Shown here: positions 1 through 64,000 of the stretch, piece after piece | Position numbering within the stretch: position 1 is the stretch's first letter | Layout of the letters: every line of letters starts with the position of its first letter | Made by a program: the position numbers and the translations under genes | The notes under the pieces: model-generated | The model's database searches: none | What the model saw: the letters and a program-made list of their open reading frames with translations, nothing else | What the model was told of the DNA's origin: nothing | From: Bacteroides zhangwenhongii | Lineage (GTDB): Bacteria; Bacteroidota; Bacteroidia; Bacteroidales; Bacteroidaceae | Assembly: GCF_009193325.2 (NCBI RefSeq) | Contig: NZ_CP059856.1 | Span: 2,852,001-2,916,000, forward strand | Direction of reading: 5' to 3' | DNA: 64,000 bases

Positions 1-2270
1 AGGAGGATTTGAGCGCCTTTATCCGCATGGAATGTTTCAACCATCTTCTTTAAGGCACAAGAGGTCTTTCCGGTTCCCGGAGGACCGATAAGAAGAAAAT
101 AATCTTGCGCGGCTTTCGCTTTCAATGCGACACGGGTGAAGTCGTCTTTCGCCTGTGAAACAAGAAAATCCAATGATTCGTCGAACTTCGGCGGACGCTG
201 GGCCAGCAATAAGTCGCGACGTTCCTGTGTCGCAGAGAGATAAGCGTACAATCCTTGATACATGGAGCGAAATGTCGTATCCATCGTGTCATGTTCTATC
301 GCATAAAGGCTATCGGCAGGGAGCACCGAAGGATTCTGCTGTGTAGCCCGAAGGCGGATACCTATTTCATGATCGGTCAGATGTTCGATATTGCCCTTGA
401 ATACCATTTTATTGGTTACGTTATCCATCCCGCAGTTTCGTTCATAGAGGATAATGGCGTCACCTTGACGGAAATTAGGAAGTACGTTTTGTATATCATT
501 GTCCGCTACTGCCTCCGGCAGTTCCTTTTCTTCTAGATCGGAACGTACCAATAATAAATAAGCTTTATGCTCGTCGGCGGCATGATTTTCACGAATCCGC
601 AAATTATAGATAATCTCACCGGCTTCGCATTTCTCGGCCAATGTGGAAAGCCACAAGGAAGCCGCACCCGTACGCCCTTCATAATCCACATCACCGGACT
701 TAGAAGTATAAAGTTCTTTCGTCAGAAAATTATAGACCGCATAAAAATAGCTCTTTTCTATGGCGGAAAGCCTCTGCAACTTCTCCTGAAAGCGATCAAT
801 GGGCGGCCGCAAATAGGTTTCCCAGAAACGTCCTCGCAAGCCACGTTCATTCAGTGTGGAAGCATTGATCTCATCTAACTTCCGTGCGGTATATTCCGGA
901 TTGTTATGCAACTGGATACCATATTCATCGGCTACAATCCGGTTGCGCAAGTCAATCACACGGCGCACCATTGCCCAAGAAGGCCGTGAAGGGTAAAGAA
1001 GCGGATAACGGGTATAAAGCAAATAGGCTTTTACTTTCCGGTGATCCATCCCCATAGAGTATTGCAATACTGCCTGATAAAGCAACATCTGCACCTTGTT
1101 GTTCTCTTTCGGTTCCACCTTGCCGCGGATAGCGTACTCGTCAGCTTTACCCGATTTCATTTCGATGAAGGAGGACATATCCCGTTGCATATAATCAAGG
1201 CGGCCTTGCAGTCCGAGCGCTTCGCAGATATAAGAAGGTTCAAGCACCGCATCCGTCTTGTCCAATTCGTATCCGGCAGCATGAAAAGTATCATTCACCG
1301 TTTCGCGGATATGCTCGAAATGTAATTTGCAATCATCAAAGAATTGCCGCTCCTTCTCTCTGTCCCGCAAATCGGGGCAAGCCGCCAATTCGATGGGATA
1401 GCGGCGGAAAGCCTTTTGCATACAAGTCCGATAATCAATATCCTCGTTCGGCGCATGAATCCATTCATCCAGAAAGAGATTGGCAATATTTCCCAGTAAC
1501 AGGGGACGGGCATTCTCAATCGGTTGCATTCGGGAAAGGAAGTAGTTTCCCGGATGGTGTCCGTAATCGCGGAAACACTCTGCAAGCGAACTGATATCAA
1601 TCAAATAATCCGGTTCGAGAACGATGAAAGAAGGGGTAAGGATTCCCGCCTCATCTATCGCAACGTCAAGCAGATTCACCTGGGCATGTTGCCAAAGCAG
1701 CTTACAGGTTTCTGCAAACTCTTCGTTTATTTGAGGTATATTATAGCGGACAAGATAGGGCTTTTCCGAGACTTCGTCCAAAGGAGTCACATACAGATAT
1801 TGTTCGTCCGCATATTGAAAACAGACACGCATTCGCCGGACTCGTTCACGGGCAGGAGGGGCAACCAGATAGGTAGCGTCCGCACGGGGAAGCAAACGGT
1901 ATAACTCATCCGGAATATTCTCTTCCGAAAGTTTGCGGATCAGAAAGGCCAGTGTTTTAACATCCCGCAAGAGGTTTTCCCTGTTCGGTTCGAGACAGCG
2001 GTTCAGGATTTGATTGGAAGTCAGGCGGAAAGTATGAAGCCGGTTCTGCTCTCCTACCGAAAGTCCGGTCTTGGCAGCAATAAAACTGATTCGTGCCGAG
2101 AGGTCGGTCATTTGCAAACTGCCGCTCTGCATTTGCGCCCGGCAAATACGTTCGAGCAAGTCGCGCATCTGCTTGTAACCAACGGTCAGTTCATCCTCTC
2201 CCGCCTTGCAGACTGCTAAAAGTAATTCATAAGATTCTATCGCTTCACTCTTCTGACAGGGCAATTTCAT
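1..2270 (-). CDS. Dna2-like PD-(D/E)XK nuclease-helicase (C-terminus outside window)
   Basis: The frame is open from an ATG at 2270 to base 1, 756 codons, and runs off the left edge. Around residues 357-372 a GRLD motif followed by EMKSGK and a downstream Q-x3-LYQ forms a PD-(D/E)XK nuclease site (D359, E370, K372) of the Dna2/Cas4 type. At about residue 729 a Walker A GPPGTGKT opens a superfamily 1 helicase domain, most of which lies outside the window. The start overlaps the last 26 bases of tatC and follows GAGGAAA, so it is translationally linked to tatC. By family it should be a DNA repair or processing nuclease-helicase. No Cys residues arranged as an obvious Fe-S cluster were checked beyond this region. 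The exact role is inferred. Confidence 0.85.
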   Translation of the reverse strand, partial: MKLPCQKSEAIESYELLLAVCKAGEDELTVGYKQMRDLLERICRAQMQSGSLQMTDLSARISFIAAKTGLSVGEQNRLHTFRLTSNQILNRCLEPNRENLLRDVKTLAFLIRKLSEENIPDELYRLLPRADATYLVAPPARERVRRMRVCFQYADEQYLYVTPLDEVSEKPYLVRYNIPQINEEFAETCKLLWQHAQVNLLDVAIDEAGILTPSFIVLEPDYLIDISSLAECFRDYGHHPGNYFLSRMQPIENARPLLLGNIANLFLDEWIHAPNEDIDYRTCMQKAFRRYPIELAACPDLRDREKERQFFDDCKLHFEHIRETVNDTFHAAGYELDKTDAVLEPSYICEALGLQGRLDYMQRDMSSFIEMKSGKADEYAIRGKVEPKENNKVQMLLYQAVLQYSMGMDHRKVKAYLLYTRYPLLYPSRPSWAMVRRVIDLRNRIVADEYGIQLHNNPEYTARKLDEINASTLNERGLRGRFWETYLRPPIDRFQEKLQRLSAIEKSYFYAVYNFLTKELYTSKSGDVDYEGRTGAASLWLSTLAEKCEAGEIIYNLRIRENHAADEHKAYLLLVRSDLEEKELPEAVADNDIQNVLPNFRQGDAIILYERNCGMDNVTNKMVFKGNIEHLTDHEIGIRLRATQQNPSVLPADSLYAIEHDTMDTTFRSMYQGLYAYLSATQERRDLLLAQRPPKFDESLDFLVSQAKDDFTRVALKAKAAQDYFLLIGPPGTGKTSCALKKMVETFHADKGAQIL

Positions 2271-3069
2271 CTTCTATTTCCTCTTCGGTTTTCTTCTTAT
2301 CCTTTATCATCAGGATACTCATTTCGTATAGCAGATAAAGCGGAATAGCGACAACACTCAATGTAAACGGATCGCCTGTTGGAGTAATAATGGCAGCAGC
2401 TATCACAATGATGACAATCGCATGGCGACGGTATTTCCGCAAGAAAGACTTATTGACTATTCCCAGCAGGGATAGCAACCAGGTCACTAACGGCAACTCA
2501 AAAGCCAGCCCCATACAGAGTACCAACATCATAAAATTGTCGATATAGGAATTGAGCGACAGAATGTTCTCCACTTCCGCACTCAACTGATAGGTGGAAA
2601 GAAAACGGAGCGTCAACGGATAAACCATAAAGTAACCCAGCAAAACACCGACAAAGAACATCACCGTTCCAACTGTCAGAGCTTTACGCACTCCTTTCTT
2701 TTCATTGGGATAAAGGGCAGGACCGATAAAGCGCCATACTTCAAAGAAAAGATAAGGCATGGCAGTGACTACCGACATCCAAAAGGCTGTCGACATATGT
2801 ATAAAGAAAGGAGCCGCCAAGTTAATATTGACCAGCTTCACTTGAAATTCTTGTGTGAAGAAATCATCGGTCAAATCAAGCGCCCGACCGATATACCGTA
2901 ATAAATCGTAGAATATGAAATCATTGTGGCAAGGCGCCAATATCACATGATCAAAAAGATAAGGCATGGCAATAAAATAACCTATCGCCAATACAAACCA
3001 AACTCCGATCACCCGGAAAAGTACCTTGCGCAGTTCATCCAAATGATCCCAAAAGGTCATTTCTGCCAT
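2245..3069 (-). CDS. tatC: Sec-independent protein translocase TatC
   Basis: At 274 residues this is a normal-length TatC, the polytopic inner-membrane subunit that recognises twin-arginine signal peptides. It opens MTFWDHLDELRK, the conserved cytoplasmic N-terminus of the family, and contains the AMPYLFFEVWRFIGPALYPNEKK stretch shortened here to its FEVWRFIGPAL core. Several hydrophobic helices follow, and the C-terminal tail is acidic and lysine-rich. It lies 11 bases downstream of tatA in the same direction, so the two form a minimal TatAC system with no separate tatB. Its 3' end overlaps the nuclease-helicase start. Confidence 0.97.
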   Translation of the reverse strand: MAEMTFWDHLDELRKVLFRVIGVWFVLAIGYFIAMPYLFDHVILAPCHNDFIFYDLLRYIGRALDLTDDFFTQEFQVKLVNINLAAPFFIHMSTAFWMSVVTAMPYLFFEVWRFIGPALYPNEKKGVRKALTVGTVMFFVGVLLGYFMVYPLTLRFLSTYQLSAEVENILSLNSYIDNFMMLVLCMGLAFELPLVTWLLSLLGIVNKSFLRKYRRHAIVIIVIAAAIITPTGDPFTLSVVAIPLYLLYEMSILMIKDKKKTEEEIEDEIALSEE

Positions 3070-3080
3070 CCGTACTTGCT

Positions 3081-3299
3081 TTACTTACTTGAGTCCGCCG
3101 GTTTGTCCAGGTCTTCTTTTGCCTTATTTATTTCCTCTTTCGCATCATTCACTCCGTCTTTGAAGCTCTTCACTCCTTTTCCCAAGCCACGCATCAATTC
3201 AGGAATTTTCTTTCCACCAAAGAGCAAAAGAATAACTAGAGCAATGATAATCCATTCGGACCCACTAGGCAAAAAGCCTAACAATAATAAGTGTGTCAT
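3081..3299 (-). CDS. tatA: Twin-arginine translocase subunit TatA
   Basis: The protein is 72 residues when started at the ATG at 3299. An upstream in-frame start would add 13 residues before the membrane helix and is less likely. One N-terminal transmembrane helix ([14 protein letters not shown]) is followed by the family hinge [20 protein letters not shown] and a charged amphipathic tail. TatA oligomerises to form the translocation path for folded, often cofactor-bearing proteins. A good -7 box lies 37-44 bases upstream of the start, directly next to a dispersed repeat. tatC follows after 11 bases. Confidence 0.96.
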
Positions 3300-3335
3300 A
3301 AGTTTATTTGATAAAGAGGTTTTTATTAGTCGGTA

Positions 3336-3343
3336 CAAAGATA
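3336..3343 (-). promoter_or_regulatory. σABfr-type -7 box for tatA-tatC
   Basis: On the minus strand this reads TATCTTTG, an exact match to the Bacteroides TAnnTTTG -7 consensus, about 40 bases before the tatA ATG. The -33 region falls inside the dispersed CACCACAGATT repeat, so the repeat may affect promoter strength. Confidence 0.6.
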
Positions 3344-3351
3344 ATTATTTT

Positions 3352-3380
3352 CACCACAGATTACACGGATTAACACAGAT
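3352..3380. repeat. Dispersed 29-bp CACCACAGATT repeat, copy 1
   Basis: A 29-base stretch starting CACCACAGATTACACGG and ending AACACAGAT. A copy with one base different is at 34706-34734, and its first 13 bases recur in inverse orientation at 32468-32480. All are intergenic or just touch a stop codon. Confidence 0.85.
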
Positions 3381-3385
3381 TTTTA

Positions 3386-3505
3386 TTCACCACAGAGGAC
3401 ACAGAGGGCACAGAGTCCTTTTTTCATAATACGCTGTCAGTATCCTCAGTATCTGATTTGCATCTTTGAAAAAAACTCCGTGTCCTCTGTGTCCTCTGTG
3501 GTGAA
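3386..3505. repeat. 31-bp inverted repeat built on CACAGAGGA nonamers
   Basis: The arms at 3386-3416 and 3475-3505 are reverse complements at 29 of 31 positions. Each is made of a 9-base period (CACAGAGGA). The right arm ends one base before the murF-alr stop codon, so RNA from murF-alr would fold into a long hairpin that could attenuate read-through into tatA. Confidence 0.85.
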
Positions 3506-6064
3506 CTAATCCTGATAATATACCCGTTTCACCCGCGTCGATATGCTAGTCAGCACTTCGTACGGAATCGTATCCAGCTTGTCGGACAATACTGTGATCG
3601 GCAGGTCGTCACCAAAGATTATAGCTGGGTCGCCTTCACGGCAGTCGATGTCCGTAACATCTATCATACAGACATCCATGCAGATATTGCCCACATAAGG
3701 GGCTTTCTTGCCGTTCACCAGACAGTAAGCATTTCCACGCCCCAAGTGTCGGTTCAGGCCATCGGCATAACCGATAGGAATAGCGGCTATACGGGACGGA
3801 CGTATCAAGTGTCCCATCCGGCTATATCCCACCGTATCTTCTTCGGGGACATCCCGAATCTGAAGTATGGTTGTCTTGAGCGTGCTGACATTATGTATAA
3901 TCGAATTATCTATCGGACTCACTCCGTAAAGTCCGATACCTAGCCGTACCATGTCAAACTGTGCTCCGGGAAAACGCTCGATTCCTGCCGTATTGCAGAT
4001 ATGGCGTAAAATCTTATGCGAGAAAGCCGCCTGCAATTCTTGCGAGCCTTTTTCAAACAACTCGATTTGCTGCCGGGTGAAAGCGTCAAATTGAGGAGAA
4101 TCACTGCCCACGAAATGAGAGAATACCGAACGGGGAATTACCGCATTCTGATTCTTCAAGCGACGGATAAGCAAGGGGATATCTTCCGCTTCAAAACCCA
4201 GCCGATGCATTCCCGTATCCAGTTTCACATGAATAGGGAAATTGGTGATTCCTTCCTTTTCTGCGGCTTTAATCAGCGCATCAAGCAAATGGAAATTATA
4301 AACTTCCGGCTCCAGTTTATAGTCAAACATCGTTTTGAACGCTGTAAGCTCCGGATCCATGATGATGATAGAGGACGTGATACCCGCTTTGCGCAGTTCG
4401 GAACCTTCATCGGCTACCGCCACAGCCAAGTAATCGACATGATGTTCCTGCAAAGTCTTGGCTATCTCGTATGAACCGGCTCCGTATGCCGACGCCTTCA
4501 CCATACAGATCATTTTCGTCTCAGGATGGCGCAACATGGAGCGATAATGATTCAAGTTCTCCACCATCGCACCCAGATTTACCTCCAGTATCGTTTCATG
4601 CACTTTCAGTTCGAGTGCTTCGGACACCAGATCGAAGTTGAACACACGAGAACCCTTTATCAGAATCACTTCCGAATGAAGGGATTTGAGCAGTTCCGAT
4701 TTAAGAAGCGCTTCGGTATTAGGGAAGAAATAACGTTCTATCCCGTCGTCAAAACGAGCGGCACACGAAGAAATTTCCGGTCCTACTCCTATCAATTTAT
4801 CAATACCCCGACTCTGCACCAGTTGGGCTACACGCCGATAAAGCGTGGCAGTACTCTGTCCCGTTTCCAGAATATCCGACAGAATCAGCGTACGTTTCAG
4901 TCCTTTCTTTTCAGAACGGCGCACCAGGAAGTCAAGAGCTATATCCAGAGAAGCCAGATCCGAATTATAGCTATCATTAATCAATAGGCAGTTATTCTTT
5001 CCCTCTTTCACTTCAAGGCGCATGGCAATCGGTTCGAGGCGTGCCATGCGTTCCGTTATCTGATCGGCGGGAGTCATCAAGTAAAGACAGGCAGCCAAGC
5101 AGTTTAGTACGTTTTCGATGGAAGCGTCGTCGATGAAAGGAATGCAGAAAGTGTTATCCATATTCAGATAACGGTAAGCGATAACGGTATGGTCTTCTTT
5201 CTTTGTCACACGACTGATGTACAACGGACGTTCAATATCCGTACGGCTCCAGGCAATCTCACGTGCGGTCAGCATTGATTTCGCCACACAATTGCTAATC
5301 AACTCATTATCACCATCATAAATCACGACATCACAATCTTTGAAAAGGGTTAGCTTTTCCATGCACTTCTCCTGCAATGAGAAGAAGTTTTCCTGATGAG
5401 CACCACCGATATTCGTCAGAATACCGATAGAAGGCTTTATCATCCGTTTCAATGCACCCATCTCCCCCATCTCAGAAATACCCGCCTCGAAAATTCCCAA
5501 TTCCGCTTCTTCGGAAAGTTGCCACACAGACAATGGAACACCAATCTGCGAATTATAACTACGCGGAGAACGGACGATACAACGGTCCGGACTCAGCAAT
5601 TGGTGCAACCACTCTTTCACAATGGTTTTTCCATTGCTTCCGGTGATACCGATTACAGGAATATTAAACCTCTCCCGATGTACCTCAGCCAGTTTCTGCA
5701 ATGCTTTCAGAGGGTTCGGAACGATGAGGAAATTGAGAGTCGAGGAGAAATTGAAAGTTGAGAGTTGAGAATTGAGAATTGGCTGCGCATCATCATCCTG
5801 CATAGCACTCTCAATTCTCAACTCTCCATTCTCAACTTGTTTAAACTCTTCCTCCGAGACCACAAAGTTTCGGACACCCCGGGCGTATAGTTCGGGGATG
5901 TAGCGGACTCCACTATTGCGTTTGGTGGTTAATGCAAAGAAAAGAGTTTCTTCCGGAAAACTCAGGGAACGGCTATCTGTTAAGAGCCAATCGATAGTCG
6001 CTTCATATTCACCTACACGGCGGGCGCCGATACTTTGGGCTATGGATTCAATCGCGTATGACAT
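3506..6064 (-). CDS. MurF-Alr fusion: UDP-MurNAc-tripeptide:D-Ala-D-Ala ligase plus alanine racemase
   Basis: This 852-residue fusion is typical of Bacteroidetes. Residues 1 to about 480 are MurF, with a P-loop ITGSNGKT, ligase motifs and LINDSYNSD. Residues from about 490 on are a fold-type III PLP alanine racemase with the Schiff-base lysine in CMVKASAYGAG, VGYSRMG and a GICMD-like NICMDVCM loop. Together they supply D-alanine and add D-Ala-D-Ala to the peptidoglycan precursor in the cytoplasm. Residues about 77-111 look like a translated dispersed repeat rather than MurF sequence (see findings), but the frame stays open and both active sites are intact. The start overlaps the GSCFA gene by 25 bases. 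Confidence 0.95.
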   Translation of the reverse strand: MSYAIESIAQSIGARRVGEYEATIDWLLTDSRSLSFPEETLFFALTTKRNSGVRYIPELYARGVRNFVVSEEEFKQVENGELRIESAMQDDDAQPILNSQLSTFNFSSTLNFLIVPNPLKALQKLAEVHRERFNIPVIGITGSNGKTIVKEWLHQLLSPDRCIVRSPRSYNSQIGVPLSVWQLSEEAELGIFEAGISEMGEMGALKRMIKPSIGILTNIGGAHQENFFSLQEKCMEKLTLFKDCDVVIYDGDNELISNCVAKSMLTAREIAWSRTDIERPLYISRVTKKEDHTVIAYRYLNMDNTFCIPFIDDASIENVLNCLAACLYLMTPADQITERMARLEPIAMRLEVKEGKNNCLLINDSYNSDLASLDIALDFLVRRSEKKGLKRTLILSDILETGQSTATLYRRVAQLVQSRGIDKLIGVGPEISSCAARFDDGIERYFFPNTEALLKSELLKSLHSEVILIKGSRVFNFDLVSEALELKVHETILEVNLGAMVENLNHYRSMLRHPETKMICMVKASAYGAGSYEIAKTLQEHHVDYLAVAVADEGSELRKAGITSSIIIMDPELTAFKTMFDYKLEPEVYNFHLLDALIKAAEKEGITNFPIHVKLDTGMHRLGFEAEDIPLLIRRLKNQNAVIPRSVFSHFVGSDSPQFDAFTRQQIELFEKGSQELQAAFSHKILRHICNTAGIERFPGAQFDMVRLGIGLYGVSPIDNSIIHNVSTLKTTILQIRDVPEEDTVGYSRMGHLIRPSRIAAIPIGYADGLNRHLGRGNAYCLVNGKKAPYVGNICMDVCMIDVTDIDCREGDPAIIFGDDLPITVLSDKLDTIPYEVLTSISTRVKRVYYQD
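5732..5836. repeat. GAGTTGAGA-type inverted repeat inserted in murF coding sequence
   Basis: The segment contains a perfect 17-bp inverted repeat: GAGAGTTGAGAATTGAG at 5760-5776 and its complement at 5810-5826, with further imperfect copies on either side. It belongs to the same sequence family as the repeats between surE and lpxB (54061-54095 and about 54129-54157). It is translated in frame as about 35 residues. Confidence 0.8.
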
Positions 6065-7029
6065 AGTTCTGTTTCTTTTTGAAAATCTAAGTACGGGTAT
6101 TTTCTGATAAGTCGTTCTATTTTTAACACTATTTGTCCTAAAAAGCGTTGATACGCTTCGGACTCGGGATGAAAGGGCTTGTGCGCCAAGTCCCGGCGGA
6201 TGTCTTCTACTTCGCGGATAACCTGCTTTGTTTCAGCGGAAAAGAAGGTTTCGGAAAAGCGTTCCCAAAGGTAACGGACCGCCAACGGAGACGGATGCAA
6301 CATATCATCCGCATAGAAGCGATAATCACGTAATTCATCCAATACGATTTCATAAGAGGGGAAGTAGAAAACTTGTTCCGGGAACAATTGCTGCAACCGG
6401 TCGATGGCCAGTAACAAAGTAGATTTACTCAATTGGTTGGCATGCATTCCATCCCGGATATGACGGATGGGACTGACTGTAAACAAGAACTTCAAGGTTG
6501 CATTGCAAGCAGCCATATCGGTAATCAATGAAGTGTATTCATCTACTATTTCATCCACAGACAAAAGTCGGCGATTAAAATCATTCTCCGGTAATTTGTG
6601 ACAATTGGAGACTACCTTTCCTGTCTCTTTTGCTTCATAAACATAGGCTGTTCCGAAAGTCAACATCAGCCAATCAAGCTTCAGCACAGTCTGATGGGCT
6701 TGCAGCAAACGGGCATTGATATTCTGCAACGTAGCCTCCGGAGTAGTAGCCGAAAAAGAGCCATGATGCATAGTACTATGCCACAGCCCTCTATAAGCAA
6801 ACAAATCTTTCTCCGTATATTCTTTTTTTGTAATAATCTCTTTCAAAGCTGAGGATATGGACAAAGGATTATACAGAATTCCGAAAGGATTCAAATCCAG
6901 TTGAAACTTGGCCTCTGTCAAGAAAGTTCCCATATTCTCAGCAAAACAAGATCCCATCAAAAGAATAGGAGATATATGGCTGATAGACGGTAGTCCGACC
7001 GGCAATTCCACTGATGTTTGAAAGTTCAT
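6040..7029 (-). CDS. GSCFA domain protein (SGNH-like)
   Basis: A protein of about 330 residues with the family-defining [12 protein letters not shown] near residue 24, followed by [14 protein letters not shown], a TFGTA(Y)V block, a SPIRHIRDG stretch and a late DMLHPSP(L)A. That order (GSC...; D-x2-HPS) resembles an SGNH/GDSL hydrolase. The substrate is unknown and no signal peptide is seen. ATGs at 7032 and 7029 are adjacent and I used the second. It is divergent from dxs and overlaps the murF-alr start by 25 bases, so it is probably co-transcribed with cell-wall precursor synthesis. Confidence 0.88.
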
Positions 7030-7084
7030 CATGATTTTCCTACATTTTATTACGTTTCGTGGGCAAAAGTATACTTTCTTTTCG

Positions 7085-7092
7085 TATTTTTG
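7085..7092 (+). promoter_or_regulatory. σABfr-type -7 box for dxs
   Basis: TATTTTTG, an exact TAnnTTTG match, 20 bases before the dxs ATG. This implies a very short leader. Confidence 0.65.
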
Positions 7093-7111
7093 CGCTAAAT
7101 TTCCTCGAATC

Positions 7112-9016
7112 ATGAAGAATGAACCGATATATAACTTGCTAAATGCTATTAATTACCCCGAAGACCTACGAGAACTAGACGTAGACCAACTGCCGGAAGT
7201 ATGCGATGAACTAAGGCAAGACATTATTAAAGAGCTCTGCTGCAACCCGGGACATTTTGCTGCCAGTCTGGGGACGGTGGAATTGACTGTAGCCTTACAC
7301 TATGTCTACAATACGCCATACGACCGTATTGTATGGGATGTGGGACATCAGGCGTACGGGCACAAAATTCTGACAGGGCGTCGCGAGGCTTTTTCCACGA
7401 ACCGCAAATTTGGGGGAATCCGCCCTTTCCCGTCACCGGAAGAAAGTGAATATGATACTTTCACTTGCGGACATGCTTCCAATTCCATCTCCGCAGCTCT
7501 CGGTATGGCTGTAGCCGCTGCCCGGAAAGGAGAAACCCAACGTCATGTCGTAGCCATCATCGGAGATGGTTCGATGAGCGGCGGACTGGCTTTTGAAGGA
7601 CTTAACAACGCATCCACTACGCCTAATAACCTGCTCATTATCCTGAATGACAACGATATGGCAATTGACCGTAGCGTGGGAGGAATGAAACAATATCTTT
7701 TCAATCTGACAACCTCCAACCGTTACAACCAATTGCGTTTCAAACTTTCACGGATGTTGTTCAAGCTCGGTATTCTGAATGAAGAACGCCGCAAAGCGCT
7801 GATACGTTTCGGCAATAGCTTGAAATCGATGGCTGCCCAGCAACAGAATATTTTCGAAGGGATGAATATCCGTTACTTCGGTCCGATAGACGGGCACGAC
7901 GTGAAGAACCTAGCCCGGGTGTTGCATGATATTAAAGATTTGCAAGGTCCCAAAATCCTTCATCTGCACACAATCAAAGGAAAAGGATTTGCACCGGCGG
8001 AAGAACACGCTACCGAATGGCATGCTCCGGGCAAGTTCGATCCTGTCACCGGTGAACGTTTCATAGCCAACACGGAGGGAATGCCTCCTCTCTTTCAGGA
8101 GGTATTCGGTCATACCCTAGTGGAGCTTGCAGAAGCTAATCCAAAGATTGTCGGTGTGACCCCCGCCATGCCCAGCGGTTGTTCGATGAATATTCTTATG
8201 GAGAAAATGCCCGAACGCGCGTTCGATGTCGGTATCGCCGAAGGACACGCCGTTACCTTCTCCGGAGGAATGGCTAAAGACGGGATGTTGCCATTCTGCA
8301 ATATCTATTCCTCGTTTATGCAACGGGCGTATGATAATATGATTCATGATGTAGCCATACAAAATCTTCCCGTTATATTGTGTCTCGACCGTGCCGGACT
8401 TGTCGGCGAAGACGGTCCGACTCATCACGGAGCTTTCGATATGGCTTATTTGCGTCCGATACCCAACCTGACCATCTCCTCCCCAATGGATGAACATGAA
8501 TTGCGCCGATTGATGTACACAGCACAACTGCCGGATAAAGGTCCGTTTGTGATCCGTTATCCGCGAGGACGCGGGGTAGTGGTTGACTGGAAATGTCCGT
8601 TGGAAGAAATCCCGGTAGGAAAAGGCCGGAAACTGAAAGATGGTGACGACCTTGCGGTTATAACAATCGGCCCGATAGGCAACACTGCCGCCCGCGCCAT
8701 TTCCCGTGCTGAATCGGAACCGGGCAAGTCTATCGCCCATTACGACTTACGTTTCCTGAAGCCTTTGGATGAAGAGCTATTACATGAAATCGGACGGAAA
8801 CATCAACGTATCCTCACCATCGAGGATGGTATCGTCAAAGGTGGCATGGGTAGTGCGATTCTTGAATTTATGGCCGACAATGAATATAAGCCGACCGTAA
8901 AACGTATCGGTATTCCTAATATATTTGTGGAACATGGTTCAGTTGCAGAGCTGTATCATTTATGCGGTATGGACGAGGAAGGTATTCTGACTAAAATAAA
9001 AGAATTTATCAACTGA
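7112..9016 (+). CDS. dxs: 1-deoxy-D-xylulose-5-phosphate synthase
   Basis: A 634-residue thiamine-diphosphate enzyme that joins pyruvate and glyceraldehyde 3-phosphate in the first step of the MEP isoprenoid pathway. Visible features are [28 protein letters not shown], the ThDP motif GDGSMSGG...NDN, and the transketolase-like second half with [12 protein letters not shown]. The ATG at 7112 is preferred over an upstream in-frame start because it follows a close -7 box. trkA begins one base after the stop, so dxs-trkA-trkH looks like one operon. Confidence 0.97.
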
Positions 9017-9017
9017 C

Positions 9018-10358
9018 ATGAAGATCATTATTGCCGGTGCCGGCAACGTAGGCACCCATCTGGCCAAATTGTTATCGCGCGAAAAGCAAGATATTATCTT
9101 GATGGATGATGACGAAGAGAAGCTAAGCGCTCTCAGCTCTAACTTCGACTTGCTGACAGTTGCCGCCTCTCCTTCTTCCATTTCCGGACTAAAAGAGGTG
9201 GGTGTCAAAGAGGCCGATCTGTTTATCGCAGTCACTCCGGATGAGAGCCGCAATATGACTGCCTGTATGCTGGCTACCAACTTGGGAGCAAAGAAGACAG
9301 TAGCGCGTATCGACAACTACGAATATCTTCTGCCTAAAAACAAAGAGTTCTTCCAGAAACTGGGAGTAGATTCATTGATCTATCCGGAAATGTTGGCTGC
9401 TAAAGAGATCGTATCTTCCATGCGTATGAGCTGGGTACGTCAATGGTGGGAGTTTTGCGGAGGAGCACTCGTGCTGATCGGTACAAAGATGCGTAAGAAA
9501 GCGGAAATTCTAAATATTCCCCTACATCAATTAGGCGGTCCCACCATTCCATATCACGTAGTAGCCATCAAACGTGGAACGGAAACCATTATCCCGCGCG
9601 GAGACGACGTAATCAAACTAAATGATATTGTTTACTTCACCACTACTCGCAAATATATTCCTTATATACGTAAGATAGCCGGGAAAGAGGATTATGCCGA
9701 CGTGCGTAATGTAATGATTATGGGTGGAAGCCGCATCGCTGTCCGTACCGCCCAATATGTGCCGGACTATATGCAGGTAAAAATCGTCGATAATGATATC
9801 AACCGTTGCAACCGACTGACCGAGTTATTGGATGACAAGACGATGATTATCAACGGGGACGGCCGTGACATGGATCTTCTTATTGAAGAAGGGCTGAAAA
9901 ACACAGAAGCCTTCGTTGCCCTGACCGGGAATTCCGAAACCAACATCCTTGCCTGTCTCGCCGCCAAACGCATGGGAGTGGAAAAGACAGTTGCGGAGGT
10001 GGAGAATATCGACTATATCGGCATGGCGGAAAGTCTCGACATCGGCACGGTTATCAATAAAAAAATGATCGCCGCCAGCCACATCTACCAGATGATGCTG
10101 GATGCTGATGTGTCTAATGTAAAATGCCTGACATTCGCCAATGCGGATGTTGCAGAGTTTACCGTTCCCGCCGGAGCTAAGATAACCAAGCATTTAATCA
10201 AAGACTTAGGGCTCCCGAAAGGAACTACCATCGGAGGTATGATCCGTAATGGAGAGGGAATACTGGTAACCGGCGATACGTTGGTCCAACCGGGTGACCA
10301 CGTAGTGGTATTCTGCCTGAGTATGATGATTAAGAAAATTGAGAAGTTCTTTCATTAA
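9018..10358 (+). CDS. trkA: Trk potassium uptake regulatory subunit TrkA
   Basis: The 446 residues contain two RCK units. The first starts with the Rossmann motif IIIAGAGNVGTHLAKLL and the second with VMIMGGSRIAVRTAQYV; each is followed by a TrkA-C segment. The protein sits on the cytoplasmic face and gates TrkH in response to NAD(H) or ATP. It starts one base after the dxs stop and precedes trkH by 36 bases. Confidence 0.96.
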   Translation: MKIIIAGAGNVGTHLAKLLSREKQDIILMDDDEEKLSALSSNFDLLTVAASPSSISGLKEVGVKEADLFIAVTPDESRNMTACMLATNLGAKKTVARIDNYEYLLPKNKEFFQKLGVDSLIYPEMLAAKEIVSSMRMSWVRQWWEFCGGALVLIGTKMRKKAEILNIPLHQLGGPTIPYHVVAIKRGTETIIPRGDDVIKLNDIVYFTTTRKYIPYIRKIAGKEDYADVRNVMIMGGSRIAVRTAQYVPDYMQVKIVDNDINRCNRLTELLDDKTMIINGDGRDMDLLIEEGLKNTEAFVALTGNSETNILACLAAKRMGVEKTVAEVENIDYIGMAESLDIGTVINKKMIAASHIYQMMLDADVSNVKCLTFANADVAEFTVPAGAKITKHLIKDLGLPKGTTIGGMIRNGEGILVTGDTLVQPGDHVVVFCLSMMIKKIEKFFH

Positions 10359-10394
10359 GTTCTTTAATTAGATAGTAAGTATCAGGTAATTGTT

Positions 10395-11846
10395 ATGATT
10401 AACTCGAAGATGATATTCCGGATTCTGGGCTTTCTGCTTCTGATAGAAACAGCCATGTTACTATGCTGCGGAGGTGTCTCGCTCTTCTATGAAGAAGGGG
10501 ATTTAAAAAGTTTCCTAATCTCATCAGCTCTTTCTGCCGGTATAGGCATTGTATTGCTCGCCATCGGCAAAGGGGCGGAAAAATCACTCAACCGACGTGA
10601 CGGATATGTCATTGTCAGTGTGGCGTGGGTTACATTTTCCCTTTTCGGGATGTTACCTTATTATATAGGAGGATATATTCCCAATGTCGCCGACGCATTC
10701 TTCGAGACAATGTCCGGATTCAGCAGTACCGGTGCCACTATCTTGAACAATATCGAATCAATGCCTCACGGAATCCTATTCTGGCGTGCAATGACGCAAT
10801 GGATAGGTGGTTTGGGAATTGTATTCTTCACCATTGCCGTCCTACCGATTTTCGGTGTGGGAGGTATCCAGGTATTTGCAGCGGAAGCCAGCGGACCGAC
10901 GCACGACAAAGTGCATCCCCGTATTGGTGTCACCGCCAAATGGATATGGGGAATCTATGCCGGAATGACGGGAACTCTGATTATATTACTGACAGTGGGA
11001 GGCATGAGCATATTTGACAGTGTATGTCATGCTTTCACAACAACCAGTACAGGTGGCTTTTCCACCAAACAGGCCAGTATCGAGTATTACCATTCGCCTT
11101 ATATAGATTATGTAATCTCTATTTTCATGTTCCTTTCAGGTATCAACTTTACGTTGCTACTGCTCATGTTCAATGGTAAAATAAAGAAATTTATCCATGA
11201 TGCGGAACTGAAATTCTATTTCCTATGCGTATCTTTCTTCACCATATTCATTGCAGTCTGGCTCTATCAGACTTCTCCGATGAGCGTGGAAGAAGCATTC
11301 CGCAAATCCCTCTTCCAAGTTATTTCACTACAGACTTCGACAGGATTCGCCACAGCCGACTATATGCTCTGGCCTTCTATTCTTTGGGGGTGTCTCCTTA
11401 TCGTAATGATCATCGGAGCCTGTGCAGGCAGTACAACCGGAGGTATCAAATGTATCCGCATGGTGATCCTCTTCAAGGTAGTAAAAAATGAATTCAAACA
11501 TATCCTGCATCCCAATGCCGTACTTCCGGTACGGGTGAACAAACAGGTTATCTCCCCTTCCATCCAATCCACAGTATTGGCCTTCACCTTTTTGTACGCG
11601 GTAATTTCTATTATCAGCATACTCATTATGATGGGCTTTGGAGTCGGTTTTCTGGAGTCAGTGGGAACAGTTATCTCAAGTATGGGCAATATGGGACCGG
11701 GACTTGGCACGTGTGGTCCGGCTTTCTCATGGAGTGAATTGCCCGATGCAGCCAAATGGCTGCTTTCCTTCCTAATGCTGTTGGGGCGTCTGGAATTATT
11801 TACGGTATTATTGCTTTTCACTTCCGACTTTTGGAAGAAGAACTAA
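10395..11846 (+). CDS. trkH: Trk potassium transporter channel subunit TrkH
   Basis: At 483 residues it is full length for the SKT family. The four pore loops can be followed: SGFSSTGATIL, TTTSTGGFST, QTSTGFATAD and SMGNMGPGLGTCG. Most carry the central glycine of the selectivity filter. It forms the inner-membrane K+ pathway paired with TrkA. A palindrome resembling an FNR/CRP site begins 8 bases after the stop and probably belongs to the next gene. Confidence 0.96.
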   Translation: MINSKMIFRILGFLLLIETAMLLCCGGVSLFYEEGDLKSFLISSALSAGIGIVLLAIGKGAEKSLNRRDGYVIVSVAWVTFSLFGMLPYYIGGYIPNVADAFFETMSGFSSTGATILNNIESMPHGILFWRAMTQWIGGLGIVFFTIAVLPIFGVGGIQVFAAEASGPTHDKVHPRIGVTAKWIWGIYAGMTGTLIILLTVGGMSIFDSVCHAFTTTSTGGFSTKQASIEYYHSPYIDYVISIFMFLSGINFTLLLLMFNGKIKKFIHDAELKFYFLCVSFFTIFIAVWLYQTSPMSVEEAFRKSLFQVISLQTSTGFATADYMLWPSILWGCLLIVMIIGACAGSTTGGIKCIRMVILFKVVKNEFKHILHPNAVLPVRVNKQVISPSIQSTVLAFTFLYAVISIISILIMMGFGVGFLESVGTVISSMGNMGPGLGTCGPAFSWSELPDAAKWLLSFLMLLGRLELFTVLLLFTSDFWKKN

Positions 11847-11853
11847 ACAAAGA

Positions 11854-11867
11854 TTGATATAAATCAA
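11854..11867. promoter_or_regulatory. FNR/CRP-like palindrome upstream of the small gene before nuo
   Basis: TTGATATAAATCAA matches the classical FNR-type consensus TTGAT-N4-ATCAA exactly. The symmetry extends to GATTGATATAAATCAATC at 11852-11869. Its centre is about 69.5 bases upstream of the -7 box at 11930. A near-identical arrangement occurs at 41077-41090. Identity of the binding protein is inferred. Confidence 0.55.
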
Positions 11868-11903
11868 TCGGAGTGCTAAAAAAACCTTTTTTGCTACCCC
11901 GAC

Positions 11904-11937
11904 TTTGCAAAAAGTATAAATATTAGTTCTATATTTG
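11904..11937 (+). promoter_or_regulatory. σABfr promoter (TTTG / TATATTTG)
   Basis: TTTG at 11904-11907 and TATATTTG at 11930-11937 with a 22-base spacer fit the Bacteroides -33/-7 pair. The start codon of the next gene is 20 bases downstream. This may also be the nuo operon promoter, since no TAnnTTTG box is seen in the 118 bases before nuoA. Confidence 0.7.
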
Positions 11938-11956
11938 CAGCCATTAAAAGAGAAAG

Positions 11957-12334
11957 ATGAAACAAAGCTTAAAATTCGGACTACTTTTGGTACTGGCTTT
12001 GCTCATTCATTGCGCTACAGACGGGGCAATGGAAAACAATTGCAAAGCTTCCTCCCCGACTTATCGGCAGGAGAAGTGCTATGTGTCTCAGGACCGTCCG
12101 GTACATAATGCTTTGGAACGTCTTTACCATCTTTATTCCACCCAATCTTGCGATATGAGTCATACGGACGTCGCACATGTTCCGGCAGATAAAAGTATAC
12201 TGTTACTGATCACTTACTTCTGCGAGCATTACAAATTCCAAAGTCCGCCTCCCTCATCTTCGCTTCACTCTTCCGAATATTTCTACGATCCTATCTCCTA
12301 TTATATATACGGGTTAAGAAAGATTGTGGTTTAG
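11957..12334 (+). CDS. Small exported protein of unknown function upstream of nuoA
   Basis: 125 residues that I do not recognise. An N-terminal signal-like helix (KFGLLLVLALLIHC) is followed by a soluble region with several cysteines (about residues 19, 29, 41, 64, 88), one hydrophobic patch SILLLITYF and a tyrosine-rich C-terminus. The C19 context lacks a small residue at -1, so a lipobox is doubtful. A clear promoter and an FNR-like palindrome precede it, and nuoA follows after 118 bases in the same direction with no terminator between. It could be the first gene of the complex I transcription unit, but no respiratory function can be read from the sequence. Confidence 0.7.
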   Translation: MKQSLKFGLLLVLALLIHCATDGAMENNCKASSPTYRQEKCYVSQDRPVHNALERLYHLYSTQSCDMSHTDVAHVPADKSILLLITYFCEHYKFQSPPPSSSLHSSEYFYDPISYYIYGLRKIVV

Positions 12335-12452
12335 CCGACAGTACAGTCGACACTTTCATTCGTCATCTCTTACAGTTGGTTTTATCCCCCAGAGGGTGGA
12401 CAAACTAATTGTTTATTTCTATATAATATTCAATCTAAACAGCTATTGAATT

Positions 12453-12803
12453 ATGAATTTTACATTTTTAGTTGTTGTTTTACTGACAGCGCTTGCTTTT
12501 GTCGGTGTGGTGATAGCTCTTTCACGCGCTATCTCTCCCCGTTCGTACAACGCACAAAAATTCGAGGCTTACGAATGCGGTATCCCGACACGTGGTAAAT
12601 CATGGATGCAGTTCCGTGTGGGCTATTACCTGTTTGCCATCCTGTTCCTGATGTTCGACGTTGAAACAGCTTTTCTGTTTCCATGGGCAGTGGTCATGCA
12701 AGATTTAGGCCCGCAGGGACTTGTTAGTATTCTCTTCTTCTTTATTATCTTAGTTCTGGGCCTTGCGTATGCCTGGAGGAAAGGAGCTTTGGAATGGAAA
12801 TAA
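12453..12803 (+). CDS. nuoA: NADH-quinone oxidoreductase-type complex subunit A
   Basis: 116 residues with three membrane helices. The conserved loop [11 protein letters not shown] and the acidic helix [14 protein letters not shown] identify NuoA/ND3, which sits at the junction of the peripheral and membrane arms near the quinone site. It is the first nuo gene and overlaps nuoB by 10 bases. Confidence 0.96.
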
Positions 12804-13396
12804 CCAAAAAGCCAAAAATAAAATCAATTCCTTATGAGGAGTTCATTGACAATGAATCATTGGAAAAGTTGGTCAAAGAGCTCAATGCCGGAGGGGCAAA
12901 CGTCGCTCTCGGAGTTCTTGACGACTTCATCAACTGGGGACGCAGCAATTCACTGTGGCCGCTTACTTTTGCAACCAGTTGTTGCGGTATCGAATTTATG
13001 GCACTGGGTGCCGCCCGTTATGACATGGCCCGCTTCGGGTTTGAAGTAGCCCGTGCCAGTCCGCGCCAGGCTGATATGATTATGGTATGTGGAACAATCA
13101 CTAATAAGATGGCTCCGGTATTGAAACGACTGTACGATCAAATGCCCGATCCGAAGTATGTAATTGCTGTAGGCGGATGCGCTGTTAGCGGAGGTCCTTT
13201 CAAGAAATCCTATCATGTGGTGAATGGAGTAGACAAGATTCTCCCGGTCGATGTATACATTCCCGGATGCCCGCCACGTCCCGAAGCTTTCTATTATGGC
13301 ATGATGCAATTGCAACGCAAAGTGAAAATAGAACGATTCTTTGGTGGAGTGAACAGAAAAGAGAAGAAGCCGGACTATTTAAATAATGAAGAATAA
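12794..13396 (+). CDS. nuoB: Complex I subunit B (N2 cluster subunit)
   Basis: 200 residues. The N2 [4Fe-4S] ligands are visible: the adjacent Cys63-Cys64 in TSCCGIEF, Cys in GGCAVSGG and Cys in PGCPPRPEA. This subunit passes electrons to quinone at the NuoB/NuoD interface. It has a longer lysine-rich N-terminus before the core and starts inside the nuoA coding sequence. Confidence 0.96.
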
Positions 13397-13413
13397 GGTA
13401 TTAAAAAGGATTT

Positions 13414-15006
13414 ATGCAAGAAATACAATTTATAGCCCCTGCAGCATTACACGACGAGATGTTGCGCTTGCGAAATGAGAAGCAGATGGACTTTCTCGAA
13501 AGCCTTACCGGTATGGACTGGGGAGTGGCAGATGAGAAAGACGCTCCGGAGAAGCTCCGTGGATTAGGCGTAGTCTATCATTTGGAATCTACCGTTACGG
13601 GCGAACGAATAGCACTGAAAACTGCGACAACAAACCGCGAACAACCGGAAATCCCGTCTGTCAGCGATATATGGAAAATAGCCGACTTCTATGAACGGGA
13701 AGTTTTCGATTACTATGGTATCACCTTTATAGGTCATCCTGATATGCGCCGTCTTTACCTGCGCAATGACTGGGTAGGTCATCCGATGCGCAAAGACAAT
13801 GATCCAGAAAAAGACAACCCGCTCTGCATGACCAATGAGGAGACGTTCGATACAACTCAAGAAATCGAGCTGAACCCTGACGGAACAATTAAAAACAAAG
13901 AAACCAGACTTTTCGGGGAAGAAGAATATGTGGTCAACATCGGTCCGCAGCACCCTGCTACACATGGTGTTATGCGTTTCCGTGTTTCACTAGAAGGTGA
14001 GATCATCCGTAAGATTGACGCCAACTGCGGTTATATCCATCGGGGTATCGAAAAGATGAATGAAAGCCTCACTTATCCGCAAACACTGGCCTTGACAGAC
14101 CGTCTTGACTATCTGGGTGCGCATCAGAATCGTCACGCATTATGTATGTGTATTGAGAAAGCGATGGGTATCGAAGTAAGTGAACGTGTGCAATATATCC
14201 GCACGATCATGGACGAATTGCAACGTATTGATTCTCACTTGTTATTCTACTCCTGTCTGGCTATGGACTTAGGAGCCTTGACAGCTTTCTTCTATGGATT
14301 CCGCGACCGCGAAAAGATCCTTGATATCTTTGAAGAGACTTGTGGCGGACGTTTGATTATGAACTACAACACGATTGGCGGTGTACAGGCTGACCTTCAT
14401 CCTAACTTCGTCAAACGAGTAAAAGAGTTCATTCCTTATTTAAGAGGAGTTATCCACGAATACCACGATATATTTACAGGCAATATCATTGCACAAAGCC
14501 GTATGAAAGGTGTCGGTGTATTGAGTCGTGAAGATGCGATTTCTTTTGGTTGTACGGGAGGTACGGGCCGCGCTTCAGGATGGGCCTGCGATGTACGCAA
14601 ACGAATGCCATACGGTGTATATGACAAAGTGGATTTCAAGGAAATCATTTATACGGAAGGCGACTGTTTTGCCCGTTATCTGGTACGTATGGACGAAATC
14701 ATGGAAAGCCTGAATATCATCGAGCAATTGATAGACAATATTCCCGAAGGGCCTTATCAGGAAAAGATGAAACCCATCATCCGCGTTCCTGAAGGAAGTT
14801 ATTATGCCGCTGTGGAAGGAAGTCGCGGTGAGTTCGGCGTATTCCTCGAAAGCCAAGGTGACAAAACCCCTTATCGTCTCCACTACCGTTCTACCGGTTT
14901 GCCGCTTGTTGCAGCGATAGACACGATCTGTCGGGGAGCCAAGATAGCCGATTTGATCGCTATTGGCGGAACAATAGACTACGTAGTTCCGGATATAGAC
15001 CGGTAA
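13414..15006 (+). CDS. nuoCD: Fused complex I subunits C and D
   Basis: A 530-residue fusion. Residues 1 to about 140 are a NuoC domain (IADFYEREVFDYYGITFIGHPDMRRL). From about 165 the NuoD domain starts with VVNIGPQHPATHGVMRF and continues with NCGYIHRGIEK, DRLDYLGA and a C-terminal DxxxGEIDR-like end DYVVPDIDR. NuoD carries the quinone-site histidine and tyrosine region. Fusion of C and D is common in Bacteroidetes and enterobacteria. Confidence 0.96.
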   Translation: MQEIQFIAPAALHDEMLRLRNEKQMDFLESLTGMDWGVADEKDAPEKLRGLGVVYHLESTVTGERIALKTATTNREQPEIPSVSDIWKIADFYEREVFDYYGITFIGHPDMRRLYLRNDWVGHPMRKDNDPEKDNPLCMTNEETFDTTQEIELNPDGTIKNKETRLFGEEEYVVNIGPQHPATHGVMRFRVSLEGEIIRKIDANCGYIHRGIEKMNESLTYPQTLALTDRLDYLGAHQNRHALCMCIEKAMGIEVSERVQYIRTIMDELQRIDSHLLFYSCLAMDLGALTAFFYGFRDREKILDIFEETCGGRLIMNYNTIGGVQADLHPNFVKRVKEFIPYLRGVIHEYHDIFTGNIIAQSRMKGVGVLSREDAISFGCTGGTGRASGWACDVRKRMPYGVYDKVDFKEIIYTEGDCFARYLVRMDEIMESLNIIEQLIDNIPEGPYQEKMKPIIRVPEGSYYAAVEGSRGEFGVFLESQGDKTPYRLHYRSTGLPLVAAIDTICRGAKIADLIAIGGTIDYVVPDIDR

Positions 15007-15031
15007 TCACTAACCACTAAAACACTAAAAA

Positions 15032-16108
15032 ATGTTCGACTTTAGTATAGTAACAAACTGGATACATGAGCTACTCCTCTCCGTCATGCCGGAAGGATTG
15101 GCCATCTTTATAGAATGTGTGGCTGTCGGTGTGTGCCTTGTTGCATTGTACGCCATCCTCGCCATCATCCTAATCTACATGGAACGTAAGGTTTGCGGTT
15201 TCTTCCAATGCCGTCTCGGTCCGAACCGTGTCGGTAAATGGGGTTCTATCCAAGTGGTATGCGACGTGCTGAAAATGCTGACAAAGGAAATCTTCATGCC
15301 GAAAGGCGCCGATCATTTCCTCTACAACCTTGCTCCATTTATGGTAATTATCGCTTCATTCCTCACTTTCGCCTGCATTCCTTTCAACAAGGGAGCGGCG
15401 ATTCTGAATTTCAATGTAGGTGTATTCTTCCTGCTGGCTGCTTCCAGTATCGGTGTGGTCGGTATTTTGCTCGCCGGATGGGGTAGTAACAATAAGTTCT
15501 CTCTGATTGGCGCCATGCGAAGCGGAGCGCAAATTATCAGTTATGAACTTTCCGTCGGCATGAGTATCATGACGATGGTAGTACTGATGGGAACCATGCA
15601 ATTCTCTGAGATTGTGGAAGGACAAGCCAACGGATGGTTTATCTTCAAAGGACATATTCCTGCCGTGATTGCCTTTATCATCTACCTGATTGCCGGAAAC
15701 GCTGAATGTAACCGTGGTCCGTTCGACCTTCCCGAAGCGGAAAGTGAGCTGACAGCCGGATACCACACCGAATATTCCGGTATGGGTTTCGGTTTCTTCT
15801 ACTTGGCGGAATACCTGAATCTGTTTATCGTAGCCAGCGTTGCCGCCACTATCTTTTTAGGAGGATGGATGCCGTTGCACATTGTCGGGCTGGATGGATT
15901 CAATGCCGTGATGGATTACATTCCCGGTTTCATCTGGTTCTTCGGTAAGGCATTCTTTGTAGTATTCCTGCTGATGTGGATCAAATGGACTTTCCCACGT
16001 TTGCGTATCGACCAGATTCTGAATCTGGAATGGAAATATCTGGTTCCTATCTCTATGGTAAACCTATTATTAATGGCATGTTGCGTAGCCTTCGGCCTCC
16101 ACTTTTGA
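15032..16108 (+). CDS. nuoH: Complex I subunit H
   Basis: 358 residues, eight or so membrane helices. The hallmark [24 protein letters not shown] is seen here as [20 protein letters not shown], with the acidic loop [22 protein letters not shown]. NuoH forms the quinone-entry chamber and links redox chemistry to the proton-pumping arm. The gene is 25 bases after nuoCD. Confidence 0.97.
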
Positions 16109-16115
16109 TTAGATT

Positions 16116-16604
16116 ATGGAATATAAAGATAAAAAATATACGTACTTAGGTGGTCTGGTGCATGGCATCAGTACACTGGCAACGGGTATGAAAACCAGTA
16201 TCAAGGTGTACTTCCGCAAGAAAGTGACCGAGCAATATCCCGAGAACCGTAAGGAACTGAAAATGTTTGACCGGTTCCGCGGAACACTGAATATGCCCCA
16301 CAATGAGAATAATGAACATCGCTGCGTAGCTTGTGGATTGTGCCAGATGGCTTGTCCGAATGACACTATCAAAGTGACCGGCGAAACAATCGAAACGGAA
16401 GACGGCAAAAAGAAGAAAATCCTGGCTAAATACGAATATGACTTAGGATCTTGCATCTTCTGCCAACTTTGTGTGAATGCGTGTCCGCATGATGCCATCA
16501 CGTTCGACCAGAACTTCGAACACGCAGTATTCGACCGGACGAAGCTCGTCTTGCAACTGAACCGTCCCGGCAGTAAAGTAATAGAAAAGAAAAAAGAAGT
16601 ATAG
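16116..16604 (+). CDS. nuoI: Complex I subunit I (two [4Fe-4S])
   Basis: 162 residues. Two ferredoxin motifs, CVACGLCQMACPNDTI and CIFCQLCVNACPHDAI, bind clusters N6a and N6b. With no NuoEFG encoded here, NuoI is the likely docking point for whichever electron donor feeds this complex. The gene lies 7 bases after nuoH and 2 bases before nuoJ. Confidence 0.97.
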   Translation: MEYKDKKYTYLGGLVHGISTLATGMKTSIKVYFRKKVTEQYPENRKELKMFDRFRGTLNMPHNENNEHRCVACGLCQMACPNDTIKVTGETIETEDGKKKKILAKYEYDLGSCIFCQLCVNACPHDAITFDQNFEHAVFDRTKLVLQLNRPGSKVIEKKKEV

Positions 16605-16606
16605 AT

Positions 16607-17119
16607 ATGGGATCAACACTTGAAACAGTAGTATTCTACTTTTTGGCAGCATTTATTATTGCTATGTCCATCATGACGGTGACTACCCAACGCATTGTCC
16701 GCTCGGCTACTTACCTGCTCTTCGTGCTTTTCGGCACGGCGGGTATCTACTTCTTGCTGGGCTACACCTTTCTGGGCTCTGTCCAGATTATGGTTTACGC
16801 CGGTGGTATCGTTGTGCTTTATGTATTCTCCATCCTGCTGACCAGTGGAGAGGGTGACCGTGCCGAAAGGCTGAAACGAAGCAGATTCCTGGCAGGACTC
16901 TTTACAATGATTGCCGGTCTGGCGATAATCCTGTTCATCACGCTGAAGCACAACTTCATGCAGACAGCCAATCTTGCCCCGCAGGAGATAAACATCCATA
17001 CGATCGGACACGCTTTGCTGAGTAGCGACAAGTACGGTTATGTACTGCCTTTCGAAGCAGTCAGTATCTTATTGCTGGCCTGTATCATCGGTGGAATCAT
17101 GATCGCCCGCAAACGTTAA
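16607..17119 (+). CDS. nuoJ: Complex I subunit J
   Basis: 170 residues with five predicted membrane helices. The helix containing YLLFVLFGTAGIYFLLGYTFLGS (core GTAGIYFLLGYTFLG) and VQIMVYAGGIVVLYVF corresponds to ND6 and its pi-bulge helix. It is in the middle of the operon and its spacing is tight. Confidence 0.96.
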   Translation: MGSTLETVVFYFLAAFIIAMSIMTVTTQRIVRSATYLLFVLFGTAGIYFLLGYTFLGSVQIMVYAGGIVVLYVFSILLTSGEGDRAERLKRSRFLAGLFTMIAGLAIILFITLKHNFMQTANLAPQEINIHTIGHALLSSDKYGYVLPFEAVSILLLACIIGGIMIARKR

Positions 17120-17149
17120 TCATTAATCACTAAAAAACGAATCACTGAT

Positions 17150-17458
17150 ATGATACACATGGAATATTATCTGGTGGTCTCTACCATCATGATGTTTGCA
17201 GGAATCTATGGATTCTTTACCCGCCGCAACACGCTGGCTATCCTGATTTCCGTAGAGTTGATGCTAAACGCTACAGATATCAACTTCGCCGTGTTCAACC
17301 GTTTTCTCTTTCCGGGAGGAATGGAGGGCTATTTCTTTGCATTGTTTTCCATCGCCATCTCGGCTGCGGAAACCGCAATAGCCATCGCGATTATGATTAA
17401 CATTTACCGTAACCTCCGAAGCATCCAGGTACGCAATCTGGACGACTTGAAATGGTAA
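17150..17458 (+). CDS. nuoK: Complex I subunit K
   Basis: 102 residues and three helices. LISVELMLNATDINFAVF contains the conserved membrane-embedded glutamate, and a second glutamate is in ISAAETAIAIAI; both sit on the proton path of ND4L. A second possible ATG at 17159 would trim three residues. Confidence 0.96.
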   Translation: MIHMEYYLVVSTIMMFAGIYGFFTRRNTLAILISVELMLNATDINFAVFNRFLFPGGMEGYFFALFSIAISAAETAIAIAIMINIYRNLRSIQVRNLDDLKW

Positions 17459-17497
17459 GTATAAGTAATAATAACTCAAGTAATTAAAATAAACTGT

Positions 17498-19387
17498 ATG
17501 GAACTAACAATTCTAATACTCCTTCTTCCTTTTTTCTCCTTTCTCCTATTGGGAATCGGGGGAAAATGGATGTCACACCGGACGGCAGGCGCCATCGGTA
17601 CGTCGGTACTGGGAGCGGTAGCAGTACTGTCTTACGTGACTGCTTTCCAATATTTCTCAGCCCCACGACTGGAAGACGGAACATTTGCCACATTGATACC
17701 TTATAATTTCACGTGGCTACCTTTTACAGAGACGTTACATTTCGATTTGGGCATTCTGCTCGATCCTATATCCGTAATGATGCTGATTGTCATCTCCACC
17801 GTGTCACTGATGGTACACATCTACTCCTTCGGTTACATGAAAGGCGAGATCGGTTTTCAACGTTATTACGCTTTCCTTTCCCTGTTCACCATGTCAATGC
17901 TGGGATTGGTAGTAGCTACAAACATTTTCCAGATGTATCTTTTCTGGGAGTTAGTGGGCGTAAGCTCTTATCTATTAATCGGATTCTACTATACAAAACC
18001 TGCTGCAATCTCCGCCTCCAAGAAAGCGTTTATTGTCACTCGTTTTGCAGACTTAGGGTTCCTCATCGGTATCCTGATTTACGGATATTACGGAGGAACG
18101 TTCGGTTTTACTCCGGATACGGTATCGCTGGTTAGCGGCGGAGCGGCCATGCTTCCATTAGCTCTCGGATTAATGTTCGTAGGTGGTGCCGGAAAGAGTG
18201 CGATGTTCCCGCTACATATCTGGTTGCCGGATGCAATGGAAGGTCCTACTCCTGTCAGCGCCTTGATTCATGCGGCTACGATGGTAGTTGCCGGAGTCTA
18301 TCTGGTGGCACGTATGTTTCCGCTCTTCATCGAATATGCTCCGAATACGTTGCACATGGTTGCCTGGGTAGGTGCAATCACTGCCTTTTATGCAGCAAGT
18401 GTAGCCTGTGTACAATCGGATATCAAACGTGTACTCGCATTCTCTACCATCTCGCAAATTGGTTTTATGATGGTGGCCTTAGGAGTTTGTACATCAATGA
18501 ATCCTCATGAAGGCGGTTTGGGATACATGGCATCCATGTTCCACCTTTTCACGCACGCCATGTTCAAGGCGCTGCTCTTCCTCGGTGCCGGTAGCATTAT
18601 CCATGCGGTACACTCCAATGAGATGTCGGCTATGGGCGGATTACGCAAATATATGCCGATTACCCATTGGACATTCCTGATTGCTTGTCTCGCCATCGCG
18701 GGTATCCCCCCATTCTCGGGTTTCTTCTCGAAAGATGAGATTCTGGCAGCTTGCTTCCAATACAGCCCTGTAATGGGTTGGGTGATGACGGTAATCGCCG
18801 CTATGACCGCTTTTTATATGTTCCGCCTTTATTACGGTATCTTCTGGGGAAAAGAGAACAAAGAACTTCATGCGCATCACACTCCCCATGAAAGTCCGTT
18901 GGCTATGACTTTCCCATTGATGTTTTTGGCAGCAGTGACTTGTGGAGCCGGATTTATTCCTTTCGGACACTTTATCAGTTCCAACGGTGAGTCCTACTCC
19001 ATTCATCTTGACCCATCAGTGGCTATCACAAGTGTTGTTATCGCGATTATTTCCATTGCCATCGCGACCTGGATGTATAAGAACGCCAAACAGCCTGTCG
19101 CCGATTCGCTGGCTAAACAGTTCAAGGGATTGCATAAGGCTGCCTATCACCGTTTCTATATTGACGAGATATACCAGTTCATTACGCATAAGATTATTTT
19201 CCGTTGCATCTCTACTCCTATCGCATGGTGGGACCGTCATGTCGTAGACGGATTCTTTGACTTCCTGGCATGGGCGACGAATGCGACAAGCGACGAGATT
19301 CGCGGCTTACAGAGCGGTCAGGTACAACAATATGCGTATGTGTTCCTTTGCGGTGCACTGGCACTTATTCTGCTGCTGGTTCTCTAA
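17498..19387 (+). CDS. nuoL: Complex I antiporter-like subunit L
   Basis: 629 residues. It has the Mrp/ND5 core (LFWELVGVSSYLLIGFYY, MEGPTPVSALIHAATMV, a lysine in the middle of the helices) and the long C-terminal lateral helix region (residues about 530-629) that lies along the membrane arm. It is the distal proton pump. Confidence 0.97.
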   Translation: MELTILILLLPFFSFLLLGIGGKWMSHRTAGAIGTSVLGAVAVLSYVTAFQYFSAPRLEDGTFATLIPYNFTWLPFTETLHFDLGILLDPISVMMLIVISTVSLMVHIYSFGYMKGEIGFQRYYAFLSLFTMSMLGLVVATNIFQMYLFWELVGVSSYLLIGFYYTKPAAISASKKAFIVTRFADLGFLIGILIYGYYGGTFGFTPDTVSLVSGGAAMLPLALGLMFVGGAGKSAMFPLHIWLPDAMEGPTPVSALIHAATMVVAGVYLVARMFPLFIEYAPNTLHMVAWVGAITAFYAASVACVQSDIKRVLAFSTISQIGFMMVALGVCTSMNPHEGGLGYMASMFHLFTHAMFKALLFLGAGSIIHAVHSNEMSAMGGLRKYMPITHWTFLIACLAIAGIPPFSGFFSKDEILAACFQYSPVMGWVMTVIAAMTAFYMFRLYYGIFWGKENKELHAHHTPHESPLAMTFPLMFLAAVTCGAGFIPFGHFISSNGESYSIHLDPSVAITSVVIAIISIAIATWMYKNAKQPVADSLAKQFKGLHKAAYHRFYIDEIYQFITHKIIFRCISTPIAWWDRHVVDGFFDFLAWATNATSDEIRGLQSGQVQQYAYVFLCGALALILLLVL

Positions 19388-19425
19388 ACAAGTAATAGTA
19401 AATCTTTAAACAGTAAATCATAAAG

Positions 19426-20910
19426 ATGAATTTCTTATCAATATTCGTACTTATCCCCCTCTTGATGTTGGCCGGACTTTGGGCGGCACGAGGAATTAAA
19501 GCTATCCGGGGGGTTATGGTTACGGGCGCATCAGCGCTTCTGATAGCCTCTGTCGTACTTACATTCATGTATTTGGGAGAGCGTAGCACCGGAAACACGG
19601 CGGAAATGCTTTTCCGTGCAGACACACTATGGTACGCACCGCTTCATATCTCCTACTCGGTAGGCGTAGACGGCATCTCGGTAGCTATGCTGTTACTGTC
19701 CGCCATCATCGTATTTACCGGCACATTCGCTTCCTGGCGTTTGCAACCGTTGACCAAAGAATATTTCCTTTGGTTCACGCTGTTGTCAATGGGAGTGTTC
19801 GGATTCTTTATATCCGTAGACCTGTTCACCATGTTTATGTTCTACGAAATAGCCTTGATACCTATGTATCTGCTGATTGGCGTATGGGGCTCGGGACGTA
19901 AGGAATATGCAGCGATGAAGCTGACACTTATGCTGATGGGCGGTTCCGCTTTCCTGCTGATCGGTATTCTCGGAATCTATTTCGGTGCAGGAGCCACTAC
20001 CATGAACCTTCTCGAAATCGCACAGTTGCACAACATACCTTTTGCACAACAATGTATCTGGTTCCCGCTGACATTTCTCGGTTTCGGTGTGCTGGGCGCT
20101 CTTTTCCCCTTCCACACATGGAGTCCCGACGGTCATGCCTCCGCTCCGACAGCAGTTTCCATGCTTCATGCCGGAGTGCTGATGAAATTAGGAGGTTATG
20201 GTTGCTTCCGTATCGCCATGTATCTAATGCCGGAAGCCGCTAACGAACTTTCCTGGATATTCCTGATACTGACCGGTATCTCTGTCGTTTACGGAGCTTT
20301 CTCCGCTTGTGTACAGACTGACTTGAAATATATCAACGCATACTCTTCCGTATCCCATTGCGGATTAGTTCTTTTCGCAATTCTCATGCTGAACCAGACA
20401 GCAGCCACAGGCGCTATCCTCCAAATGTTGTCGCACGGACTGATGACAGCATTGTTCTTTGCACTTATCGGTATGATTTACGGACGTACCCACACCCGTG
20501 ACGTACGCGAGCTTGCCGGTTTAATGAAGATCATGCCTTTCCTGAGTGTATGTTATGTCATTGCCGGCCTTGCCAATCTCGGTCTGCCGGGATTGAGCGG
20601 TTTTATTGCCGAGATGACCATCTTTGTCGGATCTTTCCAAGACAATGATGTATTCCACCGCACACTGACCATTATAGCCTGCTCCTCCATCGTGATTACA
20701 GCAGTCTATATCTTGCGTCTGGTAGGTAAGATTCTGTACGGGACCTGTACCAACAAGCATCACCTCGAACTGACCGATGCAACTTGGGACGAGCGTGTAG
20801 CCGTTATCTGCCTCATCGTTTGTGTAGCCGGACTGGGTATGGCTCCTTTCTGGGTAAGCCACATGATTGGTGAAAGTGTATTGCCCGTTGTCTCACAACT
20901 GATACCCTAG
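19426..20910 (+). CDS. nuoM: Complex I antiporter-like subunit M
   Basis: 494 residues. ND4-type features include FMFYEIALIPMYLLIGVWG, HTWSPDGHASAPTAVSMLHA and SSVSHCGLVL. It is a central proton-pumping subunit, 38 bases after nuoL. Confidence 0.97.
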   Translation: MNFLSIFVLIPLLMLAGLWAARGIKAIRGVMVTGASALLIASVVLTFMYLGERSTGNTAEMLFRADTLWYAPLHISYSVGVDGISVAMLLLSAIIVFTGTFASWRLQPLTKEYFLWFTLLSMGVFGFFISVDLFTMFMFYEIALIPMYLLIGVWGSGRKEYAAMKLTLMLMGGSAFLLIGILGIYFGAGATTMNLLEIAQLHNIPFAQQCIWFPLTFLGFGVLGALFPFHTWSPDGHASAPTAVSMLHAGVLMKLGGYGCFRIAMYLMPEAANELSWIFLILTGISVVYGAFSACVQTDLKYINAYSSVSHCGLVLFAILMLNQTAATGAILQMLSHGLMTALFFALIGMIYGRTHTRDVRELAGLMKIMPFLSVCYVIAGLANLGLPGLSGFIAEMTIFVGSFQDNDVFHRTLTIIACSSIVITAVYILRLVGKILYGTCTNKHHLELTDATWDERVAVICLIVCVAGLGMAPFWVSHMIGESVLPVVSQLIP

Positions 20911-20946
20911 CTCTTTAATTTTTAATCTCTAATTTAATTGATAAAG

Positions 20947-22386
20947 ATGGATTATTCACAATTTCTACATATGCGAGAAGAGCTGTCGCTCGTAGTAGTT
21001 CTGTTGCTACTGTTTCTAGCCGACCTCTTCATGAGCCCGGATGCGCACAAGAACGATGGAAAGGCACGACTGAATACAATGTTTCCCGTCATTCTGATGG
21101 CTATCCATACGGCTATCAACCTGATACCGGGTACCGCAGCCGACATTTTCGGAGGTATGTACCACTATGTGCCCATGCATACAGTCATTAAGTCAATCCT
21201 GAACGTAGGTACATTAATCGTCTTTCTGATGGCGCACGAATGGATGAAGCGTGAAGACACTTCATTCAAGCAAGGAGAGTTCTATGTACTCACTCTCTCT
21301 ACTCTGTTCGGTATGTATCTCATGATTTCCGCCGGACACTTCCTGATGTTCTTCATCGGACTGGAGACTGCTTCCGTTCCCATGGCGGCTTTGATTGCCT
21401 TCGATAAATACCGTCACAACTCCGCCGAAGCAGGAGCCAAGTATATTCTTACCGCACTCTTCTCCAGCGCATTGCTGTTGTTCGGTTTGTCTATGATTTA
21501 CGGTTCTGCCGGAACCTTGTATTTCGATGACCTTCCCGCCCATATTGACGGAAACCCGTTACAGATTATGGCTTTTGTATTCTTCTTTACGGGTATGGCA
21601 TTCAAGTTATCACTCGTTCCGTTCCATCTTTGGACGGCAGACGTTTACGAAGGAGCCCCGAGTACGGTCACCGCTTACCTGAGTGTTGTATCCAAAGGAT
21701 CGGCAGCATTTGTATTGCTGACTATCCTCATCAAGGTATTTGCTCCTATGATAAATGATTGGCAGGAAGTGCTCTATTGGGTAACGATAGCTTCCATCAC
21801 TATCGCTAATATATTCGCTATCCGCCAACAGAACCTGAAACGTCTGATGGCATTCTCCAGTATCTCGCAGGCAGGATATATCATGCTTGGTGTAATCGGT
21901 GGCACGGCACAGGGAATGACAGCCCTAGTATATTATGTACTTGTGTATGCAGCCGCCAATCTCGGTGTATTTGCCGTAATCACTATTGTGGCATTGCGCA
22001 GCCAGAAGTTCACCCTCGAAGATTATGCGGGACTTTATAAAACGAATCCGAAGATCGCCCTCCTGATGACCCTTTCTTTGTTCTCATTAGCAGGCATTCC
22101 TCCATTTGCCGGATTCTTCTCCAAGTTCTTTATCTTCATGGCAGCCTTCGATGCAGGTTTTCATTTGTTGGTGTTTATAGCATTGGTCAATACAGTAATT
22201 TCACTGTATTACTACCTGCTGATCGTGAAAGCGATGTATATCACCCCGTCCGAAAACCCGATTCCGACTTTCCGCAGTGACCGATGCACAAAGTGGGGAC
22301 TGGCACTCTGCACGCTGGGCATCATCGGACTAGGTATCGCAAGCGTTGTATACCAGTCTATCGACAAACTGGCATTTGGAATCTAA
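20947..22386 (+). CDS. nuoN: Complex I antiporter-like subunit N
   Basis: 479 residues from the ATG at 20947; a TTG three codons earlier is less likely. ND2-type features include [30 protein letters not shown] and [13 protein letters not shown]. It is the last nuo gene. A 21-bp hairpin begins at its stop codon. No nuoE, nuoF or nuoG is present in the operon. Confidence 0.97.
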
Positions 22387-22432
22387 ACAAAAGAGCGTAT
22401 GTCACCTTGAAGTGACATACGCTCTTTTGTTT
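22385..22432. terminator. Bidirectional terminator between nuoN and the histidine kinase
   Basis: A perfect 21-bp stem (AAACAAAAGAGCGTATGTCAC and complement) with a 6-base loop. The stem is A-rich at one end and T-rich at the other, so it can terminate transcripts from both sides. Confidence 0.92.
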
Positions 22433-22446
22433 ATCTTTGTTGTCTT

Positions 22447-25257
22447 TTACTGAAGACTTTCTTCCGTCATGACCATTCCAGGTATCGTAAACCAAAAACG
22501 CGATCCCTTACCTTTTTCGGAGTCAACGCCAATACGTCCACCTAATTGTTCCACAATACTTTGGCAAATAGAAAGTCCTAATCCAGTGCCATGCACAAAA
22601 GAATTAAGCTTTACAAAACGCTCAAAGATATGCGGCAATTGTTCCTTCTCTATTCCTATCCCCGTATCCTGAACATAGAATTCCAATCCTTCATCTTTCA
22701 GCACATATCCCACACGGATACTGCCCTCTGAAGTAAACTTAATCGCGTTGTTCACAAAATTGGATATCACCTGATATATACGGTTACGGTCACTAGTAAT
22801 ATGGCAAATAGAAAAATTCGGTTCGAATACTAACTTAACATTCTCTTTCGTTTTCATCTGCATAGAACGGACCAGATCTTCACACAGCAGATTCACATCC
22901 ACATCTCCATGCGAGAATTCAAATGTCCCTGCCTCAATTTTGGAAAGGTCGAGAATATCCGATATCAACTGTAACAGCAAATCATTATTTTCCCGCACGA
23001 TCTTCATATACTCTCTCCGTTCTTCTATATCCGCAGTTTCCACCAATAAATCGGAGAAGCCTACGATAGCATTCAGAGGCGTGCGGATTTCATGGCTCAT
23101 ATTGGCAAGGAAAGCACTTTTCAGACGATCCATCATCTCCGCCTTATCACGTGCATGAATCAGCTCAGCCTCCGTCTCTTTCAGTTTCGTTATATCGTAA
23201 TTGATGCCAATGATTTCAATTTCACCCTCTTCCGGTTTATATTGGGTTACCATCACATTCGTATTTACCCAGTTCCACTCATTGTCCGTTCCGGGACGAA
23301 GAATACGCATTTCTCCTTGAAAATGTTTTCTTTTCCCGACTTTGACCTCTTTATAAAAATCAAGCAGACGTTCACGGTCTTCCGGATGCATTTTACGATA
23401 AACTCCCACTACATCACTTAATGCAATATCTTCCTCTTCTCCCATATTCTTATACCATTGCTTGATGGCATATCCCTTTCGGTTCAGAATATTTAATTTT
23501 GCATAACCAACCTTTGCATAATCAGATATCATCAAGAAGAAATTCTCAAAGTCACGAATACGGTTCATTGCATCAATACGTTCCGTATTGTCAATACTAA
23601 TCAGAATATACCCGATAAACTCACCCTCTCTATCATACAGTTTGGTTACTTTCGAATATAACTCTATCCCATCAGAACGCATGGTACTATAATATCCATC
23701 GATTTGCTCGAAAGAGTAATTAAGCCGGAAGTCCACTAAATCCTCATTTCGTATACGGTCACGAATATTCTGCGGGAGGTTCGGGTTCTCAAATATATTA
23801 ATGCCTATTACATCCTCCTTATTGGCAATTCCGAATATTTCCAAATTCTTATTGTTCAGATCAAGCAGATATCCATCCTTATCATAAATTTCCACTCCTG
23901 CCGGAATATTAGCAAAAATATTTTTGAAAAGTTTCTCACTACGGTCTAACGCACGATTTGCTTCTACAGCCTCGGTTGAATCCGTGAACAATCCTACCAC
24001 CTCATCTTTCTCCGGTGAATACACAATCCAATGAGTGTATAATCCTGTTTGAGGGAAATACTCATCCTTCTCTTTATAAGACTTACTATCAAGCACTCCA
24101 AAGATAAAATCCATTTTCTCTGAATAATCGGAAAACAAATCCGAAGCCAACACACCTACATATTGTTCCAAAGGTTTGCCAAAGAAATGGGAACTGATCT
24201 GATTAGCATCCGTTATCCGATAATCATAAGGCTTGTTGTTCTCGTCACGAAGAACAGACATACGTATATACCCCATTGGCATAAAATGGAAGAGATTACG
24301 TAAGAAAGACTGTTCATAAGTTACTTTATCTTTTGCTACGCGTAGTTCAATACAAATGCTTATAATATTTCCCAACGAAGAGAACCATTGAAAATCCTCG
24401 TTGCTCCAGTTACGATAACTATCTATCAATTCAATACCCATTCCTCCCCATACATGATCCCCAGCCATCAAAGGAGTTACCATGAATGAATAGACTCCCC
24501 GCTCAGCAAATTCTCGTCTCATTTCCAATGCTTCTTCCGGTAGTTGTTTCAACGAATTCAAAACGATAGCTTTGCCAGACAGAATCTGCTGATTCCACCA
24601 TTCCGACCGATCGACCGGTATGTCTTGCCAACATTGTTTTTCCGTCGACATCCCTTCGGAAACGACTTCATACGTGCAACTGCGATGAGTGTGTTCTTTA
24701 TTGTACTCGAAAATATAGACACGTCCTTTCCCATTATAAAGATTCAGGATATCCTTTAAAATCTCTGTTACACATTCTTCAACTCTTTCATCCCGAAGAA
24801 AACGGTATAAAGACTGCGAGATGTAATTCTGACGGAGAAGCAAATCATTCACACGCTTCAGGGCTTTCTTCTGTTCTATTTGTTCAGGAGCCTCCACACG
24901 CTGAATCACACCAAAAGATTTGTCTCCTCCATTAGTTCCCGTTCCTTTCTCACGTAAAGCTAAACGAGTATGCAACCAGACTTCACCATGTTTCGAGTGG
25001 ATGGGAAAGGTTTGTTCGTAAAAATCCTTATGGATAGAGCTATTTGCCCGGAATTCGTGTGCAATCTGACAGCGATAATCTTCACGCACCAAGTTCAGAA
25101 AATCAGAGAATGAGATAGTATCTCCATCCAAATCCAGAAGATCACAAAGAAAGTCGGAACAAAGATAATATCCCCCCGCCAAATCAGCTTCCCACCATCC
25201 CAGTTGAGCCAAAGAAGCCATTTTACGATACCGTTCGTAGTCTGTATGCATACACAT
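22447..25257 (-). CDS. PAS/GAF sensor histidine kinase without receiver domain
   Basis: 936 residues. The order is an N-terminal PAS-like region, a GAF-like region (about 165-310), three PAS repeats (about 330-700, the last with a PAC-type [14 protein letters not shown]), HisKA with the phospho-acceptor H722 in [19 protein letters not shown], and HATPase_c with [16 protein letters not shown] and GTGLGLSI. No transmembrane helix or signal peptide is evident, so it is probably cytosolic. No receiver domain and no adjacent response regulator are seen, so it is an orphan kinase with an unknown partner. The upstream -7 box is at 25273-25280. Confidence 0.92.
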
Positions 25258-25272
25258 TGATTTTTAAAGATA

Positions 25273-25280
25273 CAAATATA
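25273..25280 (-). promoter_or_regulatory. σABfr-type -7 box for the histidine kinase
   Basis: Reads TATATTTG on the minus strand, 16 bases before the ATG. An inverted repeat AGCTGT-TT-ACAGCT lies about 20 bases further upstream (25299-25312). Confidence 0.6.
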
Positions 25281-25305
25281 AGCAAAATACATTACAAGCA
25301 GCTGT

Positions 25306-25409
25306 TTACAGCTTAAATTTCAAGGCCATACAGATAGAATAGTTGACAAACGGAACAATAAATGCGTACGCCGGTATCGACGCACGCATCAAACAATTGA
25401 AAAGCCTCT
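25306..25409 (-). pseudogene. Possible frameshifted C-terminal remnant of an outer-membrane protein
   Basis: In a frame shifted against the receptor upstream, this short stretch reads ...AYAFIVPFVNYSICMALKFKL then a stop at 25306. Alternating hydrophobics ending near the stop resemble the last beta-strand of an outer-membrane barrel. It could be the lost C-terminal end of the truncated receptor after an internal deletion. The match is short, so this is tentative. Confidence 0.35.
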
Positions 25410-27131
25410 TTAATCTTTTATTAATTCAAAGTCGGAAAAGAAACGGTCGTTGAAATGAGCCGCAGAATAAAAGTCATCCAATGAAATATCGTCCACCGAA
25501 GTAAATGAAGGACCATTCAAGGTAATCATATTGTATTCCGTCTGTTTGAAATCATCGTTAATGATACGTCCGGTGTATCCGAACCGAAGTCTGGAGATTT
25601 CTTCCCAATCGTCTTTCAAGCGATAAACCACTCCGGCACGGAGATTCAGATCATTCTTCGTCAGAGAAGAGAAAGTACGGAACTGTGTATTACCTCCTAC
25701 CAATCCGTATCCGGTTTCATTCCGGGTTATCTGGTTGATACGGCGATCCGGCTCATATCCGCGCACCATATTATAAGAGGCTCCCGCGGCAACGCTCAGC
25801 CGGTCTGTCAATCCCCAGTTCGTCATGATCTGGTTGACTAATAACAGATTGTCGTTCACCTGCTGACGACGGGGCATTCCCAGATTACCGTAATCGTCAC
25901 TGAAAGTAGCGTCTTTCCCTTCGTTGTTTCCCACCGACTGCACATTGCTATGTACCATCATGAAGTTGTAAGACAAATGATGACGATTGTGCATATCATA
26001 ATCTACATTAGCCAATGCCAACTGACTGATATTCGTTGTTGACTTATGTCCGTTCAGATCTTTGTATATAGTACCACCCGTATTTGTATTACGTATGATT
26101 TCATCCGTATATCGATAATCAACGGAATGTCCCACAGTGGCAAAGAACGAAAGAGCATCCCGTTGCCGACCTACATAAAACTTCTTTCCGCCTGCGATAT
26201 TATAACTGCGGTCCATCTGGAAGTTTTGCGCCGACGGGTCGAGTTTGTTCTTAAATCCCCACACATCCGTGCCCGGTTCCGTCCGATTGGCAAATCCCAG
26301 CAGATTCACTCCCTCTGGTTGGAAGAAATCGGAGGAAAGGGTCTGTGTATTCACACCGGCCGATACACTGGCGCTAATGTAACCGTCACCTACCAGTTCT
26401 TTGGACGAGATATCAATATTTGCGCCCCCTACATCGCCTCCGTTCCCGGCAGTAAATGCTTTGTTGACTCCTACGGACTGTATAAGGTCGGTTCCGAAAA
26501 AATCAAGAGAGATATTCTTGTATTCCGGGTCTTCCGACAGCACAGGGAAACCATTGAACGTAGTAGTATTATAGCGGTCACCCAATCCACGTACGAATAC
26601 GTTCTTCACACCGTCCTGCTTGGAAATTCCGGCGACTTTCGTCACAGCTCCTTCCGCATCCGAAACTCCTTTGCGTGAAAGCTCCTTCACACTGACCGAT
26701 TGCACGGCAATGACCGCCTTTTGCTGTTCCAGCAAAGCCATATTCTCATTTTTCCGGTTCTTTTTCGCCACAACAACCACATCCAACAGTTCTTGCGCAT
26801 CCGTCTCCATCTCCATATTCAGAATGACCAGATTCCCATTCTCTACGCGGACCTTCCGACGTACTTCAGTCTTATATCCTACGTATTTAATCTCGATATC
26901 ATACATACCCTCCAACACTCCCACACCGTTTAGCTCAAAATTACCGTTCATATCGGTAACCGCTCCGGTCTGGGTTCCAAGCAAGCGTATCGTCGCACCT
27001 ATCAAAGGCTCTTTGGATAACTTGTCCTTTACAGCTCCTTTAATCTTGATATTGGCAGCCAATGCGGGAAGTACACACAACAGACAAAAGAAGGCCGCCA
27101 CTGAAAATCGGATAAGAAATAGCTTTTTCAT
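25410..27131 (-). pseudogene. TonB-dependent receptor, truncated after about 573 residues
   Basis: A signal peptide (FSVAAFFCLLCVLPALA) is followed by a CarboxypepD_reg-like beta-sandwich (about 25-115), a plug domain (SVKELSRKGVSDAEGAVTKVAGI, core KGVSDAEGAV) and the first barrel strands. It stops at ...FFSDFELIKD, while full receptors of this kind run to about 900-1000 residues. Most of the 22-strand barrel is therefore missing. The remaining 150 bases to the kinase gene cannot encode it. A promoter and the AraC gene upstream remain intact. I call it a decayed gene; a very short functional form is unlikely. Confidence 0.75.
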
Positions 27132-27165
27132 CTACCTTTACTCTACGTTTTTTTGATTACGTCGG

Positions 27166-27173
27166 CAAAGGTA
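27166..27173 (-). promoter_or_regulatory. σABfr-type -7 box for the truncated receptor
   Basis: Reads TACCTTTG on the minus strand, 34 bases before the receptor ATG. Confidence 0.55.
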
Positions 27174-27250
27174 GATGGCCTGTGTTACAAGATTGAGACA
27201 AAGAAAATACAATCAATTGAAAGAGTCGTTGCAATGTTATTACACTGCGC

Positions 27251-27278
27251 AAAAAGTCTAAGCTTTTGCATTTTAGAC
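27251..27278 (-). terminator. Terminator after the AraC gene
   Basis: On the minus strand GTCTAA...TTAGAC pairs (27273-27278 with 27256-27261) and is followed by TTTTT at 27251-27255. It separates araC from the receptor promoter. Confidence 0.55.
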
Positions 27279-27302
27279 CTATAAATATTTAATAAGAGCG
27301 AC

Positions 27303-28202
27303 TTAAATCAGTTTCTTCTTCTTTCGATAATTCTCACGGAACTCTTTAGGAGAACAGCACTTCTTCTTTTTAAAGATACGGTTGAAATTGGAAAGGTTAT
27401 TGAATCCACATTCATAGCAGATCTCGGCAATAGACATCGTAGAGTCCACCAACAGACGAGCGGCAAAACCCAAACGGATATCAATGATATAATCGGAAAG
27501 GTTCTTGCCCGTCCGCAACTTAAAAAAACGGCTGAACGACACATCCGTCATTCCTACCATACCGGCTAACTGCCCCAGGCGTATCTCTTCCTTGTAATGG
27601 GTGTTGATGTATTCCTGTACTTTCTGTACCCGCCGACTGTCCGAGTGAATATCTATTTTGGCAAAAGACGAGCTGGACAATGTCCGTGCCTCTTCTTCAA
27701 AAAGAGAAAGTTCATACAATATCGACAGGAACTTAATCACGGCATAGAATCCCTCCTTTTCGGAAGCTAAAGTATCCAGCAACGGATAGACCTTAAGTAT
27801 GGCAGACATCGGAAAGTATAACCCTTTCTGCGCCTTTTCCAACATCCGGCGGATAGAATCAAACTGATTCTTATTGATAAAACTCTTGAAAAAAAGGTCG
27901 GATGAAAATTGAATCGTTATCTCCCGTATCTGCCTGGAATGACAATCATTCTGCTCCCAAACGTGTTCCAGATCTTTTCCCGTTATCAATACTAAATCAT
28001 AATCGCCTATCACTTCCGAAGAATCACCAACAATTCTTCTTACACCTGCCGCTTGCTCTATGAAATTCAATTCAAATTCGGGATGATTATGAATGGGATA
28101 TGTAAATTCCGTCTTATAGCGTTCTGCAATGTAAAAACAATCCTTATCTGACAAAGGAGTAATCTCGCGGATAATCTGGCTATTAGGTAAAGGGACATTC
28201 AT
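27303..28202 (-). CDS. AraC-family transcription regulator
   Basis: About 299 residues from the ATG at 28202; another ATG at 28214 would add four residues. The N-terminal half (HNHPEFELNFIEQAAGVRRIVGD, core HNHPEFELNFI) is a cupin sensor domain. The C-terminal half carries two helix-turn-helix units (LAGMVGMTDVSFSRFFKLRTG and IAEICYECGFNNLSNFNRIFKK, each given here by family pattern FSRFFK and FNRIFKKK). It lies just upstream of the decayed receptor and 39 bases after mscS, so it may regulate either. The inducer is unknown. Confidence 0.9.
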   Translation of the reverse strand: MNVPLPNSQIIREITPLSDKDCFYIAERYKTEFTYPIHNHPEFELNFIEQAAGVRRIVGDSSEVIGDYDLVLITGKDLEHVWEQNDCHSRQIREITIQFSSDLFFKSFINKNQFDSIRRMLEKAQKGLYFPMSAILKVYPLLDTLASEKEGFYAVIKFLSILYELSLFEEEARTLSSSSFAKIDIHSDSRRVQKVQEYINTHYKEEIRLGQLAGMVGMTDVSFSRFFKLRTGKNLSDYIIDIRLGFAARLLVDSTMSIAEICYECGFNNLSNFNRIFKKKKCCSPKEFRENYRKKKKLI

Positions 28203-28241
28203 AATATATAACATTTTAAGGTACTGTAATTATTCACTCTA

Positions 28242-29582
28242 TCAGTTTTCTATCTTTACTCCTATCCGGCGCAAGTCCGCACCCGACGGATTCTGGAAGA
28301 CACGCAAGTCAAATTCCGGAATAATGGCAAGCACATGATCGAAAACATCCGCCTGTATGCCTTCATACGGAATCCAGTCCTTAGAAGCGGAAAAGAAATA
28401 AAGTTCCATCGGAATACCTGTTTCGGTAGGTTGGAGCTGGCGTACCATGCACGTCAAGTCTTGATTGACGGTAGGCAGGCTTTTCAGATAATTCGTAAGA
28501 TAGGCACGAAAGACGCCCAAGTTAGTCTGGCGACGACCGTTCACCAATACGGAGTTGTCAATATGATGCTCTTTATTATACTCCTTCACGACCTTCTCCG
28601 TTGTCTCCACATACTCCTTCAGCAATTGGATTTTACGATATTTCGCCAACATCTCCGGTGTACAGAAACGAACGCTGGTCATGTCGATATTAATGGAACG
28701 CTTCACACGCCGTCCACCGGATTCCCGCATCCCCTGCCAGTTCTGGAAAGAATCACTGACCAGCAGATAAGGCGGTATGGTCGTAATCGTATTATCCCAG
28801 TTACGCACTTTTACCGTATTCAAAGTCACTTCTATCACGGTTCCGTCAGCACCATATTTCGGCATAGCAATCCAGTCGCCTACTTTCAGCATATTATTGG
28901 CAGAAAGCTGAATACCGGAGACAAAACCCATAATACTATCCTTGAACACCAGCATCAGGATAGCGGCCGAAGCTCCCAATCCGGTAAGCAACACCATCGG
29001 ACTCTGCTTAATCAGAATACTTACGATAATAATAGCCCCGACAAAGAAAAGAACGACTTGGGCGGTCTGCAACAACCCCTTCAGAGGCTTGTCCTTATAT
29101 TGCTCCTTTTCACTGTAAACATGATATACCGCCGACAGAAAGACACTGATGAAACGGAGGAAAACCGCCAAGATATAAATAAGGCAAAGCCGTCGCAGGA
29201 AATCGAGCAAGTTGGAGTCGGCATGTTCCGGGAAAGCGATGGGAATAGCAAGGTAAATCAATATCGGGGCTACCATCCGGCTGACGTGAACCATCACCTT
29301 ATGGTCGAACACTATGTCGTCCCAAGTAGCTTTGGTCCGTTTTACCAATTTCGCTACCGTACGCAAAATGATCTTACGGCAAATCAGATTAGCCAACAAA
29401 GCCACACCAATAATCAGCAACAAAATGACAAAGTTGTCCACCTTATCCGCCAAAGCCTCATCCATTCCTGCCGAAAGCAATGCATGGTTCACTTCCTGAA
29501 TCACTACATCAGTCACCTCCTGCGTTCCGCCATTGGCCAACTCAACTGTCACGGTATCAACTATTTCTTTTACTTCTTCCAT
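28242..29582 (-). CDS. MscS-family mechanosensitive ion channel
   Basis: 446 residues. An N-terminal region has about five hydrophobic helices. The MscS pore and beta domain follow, with LTGLGASAAILMLVFKDSIMGFVSGIQLSANNMLKVGDWI (short core VFKDSIMGFVSGIQ) and the typical VRNWDNTITTIPPYLLVS beta-domain segment. Its length and extended N-terminus resemble YbdG/miniconductance channels. It protects against osmotic downshock. It is 33 bases downstream of the DUF4435 gene and probably co-transcribed with it. Confidence 0.93.
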   Translation of the reverse strand: MEEVKEIVDTVTVELANGGTQEVTDVVIQEVNHALLSAGMDEALADKVDNFVILLLIIGVALLANLICRKIILRTVAKLVKRTKATWDDIVFDHKVMVHVSRMVAPILIYLAIPIAFPEHADSNLLDFLRRLCLIYILAVFLRFISVFLSAVYHVYSEKEQYKDKPLKGLLQTAQVVLFFVGAIIIVSILIKQSPMVLLTGLGASAAILMLVFKDSIMGFVSGIQLSANNMLKVGDWIAMPKYGADGTVIEVTLNTVKVRNWDNTITTIPPYLLVSDSFQNWQGMRESGGRRVKRSINIDMTSVRFCTPEMLAKYRKIQLLKEYVETTEKVVKEYNKEHHIDNSVLVNGRRQTNLGVFRAYLTNYLKSLPTVNQDLTCMVRQLQPTETGIPMELYFFSASKDWIPYEGIQADVFDHVLAIIPEFDLRVFQNPSGADLRRIGVKIEN

Positions 29583-29615
29583 AAGTAATCTTCTCTCTAT
29601 TCTTCTTTCTTGTTC

Positions 29616-30617
29616 TTATTTCCCTTGTTCCAGGTATTCACGAATATCCTGTCGCAGCCAGTCGTAGTGGAAAAGCCGCTTATAAGCCACATTCTTCTTC
29701 AACATGATTTCCACATTTACCTGACTGTTCTGATAACAAGTCAATTCGTTCTTAAATTGTTCATTATGTTCGGCAAGTCGCTTGATTTCCTGTTCCCGTT
29801 CCCGGCGCAATACCGTACAGACCGGTATCAGAAGTTTCATCACCACATTATCCATCACGTGGTGTCCCTGCATATACAGATAGGTATTTTCCGGAAATAG
29901 CCCCAACTCTCTCAGATCTGTCCCTAAGGCATTTACTTGATTCATGCTGCGGGAAAAACGTTTCTTCAGTTCCGACAATTTCTGATTTACCCGTTGCTGC
30001 AATGATTCAAGACTCTTTTCCGGGTGTCTGAGATTTATCTCACGCAGAGAAGTATAGGCATGAAAATCATACATCGGAAAGGTGTAAGTATCCCGTTGGC
30101 GGTAGAACCACACGTTCCATAAGAAAAGCGGATATACGATTTCAGAGTATCTTTTCAGGTAAGCATTGAAGTCCATCACAAAACGGTCGTTCAACGTAGC
30201 CTGCACACATACCTCATGGAGGCTTTCGGCAAAGCAATGATAGTTCTCAATGGCGTATGTATAGGTCTGGAAGATATATTTGTTGCGGTTGATTTTACGG
30301 GAAGTATTGGTTGCGCCCTGCAACAGGAAATCATAATCGCTGTCCACACAGGCAATCAGGCTTCTTCCCAGTTCCGCGGTATTCAACGTATTCATCAAGA
30401 CCATCTTTTTCCCTTTAGCCAATGAGGTAGTAGAAGGAAGCATTACCTGGAAATAGTGTTCGTCATCTTCAAATTCTTCGAGCAACGTACGCCAGAAAGC
30501 AATGTCATCATAGCTTTCCACATAAGCTATGATACGCTGACGGGCCTTCTTTGAATAAAGCTTATGAGCGGCATTGAAATAAGAAGATGTCAGGTTATCT
30601 CGTAGTGAAGTTGCCAT
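29616..30617 (-). CDS. DUF4435 protein (TOPRIM/OLD-like), partner of the AAA ATPase
   Basis: 333 residues from the ATG at 30617. The N-terminal third has the TOPRIM-like pattern of DUF4435: an early acid in IIAYVESYDDIAFW, a lysine-rich KGKKMV, then the D-x-D in LIACVDSDYDFL, and IENYHC. The rest is helical. It starts 23 bases inside the 3' end of the AAA gene, so the two are translationally coupled. AAA plus DUF4435 is the composition of the PARIS anti-phage system (AriA/AriB), where DUF4435 is the effector nuclease. The ATPase here is shorter, so equivalence is inferred. Confidence 0.8.
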   Translation of the reverse strand: MATSLRDNLTSSYFNAAHKLYSKKARQRIIAYVESYDDIAFWRTLLEEFEDDEHYFQVMLPSTTSLAKGKKMVLMNTLNTAELGRSLIACVDSDYDFLLQGATNTSRKINRNKYIFQTYTYAIENYHCFAESLHEVCVQATLNDRFVMDFNAYLKRYSEIVYPLFLWNVWFYRQRDTYTFPMYDFHAYTSLREINLRHPEKSLESLQQRVNQKLSELKKRFSRSMNQVNALGTDLRELGLFPENTYLYMQGHHVMDNVVMKLLIPVCTVLRREREQEIKRLAEHNEQFKNELTCYQNSQVNVEIMLKKNVAYKRLFHYDWLRQDIREYLEQGK

Positions 30618-31443
30618 TATTATATAATGTTGAAATATCACTTACTTCCGTCACTGCATCCAGCCAGCCCTCCATAATGACGGCCGGCGAATGGGTAGTC
30701 AGGATGATCTGTACATTCGGATTCAACTCACGTATCATGGCAATCAACTTCTGTTGCCATTCAATGTGGAGAGAGGCTTCCGGCTCATCCATAAACAGTA
30801 CGCAATGGCTGTTGTCCTGCACAAGCACGGTCAACAGAATGACCAGCATTTGCTTCTCACCGGAAGAAAGTTTGTAGGGAAACAACAGTTCTCCATCCTG
30901 ATAGAAAGCAATATCATTCCGTTTGCGGTCTATTTTCTTGCGTGTATAACTGAACAGCTCGTCAATCATATCCTGAAAACGACGCTTGGCTATGGACAAA
31001 GTAGCTGCTTTGGCCCGTACTTTCTCGTCATTATCGGAGAGCATTTCAATCATCTTGTTACCTATATTGACCTGATAATCAAGATAGCGACGTTGCAACA
31101 GATAAAGCTGCCAATCCAATTCGGACTTCACATTCTTATCGGCCATGCGGGCAGTAAAGTCACCCATAATCAGAGGACGGTCGTAACTCCGGATCACATC
31201 GTATGGGATATAGGTCGCCTGAGGATTGTCGAAGAAAAGACGGACACCGTTCTTCTCGTCACTTTTCATTTCGCCGGAGAGTTCTTCAAGATATCCTACC
31301 GAACGGTTCAAGATGGTAGTTTTTCCTACTCCGTTAATACCGGAAAGGATATTCACATCGGGACGCAAATCCCATCCTATATTAAAACGCTCCCAAAGCC
31401 CATGAATTTCGATACGACGGATATAGTTGGCCTGTTGTTCCAT
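30595..31443 (-). CDS. ABC-type AAA ATPase (AAA_15/OLD-like)
   Basis: 282 residues from the ATG at 31443. It has Walker A GINGVGKTT (about residue 37), the ABC signature KLSSGEKQML, Walker B CVLFMDEPEASLH and the switch histidine TTHSP. Between the two Walker motifs only a short helical lid is present, so it lacks the long coiled coil of SMC/RecN and is smaller than AriA of PARIS. A good -7 box is 22 bases upstream. It is divergent from the DMT transporter and coupled to the DUF4435 gene. Confidence 0.88.
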   Translation of the reverse strand: MEQQANYIRRIEIHGLWERFNIGWDLRPDVNILSGINGVGKTTILNRSVGYLEELSGEMKSDEKNGVRLFFDNPQATYIPYDVIRSYDRPLIMGDFTARMADKNVKSELDWQLYLLQRRYLDYQVNIGNKMIEMLSDNDEKVRAKAATLSIAKRRFQDMIDELFSYTRKKIDRKRNDIAFYQDGELLFPYKLSSGEKQMLVILLTVLVQDNSHCVLFMDEPEASLHIEWQQKLIAMIRELNPNVQIILTTHSPAVIMEGWLDAVTEVSDISTLYNNGNFTTR

Positions 31444-31464
31444 AATATTCAATTTTATTCAAGG

Positions 31465-31472
31465 CAAATATA
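31465..31472 (-). promoter_or_regulatory. σABfr-type -7 box for the AAA-DUF4435 pair
   Basis: Reads TATATTTG on the minus strand, 22 bases before the AAA ATG. Confidence 0.6.
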
Positions 31473-31495
31473 AACAAATCATACGACAAATTAGC

Positions 31496-31503
31496 TACCT
31501 TTG
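31496..31503 (+). promoter_or_regulatory. σABfr-type -7 box for the DMT transporter
   Basis: TACCTTTG, 48 bases before the ATG at 31551. It is divergent from the minus-strand -7 box at 31465-31472. Confidence 0.6.
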
Positions 31504-31550
31504 CAGCAGTTTTCAATAAAGGTAACAATTAAAAAGGCGTATACGCACTT

Positions 31551-32468
31551 ATGAAGAATAACAAGAATCTGCAAGGTCATCTGTTTGCACTTACGGCAAA
31601 CGTCATGTGGGGGCTGATGTCTCCTATCGGTAAATCAGCGCTTCAGGAATTCTCCGCAATATCCGTCACCACTTTTCGGATGGTGGGAGCGGCGGCGGCT
31701 TTCTGGATACTTTCCATTTTCTGCAAACAGGAACACGTGAATCATCAGGATATGCTGAAGATATTCTTCGCTTCACTGTTTGCTTTGGTGTTCAATCAGG
31801 GAGTATTCATTTTCGGCCTTTCAATGACTTCACCCATCGACGCTTCCATCGTAACCACTACTTTACCGATTGTCACTATGATCGTAGCGGCTATTTATCT
31901 GAAAGAACCGATTACCAATAAAAAGGTACTGGGTATTTTCGTCGGCGCTATGGGAGCGCTTATCCTCATTATGAGCAGCCAAGCGGGAAACAACGGGAAC
32001 GGAAGCTTAATCGGCGACCTGCTTTGTCTGGTGGCACAGATCAGTTTCTCCATCTACTTAACCGTATTCAAGGGATTATCCCAGCAATATTCGGCAGTCA
32101 CTATCAATAAGTGGATGTTCGTTTACGCTTCGATGTGTTACATACCGTTCTCTTATCACGACATTTCCATCATTCAATGGGAGGCAGTCTCCACAATCGC
32201 CATCATAGAGGTTCTTTACGTAGTATTGGGAGGCAGTTTCCTTGCCTATCTCTGCATCATGACCGCACAGAAACTACTCCGTCCCACCGTTGTCAGTATG
32301 TATAACTATATGCAGCCGATTGTAGCTACAATCGCTGCCATCATCATGGGGATAGGAAGCTTCGGCTGGCAGAAAGGACTGGCTATCGCACTCGTGTTCT
32401 TGGGAGTATATATCGTGACACAGAGCAAATCAAGAGCCGACTTCGAAAAGATAGGGAAAGAACTGTAA
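31551..32468 (+). CDS. EamA/DMT-superfamily transporter
   Basis: 305 residues and ten membrane helices in two EamA repeats (NVMWGLMSPIGKSAL at the start of the first and IYLTVFKGLSQQYSA at the start of the second). This family exports small metabolites or amino acids; the substrate cannot be read. It is a single plus-strand gene convergent with meaB with only 11 bases between the stop codons and no hairpin there. Confidence 0.92.
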   Translation: MKNNKNLQGHLFALTANVMWGLMSPIGKSALQEFSAISVTTFRMVGAAAAFWILSIFCKQEHVNHQDMLKIFFASLFALVFNQGVFIFGLSMTSPIDASIVTTTLPIVTMIVAAIYLKEPITNKKVLGIFVGAMGALILIMSSQAGNNGNGSLIGDLLCLVAQISFSIYLTVFKGLSQQYSAVTINKWMFVYASMCYIPFSYHDISIIQWEAVSTIAIIEVLYVVLGGSFLAYLCIMTAQKLLRPTVVSMYNYMQPIVATIAAIIMGIGSFGWQKGLAIALVFLGVYIVTQSKSRADFEKIGKEL

Positions 32469-32479
32469 TCTGTGGTGAA

Positions 32480-33574
32480 CTACATCTTTAAGTCCTCAAA
32501 ATAAGTGTCCAGCAAACTTTTGGCGGCTATGAATGAAGTAAGATTACCACTTAATACTTGTTGTTCCTTCTCTTGAAGCATGGATTCAATCTTCGGATTA
32601 TGGTAGAAACTGTCGCGAAGCTGTTCATTAATGCTTTCATACATCCAGTATTTGCTCTGCTCGTTACGGCGATATTCAAAATAGCCATTTTCTTTTACAA
32701 AGGCAATGTACTCATAAACCATATCCCACACTTCCTTAACGCCTATATTGTAAAAACCGGAATAAGTCAGAACCTTTGGTGTCCATCCGGATTCGGGCGC
32801 AGGAAACAGATGCAGCGCATTACGGAACTGAGTGGCAGCCAGCTTGGCACGTTCCAGATTATCTCCGTCGGCTTTATTAATCACAATACCGTCCGCCATC
32901 TCCATAATGCCACGCTTGATACCTTGCAATTCATCTCCTGTTCCTGCCAACTGAATCAACAGGAAGAAATCGACCATCGAATGGACAGCTGTCTCGCTCT
33001 GTCCCACTCCCACGGTCTCCACAAAGATTTTATCGAATCCGGCCGCCTCGCAAAGAATAATCGTTTCACGCGTCTTACGTGCTACTCCTCCCAATGAACC
33101 GGCCGACGGGCTGGGCCGGATAAATGATTTAGGATGTACGGAAAGCTGTTCCATACGGGTTTTATCTCCCAAAATGCTTCCTTTGCTACGCTCACTACTC
33201 GGGTCGATTGCCAATACGGCCAACTTACCGCCTTTTTCGAGCACGTGCAGGCCGAAGACATCAATCGAAGTACTCTTTCCTGCACCGGGAACACCGCTGA
33301 TACCTACCCGGATCGAATTGCCGGAATAGGGAAGACACTTCTCTATCACCTCTTGGGCAACGGACTGATGTTCGGGTTTCACACTTTCAACTAACGTCAC
33401 AGCCTGACTTAGTATAGTGACATCACCTTTTGTAATGCCGTCCACAAACTCAGCCACCGAGAGCTGGCGTTTCTTAGGCTTCCGTTTCAGATAAGGGTTC
33501 ACCGACGAGGGCTGTTCAATACCTTTATTGACAACAAGCCCCTTATATTCTTCACTATTTTCAGGATGTTCCAT
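32480..33574 (-). CDS. meaB: MeaB/ArgK-type G3E GTPase (methylmalonyl-CoA mutase chaperone)
   Basis: 364 residues. P-loop GISGVPGAGKST lies near residue 92, then the VLAIDPSSERSKGSILGDKTRM region (short core AIDPSS), the switch GGVARKTRETI, VETVGVGQSE and NKADGDN for base recognition. It loads and protects adenosylcobalamin-dependent methylmalonyl-CoA mutase, used by Bacteroides in propionate formation. The mutase genes are not in the window. It starts 11 bases after the DUF1573 stop and may share its promoter. Confidence 0.95.
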   Translation of the reverse strand: MEHPENSEEYKGLVVNKGIEQPSSVNPYLKRKPKKRQLSVAEFVDGITKGDVTILSQAVTLVESVKPEHQSVAQEVIEKCLPYSGNSIRVGISGVPGAGKSTSIDVFGLHVLEKGGKLAVLAIDPSSERSKGSILGDKTRMEQLSVHPKSFIRPSPSAGSLGGVARKTRETIILCEAAGFDKIFVETVGVGQSETAVHSMVDFFLLIQLAGTGDELQGIKRGIMEMADGIVINKADGDNLERAKLAATQFRNALHLFPAPESGWTPKVLTYSGFYNIGVKEVWDMVYEYIAFVKENGYFEYRRNEQSKYWMYESINEQLRDSFYHNPKIESMLQEKEQQVLSGNLTSFIAAKSLLDTYFEDLKM

Positions 33575-33585
33575 AGCGATAGGAT

Positions 33586-34653
33586 TTAACGTTTGATATT
33601 GATTTCAACTTTCGGGCGCAACGGGTCGTTTGTTATCATCAAGATACGCAAGTGGTGTTTCTTATTACCCACATCACGCTTACGAATAGTCACTTTCAAC
33701 TTCGTCATTCCATCCGGAGGAAGTACCGTTTTTTTCAAGCTTACTCCGACCGACGAGTTGAATACCTGCAACTTACTAATTACCAATGGAGTCTTTCCGG
33801 CATTAGCGATCAGGATATCATGACTGGCTTTCTTCTTCTTTATCAACGGCACGCTAAGATCGATGTCCGTTTCCGAGATTCGTATAGCAGGCGCATTCAA
33901 AGAGTCATTCGCTGTCATACGCGAGAAGTCGGGAAGAAGAATAGCCGAAACCGGTATTTCATTATCTTCGCTCACCTTATCACCGGAAAAACGGGAAAGG
34001 TAAACGGATGTCTGCGTCAATCCGTAGTCTTTCAACTGGCTGGCATCCAACGTCAGTTTCACAGTGCCTTTTTTACCTTTCAGCAGAACCTTAGGCTCCG
34101 CTTCCATTTTAAGATAAGGAGGCAGATGCATCAACACCGGTTCGTACGGACGGTCGGATAGGTTCGCAATGCTAAAAGTCATCGTGGGCTTCTGACCATG
34201 ATACACATCGGGGAAGGCTAATTCGTCACGATCGATACGGATATTGCCTATTGCATAAGGATGAGTCTTGGTATAGTCTTTTATCTCTTGCACCACTTCA
34301 CCGATAAATTTCAGATAAATCAGGTTGGGCGTGGCATTGCTGTATATTCCTACTGTTTTTTCAAAGTGTCCCAAAGCTTTGGCGTCAAAGGAGGCTTTGA
34401 CAATTCCTTTTCCTCCGGGAGCAATCGGTTCTTTGGTCCAGTCGGCTACGGAACAGGCGCAAGAGGTAGTGACATTGGTAAGCACCAATGGCTGGTTACC
34501 GGTATTGGTAATTGTATATTCCACCGTCACCGGGCGTTTCCATTCTATTTGTCCGAAATTATGTGTCTCTTTATTGGAAGAGATGCGAGGTTGGGCAACG
34601 GCTGCCAAAGCGACAGTGAGTAGAGAAAATATAAATAGCAAACTACGTTTCAT
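33586..34653 (-). CDS. Exported DUF1573 protein
   Basis: 355 residues from the ATG at 34653. A signal peptide (LLFIFSLLTVALAAVAQ) is followed by two or three immunoglobulin-like DUF1573 repeats: NFGQIEWKRPVTVEYTITNTG (core VEYTITNTG) then CSCTV-like SCACSVADW, and later blocks ending VSLKKTVLPPDGMTKLKV. The fold is an ASH/MSP-like beta-sandwich and the role is unknown, probably periplasmic or outer-membrane associated. A -7 box is 25 bases upstream. Confidence 0.88.
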   Translation of the reverse strand: MKRSLLFIFSLLTVALAAVAQPRISSNKETHNFGQIEWKRPVTVEYTITNTGNQPLVLTNVTTSCACSVADWTKEPIAPGGKGIVKASFDAKALGHFEKTVGIYSNATPNLIYLKFIGEVVQEIKDYTKTHPYAIGNIRIDRDELAFPDVYHGQKPTMTFSIANLSDRPYEPVLMHLPPYLKMEAEPKVLLKGKKGTVKLTLDASQLKDYGLTQTSVYLSRFSGDKVSEDNEIPVSAILLPDFSRMTANDSLNAPAIRISETDIDLSVPLIKKKKASHDILIANAGKTPLVISKLQVFNSSVGVSLKKTVLPPDGMTKLKVTIRKRDVGNKKHHLRILMITNDPLRPKVEINIKR

Positions 34654-34677
34654 GCGATACTTTTTTATTTTGGTGCA

Positions 34678-34685
34678 CAAATGTA
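34678..34685 (-). promoter_or_regulatory. σABfr-type -7 box for the DUF1573 gene
   Basis: Reads TACATTTG on the minus strand, 25 bases before the ATG. The dispersed 29-bp repeat begins 21 bases further upstream, over the -33 position. Confidence 0.6.
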
Positions 34686-34705
34686 GGACTTTTAGATGAG
34701 TTTCT

Positions 34706-34734
34706 CACCACAGATTACACAGATTAACACAGAT
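34706..34734. repeat. Dispersed 29-bp CACCACAGATT repeat, copy 2
   Basis: Identical to the copy at 3352-3380 except for one base. Like that copy it lies just upstream of a minus-strand -7 box. Confidence 0.85.
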
Positions 34735-34750
34735 TGGGAAAAGACTTTAC

Positions 34751-34783
34751 TTGCAGACAAGGCCTGTTATGCCTTGTCTGCAA
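34751..34783 (-). terminator. Terminator after the alpha-2-macroglobulin gene
   Basis: A perfect 13-bp stem TTGCAGACAAGGC with a 7-base loop, 20 bases after the stop. It is followed on the minus strand only by a mixed AT stretch, so it may act as a processing stop. Confidence 0.75.
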
Positions 34784-34803
34784 ACTAAAATCTTCGCTTT
34801 TGG

Positions 34804-37800
34804 TTATTCAATAATAATTGTCATTGATACGGAATGTGAAGCGTATTCGGGAGCGTATGCGCACTGAATAGTGGCCAGTCCTGTTTCGTAAGTTCCTTCA
34901 CGGCTCACACGGTAGCTGTATTCCAGTACGTAGACGCCTTTGCCCAAATGGTCGAAGAAGAAGTTGGTAGAGGCGTCTTTAATATCTACATAATAACCGA
35001 ATCCATTGTTCCAGCGATAACCGGAAATACTGCCGACAGGCTCGAAGCAGGCGCCACGCTGGTCTTTCAACTGCACAAAGTCCATCGTACGGTCTACACT
35101 AATGGTCAGACGGGAAACAACTTTATCACCTACTGTGAGAACGGTCTTAGAAGTAATAGGCTGCAATTGTGCAACGTTGTTCTCTATGCGTTCTACGTAC
35201 AATTGCTTCTCTACATTCAATGCACCACCCTGTTGTTTCACATCACTGATAGGAGAATCGTATTCGGCGTAAACAGCTCCCCAAGCGATACCCGGATTCC
35301 TCTTTTCCACTTCAATCTTACGGGCGTCTACCACATTTTTCTGTGTGAACGAACGTTTGATATAACCCAATCCCGGAACGGTTGTCTTAGTCGGAGATAC
35401 CGTTTCCAGTACCTCGTTGGCAATCACAATACGTACGTCCCCTTGATTATCGAGCAGATTGGCGCCTTTCATCAACAGGGCATACACAGCGTCCGCCGTA
35501 GCTACCGGAGAACTCCACTGCTGCGTCTGTTTTTGCTTTAACAGCCAGAGTTTCATTTCTTCGACTGTTTCCCGGTTTCCGTTTCCGCCAATCAGTTCCA
35601 ATGCTTCCATCACGTCTACATGGGCTTGCAACTTCATACCTCCCCAAGCATACGGATTCTCGTTGAAGGCAAAGAACATTCCTTGCTCATCCGTTTTCGT
35701 CAGATGTTCCTTCAAGGAAGCGACAAACTCTTGGGCTTCTTTCTTACGCCCGGCTTTATCAAGTACAATGGCTGCAATCGCTTTCGTTTCCATCGAAGAA
35801 GAGGTTAGCAACTCTCCCACTTTAGACAGATAATAAGCATAAGCAATCTTACTTGCCGCAGGAACCTGTTCACCGGAAATCGCGACAATATACAGATATT
35901 GCAGAATACCGCTTGAAACTCCTGTCTGTTTCACTCCCTTTTTCTGCGCTTTCAGTATATTCTTGTATTCTTCTAAAGCCGACTGATGAAGATAAGTTAA
36001 TGCCTTAGCCTGCAAGTCAAGAGCGGTTCCACTCAATGGCGCACCTGTCAGTAGCGCAAGGCGGGCATTCAGGTCGGCAATATAAGCCGTTACATAACGA
36101 CTGCCGTTCATTCCCTTAAACCATGACCAAGCACCGTCGGAATTCTGCAATTCCTGCAATCTGGTCAAAGCCGCAATGTTATTGCTGCGGATATTATTCA
36201 GGTCGAACAGCGTAGCGATACGTTCTTTCTGCTGTTCTTCCGTCTTGGCTTCGAGTACCCACGGCGATTCGGACAACAGAATGTTCTTCACTTCCTGGTT
36301 CTTTTGCAAATTACTCAAGAAGGTTTCTTTCGTACCGCCTTGAAGTTTCCAGCTATCGAAAACCGCCTTAATGCGCGGCTGGCTGTTCATAATGTAAGAA
36401 GCCAATGTATTTGCATAGTAGGCTGTAGCCCACGAAATAGCATTGTTATTCACTGGGAGGCTTAGCGAAGGCAGTGCCTGAATGGCATACCAAGCCGGAT
36501 TTCCCGTAAACTCAATGGTCAGTTTGCGGTCGGTCGCCGTTTTACTATGCTGATTGAACAAGCTGTCGAGTGAGAATGTACGGGTTTCTTCTCCACGCAC
36601 AGGCATCGGAAGCGTCTCTACCAAATGTTCCTTATTGCTCAGCACCGGAAGAAGTTGTTGCTCACCGTCACTGAACGTACCGCTATCGGCTATCATCCGG
36701 CAACCCAGTATCTCGTATTTATCATTCACGGTAAATCTGAAATTCACTCCGATTGTCTTTCCGGCAGCTACCGAGAATTTTTGTTTCTGCGTGCTGACAA
36801 CTTTTTCCGTCATCGGATCGAAAAGAATCATACTGACTGTACCTGCCTGCGGCTTGCCTGTCATATTGGAGATAGAAGCGGCAATAGACGTCTTGTCGCC
36901 TACACGGACGAAGCGAGGGAGATTAGGAGTCAACATAAATTCCTTGCTCGTGGTAGCTTCACCATCCAACGTTCCCGTCAGCATTCCCTTGGTATGGGAA
37001 TATCCACGAAAGTTCCAACGTGTCAGACTTTCGGGCATAGTGAAAGAGAAGGATATTTCTCCCCGTTCATTCGTACGAAGCTGCGGATAGAAGAAAGCTG
37101 TTTCGGCAAGGTTCGTACGCAAGTCGGCGGGTGCATCAGGAAGGGTTTCTTCTTCAAATTCCGCATCAGTAGCCTCAGAGACTAAGGCAGGCACATATTT
37201 CACTTCCACCGCATTGCTCCGGCTTGCAACACTACCCGTCATCGCTGCTTTCTTCTGCACTTCAAGCCCTCTAACCACCACTCCATCGGCCAATATTTCG
37301 GATTCAAAGAACACATTTCCGATCCTTGACGGCATTACGAAATAGTCATACGCCAGCACCGGCACTTTCAGCGTCTTATTGTTCCACCAGTAATTGAATG
37401 AGTTGTTTCCAAAATAGCCATTCATCCAACGGAAATTAGGAAGTATCCGATTATAGTAAAGCCGGAAATCCTGTCGGCGATTCCAAATTTTATCTAATGA
37501 CGCGTCATACATCGTAGCCAGCATTTCCGCATCAGCGGCCTGCCCCTGCGGTGTCTTAATCGTCAATTTCCACTCTTCTTTCTGTCCGGGACGCAATTTG
37601 TCACGGAACACCTCCCACTTCATCGTCAAATTCTTATCCGCCAAGCGTTTCTCTACCGAGACCTGTTCCTGATAAAGCTGCCCGTCTCTTACCATACAGA
37701 AGTTCACAAAAATACCGTCTCCATAGCTCTCCAGATACGGATAGGTAAAACGCACAATCGTATCGGACAAGTTCAACGCCTTACTTTCCAGTTGTTTGTC

Positions 37801-40527
37801 ACCACAGAAGACGTTCATCATCACATAAGTGTCTTTTTCTGAAGTACCGAAACAGAATACTGCCGGGCGGGTTGCATCAAACTCCGTATTTTCCGCATAG
37901 AACCAAGTAGGTGATTTCACCGGCGGACGCTTGTCGCCGATAGAGAATAGGATCGTCTGAGCCTCCGTCTCCACTTCTTTTCCCTGACTGTCTTTCGCTA
38001 CCGCTTTCAGCATATAAGCTCCCGATGGAAGATTCTTCCAGTCAAGCGTCATTTCCTTATTAGAAGTAAATGTTCCTGTTGCAACGGGATTCTCACTTAC
38101 CTTCTTAAAGCCGGTTTCTTTCAGCCTACTCTCTTTCACGTTTGTCTCTTCGAGGGGATACAGATAGTAATTGCCATTCACCTCCACAGGCTGTTCGTTC
38201 AGGTTCTGAGCTTTAAACACAATATCAAACGGCCGGTCTTTGCACGTCTTCTTGTCCAACTCCATCTGTAGAACCAACGAACGGTTACCTGCCGAAATCA
38301 CATCCGTAGAAGATTGCGTTTCACCTGCCACATTGGTAACAGTAGCTTCGATGGAATAACGGTAATATACTCTATCATTATTCTTATACTCGTCACTTTC
38401 CTCCAGACGGACGGGTATCGTAAATTCTCCATTCTCATTGGCAGTCACCTCTCCGGAAGCAATCTGCACAGCCCCCGAAATTCTCCAGAGGTTATATGCA
38501 GAACGTTTTACCGTATATTTCACCGGAAGATCCTGAAGCGACACACCGCTATAAGATTGAATCTTACCTTTCACCTGCACTTCATCTCCGAGCTTGTAGC
38601 TTTCCGTCTGCTTTTCAAAAGTTATATCAAATGTCGGACGTTTATAATCTTCTACACGAACAGTCGTTCCACCCTCTCCCGCCGTTAAAGAAAAGACTCC
38701 GTTCAGACAAGCGGAAGGCAAAGCAAAATCAGTCGCAAACGAACCGAATTCATTGGTACGTACAGATTTCCGTCCCACTTCCTGATAGTTCGCATCGTAC
38801 AAAGTCACTGTATAGGGTTTGTTCGGAATCACATCGGCTGTGTCCGATTTCTGGGCAAATGCAATACCTTTCACATACACAGTCTGTCCCGGACGATACA
38901 GAGAACGGTCGGTCAACAACGTCATTTCCTCAACAGCTTTATCTTTATTGCCGTAGTATCCATAACTTCCGCCATAAATTCCTTGTTTCGGCATAGCCGT
39001 ATCCGTGCCTTTCGAGGCTTTCAGATACCGATACTTGGCATTCCTGAGGAATACCACTTTTCCCTCTTTATCGGTCGTAAACTCTTGCAACACCTTCTCG
39101 TCACTACTGTATAGTGTAACTTTCGCATTGGGAATGGGATGTCCGGTCTGTCCGTCCAGAGTCACCACCTCGTATTGGTTTTCGGGCAGACGGCAGGTCA
39201 ATACTTTAAAACGTGTCACGTTAAACTTGCTTTCGCTATCCCTCTTGGCACGGATATCCGGAATAATACGCATCACGTAAGTTCCCAAATCCGGAGCTTT
39301 GAATGTAAATACAGTATCCTTTGCCCGATAATCTTTCGGACGAAGAACGGAATAATGTTGTTCTTTAACCAGTTTCTTCGCCTGATACAGCCGCACAGTA
39401 AAGCCATCCAGATTTTTATGTCCCACATTCAACTTGATTTCTTCATTCGGAAAGGCCTGGCTCACTGCACTGACATTCAAGAAAGGCGCTAAAATCTCTT
39501 CACGGAGATTCTTCAGCGCATTTATCCTGCGATAGCCCGGATAAAGACGGATCGCCTCATCACAAAGTTGCAAAGCGTTGACTTGCTGCATCTTCTCAAC
39601 AGCATAGCGGGCTTGTGCCAAATAGACTTCCGCACATATCGGCTCTGATTTGAACTGCCTTTTAAGCTCGTCCAAAGCGGCATTATATGTGTCTGCCGTC
39701 CATTCGCCCAATCCTTTTTTTAGTTGGACAGGCTGCAATTTGTTATCATTGCCACGTTCCCATTCCAGATATTGAAGCATGGTCAATACATACCCCTCTT
39801 TAAGCCCGGCCGTCTCATAAGCGTCAGCCATACGCTCATATATATTGATAATATCCTGTTTCACAGGAGAAACTGTGATACCATTGAAGCTGCCGCGTTC
39901 GAGTCTTTCAATCTGATTCAGAGCCCTGACGGCACGGGAAGCCAGCAGATGGTACATATCGTGATGATAATATTCGCTGGTTTCGCCCAGCTCCACAAAA
40001 GGAATGTAATTGCGTGAAGAAGTTTTGAGCAATAAGAGAGAGTCCGCCAAAGCTTCCTTTACATTAGTCCGCACTTTCTCTACAAACATATTCGCCGTCC
40101 ATTCGCGTATATCTGCGGACGGAGTCTCACCTACAATCTCGGTTCTTTGCCGGAGTTGCCACTGGTTGTCGGCAGCATAATTGGCATAGAATTCCGCTAT
40201 CAAAGAGTGTAATATGGCGCGATCCATCGGCTGTTCTGTCTGCTTCGCCCATTGCTCCAAGTCTCTTAAACCGACATAAAAGCTATCCGGTGTCAATATA
40301 TCCTGAGTTTTCATCCGCCACATATACGCTTTCAACATTTGTGCGGAATTCCTTTCTTTCTCTCCTTTCTGATAAATTTCATCAGTCAGTTTTATCACTG
40401 TCTTAGGCAAGCTCTTTTTCTCCGCCTGCTCCACTTCTTTCCATAATTTGTCGAAAGTCTGTGCTTGCATTGCCGGAATCACTCCCAGTCCAAACAGCAC
40501 CATCATACAAATCTGCCTTACTTTCAT
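34804..40527 (-). CDS. Alpha-2-macroglobulin-family protein, thioester lost
   Basis: 1907 residues. A signal peptide (MMVLFGLGVIPAMQAQ) is followed by a long alpha-helical N-terminal part with TPR-like repeats (to about 350), MG2-type beta domains, LTDRSLYRPGQTVYVKG (core YRPGQTVYVKG), the macroglobulin core TRWNFRGYSHTKG (about 1165-1180) and the C-terminal alpha/alpha barrel and receptor-binding-like domain. Bacterial relatives carry a CxEQ thioester before the barrel; here the aligned place (about residues 1350-1365) reads LPVNNNAISWATAYYANTL. It should therefore not form a covalent thioester trap. It stands alone, with GGAGAG before the ATG. Confidence 0.92.
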   Translation of the reverse strand: MKVRQICMMVLFGLGVIPAMQAQTFDKLWKEVEQAEKKSLPKTVIKLTDEIYQKGEKERNSAQMLKAYMWRMKTQDILTPDSFYVGLRDLEQWAKQTEQPMDRAILHSLIAEFYANYAADNQWQLRQRTEIVGETPSADIREWTANMFVEKVRTNVKEALADSLLLLKTSSRNYIPFVELGETSEYYHHDMYHLLASRAVRALNQIERLERGSFNGITVSPVKQDIINIYERMADAYETAGLKEGYVLTMLQYLEWERGNDNKLQPVQLKKGLGEWTADTYNAALDELKRQFKSEPICAEVYLAQARYAVEKMQQVNALQLCDEAIRLYPGYRRINALKNLREEILAPFLNVSAVSQAFPNEEIKLNVGHKNLDGFTVRLYQAKKLVKEQHYSVLRPKDYRAKDTVFTFKAPDLGTYVMRIIPDIRAKRDSESKFNVTRFKVLTCRLPENQYEVVTLDGQTGHPIPNAKVTLYSSDEKVLQEFTTDKEGKVVFLRNAKYRYLKASKGTDTAMPKQGIYGGSYGYYGNKDKAVEEMTLLTDRSLYRPGQTVYVKGIAFAQKSDTADVIPNKPYTVTLYDANYQEVGRKSVRTNEFGSFATDFALPSACLNGVFSLTAGEGGTTVRVEDYKRPTFDITFEKQTESYKLGDEVQVKGKIQSYSGVSLQDLPVKYTVKRSAYNLWRISGAVQIASGEVTANENGEFTIPVRLEESDEYKNNDRVYYRYSIEATVTNVAGETQSSTDVISAGNRSLVLQMELDKKTCKDRPFDIVFKAQNLNEQPVEVNGNYYLYPLEETNVKESRLKETGFKKVSENPVATGTFTSNKEMTLDWKNLPSGAYMLKAVAKDSQGKEVETEAQTILFSIGDKRPPVKSPTWFYAENTEFDATRPAVFCFGTSEKDTYVMMNVFCGDKQLESKALNLSDTIVRFTYPYLESYGDGIFVNFCMVRDGQLYQEQVSVEKRLADKNLTMKWEVFRDKLRPGQKEEWKLTIKTPQGQAADAEMLATMYDASLDKIWNRRQDFRLYYNRILPNFRWMNGYFGNNSFNYWWNNKTLKVPVLAYDYFVMPSRIGNVFFESEILADGVVVRGLEVQKKAAMTGSVASRSNAVEVKYVPALVSEATDAEFEEETLPDAPADLRTNLAETAFFYPQLRTNERGEISFSFTMPESLTRWNFRGYSHTKGMLTGTLDGEATTSKEFMLTPNLPRFVRVGDKTSIAASISNMTGKPQAGTVSMILFDPMTEKVVSTQKQKFSVAAGKTIGVNFRFTVNDKYEILGCRMIADSGTFSDGEQQLLPVLSNKEHLVETLPMPVRGEETRTFSLDSLFNQHSKTATDRKLTIEFTGNPAWYAIQALPSLSLPVNNNAISWATAYYANTLASYIMNSQPRIKAVFDSWKLQGGTKETFLSNLQKNQEVKNILLSESPWVLEAKTEEQQKERIATLFDLNNIRSNNIAALTRLQELQNSDGAWSWFKGMNGSRYVTAYIADLNARLALLTGAPLSGTALDLQAKALTYLHQSALEEYKNILKAQKKGVKQTGVSSGILQYLYIVAISGEQVPAASKIAYAYYLSKVGELLTSSSMETKAIAAIVLDKAGRKKEAQEFVASLKEHLTKTDEQGMFFAFNENPYAWGGMKLQAHVDVMEALELIGGNGNRETVEEMKLWLLKQKQTQQWSSPVATADAVYALLMKGANLLDNQGDVRIVIANEVLETVSPTKTTVPGLGYIKRSFTQKNVVDARKIEVEKRNPGIAWGAVYAEYDSPISDVKQQGGALNVEKQLYVERIENNVAQLQPITSKTVLTVGDKVVSRLTISVDRTMDFVQLKDQRGACFEPVGSISGYRWNNGFGYYVDIKDASTNFFFDHLGKGVYVLEYSYRVSREGTYETGLATIQCAYAPEYASHSVSMTIIIE

Positions 40528-40686
40528 AATCTCTCCAGTTTAAGTTTGATAGATATCTTTGCTTAAACAACAAAGTAAAGAAATAAAGTTTAAAGATTTG
40601 TACTTTTTAGCTTAAATTTTGCTTTCATCCTTACTGTAATTCAAAGATATACAGAACGGATAACCGGCCTTACAGTATATAAACAA

Positions 40687-40721
40687 AGTGGGGATATCGT
40701 TTTCAATAACGTATCCCCACT
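40687..40721 (-). terminator. Terminator after the micropeptide pair
   Basis: AGTGGGGATA pairs with TATCCCCACT, and CGTT with AACG further in, with one bulged base. On the minus strand it is followed by TTTGTTTATA. It lies 26 bases after the second micropeptide stop. Confidence 0.8.
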
Positions 40722-40746
40722 CTAAACTTAGTTAATATACTCGTTC

Positions 40747-40839
40747 TCATTTCTCAATTCTATACCCCCATGACAGCATTTCGTTACGACCTACTTCACT
40801 GAGGATTTTTCTTACTAAAGAACTCATTTTCTTTGCCAT
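40747..40839 (-). CDS. 30-residue 'WGY' micropeptide 2
   Basis: A complete ORF of 30 codons, ATG at 40839 and TGA at 40747. It starts MAKKMSSLVRKILSEVG and ends with MLSWGYRIEK. The N-terminal half is a basic amphipathic helix. The WGY triplet is shared with the ORF 42 bases upstream, as is RKI. It has no strong ribosome site of its own, so translation may depend on the upstream ORF. It is followed by a hairpin. I do not recognise the family and no function is assigned. Confidence 0.7.
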   Translation of the reverse strand: MAKKMSSLVRKILSEVGRNEMLSWGYRIEK

Positions 40840-40881
40840 AATCTTAAATCTTTTAAATTACTAATTCCTGAAAACTAAAAC

Positions 40882-40974
40882 TTACTTGTTAGGGGTTGCA
40901 TTAATTGTCGAATATCCCCAAACATGTACATCGGCTTCGCCGATCTTTCTAAACAATCTTTTTAACCTTTTCAT
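40882..40974 (-). CDS. 30-residue 'WGY' micropeptide 1
   Basis: A complete 30-codon ORF, ATG at 40974 and TAA at 40882. It starts MKRLKRLFRKIGEADV and ends with HVWGYSTINATPNK. A perfect AGGAGGA ribosome site at 40982-40988, unusual in Bacteroides, sits 7 bases before the ATG, and a TATTTTTG -7 box is 34 bases upstream of the ATG. The helix is strongly cationic (K2 R3 K5 R6 R9 K10). There is no signal peptide and no cysteine. It is the same length as the next ORF and shares RKI and WGY. The family is unknown to me. Confidence 0.8.
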   Translation of the reverse strand: MKRLKRLFRKIGEADVHVWGYSTINATPNK

Positions 40975-40981
40975 TTTGTTA

Positions 40982-40988
40982 TCCTCCT
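40982..40988 (-). promoter_or_regulatory. Strong Shine-Dalgarno sequence of micropeptide 1
   Basis: AGGAGGA on the minus strand, 7 bases before the ATG. Most genes in this window lack such a site, so it marks high translation initiation of this tiny ORF. Confidence 0.85.
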
Positions 40989-41007
40989 AATTACATGTTT
41001 TACAACA

Positions 41008-41015
41008 CAAAAATA
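41008..41015 (-). promoter_or_regulatory. σABfr-type -7 box for the micropeptide pair
   Basis: Reads TATTTTTG on the minus strand. The FNR-like palindrome is centred 68.5 bases upstream of it. Confidence 0.65.
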
Positions 41016-41076
41016 CGGCCTTTGTTTATACGTTGTACCCCAAAAAGAGACAAATTTATGTTTTATAGCATATTTC

Positions 41077-41090
41077 TTGACTTGCGTCAA
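41077..41090. promoter_or_regulatory. FNR/CRP-like palindrome upstream of the micropeptide pair
   Basis: TTGACTTGCGTCAA is a 5-4-5 palindrome with the same half-site spacing as TTGAT-N4-ATCAA. Its distance to the -7 box nearly equals that of the palindrome at 11854-11867 to its -7 box (68.5 and 69.5 bases). Confidence 0.5.
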
Positions 41091-41143
41091 TTAATTTATT
41101 TGTTATAAAAGGCAATTGTAACAGAGTGGCAGTTAATAAGACA

Positions 41144-41177
41144 AAAAGGCACAGATGAAATGTCATCCGTGCCTTTT
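41144..41177 (-). terminator. Terminator after pepD
   Basis: AAAAGGCAC-A-GATGA pairs with TCATC-C-GTGCCTTTT around a 4-base loop, with one mismatch, and is rich in T on the minus-strand 3' side. A shorter TACCTAT/ATAGGTA hairpin lies closer to the stop at 41202-41220. Confidence 0.8.
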
Positions 41178-41231
41178 GCTAAATTATATCTACATTATAT
41201 CTACCTATATATAATAGGTATAGGTACGCTC

Positions 41232-42689
41232 TTATTTAATCGGAGTCTGCTCTAAGGTGGCCACCAGGAAGTCATAGAACTTCTGCACAGTGGGAATCAG
41301 CGCTCTTTCATCCGGTGAATGCGGTGAACGCAAGGTCGGGCCGAAAGAAATCATATCCAATCCCGGAATAATAGCACCGATAATGCCACATTCCAAACCT
41401 GCATGGATTACTTTCACTGCCGGTTCTACTCCAAACTGCTGCTTATAGGACGCTTTCATCGCTTTCAGAATCGGAGAATCGACATTCGGTTGCCAACCGG
41501 AGTAACCGCCTGTCATCTCCACCTTCATCCCTGCCATAGAGAAACAAGATTCGAGACTGGTAGTCAAATATTCCTTCATGCTGTCGCTTGAACTGCGAGC
41601 CAAAATCTTAATAGCCGCTTTGCCTTCGCCAATCGTTATTATGGCAAGATTGGAGGATGTCTCTACCGTGTCCGGAACAGTAGGAATCATACGTGTCACC
41701 CCATTCTGACAAGCAAAAATCGCATCAATCAGGTTGTCCTGAATCTCTTCCGGAACTTCACCAGCCGGAAGTTCCACACGTTCCGCCGTGAAACTGATCG
41801 GAGTCTCGATAGCCGAATATTCTTCATTGAACAGGTCTTCGCAATATTTCACCAAGCCCAACAGCTCTTTTTCATTTTCGGCAGGAATTGTAATTACCGC
41901 ATGCGCTTCACGCGGGATAGCATTACGCATATTACCGCCTTCCCAACTTGCCAAGCGAGCTTCATAGCTGGCAACGGCTTCACGAATAAAACGAACCAGC
42001 AATTTATTCGCATTGGCACGTCCTTCATTGATTTCCAGTCCCGAATGTCCGCCGCGCAATCCTTTCAATGTTACTTTCACTGCGATATCTCCTTCTTCCG
42101 GAGCCACCTCTTTATATTCCAGAGTAGCAGTGACATCCATACCTCCGGCACAACCGATATACAATTCACCTTCATCTTCCGAATCCAGATTCAACAGGAT
42201 TTCCCCATTCACCGTACCCGGTTTCAGACCGAACGCACCATACATCCCGGTCTCTTCATCCTTAGTGATCAGAGCTTCCAAAGGACCGTGTTTCAAATCT
42301 TTTGCTTCCAGCACGGCCATGATGGCAGCTACCCCCAGTCCGTTGTCCGCACCCAAAGTTGTACCTTTCGCTTTTACCCAGTCACCGTCTATATAAGTTT
42401 CAATCGGATCTTTTTCAAAATCGTGTACAGTATCGTTGTTCTTTTGGGGAACCATATCCATGTGTGCCTGAAGAATCACGCCTTTGCGGTTTTCCATACC
42501 CGGAGTTGCCGGCTTACGTATAATCACGTTGCCTGCTTCGTCTACAAAAGATTCCAGTCCTAAGCCTTTTCCGAAGTTAATCAGAAATTCAGTCACTTTT
42601 TCCATATGCCCTGACGGACGAGGAATCTGAGTCAACGAATAAAAATGCTTCCATACGTTTTGTGGAGCTAAAGAAAGAATAGTACTCAT
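41232..42689 (-). CDS. pepD: Aminoacyl-histidine dipeptidase (M20)
   Basis: 485 residues. M20 metal ligands and catalytic residues are visible: H in LQAHMDMVP, D in LGADNGLGVA, EE in TKDEETGMYG, D in NLDSEDEGE and H in VIHAGLECG. The enzyme hydrolyses Xaa-His and other dipeptides in the cytosol and belongs to the PepD branch rather than PepT. It is transcribed toward the micropeptides but is separated from them by two hairpins. Confidence 0.94.
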   Translation of the reverse strand: MSTILSLAPQNVWKHFYSLTQIPRPSGHMEKVTEFLINFGKGLGLESFVDEAGNVIIRKPATPGMENRKGVILQAHMDMVPQKNNDTVHDFEKDPIETYIDGDWVKAKGTTLGADNGLGVAAIMAVLEAKDLKHGPLEALITKDEETGMYGAFGLKPGTVNGEILLNLDSEDEGELYIGCAGGMDVTATLEYKEVAPEEGDIAVKVTLKGLRGGHSGLEINEGRANANKLLVRFIREAVASYEARLASWEGGNMRNAIPREAHAVITIPAENEKELLGLVKYCEDLFNEEYSAIETPISFTAERVELPAGEVPEEIQDNLIDAIFACQNGVTRMIPTVPDTVETSSNLAIITIGEGKAAIKILARSSSDSMKEYLTTSLESCFSMAGMKVEMTGGYSGWQPNVDSPILKAMKASYKQQFGVEPAVKVIHAGLECGIIGAIIPGLDMISFGPTLRSPHSPDERALIPTVQKFYDFLVATLEQTPIK

Positions 42690-42713
42690 AACAAATCTAT
42701 TTTTATTAAGTGA

Positions 42714-43700
42714 TTACTTTCGCTGTCTGTTGGTGAACGGCAATGCCGCCAAACCATATATGCCCAACAAAACTACTAAAAAGGTTTGAATACCGTGCAC
42801 AATCAAGGCAAATATTCCGGCATTTGTCACATTTACTCCATAAAGCATCATCATAGAGATAACGGCAAAGTGCCATGGACCCGCTCCGTTGGGGGTCGGC
42901 ACGATCACTGCGAATGTGCCGCCAACAAACATGACCAAAGCCGCCATCATGCCTAAATGCGCAGTGAAAGCAAAGCAATAGAACGTGAAGTAAAAGTGGA
43001 AAAAGTAACAAGCCCAAATAGCTAATGTATAAAATATAAATAAAGGAATATTGCGTACTCCACGCAAGGACATAATTCCCTCCCAGATATTCAAGACAAA
43101 ACCTTTTACCCGTTCATAAAAGAATAATGTCTTTCGTAAATAATAAAGTAACATCGCCACTCCGATGAAACAGAACAGGACAATATAAAACCATACGGAC
43201 GTCAACAGATGCATCATGGAAGGTATCTTCGTTCCGGTCTGTTGAAGAAAAGTGACAAATATCGGCATCTGCAGCAAGACGGTAATTCCTGTTATCAGGA
43301 GAATGGTCAACGTATCGACCAACCGTTCCGTCACGACTGTTCCCAATGATTTGGCAAACGACACATCATCGTATTTTGCCAATATTCCGCAACGGCTCAC
43401 TTCTCCGATACGGGGAACGACCAAACTGGCAGCATAAGAAACAAAAATGGCATTCACACAATCCCTTCTTTTAGGAAACGCATCCAAAGGCTCCAACGTC
43501 TGCCGCCACCGCCAGCCACGAAACACTTGCGCAAATATTCCGAACAACAGCGAGAAAAGCATCCACCACCAATTTGTACCATGCTTCAACACATCGCCCG
43601 CCTCTGCAAAATCAAAGTCGCGATACACCCAGAATAAAATAAAGCCGCCCAAAACAATCGGTAATATCAGTTTCAGCGTCTTTTTTAACAGTTTCTTCAT
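42714..43700 (-). CDS. Flippase-like LPG synthase TM-domain protein
   Basis: 328 residues with about eight membrane helices. VSYAASLVVPRIGEVSRCGILAKYDD (core VVPRIGEVSRC) and FVGGTFAVIVPTPNGAGPWHFAV (core PTPNGAGPW) are the conserved loops of the lysylphosphatidylglycerol synthase membrane domain/UPF0104 family. No C-terminal aminoacyltransferase domain is present, so it is more likely a lipid flippase or transporter. It begins about 110 bases from the divergent rsmA. Confidence 0.9.
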   Translation of the reverse strand: MKKLLKKTLKLILPIVLGGFILFWVYRDFDFAEAGDVLKHGTNWWWMLFSLLFGIFAQVFRGWRWRQTLEPLDAFPKRRDCVNAIFVSYAASLVVPRIGEVSRCGILAKYDDVSFAKSLGTVVTERLVDTLTILLITGITVLLQMPIFVTFLQQTGTKIPSMMHLLTSVWFYIVLFCFIGVAMLLYYLRKTLFFYERVKGFVLNIWEGIMSLRGVRNIPLFIFYTLAIWACYFFHFYFTFYCFAFTAHLGMMAALVMFVGGTFAVIVPTPNGAGPWHFAVISMMMLYGVNVTNAGIFALIVHGIQTFLVVLLGIYGLAALPFTNRQRK

Positions 43701-43773
43701 CCTTAATTCTTCATTAGCTACGCTGGCATATCATTTATTTTTAATTAGTGGCACGTTCTTCATTTAAAAGAAT

Positions 43774-43781
43774 TACCTTTG
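43774..43781 (+). promoter_or_regulatory. σABfr-type -7 box for rsmA-mgtE
   Basis: TACCTTTG, 32 bases before the rsmA ATG. Confidence 0.6.
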
Positions 43782-43812
43782 TCGACTGCAAAAGTAATTA
43801 TTTAGTTGGTAA

Positions 43813-44601
43813 ATGAAATTAGTAAAGCCTAAAAAGTTTCTCGGACAGCACTTTCTGAAAGATTTGAAAGTAGCTCAGGATATTGCCGATACGGTCGACA
43901 CCTTTCCCGAACTGCCCATTTTAGAGGTAGGACCGGGTATGGGCGTACTGACTCAATTTCTGGTGAAGAAAGACCGGCTGGTAAAAGTCGTAGAAGTTGA
44001 CTATGAATCGGTTGCTTATCTCCGCGAAGCCTATCCGTCACTGGAAGACCATATTATTGAAGACGATTTCCTGAAGATGAATCTTCACCGGTTGTTTAAT
44101 GGGAAACCTTTCGTTCTGACCGGTAATTACCCGTATAATATCTCCAGCCAGATCTTTTTCAAGATGTTGGATAATAAGGATATCATTCCTTGTTGCACAG
44201 GTATGATCCAGAAAGAGGTTGCCGAACGTATTGCCGCCGGACCGGGCAGCAAAACATACGGTATTCTCAGCGTATTGATTCAAGCGTGGTACAAGGTGGA
44301 ATATCTGTTTACCGTCAGCGAACACGTATTCAACCCACCCCCAAAAGTCAAAAGTGCCGTTATCCGTATGACGCGCAACGAAGTCCAAGAGCTGGGATGC
44401 GACGAGAAGTTATTCAAGCAGGTGGTGAAAACCACCTTCAACCAACGGCGCAAGACTTTGCGCAATTCCATCAAACCGATCTTAGGCAAAGATTGTCCGC
44501 TGACAGAGGATTCATTATTCAATAAACGTCCGGAACAACTATCGGTAGAAGAATTTATCGACTTGACCAATAAAGTGGAAGAAGCACTGAAACAACAATG
44601 A
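43813..44601 (+). CDS. rsmA: 16S rRNA A1518/A1519 dimethyltransferase
   Basis: 262 residues. The start KKFLGQHFLKD, the SAM motif ILEVGPGMGVLT and the catalytic TGNYPYNISSQI (NYPY in place of NLPY) identify KsgA/RsmA, which dimethylates two adenines of helix 45 late in 30S assembly. The stop overlaps the mgtE start in an ATGA arrangement. Confidence 0.97.
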   Translation: MKLVKPKKFLGQHFLKDLKVAQDIADTVDTFPELPILEVGPGMGVLTQFLVKKDRLVKVVEVDYESVAYLREAYPSLEDHIIEDDFLKMNLHRLFNGKPFVLTGNYPYNISSQIFFKMLDNKDIIPCCTGMIQKEVAERIAAGPGSKTYGILSVLIQAWYKVEYLFTVSEHVFNPPPKVKSAVIRMTRNEVQELGCDEKLFKQVVKTTFNQRRKTLRNSIKPILGKDCPLTEDSLFNKRPEQLSVEEFIDLTNKVEEALKQQ

Positions 44602-45938
44602 ACGAGGAATACATTGATACCGTAAAACACCTTATAGAGCAGAAAGACGCTGATAAGGTAAAAGAACTCCTCGTCGACCTTCATCCGGCCGACATCGCTG
44701 AGTTATGCAATGACTTGAATGCGGAAGGAGCCAGATTCATTTATCGCTTGCTCGACAATGAAACGGCCGCCGACGTGTTGGTCGAAATGGATGAGGACGC
44801 ACGTAAAGAGCTTCTCGAAATGCTTCCTTCGGAGACTATCGCCAAACGCTTTGTCGACTATATGGATACGGATGACGCCGTAGACCTGATGCGTGAACTT
44901 GACGAGGACAAACAGGAAGAAGTTCTTTCGCATATCGAAGACATCGAACAGGCAGGAGATATTGTCGACTTGTTGAAATACGACGAAAATACCGCCGGCG
45001 GTTTGATGGGTACGGAAATGGTACTTGTCAACGAGAACTGGAGTATGCCCGAGTGTCTGAAAGAGATGCGGCAACAAGCGGAGGAGCTGGATGAGATCTA
45101 TTATGTATATGTCATCGACGACGACGAACGTTTGCGTGGTATCTTCCCGCTCAAGAAAATGATTACTTCTCCATCCGTGTCCAAAGTAAAGCATGTGATG
45201 CAGAAAGATCCGATTTCCGTGCACGTAGACACTCCTATCGATGAAGTGGTACAAGCGATTGAGAAGTATGACTTGGTGGCTATTCCCGTTATCGACAGCA
45301 TCGGGCGGCTCGTAGGACAAATCACTGTCGACGACGTCATGGATGAGGTTCGTGAACAGTCGGAACGTGATTACCAATTGGCTTCCGGTCTTTCGCAAGA
45401 CGTAGAAACCGACGACAACGTACTCAAGCAGACTACTGCCCGTCTCCCCTGGTTATTGATCGGTATGCTCGGCGGTATCGGAAACTCCATGATTCTGGGT
45501 AACTTCGATTCAACCTTTGCCGCCCATCCTGAAATGGCGCTCTATATCCCGCTTATCGGTGGTACAGGTGGAAATGTCGGAACACAATCTTCGGCTATCA
45601 TCGTGCAAGGGCTGGCAAACAGCTCGCTGGATGCTAAAAACACATTCAAGCAAGTGACCAAAGAAGCAGTAGTGGCGTTAATCAATGCTACAATCATCTC
45701 TCTATTGGTATATACATATAATTTCATCCGCTTCGGCGCAACGGCTACGGTTACGTATTCCGTATCCATCAGTCTGTTTGCCGTAGTGATGTTCGCTTCT
45801 ATTTTTGGAACACTCGTGCCAATGACGCTCGAAAAGCTAAAAATAGATCCCGCCATTGCAACGGGGCCCTTTATTGCCATCACAAATGACATTATCGGCA
45901 TGATGTTGTACATGGGAATTACGGTTTTATTATCATAA
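44598..45938 (+). CDS. mgtE: Magnesium transporter MgtE
   Basis: 446 residues. Domain order: an N-terminal helical superhelix with HPADIAELCNDL and MLPSETIAKRF repeats (about 20-130), a CBS pair (about 135-255), a plug helix, and five membrane helices with GGTGGNVGTQSS and FIAITNDIIGMMLY at the Mg2+ site. The N and CBS domains gate the channel by sensing internal Mg2+. It overlaps rsmA by four bases. Confidence 0.96.
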   Translation: MNEEYIDTVKHLIEQKDADKVKELLVDLHPADIAELCNDLNAEGARFIYRLLDNETAADVLVEMDEDARKELLEMLPSETIAKRFVDYMDTDDAVDLMRELDEDKQEEVLSHIEDIEQAGDIVDLLKYDENTAGGLMGTEMVLVNENWSMPECLKEMRQQAEELDEIYYVYVIDDDERLRGIFPLKKMITSPSVSKVKHVMQKDPISVHVDTPIDEVVQAIEKYDLVAIPVIDSIGRLVGQITVDDVMDEVREQSERDYQLASGLSQDVETDDNVLKQTTARLPWLLIGMLGGIGNSMILGNFDSTFAAHPEMALYIPLIGGTGGNVGTQSSAIIVQGLANSSLDAKNTFKQVTKEAVVALINATIISLLVYTYNFIRFGATATVTYSVSISLFAVVMFASIFGTLVPMTLEKLKIDPAIATGPFIAITNDIIGMMLYMGITVLLS

Positions 45939-46023
45939 AAACAGGCTAAACAAAAAAAAATAAGCAAAATAGTATGAAGTAATCGTTTTATTTCATTAAT
46001 TTGTGACCCAAAACTAATATACA

Positions 46024-47877
46024 ATGATGGACGCTCATGACACTAATCAACCCTTGAACCAAGGGGAATTAGAAGAAGAAAAAAAAACAGTCGAGGTTTC
46101 TGAAGCTATAACAGAGACTCCAACTGAAGAAGTTACTGCCGAAGTTCAAACTGAAGCAGCTCCTAAACCTGCTACAAAGGAAGATGTATTGAACCAATTA
46201 AAGGAGCTTGCGCAGAATGCAGAAAATGCGAACAAGCAGGATATCGACAATCTGAAACAATCATTCTACAAGTTACATAACGCCGAACTGGAAGCTGCTA
46301 AAAAGGAGTTCACAGATAACGGTGGAGCCATTGAGGATTTTGTTCCGCAAGAAGACCCGGAAGAAGAAGAATTCAAACGTCTGATGGGAGTTATCAAAGA
46401 AAAGCGAAGCAAAATGGCTGCTGAGTTAGAACGACAAAAAGAAGAAAACCTACAAGTCAAACTTTCCATCATCGAAGAACTGAAGGAATTAGTAGAATCC
46501 GGAGATGATGCCAATAAGTCTTATACCGAATTTAAAAAGTTGCAACAGCAGTGGAATGAGACGAAGCTGGTTCCGCAAGGCAAAGTAAATGAACTGTGGA
46601 AGAATTATCAATTATATGTAGAGAAGTTCTACGACTTATTGAAGCTGAACAACGAATTCCGCGAATATGACTTCAAGAAGAACTTGGAAATCAAGACTCA
46701 CCTTTGCGAAGCTGCCGAAAAGTTGGCTGACGAGGAAGATGTTGTTTCCGCTTTCCACCAACTCCAAAAATTGCATCAGGAATTCCGTGATACGGGTCCG
46801 GTAGCCAAAGAGTTGCGTGATGAAATATGGAACCGCTTCAAAGCGGCTTCTACCGCTGTCAACCGTCGCCATCAGCAACATTTTGAGGCACTGAAGGAAA
46901 CAGAACAGCACAATCTAGACCAAAAAACCGTTATCTGCGAAATCGTAGAAGCGATAGAATATAATGAACTGAAAACATTCTCTGCTTGGGAAAACAAGAC
47001 TCAGGAAGTAATTGCATTGCAAAACAAATGGAAAACAATCGGTTTTGCGCCTCAAAAGATGAATGTGAAGATATTCGAACGTTTCCGTCATGCGTGTGAT
47101 GACTTCTTCAAGAAAAAAGGAGAGTTCTTCAAGAGCTTGAAAGAAGGAATGAACGAAAATCTGGAAAAGAAAAAAGCACTGTGCGAGAAAGCGGAAGCCT
47201 TGAAAGACAGCACTGACTGGAAAGCTACTGCCGACGCTCTCACCAAACTTCAAAAAGAGTGGAAGACTATCGGACCGGTAGCCAAGAAACATTCGGATGC
47301 AGTATGGAAACGTTTCATTTCCGCTTGTGACTATTTCTTCGACCAGAAAAACAAAGCTACTTCTTCACAACGTTCTGTGGAAGCAGAGAACATGGAGAAA
47401 AAGAAAGCATTGATCGAAAAGCTGTCTGCCATCGACGAAAACATGGATATGGAAGAAGCCAGTACACTTGTTCGGGAGTTAATGAAAGAATGGAACTCTA
47501 TCGGTCATGTGCCATTCAAAGAGAAAGATAAACTTTACAAGCAATACCACAACTTGATTGACCAATTGTTTGACCGTTTCAACATCAATGCTTCCAATAA
47601 GAAACTAAGTAACTTCCGTTCTAACATCAGCAATATTCAAGGAAGTGGCCCGCAATCTTTATACAGAGAACGAGAAAAGCTGGTACGTGCTTATGAGAAT
47701 ATGAAGAACGAACTACAGACATATGAAAACAATCTGGGCTTCCTGACTTCCACTTCAAAGAAAGGTAGTAGCCTGTTAACTGAATTGAATCGCAAGGTAG
47801 ACAAATTAAAAGCAGATCTGGACTTGGTTTTACAGAAAATCAAGGTAATTGACGAATCAATAAAAGCTGAAGAGTGA
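46024..47877 (+). CDS. DUF349 repeat protein
   Basis: 617 residues, almost all charged helices. After an acidic low-complexity N-terminus (residues 1-60), DUF349 units recur, each carrying a W-x4-G-x-VPxK-like block such as QQQWNETKLVPQGKVNELW, EFRDTGPVAKELRDEIW and EWKTIGPVAKKHSDAVW (cores GPVAKE and GPVAKK). A C-terminal coiled coil closes it. The function is unknown in Bacteroides. No clear TAnnTTTG box is seen. ATGs at 46024 and 46027 are equivalent. Confidence 0.88.
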   Translation: MMDAHDTNQPLNQGELEEEKKTVEVSEAITETPTEEVTAEVQTEAAPKPATKEDVLNQLKELAQNAENANKQDIDNLKQSFYKLHNAELEAAKKEFTDNGGAIEDFVPQEDPEEEEFKRLMGVIKEKRSKMAAELERQKEENLQVKLSIIEELKELVESGDDANKSYTEFKKLQQQWNETKLVPQGKVNELWKNYQLYVEKFYDLLKLNNEFREYDFKKNLEIKTHLCEAAEKLADEEDVVSAFHQLQKLHQEFRDTGPVAKELRDEIWNRFKAASTAVNRRHQQHFEALKETEQHNLDQKTVICEIVEAIEYNELKTFSAWENKTQEVIALQNKWKTIGFAPQKMNVKIFERFRHACDDFFKKKGEFFKSLKEGMNENLEKKKALCEKAEALKDSTDWKATADALTKLQKEWKTIGPVAKKHSDAVWKRFISACDYFFDQKNKATSSQRSVEAENMEKKKALIEKLSAIDENMDMEEASTLVRELMKEWNSIGHVPFKEKDKLYKQYHNLIDQLFDRFNINASNKKLSNFRSNISNIQGSGPQSLYREREKLVRAYENMKNELQTYENNLGFLTSTSKKGSSLLTELNRKVDKLKADLDLVLQKIKVIDESIKAEE

Positions 47878-47917
47878 TCCGCTCGCTGATTTGAGAAGAT
47901 ACAGGAAAGTGTATCAG

Positions 47918-48010
47918 AATGCAGATTAACGGTAAATTATCGCAAAAGAATTCTATAGAATATTATCAACGCATAGAATCTTCTGTGATAATTTACCGTT
48001 AATCTGCATT
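47918..48010. repeat. Perfect 24-bp inverted repeat (palindromic element)
   Basis: Arms at 47918-47941 and 47987-48010 are exact reverse complements (AATGCAGATTAACGGTAA...). The 45-base interior contains a weaker inner pairing of AGAATTCTAT with ATAGAATCTTCT. It lies 40 bases after the DUF349 stop and could end that transcript. It contains CAGATTAA, like the CACAGATTAA and CGCAGATTAA repeats elsewhere in the window. Confidence 0.85.
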
Positions 48011-48142
48011 TTATCATTCATTATGACACCCTCTTATTTTCAGCCGAACCGAATCTCAAATATCAAAAAAGAGCATCCGTATCACCTAATTAACCACCGA
48101 ATTAGCGTCAACTTTTTTTCGGATGGCATTTGTCAAAGCACA

Positions 48143-48177
48143 AAAAACCCGCTAAAATTGCATTTTAGCGGGTTTTT
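48143..48177. terminator. Terminator after tRNA-Gln (bidirectional)
   Basis: A perfect 16-bp stem AAAAACCCGCTAAAAT with loop TGC. On the minus strand the stem ends in a T run directly after tRNA-Gln. It may also end plus-strand read-through from the DUF349 gene. Confidence 0.92.
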
Positions 48178-48201
48178 GTCAGTAAAAAGCTAGTGATTTG
48201 T

Positions 48202-48271
48202 TGGGCTACCTGGATTCGAACCAGGAATGACAGGACCAGAATCTGTAGTGTTACCATTACACCATAGCCCA
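48202..48271 (-). tRNA. tRNA-Gln (CTG anticodon)
   Basis: 70 bases folding as a full cloverleaf: acceptor TGGGCTA/TAGCCCA, D arm GTGT-AATGGTA-ACAC, anticodon arm ACAGA-TTCTGGT-CCTGT, 4-base variable loop, T arm CCTGG-TTCGAAT-CCAGG. The loop gives anticodon CUG, glutamine. The 31-39 pair is A-C, unpaired. CCA is not encoded, so it must be added. A -7 box at 48292-48299 precedes it. Confidence 0.95.
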
Positions 48272-48291
48272 ATGATTTTCGTTTGCGGGTG

Positions 48292-48299
48292 CAAAGATA
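48292..48299 (-). promoter_or_regulatory. σABfr-type -7 box for tRNA-Gln
   Basis: Reads TATCTTTG on the minus strand, 20 bases before the tRNA 5' end, with TTTG at 48317-48320 as a possible -33. Confidence 0.65.
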
Positions 48300-48413
48300 C
48301 AAATAAATTGGGAAATCAAAACATTTCAGCTATTTTTTTTGCAAAAATCCTCAAATTAGTTTTCCCTAAGCAACTATCTCCACTAAAAAACACAAAAATT
48401 GAAGTATAACTTT

Positions 48414-48442
48414 CTTGTATCCAATAAATCAGCGTATATTTG
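48414..48442 (+). promoter_or_regulatory. Promoter of rsfS-ftsH-cdsA
   Basis: TTG at 48414-48416 and TATATTTG at 48435-48442 with 18 bases between. The leader to rsfS would be about 85 bases. Confidence 0.6.
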
Positions 48443-48535
48443 TCAAAAATATCACGTTTATAATCAGAAACAAAGGGTGAGCCTTTTTTGTTATAAACCA
48501 AAAGAGAACATGAATTATTAATATCAAATGTAAGA

Positions 48536-48895
48536 ATGAACGATACTAAAGTATTAATCGAGAAAATAAAAGAGGGAATTCAAGAAAAAAAAGGTAAGAA
48601 TATCGTTATTGCCGATCTAACCAAAATAGAAGATACCATCTGTAAATATTTCGTTATCTGTCAGGGAAACTCTCCCAGCCAAGTAAGTGCTATTGTAGAC
48701 TCAATCAAAGAATCCGCACGAAAGGGTGCTGACAGCAAGCCTTTTGCAGTAGACGGACTCCGGAATGCCGAATGGGTAGCTATGGATTATGCAGATGTAT
48801 TGGTACATGTATTTTTACCGGAAACAAGAGCCTTTTATAATCTTGAACACCTTTGGGCTGATGCCAAACTTACTCAAATCCCCGATTTAGACTAA
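48536..48895 (+). CDS. rsfS: Ribosomal silencing factor RsfS
   Basis: 119 residues. The family features DTICKYFVICQGNSPSQVSAI (core FVICQGNSPSQV), GLRNAEWVAMDYADVLVHVF (core WVAMDYADVLVHVF) and FYNLEHLW are all present. RsfS binds L14 and blocks subunit joining in poor conditions. It leads the operon with ftsH and cdsA. Confidence 0.96.
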   Translation: MNDTKVLIEKIKEGIQEKKGKNIVIADLTKIEDTICKYFVICQGNSPSQVSAIVDSIKESARKGADSKPFAVDGLRNAEWVAMDYADVLVHVFLPETRAFYNLEHLWADAKLTQIPDLD

Positions 48896-48904
48896 ATTAC
48901 GATT

Positions 48905-51037
48905 ATGGACAATAAGAATAGCAATAACAATAATAACAGCAACAAACCTAACAATAAGGTTAACTTGCCAAAGTTCAATTTGAACTGGATGTATATGATT
49001 ATTGCCCTGATGCTTCTCGGCCTCTGGTGGGGCAGTGATTCAAAGGGTGTCGGAAGTAAAAACGTTACTTACAGCGAGTTTCAGGACTACGTAAGAAATG
49101 GATATGTCAGCAAAGTACTGGGTTATGAAGACAAGTCAATCGAAGCTTATCTGAAACCCACTGCTGTTGGCGCTGTATTCGGAGCAGACTCCACAAAGGT
49201 GGGACGTAACCCCGTCATTACCAGCCGGACGCCGTCTACCGATAAGTTGGAAGAATTCCTGCAAACGGAAAAAGAAGCCGGTCATTTCGACGGAACATCG
49301 GATTACCCTCCTAAGTCGGACATATTTCCCGCTATCTTGATTCAGATCCTTCCACTCGTTCTGCTAGTAGCACTATGGATATTTTTCATGCGCCGTATGA
49401 GCGGTGGTGGAAGTGGAGGTCCCGGTGGCGTATTCAACGTAGGGAAATCAAAAGCCCAACTTTTTGAAAAAGGAGGAGCCATCAAAGTCACCTTCAAGGA
49501 TGTAGCCGGTCTGGCGGAAGCCAAACAGGAAGTGGAAGAGATTGTCGAGTTCCTGAAAGAGCCGCAGAAATACACGGATCTGGGAGGTAAAATACCTAAA
49601 GGAGCTTTGTTAGTAGGCCCTCCGGGAACAGGTAAGACATTGCTTGCCAAAGCGGTTGCCGGTGAAGCGAACGTACCCTTCTTCTCCCTTGCCGGATCGG
49701 ATTTTGTGGAAATGTTCGTAGGTGTAGGCGCATCCCGCGTCCGCGACTTGTTCAAGCAGGCAAAAGAGAAAGCTCCTTGTATTGTCTTTATTGACGAAAT
49801 CGACGCAGTGGGACGCGCACGTGGTAAAAATCCCGCAATGGGAGGAAACGACGAGCGCGAAAACACCTTGAACCAGTTGCTTACGGAAATGGATGGCTTC
49901 GGTTCCAACAGTGGTGTGATTATTCTTGCCGCTACCAACCGGGTAGACGTATTGGACAAAGCCTTGCTCCGTGCAGGGCGTTTCGACCGTCAGATACACG
50001 TAGATCTGCCCGACCTGAATGAACGTAAAGAAGTATTCGGCGTACACTTGCGCCCGATCAAGATAGATGACACGGTAGATGTAGACTTGCTGGCTCGCCA
50101 GACTCCGGGATTCTCCGGCGCCGACATTGCCAATGTCTGCAACGAAGCGGCATTGATCGCTGCCCGTCACGGAAAGAAATTCGTTGGCAAACAAGACTTC
50201 TTGGATGCAGTAGACCGTATCATCGGTGGTCTGGAAAAGAAAACCAAGATTACTACAGAAGCCGAAAGACGTTCTATCGCCTTGCACGAAGCAGGACACG
50301 CATCCATCTCCTGGTTGCTGGAATACGCCAACCCTCTAATCAAAGTGACAATTGTTCCTCGTGGACGTGCATTGGGAGCAGCCTGGTATTTGCCGGAAGA
50401 GCGTCAGATCACAACAAAAGAACAAATGCTCGATGAAATGTGTGCTACGCTGGGAGGACGTGCAGCCGAAGACTTATTTATCGGCCGTATCTCTACCGGT
50501 GCCATGAACGATCTGGAAAGGGTTACGAAACAGGCATACGGCATGATTGCTTATTTAGGAATGAGTGATAAGCTGCCTAACTTATGTTATTACAACAACG
50601 AAGAATACTCCTTCAACCGTCCATATAGCGAGAAAACAGCCGAACTTATCGACGAAGAAGTAAAAAGGATGGTCAACGAACAGTATGAACGTGCCAAAAA
50701 AATCCTGTCTGAACATCAGGAAGGTCACAATCAATTGGCACAATTACTGATTGACAAAGAAGTGATCTTCGCGGAAGACGTTGAGCGTATCTTCGGAAAG
50801 CGTCCTTGGGCTTCCCGTTCAGAAGAAATCATGGCAGCCAAAGAAAGCCAGGATGCGGCTAAAGCAGAAAAGCAACTTGCTGAAAAGCTGAAAGGGGAAG
50901 AAAAAGAGATAAAAGAAGAGGAAGCCAAGAATTCTGCGGAAGAAAAAGCTGCGGAAGGAAAAGTTACCGTAGAAGGTTCCAAAGTCACTGTAGAGAAAAA
51001 CACATCTACGGAACCGACTACCGATAAAGAAAAATAA
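48905..51037 (+). CDS. ftsH: ATP-dependent zinc metalloprotease FtsH
   Basis: 710 residues. An N-terminal Asn-rich tail, one membrane helix ([15 protein letters not shown]), a periplasmic domain, a second helix ([15 protein letters not shown]) and then the AAA domain with Walker A GPPGTGKT (about 238), the pore loop [14 protein letters not shown], Walker [13 protein letters not shown], and the M41 zinc site HEAGH at 461-465. The C-terminus is charged and longer than in E. coli. It degrades membrane and unassembled proteins. It starts 9 bases after rsfS. Confidence 0.97.
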
Positions 51038-51071
51038 GCCACTGTTTAATCAATTAAAAAACGAGCTGATT

Positions 51072-51911
51072 GTGAACAATTTTATAAAACGAGCCATCAC
51101 AGGTGTACTCTTTGTTGCTATTTTGGTAGGATGCATCCTCTATGGCGCATTTAGCTTCGGCATCTTATTTACCGCCATTAGCGCACTCACCATTTATGAG
51201 TTCGGACAGCTGGTTAATATGCGTGCGGAAGGGGTTCAGATAAACAAGACCATCAATATGTTGGGCGGCGCTTATCTGTTTCTTGCCATCATGGGATTCT
51301 GCATTGACGCGGCTGATTCCAAAATCTTTATCCCCTACGTACTGCTATTGCTGTATATGATGATCAGCGAGCTGTATCTGAAGAAAGAGAATCCCGTGCT
51401 TAACTGGGCTTATTCCATGTTCAGCCAACTCTACATCGGGCTTCCGTTCGCTTTACTGAATGTATTAGCTTTCCACAACGATCCGGAATACAGCAGCATA
51501 AGTTATAACCCTATTCTACCACTATCTATCTTTATTTTCCTTTGGCTGAATGACACAGGTGCTTATTGCATCGGTTCGCTTATCGGAAAGCATAGATTAT
51601 TCGAGCGTATCTCTCCTAAGAAATCATGGGAAGGTTCTATCGGCGGCGGAGTAGTAGCGATCGGAGTAGCCTTCATACTCGCTCATTATTTCCCGGTGAT
51701 GTCCATGCCGGAATGGGCAGGGCTGGCTTTAGTCGTAGTTATATTCGGCACATGGGGGGATTTGACAGAATCACTGCTGAAACGTCAGTTGCACGTTAAA
51801 GATTCGGGAACTATTCTTCCTGGACACGGAGGAATGCTCGACCGTTTTGACAGTTCTTTAATGGCTATTCCGGCAGCAGTCGTTTATCTGTATGCACTAA
51901 CCTGGTTCTAA
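51072..51911 (+). CDS. cdsA: Phosphatidate cytidylyltransferase
   Basis: 279 residues from a GTG start at 51072; no ATG fits the conserved N-terminus NNFIKRAITGVLFVAI. It has about seven helices and the CDP-diglyceride synthetase signature region SPKKSWEGSIGGG followed by WGDLTESLLKRQLHVKDSG and LPGHGGMLDRFDS (core GHGGMLDRFDS). It makes CDP-diacylglycerol for phospholipid synthesis in the inner membrane. It is the last gene of the rsfS-ftsH-cdsA operon. Confidence 0.96.
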   Translation: MNNFIKRAITGVLFVAILVGCILYGAFSFGILFTAISALTIYEFGQLVNMRAEGVQINKTINMLGGAYLFLAIMGFCIDAADSKIFIPYVLLLLYMMISELYLKKENPVLNWAYSMFSQLYIGLPFALLNVLAFHNDPEYSSISYNPILPLSIFIFLWLNDTGAYCIGSLIGKHRLFERISPKKSWEGSIGGGVVAIGVAFILAHYFPVMSMPEWAGLALVVVIFGTWGDLTESLLKRQLHVKDSGTILPGHGGMLDRFDSSLMAIPAAVVYLYALTWF

Positions 51912-51957
51912 TCCAATCGCTTTATCGGATTATCAAACAAACCAACATCATAAAAAG

Positions 51958-51997
51958 AAAAGGTCGGGAACTTCACAGGAAGTGAGCCCGACCTTTT
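51958..51997. terminator. Bidirectional terminator between cdsA and the NigD-like gene
   Basis: AAAAGGTCGGG pairs with CCCGACCTTTT, with partial inner pairing CTTCAC/GTGAG. It lies between the convergent genes. Confidence 0.9.
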
Positions 51998-52024
51998 TCA
52001 CACACAGCGAATCATAGTTAGAGG

Positions 52025-52831
52025 TTATCGGATTGAAGAAGTGGAATGCACATCCTTCGCCTTTTCCGGCACTCCTACCGGATGGTCGAAATCAAGAACG
52101 ATCACTCTTCCTTCTCCATTTTCTTTTGAATTTATAGTAACTTTAAAACCTTTCATCGTAGTTTCACCATCCTCTTCCGTCGGATAAAAATCTTCCAGAT
52201 TATAGGAAACCCGTCCCCATCCCCAATAACCGGTCACATCATCATACGTATTATAACGCAACTCCAGATGAACATAACCGTCTTCAGCAACATTTACCGT
52301 CTCCGGTGCCGATGGATCGCCAAGTTCACCGGGTTCAGTCGTATCCATCAGATTCTGAACAAGGCTGATACGATGTTTCGTCGAACGAGGTAGGTTCTGA
52401 TGGAAAATAACATTCAGGTATTTCCCCCCTAGCCACATATCACCTTGATAAATCACAATCGGATCATTTCCAAATTCCTCCTCTTCTTCCGTAGTTTTCA
52501 TTTCTTCCACCCCTTTAGTCAAGACATCCTGAATGCCTTCCATTTTTACCTGAACGCCCTTTTCGTCTTTCATATCAGCCAAAGGATTAAAGAATGCAAC
52601 CACCCGTTCACCATCTACCGGTCTGTACCAAGGAATGGAAGAGCTGACCGGATCAATGATTCCCCAACGGTCACCCTCCAGGAAATAACCGCCGCCACCG
52701 GTTGTACGTACGGTCGCCCAGTCCCAACTGAAATCTCCGATAGAATAATAATCGTCGTCATCGTCACATGACTGCAACATTGGCACCAATGCCAACAATA
52801 GAATTCCTAAAAGCCATTTAAATTTTTTCAT
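52025..52831 (-). CDS. NigD-like lipoprotein
   Basis: 268 residues. A lipoprotein signal peptide ends LVPMLQSCDDDDDYY, with the lipobox cysteine at about residue 22 followed by acidic residues. Such Asp-rich +2 residues are common in Bacteroides surface lipoproteins. The remainder, with DFSWDWATVRTTGGGGYFLEGDRWG (core SWDWATVRT) and a C-terminal IVLDFDHPV-type strand, matches the two-domain NigD-like family (OB-like N domain, beta-sandwich C domain). The function is unknown. It is between cdsA and lpxB with terminators on both sides. Confidence 0.85.
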   Translation of the reverse strand: MKKFKWLLGILLLALVPMLQSCDDDDDYYSIGDFSWDWATVRTTGGGGYFLEGDRWGIIDPVSSSIPWYRPVDGERVVAFFNPLADMKDEKGVQVKMEGIQDVLTKGVEEMKTTEEEEEFGNDPIVIYQGDMWLGGKYLNVIFHQNLPRSTKHRISLVQNLMDTTEPGELGDPSAPETVNVAEDGYVHLELRYNTYDDVTGYWGWGRVSYNLEDFYPTEEDGETTMKGFKVTINSKENGEGRVIVLDFDHPVGVPEKAKDVHSTSSIR

Positions 52832-52872
52832 GTTAGATCCTTTCTTTTTTAACCTTCTGTCTTATAAATAAA

Positions 52873-52900
52873 AAAGCCGTGCAAATATTGCATCGGCTTT
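52873..52900 (-). terminator. Terminator after lpxB
   Basis: AAAGCCG-T-GCAA pairs with TTGC-AT-CGGCTTT, followed by a T/A-rich stretch on the minus strand. Confidence 0.8.
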
Positions 52901-52922
52901 ACGTTTATTCAGAAAAAGAAAG

Positions 52923-54059
52923 TTATTTTTTCAACAGCTCCAACATCTTGCACGCCGCATGACGAGGAGCGCCTGCCGGACCTAGCCGTTCAGCCATACG
53001 CTCATATTCCGCCAGCATTTCACGCCTGTACTTGTCATCTTCAAGAATCTTTTCCAGTTCACTCTGCATATTCTTCACAGTCATCGTATCAGCCACCAAC
53101 TCCTTCACAACCTCACGGTCCGCAATCAGATTGACCAAAGAAATGAACTTCACCGTCAGAATATGACGCCTCAAAAACGAAATCACCTTTCCAATCGGAG
53201 TGTGATAACAAACTACCTGCGGAACGCGGAACAACGCCGTTTCAAGGGTAGCCGTTCCCGAAGTAACCAATGCCGCATCCGCGTGTTGCAGCAGACGATA
53301 AGTCTGACCAAAAATAATTTTCACCTTCGACTCTCCTATATACTGTTCGTAATATTCAGGAGCAATGGAAGGAGCGCCAGCCAGAACAAGTTGGTAGTCG
53401 GGGAAAGCAGAAGCCGCCTTCAACATATCCGGCAAGTTATCTTTTATCTCCTGCTTTCTGCTTCCTGCCAAAAGTGCAATAATCGGTTTATTCTCCAACT
53501 GATTATCCGCAATAAACCCAGCCGTATTTTTCGGATGCGCTTCCTGATAGGCCGTCACTTCATCCACCGTAGGATTCCCCACATAATGGATAGGATAGTG
53601 ATGCTTTCCTTCAAAGAACTCCACTTCAAAAGGAAGAATGGAGAAAAGCTCGTCCACATCACGCTTTATATTCTTGATGCGGTATTCTTTCCAAGCCCAT
53701 ATCTTCGGAGAAATATAATAATATACGGGAATCTGCGTCTTTGCGTGGACAAACTTGGCGATATCCAGATTGAATCCCGGATAATCTACCAAAATGACAA
53801 CATCCGGATTCCAGGAAACGATATCTTCCTTGCAACGTCTCATATTGGCAAAGATAGTACGCAGATGGAGCAACACCGGAACAAATCCCATATAAGCCAA
53901 CTCCTTATAATGTTTCACCATCGTACCGCCTACGGCAGCCATCAGATCACCGCCGAAAAAACGAAATTCAGCTTGAGGATCTTCCACCTTCAAAGCTGCC
54001 ATCAGATGAGAAGCGTGCAAGTCACCGGAGGCTTCGCCCACAATCAGATAATACTTCAT
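52923..54059 (-). CDS. lpxB: Lipid-A-disaccharide synthase
   Basis: 378 residues. The GT19 fold is seen from YLIVGEASGDLHASHLMAAL through GGDLMAAVGG, VDYPGFNLDIAK and LLAGSRKQEI to VTSGTATLETALF. It condenses UDP-diacylglucosamine with lipid X in the cytoplasm. The start is directly preceded by five GAGTTGA heptamers, so it has no normal ribosome site (see finding). It follows surE in the same direction with a gap of about 90 bases. Confidence 0.96.
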   Translation of the reverse strand: MKYYLIVGEASGDLHASHLMAALKVEDPQAEFRFFGGDLMAAVGGTMVKHYKELAYMGFVPVLLHLRTIFANMRRCKEDIVSWNPDVVILVDYPGFNLDIAKFVHAKTQIPVYYYISPKIWAWKEYRIKNIKRDVDELFSILPFEVEFFEGKHHYPIHYVGNPTVDEVTAYQEAHPKNTAGFIADNQLENKPIIALLAGSRKQEIKDNLPDMLKAASAFPDYQLVLAGAPSIAPEYYEQYIGESKVKIIFGQTYRLLQHADAALVTSGTATLETALFRVPQVVCYHTPIGKVISFLRRHILTVKFISLVNLIADREVVKELVADTMTVKNMQSELEKILEDDKYRREMLAEYERMAERLGPAGAPRHAACKMLELLKK

Positions 54060-54095
<36 letters not shown>

Positions 54096-54151
54096 TAGGG
54101 ATAGATGACCAATAGAGTGTCATGCTTTCTTTTTCAACTTTCAATTTTCAA

Positions 54152-54919
54152 CTAATTAAACCATTTATTAAGTTCATCAATAAAGTGATATGCCGTCACA
54201 TCGACAGTCGTCGGAGTGATGGCCACGTAGCCGTTTGCTAATGCCCAATGATCGTTCCTTTCATTTTCAGGTTCGTGATCGGTAAATTCACCTGTCAGCC
54301 AAAAGTAATTCGGATCGCTCAGACGAGGGCAAGCAGCCCACTCGTTCGTCCAACACCCTTTGGCCTGTTCGCAAATCTTTACTCCTTTTATATCAGCCGT
54401 ATCCGGGAAATTCACATTCAAGCAAGTCAAAGGAGGAAGTCCTTTTTCCAGTACCATCGCGGCAATCTTGCGTATATAAGGTCCCGCAGCCTCAAAATCC
54501 GCATCGGGAGCATGATTGCACAAAGAGAATCCAATGGAAGGAATCCCATTCAGACAACCTTCAAACACAACTCCCATCGTACCTGAATAATGTACATTGG
54601 TAGCCGAATTATCCCCATGATTAATACCACCTACTACCAAATCCGGTGTCCGGTCGAGTACTGTATTCCGAGCCAGTTTAATGCAATCGGTCGGGGTTCC
54701 CGAACATTTGTATACAGTCAGTCCAACTTCTTTTTTGACCAATTGATAATGAACAGGTTGTGTCACCGTAAGCGCGCATCCGCTACCGGAACGCGGTGAA
54801 TCCGGTGCCATTACCACGATTTCTCCTAATGGACGGAGAAACTTAACCAGCTCGCTAATACCTTTAGCCATAATCCCGTCATCATTTGAAACGAGTATCA
54901 ACGGCCTCTTATTTTCCAT
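54152..54919 (-). CDS. surE: 5'-nucleotidase SurE
   Basis: 255 residues. [15 protein letters not shown] carries the metal-binding Asp-Asp, with SGSG and [19 protein letters not shown] (core HYSGTMG) in the active site. SurE dephosphorylates nucleoside monophosphates. Its last codons lie next to the repeat before lpxB. The -33/-7 pair is at 54954-54984. Confidence 0.95.
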
Positions 54920-54953
54920 ATATTCAATCCTTTCCTTTTTTTAATTATTCGCA

Positions 54954-54984
54954 CAAAAGTAGCAAAAAGAAGCCGGAATGCCAA
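54954..54984 (-). promoter_or_regulatory. Promoter of surE-lpxB
   Basis: On the minus strand TTG (54982-54984) and TACTTTTG (54954-54961) are separated by 20 bases, 35 bases before the surE ATG. Confidence 0.65.
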
Positions 54985-55055
54985 CATTGGTCAAATATAA
55001 TCCTTTGAAGTTTCGTAAGTTCAACCGACAAACTCAATCCGCCTGCAGTCATTTT

Positions 55056-55310
55056 CCGGTCAGAACGACTTTCTCAGCCGGATACAAGCCGGACATTGAG
55101 TTATTCATGCGGCTTGTTTAATACATTATACAGCTTGCTTAATACATTTATACGGTAGATTTAATGTATTTAGACGGTAATAACAACTCGTTTTACGTAT
55201 ATGAGCCATTCGGTTCACGTACGAAAACCTGAAAGTCCACGTACATCATCCGAACGAATCACGTACGTGAAACGGGAACGCAGTGCCTACCAAATACATT
55301 AGCAGTGCCC
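55056..55310. repeat. Degenerate array with about 22-bp period
   Basis: Short motifs recur every 21-22 bases. ACG is at 55152, 55174, 55195, 55217, 55239 and 55261. TTAAT is at 55118, 55139 and 55161. CAGTGCC is at 55281 and 55303. CACGTAC is at 55216, 55238 and 55260 exactly 22 apart. Adjacent units are more alike than distant ones. CCGG-containing units at 55056, 55078 and 55089 suggest it begins with an 11/22 spacing. No ORF fits this length. It contains the 12-bp palindrome TCACGTACGTGA (55259-55270). Confidence 0.7.
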
Positions 55311-55533
55311 TGTCTGTACGTTACATCTACCGGCTTTGGCTTTAAATACCGCATCATATACAGAGAACATAACCACTAAACAACTACTTCATTCAGAAGA
55401 AAACACAGCAAAAGCTCAATCTTCCAGTCAAAAAGGACTTTCTTAATACATAGGAATACAAAAGTCAGAATACGCATCAAAACACTAATAGTCAATCATA
55501 TTATACACGCGAATGCCCAAACAGTAATGGATT
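55311..55533. other. Noncoding stretch before the TTATCA cluster
   Basis: No ORF with a credible start or product is seen. It is A/T-rich with one TTATACACG at 55501-55509 (one base from a TTATNCACA DnaA box) and another TTAATACAT at about 55444, like the array units upstream. No tRNA or hairpin terminator is seen here. Confidence 0.5.
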
Positions 55534-55618
55534 AAGGTGATAATAAAAGGCCTTATTTTTCCTATTATCACCTTATTATCACTCACTATTATCACCAAAT
55601 CACACTTGATTATCAACA
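55534..55618. repeat. TTATCA-box cluster with 12-bp hairpin
   Basis: AAGGTGATAATA (55534-55545) pairs perfectly with TATTATCACCTT (55563-55574). TTATCA recurs at 55565, 55576, 55589 and 55610, the last as TTATCAACA, with TGATAA inverted at 55538. Spacings of 11, 13 and 21 bases keep the boxes near one helix face. A further TTATCAACA is at 55859-55867. Confidence 0.6.
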
Positions 55619-55766
55619 TGTTAAGCCTAAGAAGTGACAAGTGACAATAAAAAGAGAGTTTTAAAACTCTATGAAAGCAACGGAATCTCCTCCTCTCCCA
55701 CCCGTTTACAAATCTTAATCTTCTGCAAGCGAGCAAAAAAAGGAATAGATATCCAATATAAATATG

Positions 55767-55774
55767 TATATTTG
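55767..55774 (+). promoter_or_regulatory. σABfr-type -7 box for parA-parB
   Basis: TATATTTG, 172 bases before the parA ATG, implying a long leader. The leader holds a 15-codon ORF at 55798 (MTNLQDFVTVSSDSY) and several inverted sequences. Confidence 0.55.
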
Positions 55775-55945
55775 CAAACTCATAAAGAGAAAAACAGATG
55801 ACGAACCTGCAAGATTTTGTAACTGTTTCGTCCGACAGTTATTAACAAAACAGGTGACTTATCAACAGAAATTGCAAAGTTTCTCTTTTTTCGTAGGCGC
55901 TCTAAGGATTTATCACTTATTTCGCTGCCAATAAATTTAGAGAAT

Positions 55946-56710
55946 ATGGGAAAAATTATTGCTTTGGCCAATCAAAAAGGTGGTGTAGGAAAGACAACGA
56001 CTACGATTAACCTCGCAGCCTCACTTGCCACACTGGAAAAAAAGGTACTCGTGATAGATGCCGACCCGCAGGCTAATGCCTCTTCCGGACTGGGAGTAGA
56101 CATTAAGCAGTCGGAATGCACTATCTATGAATGTATTATTGACAGAGCCAACGTACAGGACGCTATCCTCGACACGGAAATCGATTCTTTAAAAGTAATC
56201 TCTTCGCACATCAATCTTGTAGGAGCAGAGATTGAAATGCTGAACCTCCCAAACCGCGAAAAGATTCTGAAAGAAGTGCTCACTCCTTTGAAGGAAGAAT
56301 ATGACTATATCCTGATAGACTGCTCGCCTTCATTGGGACTTATCACCATTAATGCCCTGACAGCGGCAGATTCTGTGATTATCCCCGTACAAGCCGAATA
56401 TTTCGCTCTTGAGGGTATCAGCAAGCTGCTGAACACGATCAAAATCATCAAATCAAAACTGAATCCGGCTCTGGAAATCGAAGGATTCCTCCTTACGATG
56501 TACGACTCACGTCTGCGTCAGGCCAATCAGATCTACGATGAGGTGAAACGCCACTTTCAGGAATTGGTGTTCAACACCGTTATCCAACGAAATGTCAAAC
56601 TGAGCGAGGCTCCCAGCTACGGTGTTCCGACCATTCTTTATGATGCGGATTCCACCGGCGCCAAGAACCACCTGGCTCTTGCTAAAGAGATTATCAACCG
56701 AAATAAATAA
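55946..56710 (+). CDS. parA: Chromosome-partitioning ATPase ParA/Soj
   Basis: 254 residues. The deviant Walker A KGGVGKTTTTINLAA, with signature lysine, is near residue 11; DADPQANASSG and the Walker B-like LIDCSPSLG follow. The short length without an N-terminal regulator domain makes it the chromosomal Soj type. It acts with ParB to separate origins. parB follows by 11 bases. Confidence 0.97.
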   Translation: MGKIIALANQKGGVGKTTTTINLAASLATLEKKVLVIDADPQANASSGLGVDIKQSECTIYECIIDRANVQDAILDTEIDSLKVISSHINLVGAEIEMLNLPNREKILKEVLTPLKEEYDYILIDCSPSLGLITINALTAADSVIIPVQAEYFALEGISKLLNTIKIIKSKLNPALEIEGFLLTMYDSRLRQANQIYDEVKRHFQELVFNTVIQRNVKLSEAPSYGVPTILYDADSTGAKNHLALAKEIINRNK

Positions 56711-56721
56711 AAGAAGAAGAT

Positions 56722-57612
56722 ATGGCAACACAGAGAAGAAATGCATTAGGACGCGGACTTGACGCCTTGCTCTCGATGGATGATGTGAAAACCGAAGGTT
56801 CTTCTTCCATTAATGAGATAGAACTGGCAAAGATTGCTGTCAATCCCAACCAGCCCCGTCGTGAGTTTGACGAAACAGCTTTACAGGAACTGGCTGATTC
56901 GATTGCCGAAATCGGTATTATCCAACCGATCACCTTACGCAAAATATCGGACGATGAATATCAGATCATTGCCGGAGAGCGTCGTTACCGCGCTTCACAA
57001 AAGGCCGGACTGAAAACAATTCCCGCTTATATCCGCACTGCTGACGACGAGAACATGATGGAAATGGCGCTGATTGAAAACATCCAGCGTGAAGACTTGA
57101 ATGCCGTAGAAATCGCACTTGCCTACCAGCACCTGCTTGACCAGTACGAACTGACCCAGGAACGCTTGAGCGAACGTATCGGCAAGAACCGGACAACCAT
57201 CGCCAACTATCTGCGTTTGTTGAAACTGCCCGCTCCCATACAGATGGCTTTGCAGAACAAGCAGTTGGACATGGGACATGCGCGTGCGTTGATTTCACTG
57301 GGTGATCCGAAACTGCAAGTTAAAATATTTGAGGAAATACAAGAACACGGATATTCAGTCCGCAAAGTAGAAGAAATTGTTAAATCATTAAGCGAAGGAG
57401 AAGCTGTGAAAAGCGGTACGCGGAAAATAACTCCGAAGCGTGCCAAACTTCCGGAAGAGTTCAACTTACTGAAGAAACAACTCTCAGGCTTTTTCAACAC
57501 CAAGGTACAACTCACCTGTTCCGAAAAAGGGAAAGGGAAAATCAGCATTCCTTTCGGCAACGAGGAAGAACTGGAACGTATCATGGAAATCTTCGACACG
57601 CTAAAGAAGTAA
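56722..57612 (+). CDS. parB: Chromosome-partitioning protein ParB
   Basis: 296 residues. The N-terminal CTPase domain has NPNQPRREFDE, GIIQPITLR and GERRYRAS; the HTH domain has LSERIGKNRTTIANYLRLL, and a C-terminal dimer domain ends it. It loads at parS sites. No perfect parS (TGTTTCACGTGAAACA) was found in the window, though CACGTAC motifs lie 1 kb upstream. Its stop abuts the next gene's start. Confidence 0.97.
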   Translation: MATQRRNALGRGLDALLSMDDVKTEGSSSINEIELAKIAVNPNQPRREFDETALQELADSIAEIGIIQPITLRKISDDEYQIIAGERRYRASQKAGLKTIPAYIRTADDENMMEMALIENIQREDLNAVEIALAYQHLLDQYELTQERLSERIGKNRTTIANYLRLLKLPAPIQMALQNKQLDMGHARALISLGDPKLQVKIFEEIQEHGYSVRKVEEIVKSLSEGEAVKSGTRKITPKRAKLPEEFNLLKKQLSGFFNTKVQLTCSEKGKGKISIPFGNEEELERIMEIFDTLKK

Positions 57613-58497
57613 ATGACAAGAAAAAGTAAGAAATATCAGTTACTCGTCATCACCCTGCTTCTCTGTATTTTACAGGTGGCAGGGATTGATGTGTATGCAC
57701 AGTCCACTGTCACCCCGATGAAAAGGGACACGACTATCACGCAACGGGAAGCCCCGAAAGCCCGTGCCCGCAGACATCGTGAACCGGCTGTACAAGATTC
57801 TTTGAAGAAAGACTCGGTCCGGATTGTTCCCTCCAAAGAGCTTGTACCCCTCGACAGTCTGTCGGCCGCCAGCATACAAATAGCCGATAGTCTGGATGCA
57901 GCCAACAAGAAAGAATTGAAAAAAATTGAGCAGCCGGCATCCATCATGGTTAAGGCAGACAGCGTGCCGCCCGCAAAGGATATCAACAAAAAGATATTCA
58001 TCCCGAATCCTACCAAAGCAACTTGGCTGGCAGTCGTATTTCCCGGCGGCGGACAGATTTACAACCGCAAATACTGGAAACTACCTATTATATATGGAGG
58101 ATTTGCCGGATGTGCATACGCGTTGAGTTGGAATGGCAAGATGTATAAAGACTACTCACAAGCCTATCTGGACATTATGGACAGCAATCCGAATACAAAA
58201 AGTTACGAAGACTTGTTGCCGCCCAACGCCACCTACAACGAAGAGCAGCTGAAAAATACAATAAAACGAAGAAAAGATATGTTCCGTCGTTATCGGGACC
58301 TCAGCATATTTGCATTTATCGGAGTTTACTTGATCTCTATCATCGACGCATACGTAGATGCGGAGTTGTCCAACTTCGATATCACCCCCGACTTGAGTAT
58401 GAAAGTAGAACCGGCTGTTATTGACAATAACAACCAATTCCGCTCTACCAGTTTGAAGAATAAATCGGTGGGATTGCAATGTGTATTACGATTTTAA
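57613..58497 (+). CDS. DUF5683 protein
   Basis: 294 residues, starting at the ATG that immediately follows the parB stop. An N-terminal signal-like helix, a low-complexity linker (to about 125) and then the DUF5683 region with FPGGGQIYNRKYWKLPIIYGGFAG (core PGGGQIYNRKYWK) and a second helix DLSIFAFIGVYLISIID. The GGGQxYNRKYWK pattern resembles TM2/small membrane protein families. It is probably a membrane protein of unknown role, conserved with parAB in Bacteroides. Confidence 0.82.
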   Translation: MTRKSKKYQLLVITLLLCILQVAGIDVYAQSTVTPMKRDTTITQREAPKARARRHREPAVQDSLKKDSVRIVPSKELVPLDSLSAASIQIADSLDAANKKELKKIEQPASIMVKADSVPPAKDINKKIFIPNPTKATWLAVVFPGGGQIYNRKYWKLPIIYGGFAGCAYALSWNGKMYKDYSQAYLDIMDSNPNTKSYEDLLPPNATYNEEQLKNTIKRRKDMFRRYRDLSIFAFIGVYLISIIDAYVDAELSNFDITPDLSMKVEPAVIDNNNQFRSTSLKNKSVGLQCVLRF

Positions 58498-58531
58498 AAA
58501 ACACAATTTAGATTGATCTTATTATTGAAGC

Positions 58532-59827
58532 ATGAAGAAATTAGTTAACTATTGTTCGATTATGTTCCTTTTACTAGTGGCAACATCGCAAGTAAAAGCG
58601 CAAAGTGTAGATGTAGTGATTCGTGAAAATGGAACTGAGCGCAAAGAGAGCATTGACTTGCCTAAAAGTATGACATACCCGCTCGACAGCCTGTTGAATG
58701 ACTGGAAAGCCAAAAACTATATTGACTTGGGTAAAGATTGCAGCACAGCGGAAATCAACCCTCTGTTCAGCGATTCGGTTTACATCGACCGTTTGTCGCG
58801 CATTCCGGCTGTCATGGAAATGCCCTACAACGATATCATACGCAAATTTATCGATATGTATGCAGGACGTTTGCGCAACCAGGTTTCTTTCATGTTAAGC
58901 GCTTGCAACTTCTATATGCCTATTTTCGAGGAAGCATTAGATGCATACGGACTTCCATTGGAGCTGAGATACCTTCCGATTATCGAATCCGCGTTGAATC
59001 CTTCAGCCGTATCGCGTGCCGGAGCTTCCGGTTTGTGGCAATTCATGATCGGTACGGGAAAGATTTACGGACTGGAGTCGAATAGTCTTGTGGACGAACG
59101 TCGCGACCCAATCAAGGCGACTTGGGCTGCCGCACGCTACCTCAAAGAGATGTATAATATTTACGGTGACTGGAATCTCGTGATTGCAGCCTACAATTGC
59201 GGTCCCGGCACTATCAATAAGGCAATCCGCCGCGCCAATGGTGAAACCGACTATTGGAAGATTTACAATTACCTGCCCAAAGAAACACGCGGATATGTAC
59301 CGGCCTTTATCGCAGCCAACTATGTGATGACTTATTATTGCGATCATAACATCTGCCCGATGGAAACCAACATTCCGGCAAGCACGGATACCGTACAAGT
59401 CAACAAGAATCTGCATTTCGAGCAAATAGCCGACTTGTGCAACGTTCCGTTGGACCAAATCAAAAGTCTGAACCCGCAATATAAGAAACAAATCATTCCG
59501 GGTGATAACAAACCGTATACCCTCCGCCTACCGATCGAAGCCATCAGCACTTTTATCGACAGACAGGATACAATTTTCGCACATCGTGCGGATGAATTGT
59601 TCCGCAACCGTAAGACCGTTGCCGTGAAAGAGATCAGTCCTTCTACACGCAGGGCTGCGACAGCAGTTGCAGGTAAAGGGAAACCAACCTATTACAAGAT
59701 AAAAAGTGGTGACACTTTATCGTCCATTGCCGAGAAATACGGAGTCAGAGTGAAGGATATACAGCGATGGAACGGAATGTCTAACACGAAGATTGCAGCA
59801 GGAAAACGATTGAAAATATACAAATAA
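58532..59827 (+). CDS. MltD-like lytic transglycosylase with LysM
   Basis: 431 residues. A signal peptide is followed by an SLT domain: LPIIESALNPSAVSRAGASGLWQFM carries the catalytic glutamate (E in IIESALNP), then the AYNCGPG motif. A LysM repeat (YYKIKSGDTLSSIAEKYG, then WNGMSN) ends it and binds peptidoglycan. It cleaves glycan strands in the periplasm. Confidence 0.94.
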   Translation: MKKLVNYCSIMFLLLVATSQVKAQSVDVVIRENGTERKESIDLPKSMTYPLDSLLNDWKAKNYIDLGKDCSTAEINPLFSDSVYIDRLSRIPAVMEMPYNDIIRKFIDMYAGRLRNQVSFMLSACNFYMPIFEEALDAYGLPLELRYLPIIESALNPSAVSRAGASGLWQFMIGTGKIYGLESNSLVDERRDPIKATWAAARYLKEMYNIYGDWNLVIAAYNCGPGTINKAIRRANGETDYWKIYNYLPKETRGYVPAFIAANYVMTYYCDHNICPMETNIPASTDTVQVNKNLHFEQIADLCNVPLDQIKSLNPQYKKQIIPGDNKPYTLRLPIEAISTFIDRQDTIFAHRADELFRNRKTVAVKEISPSTRRAATAVAGKGKPTYYKIKSGDTLSSIAEKYGVRVKDIQRWNGMSNTKIAAGKRLKIYK

Positions 59828-59839
59828 ACAGTTTCCCGC

Positions 59840-59869
59840 TTGCACCGTTCGGAAATTTGCTTATTTTTG
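59840..59869 (+). promoter_or_regulatory. Promoter of relA/spoT
   Basis: TTG at 59840-59842 and TATTTTTG at 59862-59869, 19-base spacer, 30 bases before the ATG at 59900. GAGAGGA precedes the ATG. Confidence 0.7.
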
Positions 59870-59899
59870 CAAAACTAAGCAAATGAGAGGATAACAATT

Positions 59900-62146
59900 A
59901 TGGATAATCTGCCCCCAAAAGAAATAGCTGATGAAGATATGATCAATCAGGCGTTCCAGCAACTACTGAATGATTATCTCAGCACAAAACATCGCAAGAA
60001 AGTTGAAATCATCACGAAAGCTTTCAACTTCGCCAATCAAGCGCATAAAGGTATCAAACGCCGTTCGGGTGAACCTTACATTATGCACCCGATTGCCGTT
60101 GCAAGTATTGTATGCAACGAAATCGGTTTGGGCTCGACCTCCATCTGCGCAGCCTTATTGCACGATGTGGTAGAAGATACCGACTACACCGTTGAGGATA
60201 TTGAAAACATCTTCGGGCCGAAGATTGCCCAGATCGTAGACGGACTGACTAAGATATCCGGTGGAATATTTGGCGACCGCGCCTCAGCACAAGCAGAGAA
60301 CTTCAAAAAGTTACTGCTTACCATGTCGAATGATATCCGGGTTATCCTTATCAAGATAGCCGACCGTTTGCATAATATGCGTACACTCGGTTCGATGTTG
60401 CCCAACAAGCAATATAAGATTGCGGGTGAAACGCTCTATATCTACGCTCCGCTGGCCAACCGCCTGGGGCTCTATAAGATAAAGACCGAGCTGGAAAACC
60501 TGAGCTTCAAATACGAACATCCCGAAGAATATGCGGAGATAGAGGAAAAGCTGAACGCCACAGCCGCCGAACGCGATAAGGTCTTTAATGATTTCACAGC
60601 CCCTATCCGTACACAACTCGATAAGATGGGATTGAAATACCGGATTCTCGCCCGTGTAAAATCAATCTATTCCATCTGGAACAAGATGCAGACCAAGCAT
60701 GTTCCTTTCGAAGAGATCTATGACTTGCTGGCGGTCCGGATTATTTTCGAGCCCCGCAATATGGAAGAAGAGCTCAATGATTGTTTTGACATCTATGTAT
60801 CTATCTCCAAAATATATAAGCCGCACCCGGATCGCCTGCGCGATTGGGTAAGCCACCCCAAAGCAAACGGTTACCAGGCATTGCACGTGACTCTTATGGG
60901 TAACAACGGGCAATGGATCGAAGTCCAGATCCGTAGCGAACGGATGAACGACGTTGCCGAACAAGGCTTTGCAGCACATTGGAAATACAAAGAAGGAGGA
61001 GGCAGCGAGGATGAAGGAGAACTGGAAAAATGGTTGAAGACCATTAAGGAAATATTGGATGATCCGCAACCGGACGCCATCGACTTCTTGGACACTATCA
61101 AACTGAACTTATTTGCTTCCGAAATATTTGTGTTCACACCCAAAGGGGAACTAAAGACTATGCCGCAGAATTCAACGGCACTCGACTTCGCATTCTCCCT
61201 GCATACCGACATCGGTAGCCATTGTATCGGCGCTAAAGTCAATCACAAATTAGTGCCGCTTAGTCACAAGCTGCAAAGTGGAGACCAGGTTGAGGTATTA
61301 ACTTCTAAATCGCAACGTGTGCAACCGCAATGGGAAGTTTTCGCGACCACCGCCCGCGCCCGCACTAAGATAGCGGCAATTCTCCGCAAAGAGCGCAAAG
61401 CCAATCAAAAGATAGGTGAAGAGCTACTGAATGAGTTCTTGAAAAAAGAGGAAATACGACCGGGAGAAGCTGTCATCGAAAAGTTGCGCAAGTTCCATAA
61501 CGCCAAGAATGAGGAAGAACTGTTGGCAGCGATTGGCAGCAAAGCAATCATTCTGGGGGAAGCTGACAAGAATGAACTGAAAGAAAAGCAGACCAGCAAC
61601 TGGAAGAAATACCTTACTTTCTCTTTTGTCAACGGCAACAAAGACAAGCAGCAAGAGGAGAAAGAACCTCAGGAAAAAGAGAAGATCAACCCGAAAGAAG
61701 TGCTCAAACTGACAGAAGAAAGTTTGCAGAAAAAATATATCATGGCAGAATGCTGCCACCCTATTCCCGGTGATGACGTTTTGGGATATGTGGATGAGAA
61801 CGACCGGATTATCATTCATAAACGCCAATGCCCCGTTGCCGCCAAGCTAAAGAGCAGTTACGGCAACCGCATATTAGCCACAGAATGGGATACCCACAAA
61901 GAACTGTCATTCCTCGTATATATATATATAAAAGGTATAGACAGCATGGGACTGTTGAATGAAGTGACACAAGTTATCTCCCGGCAGCTTAATGTGAATA
62001 TCCGCAAGCTGACCATCGAAACCGAAGACGGTATATTTGAGGGTAAAATACAGCTATGGGTTCATGATGTGGAGGATGTAAAGACTATCTGCAACAATCT
62101 GAAAAAGATTCAGAATATCAAACAGGTGAGCCGTGTAGAAGAGTAA
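59900..62146 (+). CDS. RelA/SpoT family (p)ppGpp synthetase-hydrolase
   Basis: 748 residues. The HD hydrolase domain is intact with ALLHDVVEDTDYT and the H...HD pattern (about 55-200). The synthetase domain has RVKSIYSIWNKM, PKANGYQALHVTL and EVQIRS (about 240-370). TGS (VFTPKGELKTMP), a helical region and a C-terminal ACT domain (SFLVYIYIKGIDSMGLL) follow. Both catalytic halves look complete, so it is a bifunctional Rel. It has its own promoter. Confidence 0.95.
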   Translation: MDNLPPKEIADEDMINQAFQQLLNDYLSTKHRKKVEIITKAFNFANQAHKGIKRRSGEPYIMHPIAVASIVCNEIGLGSTSICAALLHDVVEDTDYTVEDIENIFGPKIAQIVDGLTKISGGIFGDRASAQAENFKKLLLTMSNDIRVILIKIADRLHNMRTLGSMLPNKQYKIAGETLYIYAPLANRLGLYKIKTELENLSFKYEHPEEYAEIEEKLNATAAERDKVFNDFTAPIRTQLDKMGLKYRILARVKSIYSIWNKMQTKHVPFEEIYDLLAVRIIFEPRNMEEELNDCFDIYVSISKIYKPHPDRLRDWVSHPKANGYQALHVTLMGNNGQWIEVQIRSERMNDVAEQGFAAHWKYKEGGGSEDEGELEKWLKTIKEILDDPQPDAIDFLDTIKLNLFASEIFVFTPKGELKTMPQNSTALDFAFSLHTDIGSHCIGAKVNHKLVPLSHKLQSGDQVEVLTSKSQRVQPQWEVFATTARARTKIAAILRKERKANQKIGEELLNEFLKKEEIRPGEAVIEKLRKFHNAKNEEELLAAIGSKAIILGEADKNELKEKQTSNWKKYLTFSFVNGNKDKQQEEKEPQEKEKINPKEVLKLTEESLQKKYIMAECCHPIPGDDVLGYVDENDRIIIHKRQCPVAAKLKSSYGNRILATEWDTHKELSFLVYIYIKGIDSMGLLNEVTQVISRQLNVNIRKLTIETEDGIFEGKIQLWVHDVEDVKTICNNLKKIQNIKQVSRVEE

Positions 62147-62162
62147 ATTCTATTTTAAAACG

Positions 62163-62230
62163 AGAATTATCGCAGATTAACGCAACGCAAATAGAATATG
62201 AACTATCCGCGCAAATCTGCGTTTAATTCT
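62163..62230. repeat. Inverted repeat between relA/spoT and merR
   Basis: AGAATTA-T-CGCAGATT pairs with AATCTGCG-TT-TAATTCT. The arms share CAGATTAA/GCGTTAATC-type words with the other palindromes. It lies between convergent genes and may end both transcripts. Confidence 0.7.
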
Positions 62231-62254
62231 TATTATTCTTATATCATGCCGTAT

Positions 62255-62599
62255 TTACTTGCGACCATCCAATTCTCCTTTTATTGCTAACAGCTCTTCT
62301 TTAATCGCCTTCAACCGATTCATGATTTCATAATTCCGGACAGTAGCTTCTTTATTATCTTTCAAACGTTGGCGGGCGCCCGGAAGCGTCATGCCTTTCT
62401 CTTTCACCAGATGATAGATGAGCCCGATTGTTTCCACATCTTCTTTACGATATTGGCGTATTCCTCTACCGGCAGTCTTGGGAGAGATCTGCGGAAACTC
62501 CTTTTCCCAAAAACGGAGCAGAGAAGTATTGACTCCGAACATATCGGCAACTTCTCCTATGGAATAATATAGTTTCAGTTCTTTATCCGTATTAAGCAT
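62255..62599 (-). CDS. MerR-family transcription regulator
   Basis: 114 residues. The winged HTH has KLYYSIGEVADMFGVNTSLLRFWEKEF (core GEVADMFGVNTSLLRFWE) and the coiled coil starts after VRNYEIMNRLK. There is no effector domain, as in short HmrR-like or DNA-architectural MerR proteins. It lies 23 bases downstream of the M23 gene in the same direction, likely co-transcribed. Confidence 0.92.
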   Translation of the reverse strand: MLNTDKELKLYYSIGEVADMFGVNTSLLRFWEKEFPQISPKTAGRGIRQYRKEDVETIGLIYHLVKEKGMTLPGARQRLKDNKEATVRNYEIMNRLKAIKEELLAIKGELDGRK

Positions 62600-62622
62600 A
62601 ACACTCCTGTCTTTTTTTAGAA

Positions 62623-63591
62623 TTAATCGAATACCTTACCGTGGTTGGCAGCCAACTGAATCATCTTCTCGTAATCCTCAGCACTTAAATCCATGAAATA
62701 ATAGTTCACCGGATTCACCACCTGTCCCTTCACGTGCACTTCATAATGGAGATGCGGCCCGGTACTCTTTCCCGTACTACCCACTTTTCCAATCACCTCT
62801 CCACGCACCACCTTCTTTCCGACTTTCGTATTAAACCCCTGCAAGTGAGCATATCGAGTGAGATATCCGAAGCCATGATCAATCTCAATGGTATTGCCAT
62901 ATCCGGTTTCCCACCCTACCTTTACCACAGTTCCGTCTCCGGTAGCATATACATCCGTTCCCGGATGAGCGGAAAAGTCCATTCCCGCATGAAACTTCGT
63001 CGTACCGTAAATAGGATCAATACGTGTACCATAACCGGAAGCCGTCTGACGAAGGTCCTTATTGGAAATAGGCTGAATGGCGGGAATACATTTCAACATT
63101 TCATCATGATTCTTGCACATATCCACCACATCATCAAAAGATTTCGATTGGATATAGAGCCGTTTGGATAGAACGTCCAACTTCTGAGTAGTATTCACCA
63201 CCAGTTTCGCATTCGCTAAGTCCATCAGTTCCTCATAACGGTTCGTACCTCCGTAACCGGCCTGACGGATAGCGGGAGAAACGGGATCGGCCTGCAGGAT
63301 TACCCGATAGAGGTTATCATCACGCTGCTGAATATCCTGAAGCACCCCCATAGCGTCGTCCAAACGACGGGAAAGTACATTATATTGTGCCAAAAGACGG
63401 CTGTTTTCAATTCTTAATTCCTTCTCCGATGGAGAGCCGAAGATAAGAAGCAACACGATAAAACAGCCCGCTCCCAACCCCATACCATAGAAAAGCCGAC
63501 GCAAAATACTAAGCGCACGCTGCCGTACGGTGGGGTAAATTCGATCGTATGTCTGCGTCTGTGGATTATAGATATAGTAAACTTTGCGCAT
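62623..63591 (-). CDS. M23 peptidase (LytM-type)
   Basis: 322 residues. One N-terminal membrane helix, a coiled coil (about 60-160) and a C-terminal M23 domain with zinc ligands in KFHAGMDFSAH and GPHLHYEVH. Both HxxxD and HxH are present, so it should be an active endopeptidase acting on stem peptides in the periplasm. It is divergent from alaS with a shared promoter region. Confidence 0.94.
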   Translation of the reverse strand: MRKVYYIYNPQTQTYDRIYPTVRQRALSILRRLFYGMGLGAGCFIVLLLIFGSPSEKELRIENSRLLAQYNVLSRRLDDAMGVLQDIQQRDDNLYRVILQADPVSPAIRQAGYGGTNRYEELMDLANAKLVVNTTQKLDVLSKRLYIQSKSFDDVVDMCKNHDEMLKCIPAIQPISNKDLRQTASGYGTRIDPIYGTTKFHAGMDFSAHPGTDVYATGDGTVVKVGWETGYGNTIEIDHGFGYLTRYAHLQGFNTKVGKKVVRGEVIGKVGSTGKSTGPHLHYEVHVKGQVVNPVNYYFMDLSAEDYEKMIQLAANHGKVFD

Positions 63592-63622
63592 CTTTTTGAA
63601 AATATTTCGCTTGTTAATACGG

Positions 63623-63630
63623 CAAAAGTA
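63623..63630 (-). promoter_or_regulatory. σABfr-type -7 box for the M23 gene
   Basis: Reads TACTTTTG on the minus strand, 31 bases before the ATG. It lies 13 bases from the divergent box at 63643. Confidence 0.6.
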
Positions 63631-63642
63631 ATAAAAACGAGC

Positions 63643-63650
63643 TATCTTTG
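63643..63650 (+). promoter_or_regulatory. σABfr-type -7 box for alaS
   Basis: TATCTTTG, giving a leader of about 105 bases that contains the AATTCATAA repeat. Confidence 0.6.
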
Positions 63651-63731
63651 CACAGTTTTTACGAATTTATGAGCTGTGATTTATGATTTATTGGAGATTC
63701 CTCCCTTCTCTCATATCCCACAGCCCCATAG

Positions 63732-64000
<269 letters not shown>

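Follow-up and report, generated by a model that had tools for sequence, protein, structure and literature searches.

A candidate operon of paralogous micropeptides with a conserved promoter block and ribosome site in Bacteroidaceae

Introduction

Aureocin A70 and enterocin L50 are tandem sets of related, cationic, helical and leaderless peptides. Strong Shine-Dalgarno sequences in a lineage that otherwise avoids them are known from rpsU and rpsR of the Bacteroidia (McNutt 2023, PMC9976891): according to passages of that paper, Bacteroidia ribosomes hide the 16S tail, those lacking bS21 favour strong sites, and rpsR of Bacteroidales often bears a strong Shine-Dalgarno. A pairing energy of -13 kcal/mol or better is given there as characteristic of rpsU, and in Flavobacterium rpsU appears to be the only target of control by bS21-less ribosomes. 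In the FNR/CRP-family regulons, the FNR box is described as TTGAT-N4-ATCAA and that of HcpR as TTGAC-N4-GTCAA, with GTAAC-N4-GTTAC in the HcpR2 branch, which includes Bacteroides (sections of PMC1274295). Finally, numerous candidate short ORFs are reported in the text of the sORF catalogues of B. thetaiotaomicron; mass spectrometry detected some of the products, including the 32-residue protein BT1 (PMC7366714, PMC7903761).

Here we describe two tandem 30-codon ORFs, A and B, which share features with each of these systems. As in rpsU and rpsR, a strong Shine-Dalgarno is kept where the class otherwise avoids one, and the micropeptide pairing lies in the range of the rpsR-like distributions described in PMC9976891 (-8 to -12). 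Nevertheless, the gene product here, mostly of 24-33 residues, is a peptide instead of a ribosomal protein, and the site pairs less strongly than the one of rpsU. A palindrome of the same form as in the FNR/CRP-family regulons stands at a fixed distance from the promoter and is unlike the HcpR2 box; a pair of 14-mers is also present here. Compared with aureocin A70 and enterocin L50, A and B have no recognised transporter or immunity gene nearby, have a conserved core and a conserved chromosomal place within the genus, and are found in Bacteroidaceae only so far. The A-B family is not described in the text of the two sORF catalogues, whose sequence lists could contain it, nor in the rest of the literature within reach, which leaves out most subscription papers and all supplements, sORF lists included. 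The family, with its promoter code, is an unannotated addition to the genomes of some common human gut bacteria.

Results and discussion

Layout of the locus

We analysed the window, that is, the whole stretch of 64,000 nucleotides. Its identity with Bacteroides finegoldii is ~98.5%, measured on two records of that species over 9.0 kb and 5.7 kb, respectively. The initial annotation had described two 30-codon minus-strand ORFs, an AGGAGGA 7 bases from the ATG of the first one, a -7 box, an FNR-like palindrome and a G/C-rich hairpin, all of which could be located, the ORFs to the base. The 14-bp repeat, present in two copies 63 bp apart, is an addition to that description. The features are as follows:

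40882-40974, minus strand: ORF A, 30 codons, MKRLKRLFRKIGEADVHVWGYSTINATPNK
40747-40839, minus strand: ORF B, 30 codons, MAKKMSSLVRKILSEVGRNEMLSWGYRIEK
40982-40988, minus strand: AGGAGGA Shine-Dalgarno of the first cistron, 7 bases 5' of the ATG of A
41008-41015, minus strand: TATTTTTG, Bacteroides-type -7 box
41077-41090, strand not assigned: palindrome TTGACGCAAGTCAA, FNR/CRP-type, TTGAY-N4-RTCAA
41058-41071, minus strand: upstream copy (ATGCTATAAAACAT) of the 14-mer RTGYTRTAAAACAT
40995-41008, minus strand: second, downstream copy of that 14-mer (GTGTTGTAAAACAT), where transcription presumably starts
40861-40874, minus strand: TTTTCAGGAATTAG, element 5' of B (AGGTATTAG in many relatives)
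40688-40720, minus strand: terminator-like hairpin GTGGGGATA..TATCCCCAC, followed by TTTGTTT

The 80 bases 3' of B fold with -28.4 kcal/mol. The neighbours are those initially named, pepD matching TIGR01893 with 597 bits and the large gene, which has no NCBIfam family of its own, having a B. finegoldii counterpart labelled alpha-2-macroglobulin family protein. The B. finegoldii gene table, which is incomplete, lists no gene between the dipeptidase and the alpha-2-macroglobulin gene. The other neighbours annotated there within 9 kb are FtsH, RsfS, DUF349, MgtE, RsmA, a lysylphosphatidylglycerol-synthase-like membrane protein, DUF1573, MeaB and a DMT family transporter.

Distribution and relationship of the peptides

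Direct searches of 100 related genomes matched A in 29 and B in 24, all belonging to the genus of the window (60 genomes searched), and the 40 genomes of other genera gave no match to either ORF. Conservation among relatives, which had been proposed as a check of the two frames, is thus found, and for A it extends to four genera when a profile is used: of 299 genomes in the family, 41 gave a match, 37 of which were counted as strong (8 in g1, 22 in g52, 5 in g42 and 2 in g63). Four matches (G172, G222, G301 and G373; E 0.002-0.005) were taken as chance, three of them falling inside frames of at least 267 residues. The B profile matched 16 of the 299 genomes, including three of g52 (E 0.002-0.004) where tandem sets stand. 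A wider A profile, run against 393 genomes across the order, had no match outside the family and, within it, hit the own genome and a single other one; types B and C were searched within the family. The superfamily is, as far as seen, restricted to Bacteroidaceae, where it is patchy: 31 of the 60 same-genus genomes have no A match, and 19 same-genus genomes, several of them near complete, have none in the profile search of the 299.

In many relatives a third ORF, C, lies 3' of B and typically ends in NW[MI]EAM[RK]YY plus a few residues, whereas the operon of the window consists of A and B only. A separate tandem set, of three ORFs, is found in genus g52 (L223, L225), and three similar copies stand in genome G132 (L221). 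Counting operons as distinct by the first 61 bases of their first ORF, we obtained 85, of which 35 hold one ORF, 34 two and 16 three. Peptide lengths range from 24 to 36 residues, mostly 24-33, with one broken copy of 21. Eleven of the 85 operons were found only via the Shine-Dalgarno pattern, and the Shine-Dalgarno and palindrome counts given below were repeated without them.

A and B look like distant paralogs, as the initial annotation had suggested. Comparison of their two profiles gave a probability of 71% (E 3.7e-5) over 22 ungapped columns, and the two types merge when profiles are iterated on the 11,255 short ORFs of the fetched loci. Iterated profiles may drift; the pairwise comparison is independent of them and concerns two profiles only.

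Within the genus of the window, pepD or the alpha-2-macroglobulin gene flanks 67 of 74 loci (several loci per genome), with L189 lacking the alpha-2-macroglobulin gene at that place. In other genera the micropeptide genes adjoin different genes. Among 31 fetched loci and the window region, where clusters and not functions were compared, the only neighbour clusters common to genera are an MscS-type channel (seven in g52, two in g63) and one further gene (once in g1, once in g52). Nine flanking proteins from other genera were assigned by Pfam to a helicase, Sua5, MscS (two), Band 7, ProRS, a GYF/CD225 protein and an oxidoreductase, with one having no family.

We also considered a phage or plasmid origin and rejected it. 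The Shine-Dalgarno pattern matched eight viral contigs, none of which encodes the family, the g52-type pattern matched no viral contig, and the tblastn match of B in a B. finegoldii 'plasmid' record corresponds to the same neighbourhood, including pepD and the alpha-2-macroglobulin gene. Separately, a B. clarus-type A copy occurs in an unverified, unannotated 8.5-kb 'Bacteriophage sp.' scaffold from human faeces (L335, MT836837.1), which is possibly bacterial DNA.

Coding constraint

Third codon positions are the most variable in all three classes, which were set by short motifs. The mean minor-base fractions at positions 1/2/3 are.176/.147/.401 for A (76 sequences),.268/.246/.455 for B (39 sequences) and.211/.168/.350 for C (22 sequences), and pN/pS in moderately diverged pairs is 0.49, 0.30 and 0.41, respectively. 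Changes are not spread evenly over the codon positions; an even spread is what the initial annotation had named as speaking against the genes. The coding constraint read from these alignments is moderate. Among the five closest species (the uniqueness rule having dropped two of seven), the excess at third positions is significant for B (9 of 12 variable columns, P.0039) but not for A taken by itself (5 of 11, P.29). The distance between cistrons ranges from 32 to 448 bases while the frames stay. Indirect evidence of this kind indicates that A and B are translated genes.

Single peptides are dispensable: A is frameshifted in B. rodentium JCM 16496 (L147), by decay or assembly error, where B and C are open, A is absent from L006/G030, and in B. 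cutis (L018, L129) the operon lacks A and begins with B.

Promoter block

The 450 bases 5' of the first start contain the palindrome TTGAY-N4-RTCAA in 79 of 83 operons, versus none of 80 control stretches. These stretches lie further upstream and are largely coding, so the true leaders were also shuffled, which gave a mean of 0.34 leaders with the palindrome among the 83 and at most two. Leaving out the loci picked by their Shine-Dalgarno, 69 of 73 operons have the palindrome; two operons with fewer than 300 bases upstream were left out of the promoter counts. The 14-mer RTGYTRTAAAACAT or a close form of it is found in 65 of the 83, with at least two copies in 35 operons, spaced by 63 bp in 32, 62 bp in two and 43 bp in one (slightly looser pattern). 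The motif TAnnTTTG starts exactly 7 bases 5' of a 14-mer in 44 of 83 operons. In the 43 operons, from several genera, that have palindrome, 14-mer and -7 box together, the distance from the start of the palindrome to the downstream 14-mer is 82 bases in 38 and 81 in five. These comparisons indicate that the promoter block travels with the family.

If transcription starts just 3' of the -7 box, the centre of the palindrome would be near -80, a usual place for a CRP/FNR activator. The palindrome has the TTGA-N6-TCAA form of FNR/CRP-type regulons and a fixed promoter position, and the FNR/CRP label is taken from the palindrome itself. FNR and CRP are absent from the text of PMC12596196, and no known regulator could be assigned from that source.

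The element AGG[TA]ATTAG occurs in the leader or operon in 24 of 85 cases and in one control stretch. Its form AGGTATTAG was considered as an RbpB-binding motif and discarded, as the string is absent from the text of the RbpB paper (PMC11697453). Rfam at gathering threshold gave no RNA family in the operon region. In g52, leaders such as those of L090 and L099 are long; the G/C-rich segment that they contain 5' of the A-type ORF, e.g. CCGGGAGG..GCGCC, may form a structured RNA.

Ribosome site

The 16S tail of this genome ends in GGAACACCTCCTTTCT (5 copies), with no GGATCACC form, and the AGGAGGA of A pairs with this tail at -10.2 kcal/mol. Pairing of -8 kcal/mol or better is found in the first cistrons of 71 of 85 operons and in 10 of 66 later cistrons; without the pattern-picked loci the counts are 60 of 74 and 7 of 53. 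The same level is reached by 4 of 39 long ORFs of the window, 2 of 36 of other own-genome loci and 3 of 185 of relatives, and by 1, 0 and 3 mock stretches in these sets, respectively. Where A is absent (L018), B carries the same Shine-Dalgarno in front, and a similar site (-12.2) precedes rpsR in this genome. Some first cistrons are weak, namely that of g63 (only -3.5) and those of L009, L048, L183 and L224. None of the 85 operons apart from L007 (-13.4) and L185 (-17.2) is below the -13 kcal/mol of rpsU.

The initial annotation had called the AGGAGG site rare in this genome, which is not borne out: the string AGGAGG-N3-9-ATG occurs 297 times and is merely not enriched over the reversed control (314). 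This lack of enrichment means that Shine-Dalgarno use is not the rule in this genome. A scan with TAGGAGGATAACRANATGAAR, blind to the peptides and using one genome per species, returned 77 loci. In the records of Bacteroides, Mediterranea and Caecibacteroides, all 32 of these open a family member (one frameshifted); at the remaining 45 the ORF is a different one, and one of these loci is in another member of the Bacteroidota (Paludibacteraceae). Because this Shine-Dalgarno is conserved in a lineage that avoids such sites, it can be tested directly whether specialised Bacteroidia ribosomes have targets beyond ribosomal proteins.

Structure predictions and family searches

AlphaFold2 (AF2) predicts a single helix for each peptide, at residues 2-26 in A (mean pLDDT 78.3) and 2-29 in B (mean pLDDT 82.5), with pTM values of 0.30 and 0.37, the range obtained here for such short peptides. 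The hydrophobic moment of the N-terminus of A is 0.99, versus 0.41 in shuffled sequences (P.0024), and that of B 0.48 versus 0.24 (P.035); three other members gave P values of.024,.08 and.0066, the weak one (.08) being a B. clarus-type B.

The statement that no named family is known for the peptides agrees with our searches of Pfam, NCBIfam, PHROGs and the PDB. A and B themselves have no match in Pfam and NCBIfam, and 17 B members have none in Pfam. Among 28 A members, two NCBIfam families were hit by one member each (E 0.03 and 0.1), and PHROGs by one member (E 0.095). Against the PDB, the A profile gave one 17-residue overlap (C5HR2_4r, E 3.6e-4), with no stretch passing alone, and the B profile reached E 0.3.

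Possible functions

Sequence comparison shows conservation of the frames and of their order, and also of the promoter block and the ribosome site, which supports the initial proposal of a real mini-operon of paralogous peptides, and the claim that the layout is not due to chance is settled by this conservation among relatives. A and B would form a two-gene operon, and its products would be paralogous micropeptides, basic and with a single helix each, from a Bacteroidaceae family. A CRP/FNR-family regulator bound ~80 bp 5' of the start would switch its transcription, and a second factor may act on the pair of 14-mers with their 63-bp spacing. Translation would rely on Shine-Dalgarno pairing for the first peptide and do without it for the second. 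Both peptides would remain inside the cell as small helical regulators, binding the inner membrane or a protein partner through a K-rich face and the conserved GY tail, and would belong to a small regulon that answers a redox, respiratory or envelope cue. As for function alone, we infer that the peptides are probably small helical regulators made on such a cue. The joint reading, which requires the paralogous operon, the CRP/FNR switch, the intracellular role and the redox, respiratory or envelope regulon all together, is the one that we prefer, tentatively.

Other readings draw on the same features. By analogy, cationic helices of ~30 residues made from one transcript could be membrane-active toxins, similar to leaderless bacteriocins, that act on the membranes of kin or producer; the size, the tandem paralogs, the net positive charge and the amphipathic helices fit this, in a layout like that of aureocin A70 and enterocin L50. 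Leaderless bacteriocins have a dedicated transporter and an immunity gene adjoining, however, and neither was recognised among the annotated B. finegoldii neighbours within 9 kb or the nine flanking proteins elsewhere. Moreover, bacteriocins change fast, whereas the G-x-[NST]-E core and GY of B are constant over 17 diverse members, and we regard a toxin as unlikely. The RiPP precursor also suggested initially is not supported and was set aside, since no conserved modifying enzyme stands beside the peptide genes in the 31 fetched loci, the window region or the nine Pfam-scanned flanking proteins, the MscS-type channel and one gene being the only clusters common to genera. As for a cleavable leader and core, conservation runs from the N-terminus to GY without an evident split. 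The ribosome site raises another possibility, namely that A is readable mainly by ribosomes with a free 16S tail, short of bS21 or bS18, and that the operon reports or corrects this state. The contrast between first and later cistrons (60 of 74 versus 7 of 53) and the rarity of such pairing in front of long ORFs of relatives and other own-genome loci (3 of 185, 2 of 36) argue for it, as do the site taken over by B in L018, the similar site of rpsR and the behaviour of bS21-less ribosomes in the passages of PMC9976891. Against it, the -10 kcal/mol of A falls short of the -13 or better of rpsU, to which such control appears limited in Flavobacterium in that text; about a tenth of the long ORFs of the window (4 of 39) also reach -8, and the first cistrons of g63, L009, L048, L183 and L224 are weak. 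We find gating by ribosome state doubtful. An extended version is quite doubtful: here the operon reads ribosome state, A being translated chiefly by bS21- or bS18-less ribosomes when ribosomes are incomplete or stressed, and its regulator also controls the repeat-bearing small RNA and two secreted proteins described below. To our knowledge, and our literature search found no other, such gating would be the first outside ribosomal protein genes in Bacteroidales, if true.

Two further readings were considered. The product could be a small regulatory RNA with incidental or secondary ORFs, given a short putative transcript with its own terminator-like hairpin and the same promoter type 5' of a noncoding RNA candidate elsewhere in the genome (L330); this is very unlikely in view of the third-position pattern over the 76 A, 39 B and 22 C sequences, and of frames that are kept across spacers of 32-448 bases. 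Alternatively, A and B could be leader peptides that attenuate the alpha-2-macroglobulin gene, which lies just downstream on the same strand; this gene or pepD stands in the flanks of 67 of 74 loci. A cis-acting leader, another initial suggestion, calls for a fixed downstream gene, and this gene is fixed in most same-genus loci but different in other genera, where the same peptides adjoin unrelated genes. Because of these differing neighbours we do not take A-B as its leader; the genus of the window also provides L189, without the gene at that place, and a hairpin separates B from the alpha-2-macroglobulin gene, which leaves attenuation extremely unlikely.

A candidate regulon

The promoter layout of A recurs elsewhere in this genome, with conserved genes downstream. 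We defined a composite promoter as the palindrome, then 58-64 bases, then TAnnTTTG, which occurs four times in this genome and not at all in the reversed control. In ten genomes, selected by hand, it has 30 matches, with one in the control; some of the 30 are probably chance, being inside genes or before unrelated genes. The four sites of this genome stand 5' of A, of a 118-aa protein (L311), of a 125-aa ORF and of a noncoding stretch (L330). The third of these lies in the window:

11854-11937, plus strand: second composite promoter, palindrome, then TATATTTG
11957-12334, plus strand: 125-aa protein with a signal-peptide-like start

This promoter is also found 5' of the orthologous gene in G009 and G012 (L328, L329). 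The 125-aa protein has no Pfam family and 110 relatives, of which the few named ones are from Bacteroides, and is a probable member of the same regulon as A-B. The 118-aa secreted protein (L311/L260, own genome C1:100107) has the same promoter, with the 14-mer just 5' of the -7 box, no Pfam family and 546 relatives; its promoter is also present in G021, G012, G081, G297 and G322, and twice in G265. The noncoding RNA candidate (L330, own genome C1:4105516 on) spans ~250 bases with several AGGTATTAG repeats and ends terminator-like in GAATCCC..GGGGATTC. Other copies are L316, L324 and L304, the candidate and the composite promoter occur together also in G021, G012 and G009, and three copies gave no Rfam family at gathering threshold.

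The RNA candidate and the two secreted proteins hint at an envelope or redox response. Their common promoter would define a small regulon, comprising the peptides, the repeat-bearing RNA candidate and the two secreted proteins, for which a regulator can be sought. The same composite promoter also precedes other tandem short peptides, with a CPTGM.P[IV]F core, on the reverse strand of L327 (1760-2345; G317, g52).
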